Origin: Planctomycetaceae bacterium
GTDB lineage: Bacteria > Planctomycetota > Planctomycetia > Pirellulales > Thermoguttaceae
Assembly: GCA_031259095.1 (NCBI GenBank)
Contig: JAIRLW010000550.1
Coordinates: 1-12,705, forward strand
DNA: 12,705 bases
Reading direction: 5' to 3'
Shown: positions 1-12,705 of the stretch, piece by piece
How positions within the stretch are numbered: position 1 is the first letter of the stretch
Layout of the letters: every line of letters begins with the position of its first letter
The notes under the pieces: generated by a model
The model's database searches: none
What the model saw: the letters and a program-made list of their open reading frames with translations, nothing else
What the model was told of the DNA's origin: nothing
Translations under genes and position numbers: made by a program

Positions 1-203
1 GTGTTGTAACTGTCAACAATTTCATGCGGCAAATCAAATGAAATTGTTTTACGAATTTCAATCGGTGCGCCGCTTCCTTGACCGTGAACTCCTATTAACG
101 CCGATTCGATGCGCCGGCAATGGGATGCCACACTAATTCCCGCAAACCAACGCGGTGAAGTGATTGTATTTTTTCTGGAGCCGCGAAAAGGAAGAAACGA
201 CAT
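1..203 (-). CDS. N-terminal fragment of a minus-strand gene, possibly AnmK-like kinase
   Basis: An open frame of 67 codons runs from an ATG at 201-203 to the window edge without a stop. The protein begins MSFLPFRGSRKN and continues RWFAGISVASHCRRIESALI, then GVHGQGSGAPIEIRKTISFD. The pattern 'WFAGISV...ESALIGVHGQG' resembles the N-terminal strand-turn-strand of anhydro-N-acetylmuramic acid kinases (usual form 'GxxSGTSxDGxDAALVxxxG'). However, the GTS and DG residues of that motif are not preserved here. A weak AGG lies about 7 bases before the ATG. The reading frame and codon use match the neighbouring genes. The CDS call is fairly likely. The family assignment is only a guess and the gene could be another actin-fold kinase or something unrelated. 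Confidence 0.5.
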   Translation of the reverse strand, partial: MSFLPFRGSRKNTITSPRWFAGISVASHCRRIESALIGVHGQGSGAPIEIRKTISFDLPHEIVDSYN

Positions 204-599
204 TGCAAAACCTAAACTGTTAGACTGTTGTTGATCAAAACGGAAAACGAACCGATATTGTAAAGATTATCGATTTTAGAACCCTATGTCTATGCGAATT
301 TTTTTAATTTTTATTCAGGTTTACACAATAAAATGAAATTCGGTTTAATTTGCGGAATTTACAAGTTTTGGGCAATTTTAGCGAATCGTTTTTTCCAAAC
401 GCTCATTCCAGTGAGCTACTTCTCACAGTTAAAAGCAACCTTTTAAACATTCGTTTTTAATCACCGAATTATTTGTCCCAATTTGTCGCCAATGTCCCTT
501 CTGTCCCTAACATTGCGCTTAAGAGACAATAGGGACAAAGGGAACAAATGATTGTTAAATTAAATTTGTATCTCGGAAAAAAGTATTGTGAGAGATTCC
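204..599. other. AT-rich intergenic region holding a repeat copy
   Basis: This stretch separates the divergently placed start of the partial gene (left, minus strand) from the 3' end of hybB (right, minus strand). It should therefore hold the promoter of the partial gene and the end of the hydrogenase transcript. I see no credible coding frame. The only clear structure is the GTCCC-type inverted repeat at 471-552. That repeat could also act as a 3' hairpin for the hydrogenase transcript, although no T-tract follows it. Confidence 0.6.
471..552. repeat. GTCCC-type hairpin repeat, copy 1
   Basis: The left arm has GTCCC-like units spaced about 9-10 bases apart (ATTTGTCCCA, ATTTGTCGCC, AATGTCCCTT, CTGTCCCTAA). 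After a short centre the right arm carries the complement (AGAGACAATAGGGACAAAGG, then GAACAAATGAT). The arms pair imperfectly over about 28 bases with a one-base bulge. The same design recurs at 9516-9627 and 11065-11140. The left flank of this copy (ATTCGTTTTTAATCAC at about 450-465) is nearly identical to the left flank of the third copy, so the repeat unit extends beyond the hairpin. Confidence 0.75.
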
Positions 600-1865
600 C
601 TACTCTTTTTCCTTCACTAAGATATTGAAGTTTTCGCACAAAAACAGATAGATCAGCAGCACGGTTGAGACCAAACCGAAACTGATAATCACTTCACACA
701 ATGTCGGACAATAAATCACTCCGGCATCACGAGTCATTCCCGTAATCACCACATTCATTCGGTTGGCAAACACGCCAGCACTCGTAAGAAAACCGTAAGT
801 AATTATCCAACCGCGATAGTTGATCAATGGAGAAAAAACAATCAGAATCGGTATCACCACGCCAAATAAATGTTCCGCAATAAACGCAACACTCTCAAAA
901 CTGCCATCAAAAAGCAATCCCGTTTCGTTGTGAACCACAAGATCGCCGATTTTCAACGCTAAATAAAGTATCATAATGCCGCCGCCGATTCGCGCCAGTA
1001 ATTTCAGCGCATCAATGGATGTTTTATGTCCGAAGGCAAAACCAACCAACACCGATTCCATTACCAACATTGCCGGTCCTACAAAAAGTGACGATAAAAA
1101 GAAAAACAAAAAAATCAACGGACTCCACCAAAGCGGATGCAAACGTCCGTCCGTCATCAGATAAATTGCCCCAAGCGACGATTGGTGTAACGTGGGCAGC
1201 ATCACTCCGATAACCGCAAAGACAGGAAAAAAACGTACAAAAAACCAGTGAACCCGACGAAAAACCTTTTCGGTAACTATTTCGCCCAATTCCAAAACTT
1301 GAATAATAAAATACAAAGAAACACACCAGAATACTTCAAACAACGCCGATTCATGTCCCCACGAAACATAAGGACGCCAGAAATTAAACCAACGTCCAAT
1401 CTCCGTAAAAAGACCAACAAGCATCAGTGTGTAACCAAGAAGCGAAATTAATAAGGTTCGGTGTGAAATTATTTTTAAACGTTCAATATGTAATATGTGA
1501 ACGAGAAATGTTGTCCCATAACCGCCGCCCGCTAACGCCGCTCCAGCAAATACCGCCCAACCCTTCCAAAGTCCCCAAGGCCAATGATCGTTGAGATTGG
1601 CAACAGATTGCAAGCCAAACGCAAAACGGTACAGCATAATCGCCGCCGTCAATAACGATAACAGAATCAGAAAAAAACGTATCGGCGTAATTCGGAATGA
1701 CCAGTGATCATAAGAAATACGAATAAACCACTTCTTAAATTCAAGATTAAAATCCATTGGAAAACAATTGGGTTGGAGTTGTTCTAATGTTAAAGTAATT
1801 CCGGTAGGATTCAAAATTCCTAATATTACCGCAGTATTTGTGTAACCTGCGCTTATCAGCATCAT
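600..1865 (-). CDS. hybB: HybB/NrfD-family membrane subunit of a hydrogenase complex
   Basis: Integral membrane subunit, about 421 residues, with around ten hydrophobic spans. In hydrogenase-2, HybB passes electrons between the periplasmic iron-sulfur subunit and the quinone pool. Family landmarks as I recall them from E. coli HybB are present: FGLQSVANLND (residues 83-93) followed by PWGLW, the glycine patch LAGGGYG (111-117), and LPTLHQSSLG (223-232, E. coli LPTMHQSSMG). Length is close to the family norm. The start is uncertain. The ATG at 1865 (an ATGATG pair) gives a 36-residue extension that I cannot match to the family, and the ATG at 1757 (MDFNLEFKKW) is an alternative. Neither has a Shine-Dalgarno sequence. 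From 1865 the gap to the stop of the HybA-like gene is only 12 bases, so translational coupling is likely. It is the last gene of the hydrogenase block. Confidence 0.9.
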   Translation of the reverse strand: MMLISAGYTNTAVILGILNPTGITLTLEQLQPNCFPMDFNLEFKKWFIRISYDHWSFRITPIRFFLILLSLLTAAIMLYRFAFGLQSVANLNDHWPWGLWKGWAVFAGAALAGGGYGTTFLVHILHIERLKIISHRTLLISLLGYTLMLVGLFTEIGRWFNFWRPYVSWGHESALFEVFWCVSLYFIIQVLELGEIVTEKVFRRVHWFFVRFFPVFAVIGVMLPTLHQSSLGAIYLMTDGRLHPLWWSPLIFLFFFLSSLFVGPAMLVMESVLVGFAFGHKTSIDALKLLARIGGGIMILYLALKIGDLVVHNETGLLFDGSFESVAFIAEHLFGVVIPILIVFSPLINYRGWIITYGFLTSAGVFANRMNVVITGMTRDAGVIYCPTLCEVIISFGLVSTVLLIYLFLCENFNILVKEKE

Positions 1866-1877
1866 CTGCGGATAAAT

Positions 1878-2798
1878 TTATTCTGTTGTTTCGGATGTTT
1901 TGGAATCTTTGTTTTCGGCAACTTGGGTTTTGACGTGTTCTTTTCGTTTCGTAAAAAAATAAAGCCCCGTCAAAATCAATGCCCAAACCGCACCGAAAAT
2001 CGGCGTCGAGTGCATATAGGTTGACGTGTATGAAGGAATCGGCTTTTTGGGAACATCCATCTTGAAACCAAGTTGTTCAAACGGTGTATCCGAAACATAA
2101 ATCCAAGAAGTTCCGCCGGCTTCTTCTTCTCCATAAATATGTTGAACATACCGGTTGTCTTTATTAACCAATTCCTTCGCTTCCGCTAACAAACTGTCAC
2201 GGTCTCCGAATTTCATTACATTCGTCGGACATACCGACACACAAGCCGGTTGTTGACCTTTCGCGATACGATTACTACACATCACACATTTCGTAATCAC
2301 TGGAATTGTTTTATTCCATTCAAATTTCGGAATCTTGAACGGACACGCCAACATACAGTAACGGCAACCAACACAATTATTAGGATAATAAATTACCGGT
2401 CCCGCTTCCGTTTTCTGAAACGCTTTGGCAAAACAAGAAGACACACAACCCGGCTCTTTACAATGCATACATTGCCGTTTTACAAACCGCCATACCTCGC
2501 CGTTAGTACGGTCTGTTTTATTTGATTTATTTGATTTATTTGATTCGTTGTGCTTATCTGAAACATTGTTTTTATCTGAAACGTTTAATTCGTTCACGCC
2601 GGCGTCCATTCCGGCAACCGTTCGCGGTACACGGAATTTTTGAATCACCGTCCAGTTTTCGTCCGCTAATTCGGCATCTTCACCGTTGGTCGCGGCACGT
2701 TCATTAATCCATTGATTGCCGTTGTACATCTTGCACGCCACCGTACAACTACCGCAACCAATACATTTCGTAAGATTAACCAATACTCCTCGTAACAT
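1878..2798 (-). CDS. hybA: HybA-like four-cluster ferredoxin subunit with C-terminal membrane anchor
   Basis: Electron-transfer subunit of 306 residues predicted to wire the hydrogenase to the HybB-like membrane protein. Sixteen cysteines form four [4Fe-4S] sites: C12/15/18/22, C110/113/118/122, C142/145/148/152 and C171/174/186/190. Downstream, 'HIYGEEEAGGT' followed by a 'TPFEQLGF' segment matches the HybA signature. One transmembrane helix lies at about 266-282, followed by TKRKEHVK. By the positive-inside rule this puts the cluster domain in the periplasm. There is no Tat or Sec signal, unlike E. coli HybA, so it may be exported as a passenger of Tat-bearing HydA, as FdnH is with FdnG. 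The start is the ATG at 2796-2798, set by a strong GAGGAGG at 2804-2810. An upstream in-frame ATG at 2825 would add nine residues but has no ribosome site. Residues about 70-99 are an S/N/D/K-rich insert between the first and second cysteine groups. Confidence 0.92.
   Translation of the reverse strand: MLRGVLVNLTKCIGCGSCTVACKMYNGNQWINERAATNGEDAELADENWTVIQKFRVPRTVAGMDAGVNELNVSDKNNVSDKHNESNKSNKSNKTDRTNGEVWRFVKRQCMHCKEPGCVSSCFAKAFQKTEAGPVIYYPNNCVGCRYCMLACPFKIPKFEWNKTIPVITKCVMCSNRIAKGQQPACVSVCPTNVMKFGDRDSLLAEAKELVNKDNRYVQHIYGEEEAGGTSWIYVSDTPFEQLGFKMDVPKKPIPSYTSTYMHSTPIFGAVWALILTGLYFFTKRKEHVKTQVAENKDSKTSETTE
2517..2547. repeat. 9-bp tandem repeat inside hybA
   Basis: About three copies of TTTGATTTA in tandem, in frame with the gene. 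On the coding strand they give the peptide SNKSNKSNK. They form the core of a low-complexity, lysine/asparagine-rich insertion (SDKNNVSDKHNESNK and so on) between the first and second Fe-S cysteine groups. The 9-bp period keeps the frame, so copy number could vary without breaking the protein. Confidence 0.8.
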
Positions 2799-2803
2799 GA
2801 TAA

Positions 2804-2810
2804 CCTCCTC
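2804..2810 (-). promoter_or_regulatory. Shine-Dalgarno that fixes the hybA start
   Basis: GAGGAGG lies 5 bases before the ATG at 2796-2798 on the minus strand. It selects this start over the in-frame ATG at 2825. Confidence 0.85.
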
Positions 2811-2906
2811 AAAGATACGTTGCATTTTGAAATTGCCGTTTTCTTCTACGAAATCGCGTCAATTTCATAATCCCGTTAAAAAATAAAAAATGCTTTTTGT
2901 GTAAAA

Positions 2907-3317
2907 TTATTGTTTCGGATCAATGCCGAATAAATCAACAAGCCGTAGTTTATCAATCCGTTCAAAGTGTTTACGATTTAATGTTGCTAACGGTAAATTG
3001 TTGGTAATCGCTGTTGCCGCTATCAAAATATCGGGAAGTCCAATCAAACAACCGCTCTGTTTTAACTGACGATAAATCTGACAAGCAGCATCGACAATCG
3101 TACAGTCAAATGCTAATACTTCAATGCCATCAAGAATCCTTTTCCAATACTCCAGCTGTTCATCACTCGCCCCACATAAAATTTCATATTTCACAATCGT
3201 TGAAATAAGAATTTCATCATAAATCAATGACAAACGGCAAAACCATGTATTATCTTTGTTTCTGGATCGGAAATGATCAATAAACAAGCTGGAATCGTAT
3301 GTTATTCTATTCGCCAT
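2907..3317 (-). CDS. vapC: PIN-domain toxin (VapC-like ribonuclease)
   Basis: A 136-residue PIN-domain protein, the size of type II VapC toxins, which are Mg2+-dependent endoribonucleases cleaving tRNA or rRNA. The acidic site is present: D8 in 'YDSSLFID' (family form LDTNVLID), E45 in 'VKYEIL', and D96 in 'GLPDILIAATAI'. The fourth position is N114 in 'LATLNRKHF', where D or N is normal. The ATG at 3315-3317 has a good AGGAG about 8 bases upstream, lying inside the end of the antitoxin gene. The two genes overlap by 16 bases, the usual coupled arrangement of toxin-antitoxin pairs. The pair sits on the same strand between hydA and hybA, which is unusual. Target RNA cannot be told from sequence. 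Confidence 0.88.
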   Translation of the reverse strand: MANRITYDSSLFIDHFRSRNKDNTWFCRLSLIYDEILISTIVKYEILCGASDEQLEYWKRILDGIEVLAFDCTIVDAACQIYRQLKQSGCLIGLPDILIAATAITNNLPLATLNRKHFERIDKLRLVDLFGIDPKQ

Positions 3318-3655
3318 TTCTGTAACTCCTGTCTAATTTCGTCTTGTCTGTTAATCGTTTCTTCATCGGCAACAGGACATTGTAATAATAATTCGAGAAA
3401 TTTTTCCCGCGACATCTTAGGTTTATGTTTCCGTTTTTCTTTTATTTCGTCCATAAGTTTTTCACCGTTTAACCGGAATCGTTCCATATCCTCTTCGGAA
3501 AATTCTAGTGATTTTGTTGTTGTTCTTTCCGATTTAGCGGGTTCTTCCTTCACCGGAAGTATAATAATTTCTACTTCACGGTTCTGTAATTCGACGGGAA
3601 GATCAATAATTGCGGTAAGCCGTTCTGAATTAACAATAGTTCTTAAAGTATCCAT
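3302..3655 (-). CDS. Antitoxin of the VapBC-like pair
   Basis: A 117-residue protein immediately upstream of the PIN toxin, with its 3' end overlapping the toxin start by 16 bases. The N-terminus (MDTLRTIVNSERL, then IIDLPVELQNREVEIIILPV) has the strand pattern of short antitoxins whose N-terminal part dimerises and binds DNA. The remainder is charged and helical (about residues 45-117), as expected for the part that wraps and blocks the toxin. It is somewhat longer than typical VapB proteins (70-90 residues). No Shine-Dalgarno is visible before the ATG. Three direct repeats at 3680-3714, just upstream, are a candidate autoregulatory operator. The antitoxin role rests mostly on position next to a PIN toxin plus the N-terminal pattern. 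Confidence 0.8.
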   Translation of the reverse strand: MDTLRTIVNSERLTAIIDLPVELQNREVEIIILPVKEEPAKSERTTTKSLEFSEEDMERFRLNGEKLMDEIKEKRKHKPKMSREKFLELLLQCPVADEETINRQDEIRQELQKWRIE

Positions 3656-3679
3656 AATAAAAGTTACGGTTCAGGTATG

Positions 3680-3714
3680 ATTAAATGATAGTTGAATGAT
3701 AGATTAAATGATAT
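3680..3714 (-). repeat. Three direct iterons upstream of the antitoxin gene
   Basis: On the minus strand the sequence reads TATCATTTAATC, TATCATTCAAC, TATCATTTAATC in unbroken tandem (12, 11 and 12 bases), ending 25 bases before the antitoxin ATG. Toxin-antitoxin operons are commonly autorepressed at repeats in this position, so this is a candidate operator. That role is inference. Confidence 0.65.
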
Positions 3715-3813
3715 TTTTCTTTATCGTTAAAGGAAACCATTTTAATGAAAATGATTGTCAATAACGTCCAACAACCGCTTGCGAACTATCCACTATTCAC
3801 TACTAATTACCAA

Positions 3814-5361
3814 CTATTCACTAATTTTTTGCTTCTTTGTCAGGTGCATACTATAGTTTTCGTAATGGGTATGTAAAAGGGCATGGGCGATACCTTCGTT
3901 TGGTGTTCCGAGATAATCTTTATAAACGGTTTTAATTTCGGGGTTTTCGTGACAAAGCCGAACCGTAGCGCGTTCATCGACATTGTAAAGTGCGTTGATT
4001 CGTGCGGAGCGTACTTCATCGGAAGGCGGTAACGCGGTTCTTGGTTGTCCTCCGCCGCTGATGCAACCTCCGGGGCAAGCCATAAATTCGATAAAATGCC
4101 AATTTCCGGTACCGTTTTGAACACGTTCCAACACTTTATGCGTATTGCCCATACCGGCAACAACTGCCACGCGTACTTCACCGTGATTGGGAATTTCCAA
4201 AGTTGCTTCTTTCATTCCGGCGAGACCGCGAACGGGTTGGAGATTGAAGAGGAGAGCCGGAGGTTTTTCACCGGTAATCTGGGCGTAAGCGGTTCGAACT
4301 GCCGCTTCCATCACTCCGCCGGTCACTCCGAAAATCGCACCTGCGCCGGAATATTCACTTAAAAGATTGTCGTAATGAACCGGTTCCAGTTTTAACAGGT
4401 CAAGTCCGCGTAATTTAATGAGGTTTGCCAATTCGCGGGTGGTGATCACCAGGTCGGTGTCTCTAATACTAGGATCACCGAGTTTCAAACCGGAATGATT
4501 CATTTCCGGTCGTCCTGCTTCAAATTTTTTAGCGGTGCAAGGCATAACGGCAACAGAATAAATCTTTTTCGGATCAATACCGCGTTTTTCGGCATAATAA
4601 GTTTTAATCATTGCGCCAAGCATGGACATTGGCGATTTTGCCGACGATAAATTGGGCAACAAATCAGGGTAAAAATATTCGCAATACCGTACCCAACCCG
4701 GACAACATGAGGTAAACTGTGGAATTGGGGCGTTTAATTTACCGGTCAACCGTTGTACCAATTCGGTGGCTTCTTCCATGATGGTGAGATCAGCGGAAAA
4801 ATTGGTATCTAAAACGGTATTAAAACCGAGTGATTTGAGAGCGGCGACTTGCCGTCCTTCGACATTGGTTCCTGCCGGCAACCCGAATTCTTCGCCCAAT
4901 GCCACACGAGTTGACGGCGCGGTTTGCGCGACCACATGACGATTGGGATCGTCCAATGCTTCTACCAATGCGGTAAGACCGTCGGTTTCCGTGATTGCTC
5001 CGGTCGGACACCACAAAGTACATTGACCGCAACCGATACAGGGAATATTATCGATCAGTGGAAGTTCATAATTGTACATGACCGTTTCCACTTTGGAGCA
5101 AACTTCCGCACATTGACCGCACAAAATACATTTACGGTCATCGCGGGTAATCGATAAATTATTCGGGTCAATAGGGATACGTCCGCGAACTTGAGGCGGG
5201 AAGTTCCCATTCCCTTCATACTGGCTGGGCATCCAACCTTCACCGCCGGAAGGGTTCCCGCTACAACCGATGGTACTTGCCACCAATCCGGTTCCCGCCA
5301 TTTTGATAAATGATCTGCGGGACACATCAATATTAGGTTCATGCTTATTTTCCGGTTCCAT
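3814..5361 (-). CDS. hydA: Tat-exported single-chain [FeFe] hydrogenase
   Basis: Catalytic [FeFe] hydrogenase, 515 residues, interconverting H2 with protons and electrons. A twin-arginine signal opens the protein (S14-R-R-S-F-I-K20, then a hydrophobic stretch). 'TIGC' at 30-33 could be a lipobox placing a lipid on C33, though T at -3 is not ideal. Two ferredoxin clusters follow (C78/81/84/88 and C108/111/114/118). The H-cluster motifs are complete: TSCCPGW (217-223, with proton-relay C219), MPCTAKKFE (273-281, C275) and MACPGGCISGGGQP (427-440, C429 and C433). The last 70 or so residues resemble the small-subunit domain, which is a separate Tat-bearing protein in Desulfovibrio but is fused here. 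The ATG is fixed by GGAGGG at 5367-5372. It heads the block containing HybA- and HybB-like genes. The HydE, HydF and HydG maturation genes are not in the window. Confidence 0.95.
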   Translation of the reverse strand: MEPENKHEPNIDVSRRSFIKMAGTGLVASTIGCSGNPSGGEGWMPSQYEGNGNFPPQVRGRIPIDPNNLSITRDDRKCILCGQCAEVCSKVETVMYNYELPLIDNIPCIGCGQCTLWCPTGAITETDGLTALVEALDDPNRHVVAQTAPSTRVALGEEFGLPAGTNVEGRQVAALKSLGFNTVLDTNFSADLTIMEEATELVQRLTGKLNAPIPQFTSCCPGWVRYCEYFYPDLLPNLSSAKSPMSMLGAMIKTYYAEKRGIDPKKIYSVAVMPCTAKKFEAGRPEMNHSGLKLGDPSIRDTDLVITTRELANLIKLRGLDLLKLEPVHYDNLLSEYSGAGAIFGVTGGVMEAAVRTAYAQITGEKPPALLFNLQPVRGLAGMKEATLEIPNHGEVRVAVVAGMGNTHKVLERVQNGTGNWHFIEFMACPGGCISGGGQPRTALPPSDEVRSARINALYNVDERATVRLCHENPEIKTVYKDYLGTPNEGIAHALLHTHYENYSMHLTKKQKISE

Positions 5362-5366
5362 TTTAA

Positions 5367-5372
5367 CCCTCC
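5367..5372 (-). promoter_or_regulatory. Shine-Dalgarno that fixes the hydA start
   Basis: GGAGGG lies 5 bases before the hydA ATG on the minus strand. It is one of three strong ribosome sites in the window, all within the hydrogenase/toxin block. Confidence 0.85.
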
Positions 5373-5416
5373 AAGCAAATTTTATTTTAAATAATTGAAC
5401 TTGTTATCTTTTGCTT

Positions 5417-5444
5417 ATTTTATACCGCTTTTGATAACTGTCTA
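5417..5444 (-). promoter_or_regulatory. Candidate hydA promoter
   Basis: On the minus strand TAGACA (5439-5444) is followed, after 16 bases, by TAAAAT (5417-5422). These resemble sigma-70 -35 and -10 boxes placed to give a leader of about 50 bases before hydA. This is assigned by pattern only. Confidence 0.4.
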
Positions 5445-5466
5445 GGGACAAAATCGAAAATAAATA

Positions 5467-5486
5467 AAAATTTATTGATAAATTTT
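5467..5486. promoter_or_regulatory. Perfect AT palindrome upstream of the hydA promoter
   Basis: AAAATTTAT-TG-ATAAATTTT has perfect 9-base arms around two bases. It lies about 22 bases upstream of the candidate -35 box on the minus strand, a position suited to an activator or repressor. It does not fit the FNR consensus. The AT-only stem without GC makes a terminator unlikely. Confidence 0.4.
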
Positions 5487-5627
5487 GTTTTTTTTATGTT
5501 CTTTACAAGATAACCGTCAAAATGGATAAAATACACAAGATATAGACAGATGCTCTGTATTACTATTTCCTGCTCCTGAAATCGTGAAAAAATTCCTGTA
5601 TCTATTCCGCTATTTATCTTAAAGGGA

Positions 5628-5805
5628 AGTTGGCGATCCCTTCAGCGAAGGGTCGCGCCGGTAGAGTATGTCATTGATACCAACCGGCAATGCCTCTCAT
5701 AAAGATTCTGTTATTAAATTTAATACGCAGTAGGAGGGGCAAACATTCTGGTTGTCGAGTAAACATAACCGGCGCGACCTTTTGGCACAAGGTCGCCCAC
5801 CACCT
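5628..5805. repeat. Inverted-repeat element, GTCGCC family, long copy
   Basis: The two ends are imperfect inverted repeats of about 35 bases. The inner 13 bases (AGGTCGCGCCGGT against its complement, one mismatch) match best, and the outer parts read GTTGGCGATCC and GTGGGCGACC. Each arm can also fold alone: GCGATCCCTTC-AGC-GAAGGGTCGC on the left and GCGACCTT-TTGGCAC-AAGGTCGC on the right. About 105 unrelated bases lie between the arms. The right arm (5781-5816) matches 12488-12522 closely. No coding frame and no clear target-site duplication were seen. Confidence 0.7.
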
Positions 5806-6062
5806 GAGTTTTGACATACCCCCAAAAAATTCAAGTCATATTTTTAAACTCATTACCTGCACAGCATGAGATTATTCTCTTTGCAACTCTTTTGCTGATT
5901 ATAACGATGAAATTTTTGCTGAAATTTCAACGGAACCGGAAAATTTAACGTAGTTTCTCTTATCATAACCTATGGTATGTCAGTAAACGCGCGCAAAATG
6001 TCATGCGAAATGATCTTATCGGTAACAATCTAAGACAATAAACAATGATTATTAATTGACCA

Positions 6063-8153
6063 ATGACCATTTGTCCGACCAATCGAGTTCTGATTTGGAA
6101 CCTGCTCTTGGCAGGTTTTGGATTGTTCTGCGCGGTTGGTTGTCAATCATTACCGCGAAGCGGTTTTGATCCGAAGGGTGAACGATTGTTTGAATCCTGT
6201 CCGTTGGAAGGGCTTTTACCGTCGAATTGTGATTTATTTGGTCGTCGGAAAGAGCCGCAAACATCAACGACTCCCTTGACCGCAACACCGATTCCTCCGC
6301 TGGTCGATCATTCCGGCGCAACCGTTTTTCCCGGAACAGCATCCGTAACACCAAATCAATTACCCGGTCAATTCGGTGCGGCGCAATTGGGAACGGTTGT
6401 TAGTCCAGCCGGAATACCGCAGTACGGTTCCACCGCAACCGCTATAACTCCAGCCGCTCGCGGAATCAATACGGCAATTATTGCTTCACCGGAGGCGACG
6501 CCTAAACCGGTTTTTGAAGAAACCGGCGGCTATGCGTTACCGACCGTTCCCATTGAAGGTCCGGCAATTTTGATGACTCCGCGTGAACAAATTGCGCCGG
6601 TTGGCAGTGAAGTTGTTTTGATTTCCAGTTATCTTGGCAGCAAGGATCATTTAATAACGAACGAAAAAATCGAATGGACACTCGAAGGTGTTGGAGCGAT
6701 TCAGAAATTCGACGGCGGTTCTATTTGCGATCCGTTACATTTTGATTATGTCCGCGCAAGAAAAATCACCGACCGTTATGTTGTGACGAAAACAAGCCGG
6801 CTTTATCAAACTCTTGATCGCGGAACACCTGAAACAAAAGACGATATTCATCTTCTCAAAGGTCAAACCTGGATTTCCGTTAATTCGATGCGTGAAGGAA
6901 CAACTCATGTAACAACATTTGCTCCGTCGCTGAAAGATTGGTCGAAACGAAGTGATGTTGGAATTATTCATTGGGTTGATGCTCAATGGTTTTTGCCGCG
7001 TCTTTCGATTGCTCCGGTCGGCGACAGCCGGATTTTGACCACAACGGTGTTACGACAAACAAACGGTCAACCGCGAAACGGATGGATTGTCCGTTACGAG
7101 ATTTTGAACGGTCCGTCTGCCGGATTAGGACAATCTTCGGCACAGATTGAAGAAAAAGAAACGGATATGTCCGGTCAGGCGTCGGTGATTCTTTCGCAAC
7201 GGGAAAGCCGCGCCGGAACCAATACAATTTCCGTACAAATTATTCGTCCGGCGGGAGTGGACGGTTCTGATCGCCGTGTTACGGTTGGCAGTGAAACGAT
7301 TCGGCAAACTTGGTCGGGCAACGCCGGTATTCGCATTGCGTTAACCGGTCCAGGTTCAGAAAAAGTGATTAAACGCGGCGATGATATTCCGTACACCATT
7401 ACATTGACAAACACAACATCGCTTATTGGAAGAGGCGCGGTGGTGTTTGAAGTTCCGCCGTTGGCGACCTTTATCGGCAGTCAACCGACTCCGGCGCGAA
7501 CAGAAAATTCATCGGTACTTTGGACTGTCGAGGTTCCGCCCAAAGCAACCGCAACAATTCAATGTACGCTTCGTGCTGGAACCGTTGGAAGTATTTATCC
7601 TGTTGCAACATTTTATCCTCAAGGCATTTCACCGGAAACACGATTGCCGATTACCGGAACATCCGTTCCGTTACCGTCTGCCGATTCTTCCGCTGTTACG
7701 CCAACCTTATCCGGCGCCGCTCAACCGTCGTCCGGCGGCGCAACAGTTTTTCGCCGTGACACTCCAACCGGTGTGATTTTGAAAATTGAACCGAGAATCG
7801 AACCGGATAAAGATAAAGTTGTCGCGGTTGGAAAACCGTTGGAGTTTTCTTTTATTGTTGAAAATAAGAGTTCGTCGGAAATCAGAAATGCGCAATTACG
7901 AATTGAGGTTCCGCCGGAAATCCGACATTTAGTATCAAAAGGCGCCGCCTCCCCTTCAGCAGATGGTACAGCATACCATAGTCTCCAGCATGATTATGTG
8001 TACATTGATGTTGCGTCTATTCCGGTCGAAGGAATCGCCTATGTCAGTACCGAATTCCCTAACCTCAGCCCTCAAGGTTATCAAATTGTCGGAACACTTT
8101 TTGTCAATAATCAACAATTTGACCAAATCACAAAACTGATCAAACCAAAGTAA
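6063..8153 (+). CDS. DUF11-repeat envelope lipoprotein
   Basis: A 696-residue predicted exported lipoprotein. An N-terminal signal (NRVLIWNLLLAGFGLFC) ends in AVGC with C27 as the probable lipidated residue. Next comes 'LPRSGFDPKGERLFESC', a segment I associate with planctomycete DUF11 lipoproteins. A proline/threonine-rich linker covers about 60-165. Ig-like beta domains follow at roughly 170-300 and 312-415. A DUF11 domain lies at about 422-516 (GIRIALTGPGSEKVIKRGDD, then IPYTITLTNTT) and a second, more divergent one at about 570-696 (KIEPRIEPDKDKVVAVGKPL). DUF11 domains are beta-sandwich modules of cell-surface proteins, so a structural or adhesive envelope role is likely but not shown. 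The ATG follows an in-frame TGA (6057-6059), which fixes the start; there is no Shine-Dalgarno. It ends convergent with gspF, about 100 bases away. Confidence 0.88.
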   Translation: MTICPTNRVLIWNLLLAGFGLFCAVGCQSLPRSGFDPKGERLFESCPLEGLLPSNCDLFGRRKEPQTSTTPLTATPIPPLVDHSGATVFPGTASVTPNQLPGQFGAAQLGTVVSPAGIPQYGSTATAITPAARGINTAIIASPEATPKPVFEETGGYALPTVPIEGPAILMTPREQIAPVGSEVVLISSYLGSKDHLITNEKIEWTLEGVGAIQKFDGGSICDPLHFDYVRARKITDRYVVTKTSRLYQTLDRGTPETKDDIHLLKGQTWISVNSMREGTTHVTTFAPSLKDWSKRSDVGIIHWVDAQWFLPRLSIAPVGDSRILTTTVLRQTNGQPRNGWIVRYEILNGPSAGLGQSSAQIEEKETDMSGQASVILSQRESRAGTNTISVQIIRPAGVDGSDRRVTVGSETIRQTWSGNAGIRIALTGPGSEKVIKRGDDIPYTITLTNTTSLIGRGAVVFEVPPLATFIGSQPTPARTENSSVLWTVEVPPKATATIQCTLRAGTVGSIYPVATFYPQGISPETRLPITGTSVPLPSADSSAVTPTLSGAAQPSSGGATVFRRDTPTGVILKIEPRIEPDKDKVVAVGKPLEFSFIVENKSSSEIRNAQLRIEVPPEIRHLVSKGAASPSADGTAYHSLQHDYVYIDVASIPVEGIAYVSTEFPNLSPQGYQIVGTLFVNNQQFDQITKLIKPK

Positions 8154-8176
8154 GGCAACTCGCAAAAATAAGTCGC

Positions 8177-8192
8177 GTCGGCGGTAGCCGAC
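8177..8192. terminator. Possible terminator hairpin after the DUF11 gene
   Basis: GTCGGC-GGTA-GCCGAC is a perfect 6-bp GC-rich stem, 23 bases after the stop, followed after a short spacer by five T residues (8200-8204). The T-tract is a little far from the stem, so termination on the plus strand is plausible rather than certain. Confidence 0.4.
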
Positions 8193-8219
8193 TTGTGCAT
8201 TTTTCACTCTCCACTATTT

Positions 8220-8256
8220 AAGATAGGCGATGTTTCGCCGAAACATTGCTTACCTT
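8220..8256. repeat. Hairpin overlapping the gspF stop codon
   Basis: Arms of 16 bases (AAGATAGGCGATGTTT and AAACATTGCTTACCTT) pair around CGCCG with 13 Watson-Crick pairs, two G-U wobbles on the plus-strand transcript and one mismatch. The GGCGATGTTTCGCCGA core resembles GGCGATATTTCGCCGA after recA (about 12450). The stem runs into the gspF stop codon at 8255-8257. It may serve the ends of both convergent transcripts. Confidence 0.6.
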
Positions 8257-9469
8257 ATCCGGCAAGCGTGGTCATATTGATAATTGGGAGCAGCATGGAA
8301 ACAATAATATAAAAAACCGCTCCCGCCATGATTAGTAACATTAATGGTTCAATTAAACGGATAATCGTGTCTAATTGCCGAGCGGTATTTCGTTCGATGG
8401 TGTCGGCGATGTTCACCAGCACATTTTCCAACGTGTTCGATTCTTCCGCCACCGTAATCATCGCCATCACCTGCGGAGGAACAATACCGGAATCCGTTAA
8501 CGGTTTCGAAAGCGGTTCACCGCTGGAAACATTTTCCGCAGAACGTTTGACCGCATCAGCCAAAACCGTGTTGCCGGTCGATTGACTGCTAATGTCCAAC
8601 GAACGAAGAATCGGAACTCCATTTTCTAAAAGCGTTCCAAGTACACGACAAAAACGTGAAACCGCACTGTTCAATAAAATCGGTCCCAATAACGGTAATC
8701 GGAGTTTTACGCGGTCCATGATTCGAATTCCCCATTGAGTCGAGAGTTGTCCCTGAATCCAAACCCCAAGAAAAAACATCGCCCCAACAAAATAAATCCC
8801 ATAACCAAGAAGAATGTTACGCATCCAAAGTAAGGATTGAGTTGTCCAAGGCAATGGGTTTCCGGCGTCAACCATCTGATTAAAAAACGGCATAAACTGA
8901 GGAACAAAGAAAATCAAAAGTGTTACCACCACCGATATTCCAACAAAAAACAATATCGAAGGATAAATCATCGCACTAATAATTTTTCCTTTCAGTTCCG
9001 CCTGCTGTTCCAAGAATTTCGATGTACGACGCAACGCATCTTCCAAAAACGCTCCTTCCGCTCCGGCACGAATAATACTAATCGTTAAATCATTGAAAAT
9101 ATTCGGATGAGATGCAAAAGCGTTGTCAATCGCTTCACCGTCGGCAATTTGATCGTGAATATCCGTCAAAACCTCACGGAATAACGGATGAGTTGTCTGT
9201 TTGATGAGAACCTGAAACGCCGCTAATACCGGTACGCCATTCTCCAATAAATCAGCAAGTTGCCCAAGTATGGCGGCAACCTGTGAATCCGCAACGCGAC
9301 GATTAAACAACTTAATCGTAATCTGTCCGCGTCGGGCGTCGTCCACGCTAATAGGAAAAAGCGATAGTCGATGCAATGTCTCCAACGCTTCCCGTTTAGA
9401 ATTGGCGCTCAACTTGCCCGTAACGTCGTTGCCTGTAACCGTTTTGGCAGTATAAACATAATCAGCCAT
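8255..9469 (-). CDS. gspF: GspF/PilC-family inner-membrane protein
   Basis: Inner-membrane platform protein of type II secretion or type IV pilus assembly, 404 residues, the usual length. It starts MADYVYTAKTVTGNDVTGKL, the typical GspF/PilC opening. It has two homologous T2SF domains, at about 65-190 and 270-395, each carrying an 'LLENGVPVLAAF' or 'LLENGVPILRSL' motif. The hydrophobic spans follow each domain (about 165-190, 215-240 and 372-396). It ends IVSMLLPIINMTTLAG, close to the family's canonical end. The gene stands alone, with no gspE, gspG or pilin gene in the window. Secretion versus pilus use cannot be decided. The start at 9469 lacks a strong Shine-Dalgarno (only GAG about 12 bases upstream) but fits the family N-terminus exactly. 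Confidence 0.93.
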   Translation of the reverse strand: MADYVYTAKTVTGNDVTGKLSANSKREALETLHRLSLFPISVDDARRGQITIKLFNRRVADSQVAAILGQLADLLENGVPVLAAFQVLIKQTTHPLFREVLTDIHDQIADGEAIDNAFASHPNIFNDLTISIIRAGAEGAFLEDALRRTSKFLEQQAELKGKIISAMIYPSILFFVGISVVVTLLIFFVPQFMPFFNQMVDAGNPLPWTTQSLLWMRNILLGYGIYFVGAMFFLGVWIQGQLSTQWGIRIMDRVKLRLPLLGPILLNSAVSRFCRVLGTLLENGVPILRSLDISSQSTGNTVLADAVKRSAENVSSGEPLSKPLTDSGIVPPQVMAMITVAEESNTLENVLVNIADTIERNTARQLDTIIRLIEPLMLLIMAGAVFYIIVSMLLPIINMTTLAG

Positions 9470-9515
9470 CGCTTCACTCTCAGTGTTTGGGGAAATTTCA
9501 AAAAAACTTTTCCTA

Positions 9516-9627
9516 AATTATTCGTCCCATTGTTCCTATTGTCCCTTATGTCCCTAAAATATTTCGTAGAGGGACAATTGGGACAAGTGAGACAAATTGG
9601 GACAAGTAGGATAAATTGGGCAAATTT
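9516..9627. repeat. GTCCC-type hairpin repeat, copy 2
   Basis: The left arm has 9-bp periodic units (CGTCCCATTG, TTCCTATTG, TCCCTTATG, TCCCTAAAA). The right arm carries complementary units from about 9569 (GAGGGACAATTGGGACAAGT, GAGACAAATTGGGACAAGT, AGGATAAATTGGGCAAATTT). The right arm is longer than the left, suggesting gain or loss of single units. It lies between the two divergent genes. Confidence 0.75.
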
Positions 9628-9673
9628 TCTAAATTAAGAATAATATACCGTCAACACAAAACCGGACAATTCC

Positions 9674-9705
9674 TATTGCGGAAAATTGATATTGCGGAAA
9701 ATTGA
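9674..9705. repeat. Two-copy 16-bp tandem repeat
   Basis: TATTGCGGAAAATTGA occurs twice, back to back and identical (9674-9689, 9690-9705). It sits directly before the 13-bp array. Confidence 0.85.
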
Positions 9706-9710
9706 AATTT

Positions 9711-9775
9711 TTCGCATAATTCTTTCGCATAATTCTTTTGCATAATTTTTTTGCATAATTTTTTTGCATAATCCG
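9711..9775. repeat. Five-copy 13-bp tandem array
   Basis: Units are TTCGCATAATTCT, TTCGCATAATTCT, TTTGCATAATTTT, TTTGCATAATTTT and TTTGCATAATCCG, contiguous and in register. The core GCATAAT is unchanged in all five. It ends 78 bases before the permease start, where promoter or operator sequence would be expected. Confidence 0.9.
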
Positions 9776-9853
9776 TTGTTTTTCCCTCCGGTACGCAACG
9801 CCTTCCGAGAAGAATATCGGCATGTTGACTGTTTTTACGCCCTTGAAAATAAA

Positions 9854-10990
9854 ATGACCATTTTAGATCGTTATCTTTTGAAGAGTTTTTTTTTCAATCT
9901 GATTTTCTGGTTTATTTGTATTATTGGGATTTTTATTGTATTTGATCTTTTTACTCATCTGGACAGTTTGGTTCAAAAAGGAAAAGAGCAAAACAATGTT
10001 TTTCGACTTATAGGGACTTACTATCTTTTCCAATCGATTCCGATTGCGATGACACTCAGTTCGATTCTTGGACTTGTTTCGGCAATGATTGCGATGGCAA
10101 TGATGATTCGCAATAACGAATTGGTTCCGATTCAGGCGGCAGGAATTTCAACACTGAGAATTATTCGACCATTGATTATTGGAGTGATTTTTGTCGCGGT
10201 CGTTTCAACCATTCTCCGAGAAACAGTGTTGCCGCATTTTCTTGACGAATTGGTAATGGAAGCGGAAGATATCGCTAAAGATCGCGGTGTTCGGCTGAAT
10301 GCCATGATTGACAATGAAACCGGAATTAGTATTTTGGGCGATCAGATTTTTCGAAAAGAGTTGAGAATCGGCAATCCGGTTTTTGTCATTCCGAAACCGA
10401 TTGCCAAACAGTTGACTCGTCTCAAGGCAAAAGACGCTTTTTACCATTCGGCGAAAAATAAAAAACCGGCAGGTTTTATGTTGGTTGGTTTTGCAGAAAT
10501 TCCGGCGATTCTCAATGGTGATTCTTTGACTTTTAATGGACAACCAATTGTGATAACACATCAGGATGAACCTGATTGGGTTAAGGCGGATAGTTGTTTT
10601 GTGGTGAGTCAGGTTCCGTTTGATTATCTGGCGTCCAATGATGCGTGGCGGCAATACGCTTCAACATGGGAACTGTTTAAAGCCGCACGGAATAACAGTC
10701 TTGACGTGGGCAATCGGATTCACGCAATAATTCACTGCCGTATTTTGCAACCTTTTCTTGATATAACTCTTCTTTTTTTGGGTTTGCCAGCGATTCTGGC
10801 GAGTGGAGATCGCAATGTGTTCAAGGCGATGGGAATTAGCGGACTGGTCATTCTTGCCTTTCTGGTGATTCAGAAATCATGTCAATATCTCGGCGCAAAC
10901 GGAAATATGCCTGTTCTTGGCGCATGGTTACCGCTCATGATTTTCGTCCCGTTTGCCGTGAACCAAATTATGATGCTCAAAACAAAATAA
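9854..10990 (+). CDS. LptF/LptG-family (YjgP/YjgQ) lipopolysaccharide export permease
   Basis: Inner-membrane permease of 378 residues that, with a partner and the LptB ATPase, lifts lipopolysaccharide out of the inner membrane. It starts MTILDRYLLKSFFFNL, the classic family opening, with a first span at about 11-33. Two more spans lie at about 56-85 and 100-122, around 'ELVPIQAAGISTLRIIRPL', the coupling-helix region of the family. A periplasmic domain covers about 123-285 and three spans end the protein (about 295-378). The ATG at 9854 is preferred over an in-frame ATG at 9764, whose extra 30 residues derive from repeat sequence. No Shine-Dalgarno is visible. LptF and LptG cannot be told apart here and no second permease gene is adjacent. 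The next gene is recA, 336 bases downstream. Confidence 0.9.
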   Translation: MTILDRYLLKSFFFNLIFWFICIIGIFIVFDLFTHLDSLVQKGKEQNNVFRLIGTYYLFQSIPIAMTLSSILGLVSAMIAMAMMIRNNELVPIQAAGISTLRIIRPLIIGVIFVAVVSTILRETVLPHFLDELVMEAEDIAKDRGVRLNAMIDNETGISILGDQIFRKELRIGNPVFVIPKPIAKQLTRLKAKDAFYHSAKNKKPAGFMLVGFAEIPAILNGDSLTFNGQPIVITHQDEPDWVKADSCFVVSQVPFDYLASNDAWRQYASTWELFKAARNNSLDVGNRIHAIIHCRILQPFLDITLLFLGLPAILASGDRNVFKAMGISGLVILAFLVIQKSCQYLGANGNMPVLGAWLPLMIFVPFAVNQIMMLKTK

Positions 10991-11064
10991 AAAACATCGC
11001 CCGCCTCTGGACATAAACAATGGGAAACCTCTAAAAATTCATTTTTAATCACAACGTTTAATTT

Positions 11065-11140
11065 AAAAATCATTTGTCCCTAACGTCTCTATCGTCCCTC
11101 AAGTCCTTTTTTAGAGAGACCTTAGGGACAAATGATTTTT
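11065..11140. repeat. GTCCC-type hairpin repeat, copy 3 (near-perfect stem)
   Basis: The left arm 11065-11090 begins AAAAATCATTTGTCCCTAA and the right arm is 11115-11140. They pair over 26 bases with a single mismatch around a 24-base loop that itself carries further GTCCC units. Outside the stem, AATGGGAA (about 11019) and TTCCCAATG (about 11146) extend the symmetry. ATTCATTTTTAATCAC in the left flank matches the flank of copy 1. It is the most regular of the three copies. Confidence 0.85.
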
Positions 11141-11241
11141 AAAGATTCCCAATGATCTCTCCAAAATGTAAAATAATCAGCGAATTTTTTATTGAAAAAC
11201 GGTTAAAAGATAATCTACCGTATTTTTATAACGACGAAGTT

Positions 11242-11250
11242 TGTTATAAT
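11242..11250 (+). promoter_or_regulatory. Candidate extended -10 promoter of recA
   Basis: TGTTATAAT is a consensus extended -10 element (TG-n-TATAAT) that would give a leader of about 70 bases before the recA ATG. The -35 region is poor, as is common for extended -10 promoters. Confidence 0.55.
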
Positions 11251-11326
11251 GAGGCAGGTTTCCTTATTTGTTTAACAGTAACTTTTACTAACAATTTTAC
11301 TTAATACTTAACCAACATTAAATTCC

Positions 11327-12418
11327 ATGCCTAAAAAAACTGTTGAAAAAACGAAATCCGCTCATACGAAAGCGGAAAAGGTCAATAAGATTGACCAGGT
11401 TTATTCGAAGAATCCTGAATTGAAAAACACCGTAACGCAAATCGAAAAAATATTTGGCGAAGGCACGATTATGCCGTTACAACTTGATCAATCGCCTAGT
11501 CTTTCCGGTATTTCAACCGGTAGTCTTTCGCTGGACATTGCTTTAGGTGGTTTTGGCGTACCGCGCGGCAGAATCATTGAAATTTTCGGTCCCGAGTCAA
11601 GCGGTAAAACAACGTTAACCTTACACATTGTTGCTCAGGCACAAAAGGAAGACGGAATTGCCGCATTTATCGATGCGGAACACGCACTGGATCCAAGTTG
11701 GGCGAAACGTCTTGGCGTTGATCTTGAAAGTCTGCTTGTTTCGCAACCGGGTAGTGGTGAAGAGGCAATGCAGATCACGGAAATGCTTGTCAAATCCAAT
11801 GCGGTTGATATTATTGTTGTTGATTCGGTTGCGGCGTTGGTTCCTGAAAAGGAACTTAAAGGCGAAATGGGCGACACCCATGTTGGACTTCAGGCTCGTT
11901 TGATGAGTCAGGCTCTTCGAAAACTGACAGGTATCGTTGCTAAAAGTAAAACGTGTATTATTTTTATCAATCAGATTCGTGAAAAAATCGGTGTTATGTT
12001 TGGCAATCCTGAAACAACACCGGGCGGACGTGCGTTGAAGTTCTACTGTTCTTGCCGAATTGATGTGCGGCGTGTCGGACAAATCAAGGAAGGCGAGACG
12101 GTGATTGGTCAACGGGTCAAGGCGAAAGTGGTGAAAAACAAAGTGGCTCCGCCGTTTCGGGCTGCGGAGTTCGACATGATGCACAACAACGGAATCAGTT
12201 ACGAGGGCGATATTCTTGATCTTGCCATCAAACAAAAAATTGTTGTCAAATCCGGTGCGTGGTTCCGTTACGGGGAACAACAACTTGGTCAAGGACGTGA
12301 AAAGACCAAACAGTATTTAAAAGAAAACCCCGATTTCACCGAACAACTCAAAACGGAAATCCTCACTGAAATTCAAGAAAACGGTGCGGATTTGTTCTCC
12401 GACAGCGCTGAAGAATAG
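11327..12418 (+). CDS. recA: Recombinase RecA
   Basis: ATP-dependent strand-exchange protein of homologous recombination and activator of LexA-type cleavage, 363 residues, normal length. Walker A is GPESSGKTT (88-96) and Walker B '[12 protein letters not shown]' lies near 165-176. The '[20 protein letters not shown]' followed by 'GGRALKFY' region (loop L2) is intact. The C-terminal domain ends in an acidic tail ([13 protein letters not shown]) typical of RecA. The first 30 residues form a lysine-rich extension ([18 protein letters not shown]). The start at 11327 has no Shine-Dalgarno but gives a full-length family protein. It appears to be transcribed alone, from the extended -10 promoter upstream, and is followed by a hairpin region. 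Confidence 0.98.
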
Positions 12419-12444
12419 AGGAAGAACAGAAAACCGTTCAAAAA

Positions 12445-12522
12445 AGGTGGGCGATATTTCGCCGACGCAACTAAGGGTGAAAAACCCTTTGGCAAAAGGT
12501 CGCCTACCACCTGATATTGACC
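12445..12522. repeat. Inverted-repeat element, GTCGCC family, short copy
   Basis: The ends AGGTGG (12445-12450) and CCACCT (12507-12512) are complementary, and inside them GGCGA pairs with TCGCC. Smaller stems lie within (GGCGA-TATT-TCGCC and AAGGGT-GAAAA-ACCCTT). The right part, 12488-12522, matches 5781-5816 at about 31 of 35 positions (TTTGGCA..AAGGTCGCC.ACC). It starts 26 bases after the recA stop, so it could also act at the recA transcript end, but there is no T-tract. Confidence 0.7.
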
Positions 12523-12625
12523 AAACAGTTCTCTCAATTTCGAAATAATCAGAGAAATTAATTAATTGATTCATTAGTTACTAAACTCAAAACACGAATT
12601 CCACTGAAATCTTACTCAAATTGTT

Positions 12626-12705
12626 ATGTCCTCAGTTAAAAGTGAAGTAACTTTAAAAGTTCAGGTTGCGAATAAATATTTTAATAAATTTACCGTTTCG
12701 TTTGA
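12626..12705 (+). CDS. Possible start of a downstream gene (truncated by window end)
   Basis: An ATG opens a frame of 26 codons that is still open at the window edge (MSSVKSEVTLKVQVANKYFN, then KFTVSF). The upstream 100 bases are AT-rich and non-coding. No Shine-Dalgarno is seen, as with recA and the permease gene. It is too short to assign a family and the frame could be chance. Confidence 0.35.
   Translation, partial: MSSVKSEVTLKVQVANKYFNKFTVSF

Follow-up and report, generated by a model that had tools for sequence, protein, structure and literature searches.

The 12,705-nucleotide stretch of DNA analysed here (hereafter the window) carries a hydA-hybA-hybB gene set whose products very probably constitute an [FeFe] H2:(mena)quinone oxidoreductase that is exported by the Tat pathway and anchored at the outer surface of the cytoplasmic membrane, working most likely in H2 uptake and feeding fumarate reductase. 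We favour this reading because HydA has a Tat motif and a lipobox, HybA a tail anchor and HybB the NrfD fold and charge pattern, distant bacteria share the gene order, four planctomycete MAGs yielded no [NiFe] large subunit, and the genome encodes the maturases HydE and HydF, with HydG found in two of three relatives. The same Tat and lipobox pattern, tail anchor, fold and gene order lend support to a preliminary description of this DNA, which had proposed a periplasm-facing, membrane-bound [FeFe] H2:quinone oxidoreductase with a swapped catalytic subunit. The components, signal pattern, tail, fold family, gene order, HydE/HydF and a cytochrome b558-type Sdh/Frd were read from sequence, and we infer complex formation, the electron path, the identity of the quinone, the side of proton uptake and the direction. 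The hydA-hybA-hybB arrangement is already in print, and the planctomycete adds one more owner to a known module; no planctomycete owner was found in the literature searched.

Contig C229, which constitutes the window, belongs to a 3.84 Mb MAG (G000; 653 contigs, 78% complete, 5.1% contaminated), the nearest named relatives of which are Planctomycetaceae MAGs. Isolate names such as Pcl387_bin141 resemble what we take to be a termite-gut MAG series, and we infer that the host habitat is probably an insect gut. The following features, all on the minus strand, were compared with the sister locus L009, also from Planctomycetaceae:

3814..5361, minus strand: hydA, [FeFe] hydrogenase group A catalytic subunit, 515 aa (ORF and profile scans)
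5263..5361, minus strand: HydA N-terminus with twin-arginine RRSFIK (residues 15-16) and lipobox-like TIGC ending at Cys33 (sequence pattern)
3302..3655, minus strand: VapB-like antitoxin candidate, 117 aa, with a 78% identical protein at the equivalent place in L009
2907..3317, minus strand: VapC-type PIN-domain toxin candidate, 136 aa (PF01850, 3.6e-15, over cut-off)
1878..2798 (likely; longest ORF starts at 2825), minus strand: hybA-like gene, 306 aa, four [4Fe-4S] sets
1950..2006, minus strand: HybA C-terminal tail anchor TPIFGAVWALILTGLYFFT, then KRK; the sole hydrophobic stretch, residues 265-283
600..1757 (likely; longest ORF 600-1865), minus strand: hybB-like gene for an NrfD-family 10-helix membrane subunit, 385 aa
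1170..1199, minus strand: LPTLHQSSLG motif of HybB, with counterparts of E. coli HybB His184, Ser186 and Ser187

The complete [FeFe] catalytic subunit reported in the preliminary description was recovered, with TSCCPGW, MPCTAKKFE and MACPGGC all legible in the translation of the hydA ORF. The product scored 483 bits against the NCBIfam model TIGR02512 for [FeFe] hydrogenase group A (cut-off 406), contained PF02906 and PF02256 in a Pfam scan, and comprises two [4Fe-4S] ferredoxin-type motifs, the H-cluster domain and a fused C-terminal small-subunit domain. The best solved chain overall was the bifurcating HydA1 (8a6t_A, 421.8 bits), and the closest solved periplasmic catalytic unit was the Desulfovibrio [FeFe] hydrogenase (8ryh_A, 420.9 bits). 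The periplasmic [FeFe] hydrogenase of Desulfovibrio is soluble; in the planctomycete, by contrast, HydA includes the small-subunit domain as a fusion, and nearby genes encode membrane partners. By pattern, the N-terminal sequence SRRSFIKMAGTGLVASTIGC contains a twin arginine and a lipobox-like end, and among 120 listed HydA relatives RR was present in 111 and combined with a lipobox-like motif in 110. Seven relatives (P0078, P0084, P0088, P0103, P0107, P0109 and P0119) carry TRLNFLK or TRLSFLK in place of the Tat RR; six of them retain a lipobox-like motif, P0078 is named Pelosinus, and the group raises the question of whether Tat export persists there. AT-rich short near-repeats (GTGAATAGT..., ATCATTTAATC) lie 3' of hydA at window positions 3700-3825 and are partly absent in L009.

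Also borne out were the 16 cluster cysteines and C-terminal anchor of HybA and the LPTLHQSSLG motif of HybB, encoded on the same strand as hydA. The likely hybA start at 2798 shows GAGGAGG, five bases and then ATG. The cysteines (12, 15, 18, 22; 110, 113, 118, 122; 142, 145, 148, 152; 171, 174, 186, 190) fall into four sets of four, a pattern predicted to hold four [4Fe-4S] clusters. No signal peptide was seen in the HybA sequence, unlike that of E. coli HybA, so the protein is expected to hitchhike on HydA; hitchhiker export is described for formate dehydrogenase in the relevant portion of PMC10924467. The nearest solved chain was FDH-N beta (1kqf_B), and HybA scored higher against the NCBIfam model for HmcB (266.6 bits) than against that for E. 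coli HybA (196.6 bits), both values being under the curated cut-offs. Between cluster sets 1 and 2 (window ~2500-2590) there is an Asn/Ser/Lys low-complexity spacer, which among the aligned HybA rows occurs only in the window and L009.

We placed the probable hybB start at 1757 because the ORF of the sister locus begins at the equivalent ATG (8096); the tblastn match of hybB in L009 extends further upstream than this ATG, and no clear ribosome site was seen before 1757. HybB scored 208.6 against the E. coli HybB model and 174.6 against HmcC (NCBIfam), again under curated cut-offs. Since the scores of both subunits to HmcB/HmcC and to E. coli HybA/HybB are all below cut-off, the term 'HybA/HybB-type' is, on these scores, correct as a superfamily label only. 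The resemblance noted earlier thus holds at superfamily level, with HybA closer to HmcB. The Hmc system itself is alike in that HmcB was the top NCBIfam score for the iron-sulfur subunit and HmcC the second for the membrane subunit, but its partner, according to the part of PMC6303296 that concerns it, is a 16-haem cytochrome, whereas the planctomycete partner is a hydrogenase.

We compared HybB with its E. coli counterpart at 25 quinone-site and ion-path positions taken from PMC8076601 (Table 2, E. coli numbering). Thirteen were identical (Ser129, Glu133, Ser95, Tyr99, Tyr141, Glu148, Glu155, His184, Ser186, Ser187, Glu291, His200 and Arg329) and 12 differed, including Asp58 to Ala and Arg89 to His. 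At quinone-site position 58, where the window has Ala, 97 of 125 relatives have Asp; at proton-path position 89, the His of the window recurs in four of the 125, the other 121 having Arg.

Genes for quinone synthesis were sought in nine genomes: four planctomycetes (G000, the window MAG, with G146, G147 and G148) and five Bacillota owners of the trio. MenB was not found over cut-off in any of them. MqnA/MqnD family members were detected in all five Bacillota owners (weakly in G151) and, among the planctomycetes, in G147 only, so that in the window genome and G146, the planctomycete genomes with a known HybB, no MqnA, MqnD or MenB was found. UbiA-family proteins numbered one each in G000, G146 and G148 and two in G147; the G000 protein exceeds the cut-off of TIGR01475 and reaches 197 bits against the MqnP model, under its cut-off. 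Given the loss of Asp58 and Arg89 and these missing matches, it is conceivable, if improbable, that the module of the planctomycete lineage has drifted from a standard menaquinone redox loop, in which case the electron acceptor of HybA/HybB might be some other or a scavenged quinone, or else a further protein, and energy conservation might be altered or absent.

No [NiFe] family matched any of the nine window proteins scanned with Pfam and NCBIfam, in agreement with the earlier statement that such genes are absent here; the other scanned genes without evident link encode a DUF11 protein and GspF-like, LptF/G-like and RecA proteins. HybA and HybB are familiar as subunits of E. coli hydrogenase-2 (L123), and two Bacillota trio owners, G149 and G150, carry strong [NiFe] large subunits (PF00374) besides the trio, which might suggest that the planctomycete HybA/HybB belong to a [NiFe] hydrogenase-2 that is encoded in another part of the genome and went unseen. 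We regard this as extremely improbable. PF00374 was not found in G000, G146, G147 or G148, while the search gave matches in control genomes such as E. coli, and a HybA without the Tat signal of its E. coli counterpart needs a signal-bearing partner. A [NiFe] large subunit, which would have spoken against the preliminary description, was thus not found in these four genomes.

That description had also pointed to hydEFG elsewhere in the genome. HydE and HydF were indeed over cut-off in G000; HydG was not, although it was present in G146 (482 bits) and G147. Among the other planctomycetes, HydF was over cut-off in all three and HydE in G146, while HydG was not found over cut-off in G148; the partial Bacillota genome G151 had neither HydG nor HydF over cut-off. 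The missing HydG could mean incomplete H-cluster maturation and a hydrogenase that does not function in this host, but the presence of HydE and HydF, the 78% completeness of the MAG and the HydG of the sister G146, whose HydA is 95% identical to that of the window, make this very unlikely.

Left out of the preliminary description was the VapB-like/VapC pair between hydA and hybA. VapC also matched NF047959 (2e-17, under cut-off), and its L009 copy is 54% identical; the VapB-like protein had no Pfam or NCBIfam match, and its putative antitoxin role is suggested by its place and its overlap with vapC. In L009 the equivalent of positions 2907-3655 (6152-6900) likewise separates hydA from hybA. 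One consequence could be that VapBC has split the operon and that HydA and HybA-HybB no longer form one complex, HybAB serving another periplasmic donor or decaying, an option to which the Asp58Ala and Arg89His changes in HybB would also lend some weight. We nevertheless give it a slim chance. The reading frames are uninterrupted and closely match those of L009 (amino-acid identity 95% for HydA, 87% for HybA and 90% for HybB; DNA identity 90%, 92% and 93%, respectively), the genes stay on one strand throughout, and a lone terminator-like site between hydA and hybA lies within vapB, such sites being fewer in the scanned stretch than in shuffles (3 versus 7.5). In addition, among the listed relatives, at least nine pairs of HydA and HybB (six bearing the name Planctomycetaceae) seem, by visual matching, to come from one genome each, which hints that the genes are linked in those genomes as well. 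Along the window/L009 alignment, 60-column sliding windows gave 81-98% identity in the flanks and only 47-70% at about columns 481-840, which span the end of vapB and the initial two-thirds or so of vapC; such a mosaic resembles a toxin-antitoxin core swapped by recombination.

Gene order in other genomes accords with the expectation that hydA would be met near hybA and hybB. Among 80 HydA loci kept from a search of genome contigs, the trio was present in six: L009, L012 (Desulforudis), L013 (Negativicutes), L014 (Gracilibacteraceae) and L015 and L016 (both Anaerovibrio). Two planctomycete loci (L010, L011) stop inside or shortly past hydA, and the remaining 72, some on short contigs, gave no HybA/HybB match. 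In the class of the Desulforudis genome, HydA was found at E <= 1e-150 in 51 of 113 genomes, at 65 places, all of which were examined. Both HybA and HybB were downstream of HydA in 49 of these (partial or split in L169 and L185), HybA alone in nine according to the script (three at contig ends; L204 has a HybB-like ORF farther on), and neither in seven (one at a contig end). L202, L206, L208 and L209 are HydA-HybA pairs with no recognised HybB within the next 2.5 kb, where another membrane partner may serve. In Anaerovibrio, hydE, hydG and hydF, all over cut-off, directly precede the trio of L016, with tatC ~4.3 kb before hydA on the opposite strand; L015 has hydG and hydF in the equivalent place.

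The proposed route would begin with maturation of HydA in the cytoplasm by HydEFG and binding to HybA, after which the pair would be exported through Tat on the HydA signal, HybA hitchhiking. HydA would then probably stay attached through a lipid (or through a signal helix that is not cleaved), and the C-terminal tail would hold HybA. Electrons would pass from H2 to the H-cluster, the two [4Fe-4S] clusters of HydA, the four of HybA and a HybB-bound quinone close to the periplasm, and protons for the quinone, drawn from the cytoplasm through HybB, would make H2 oxidation energy-conserving. As to its role in the host, the complex is most likely an uptake hydrogenase feeding fumarate reductase. 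Contig C363 of G000 encodes a b558-type cytochrome and an Sdh/Frd flavoprotein over cut-off; G146 has the same pair followed by a hydrogenase-like/MCP fusion gene and then the iron-sulfur subunit, and by eye the neighbours are fumarase, malate dehydrogenase and PEPCK. These genes make H2 to quinone to fumarate a coherent reading in which the quinone is the insecure link. It is less likely, though worth weighing, that the same complex runs in the opposite direction and releases H2 outside from quinol, driven by the pmf, as a reductant sink in fermentation. [FeFe] enzymes are reversible and the window genome encodes further [FeFe] hydrogenases (A6-like on C254, group B on C485), but H2 evolution from menaquinol is uphill by ~0.3 V. 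In the pertinent passage, PMC6303296 cites pmf-dependent H2 formation by hydrogenase-2 in cells growing fermentatively on glycerol; the b558-type Sdh/Frd and the G146 locus, however, fit H2-driven fumarate reduction.

Whether the arrangement had already been described, a question raised by the preliminary description, can be answered in the affirmative from the relevant parts of four papers (PMC10924467, PMC4149029, PMC3569383 and PMC4148979). The module in Fig. 4 of PMC10924467 (Gallego-Parrilla et al. 2024), as presented there for Desulfotruncus, Desulforamulus and Proteus, consists of a periplasmic Tat-lipoprotein group A Fe-Fe hydrogenase, an iron-sulfur protein with a C-tail and without signal, and a HybB-like quinol oxidase. 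The planctomycete set shares all three components, the Tat signal and lipobox of HydA, the signal-less tail-anchored iron-sulfur protein and the gene order, the iron-sulfur and HybB-like genes following hydA on one strand in module order, though not immediately adjacent owing to VapBC. It differs in phylum, in the VapBC insertion, in unusual HybB residues and in the low-complexity spacer of HybA. With E. coli hydrogenase-2 (HybOABC) it has in common a predicted HybA-/HybB-like path to quinone and 13 of the 25 HybB residues, but there the [NiFe] pair HybO/HybC stands where the planctomycete has HydA, and HybA has its own Tat signal. The set is the three-protein Fe-Fe hydrogenase module of PMC10924467 Fig. 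4 and not a member of hydrogenase-2.

Of the Desulfotomaculum genome papers, dating from 2012-2014, the sections concerned describe two copies of a membrane-associated [FeFe] hydrogenase with a Tat motif and a 10-helix membrane subunit in D. nigrificans (PMC4149029), two Tat-bearing membrane-associated enzymes in D. ruminis (PMC3569383) and one in D. gibsoniae (PMC4148979). We found the trio in loci attributed to these species (L161/L162, L157/L160 and L179); their HydA is 59-61% identical to that of the planctomycete, and they lack the toxin-antitoxin insertion. The D. ruminis authors predict, in the portion of their paper on this enzyme, an uncleaved signal helix as anchor and not a lipid, whereas the planctomycete HydA has a lipobox-like motif. 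A known exported [FeFe] hydrogenase module with Hyd-2/Hmc-like membrane partners is thereby extended to Planctomycetota, and a planctomycete, probably from a gut, gains a candidate H2-driven fumarate respiration. The published accounts, in the parts that treat the module, are genome predictions, and cultured owners (Anaerovibrio, Desulfotomaculum relatives) make energy conservation by an [FeFe] hydrogenase via an NrfD-type subunit testable.

Fusions of an [FeFe]-hydrogenase-like and a methyl-accepting chemotaxis domain (615-619 aa) were seen at L092:251-2098 (minus strand) and L236:5679-7538 (plus strand); they are possible H2 sensors, and in G146 the fusion sits between frdA and frdB of the fumarate reductase genes. 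In the window genome, L090:128-4915 (plus strand) encodes in a row a PAS-bearing HydS-like protein, a SpoIIE-type phosphatase and a group B monomeric [FeFe] hydrogenase (over cut-off).
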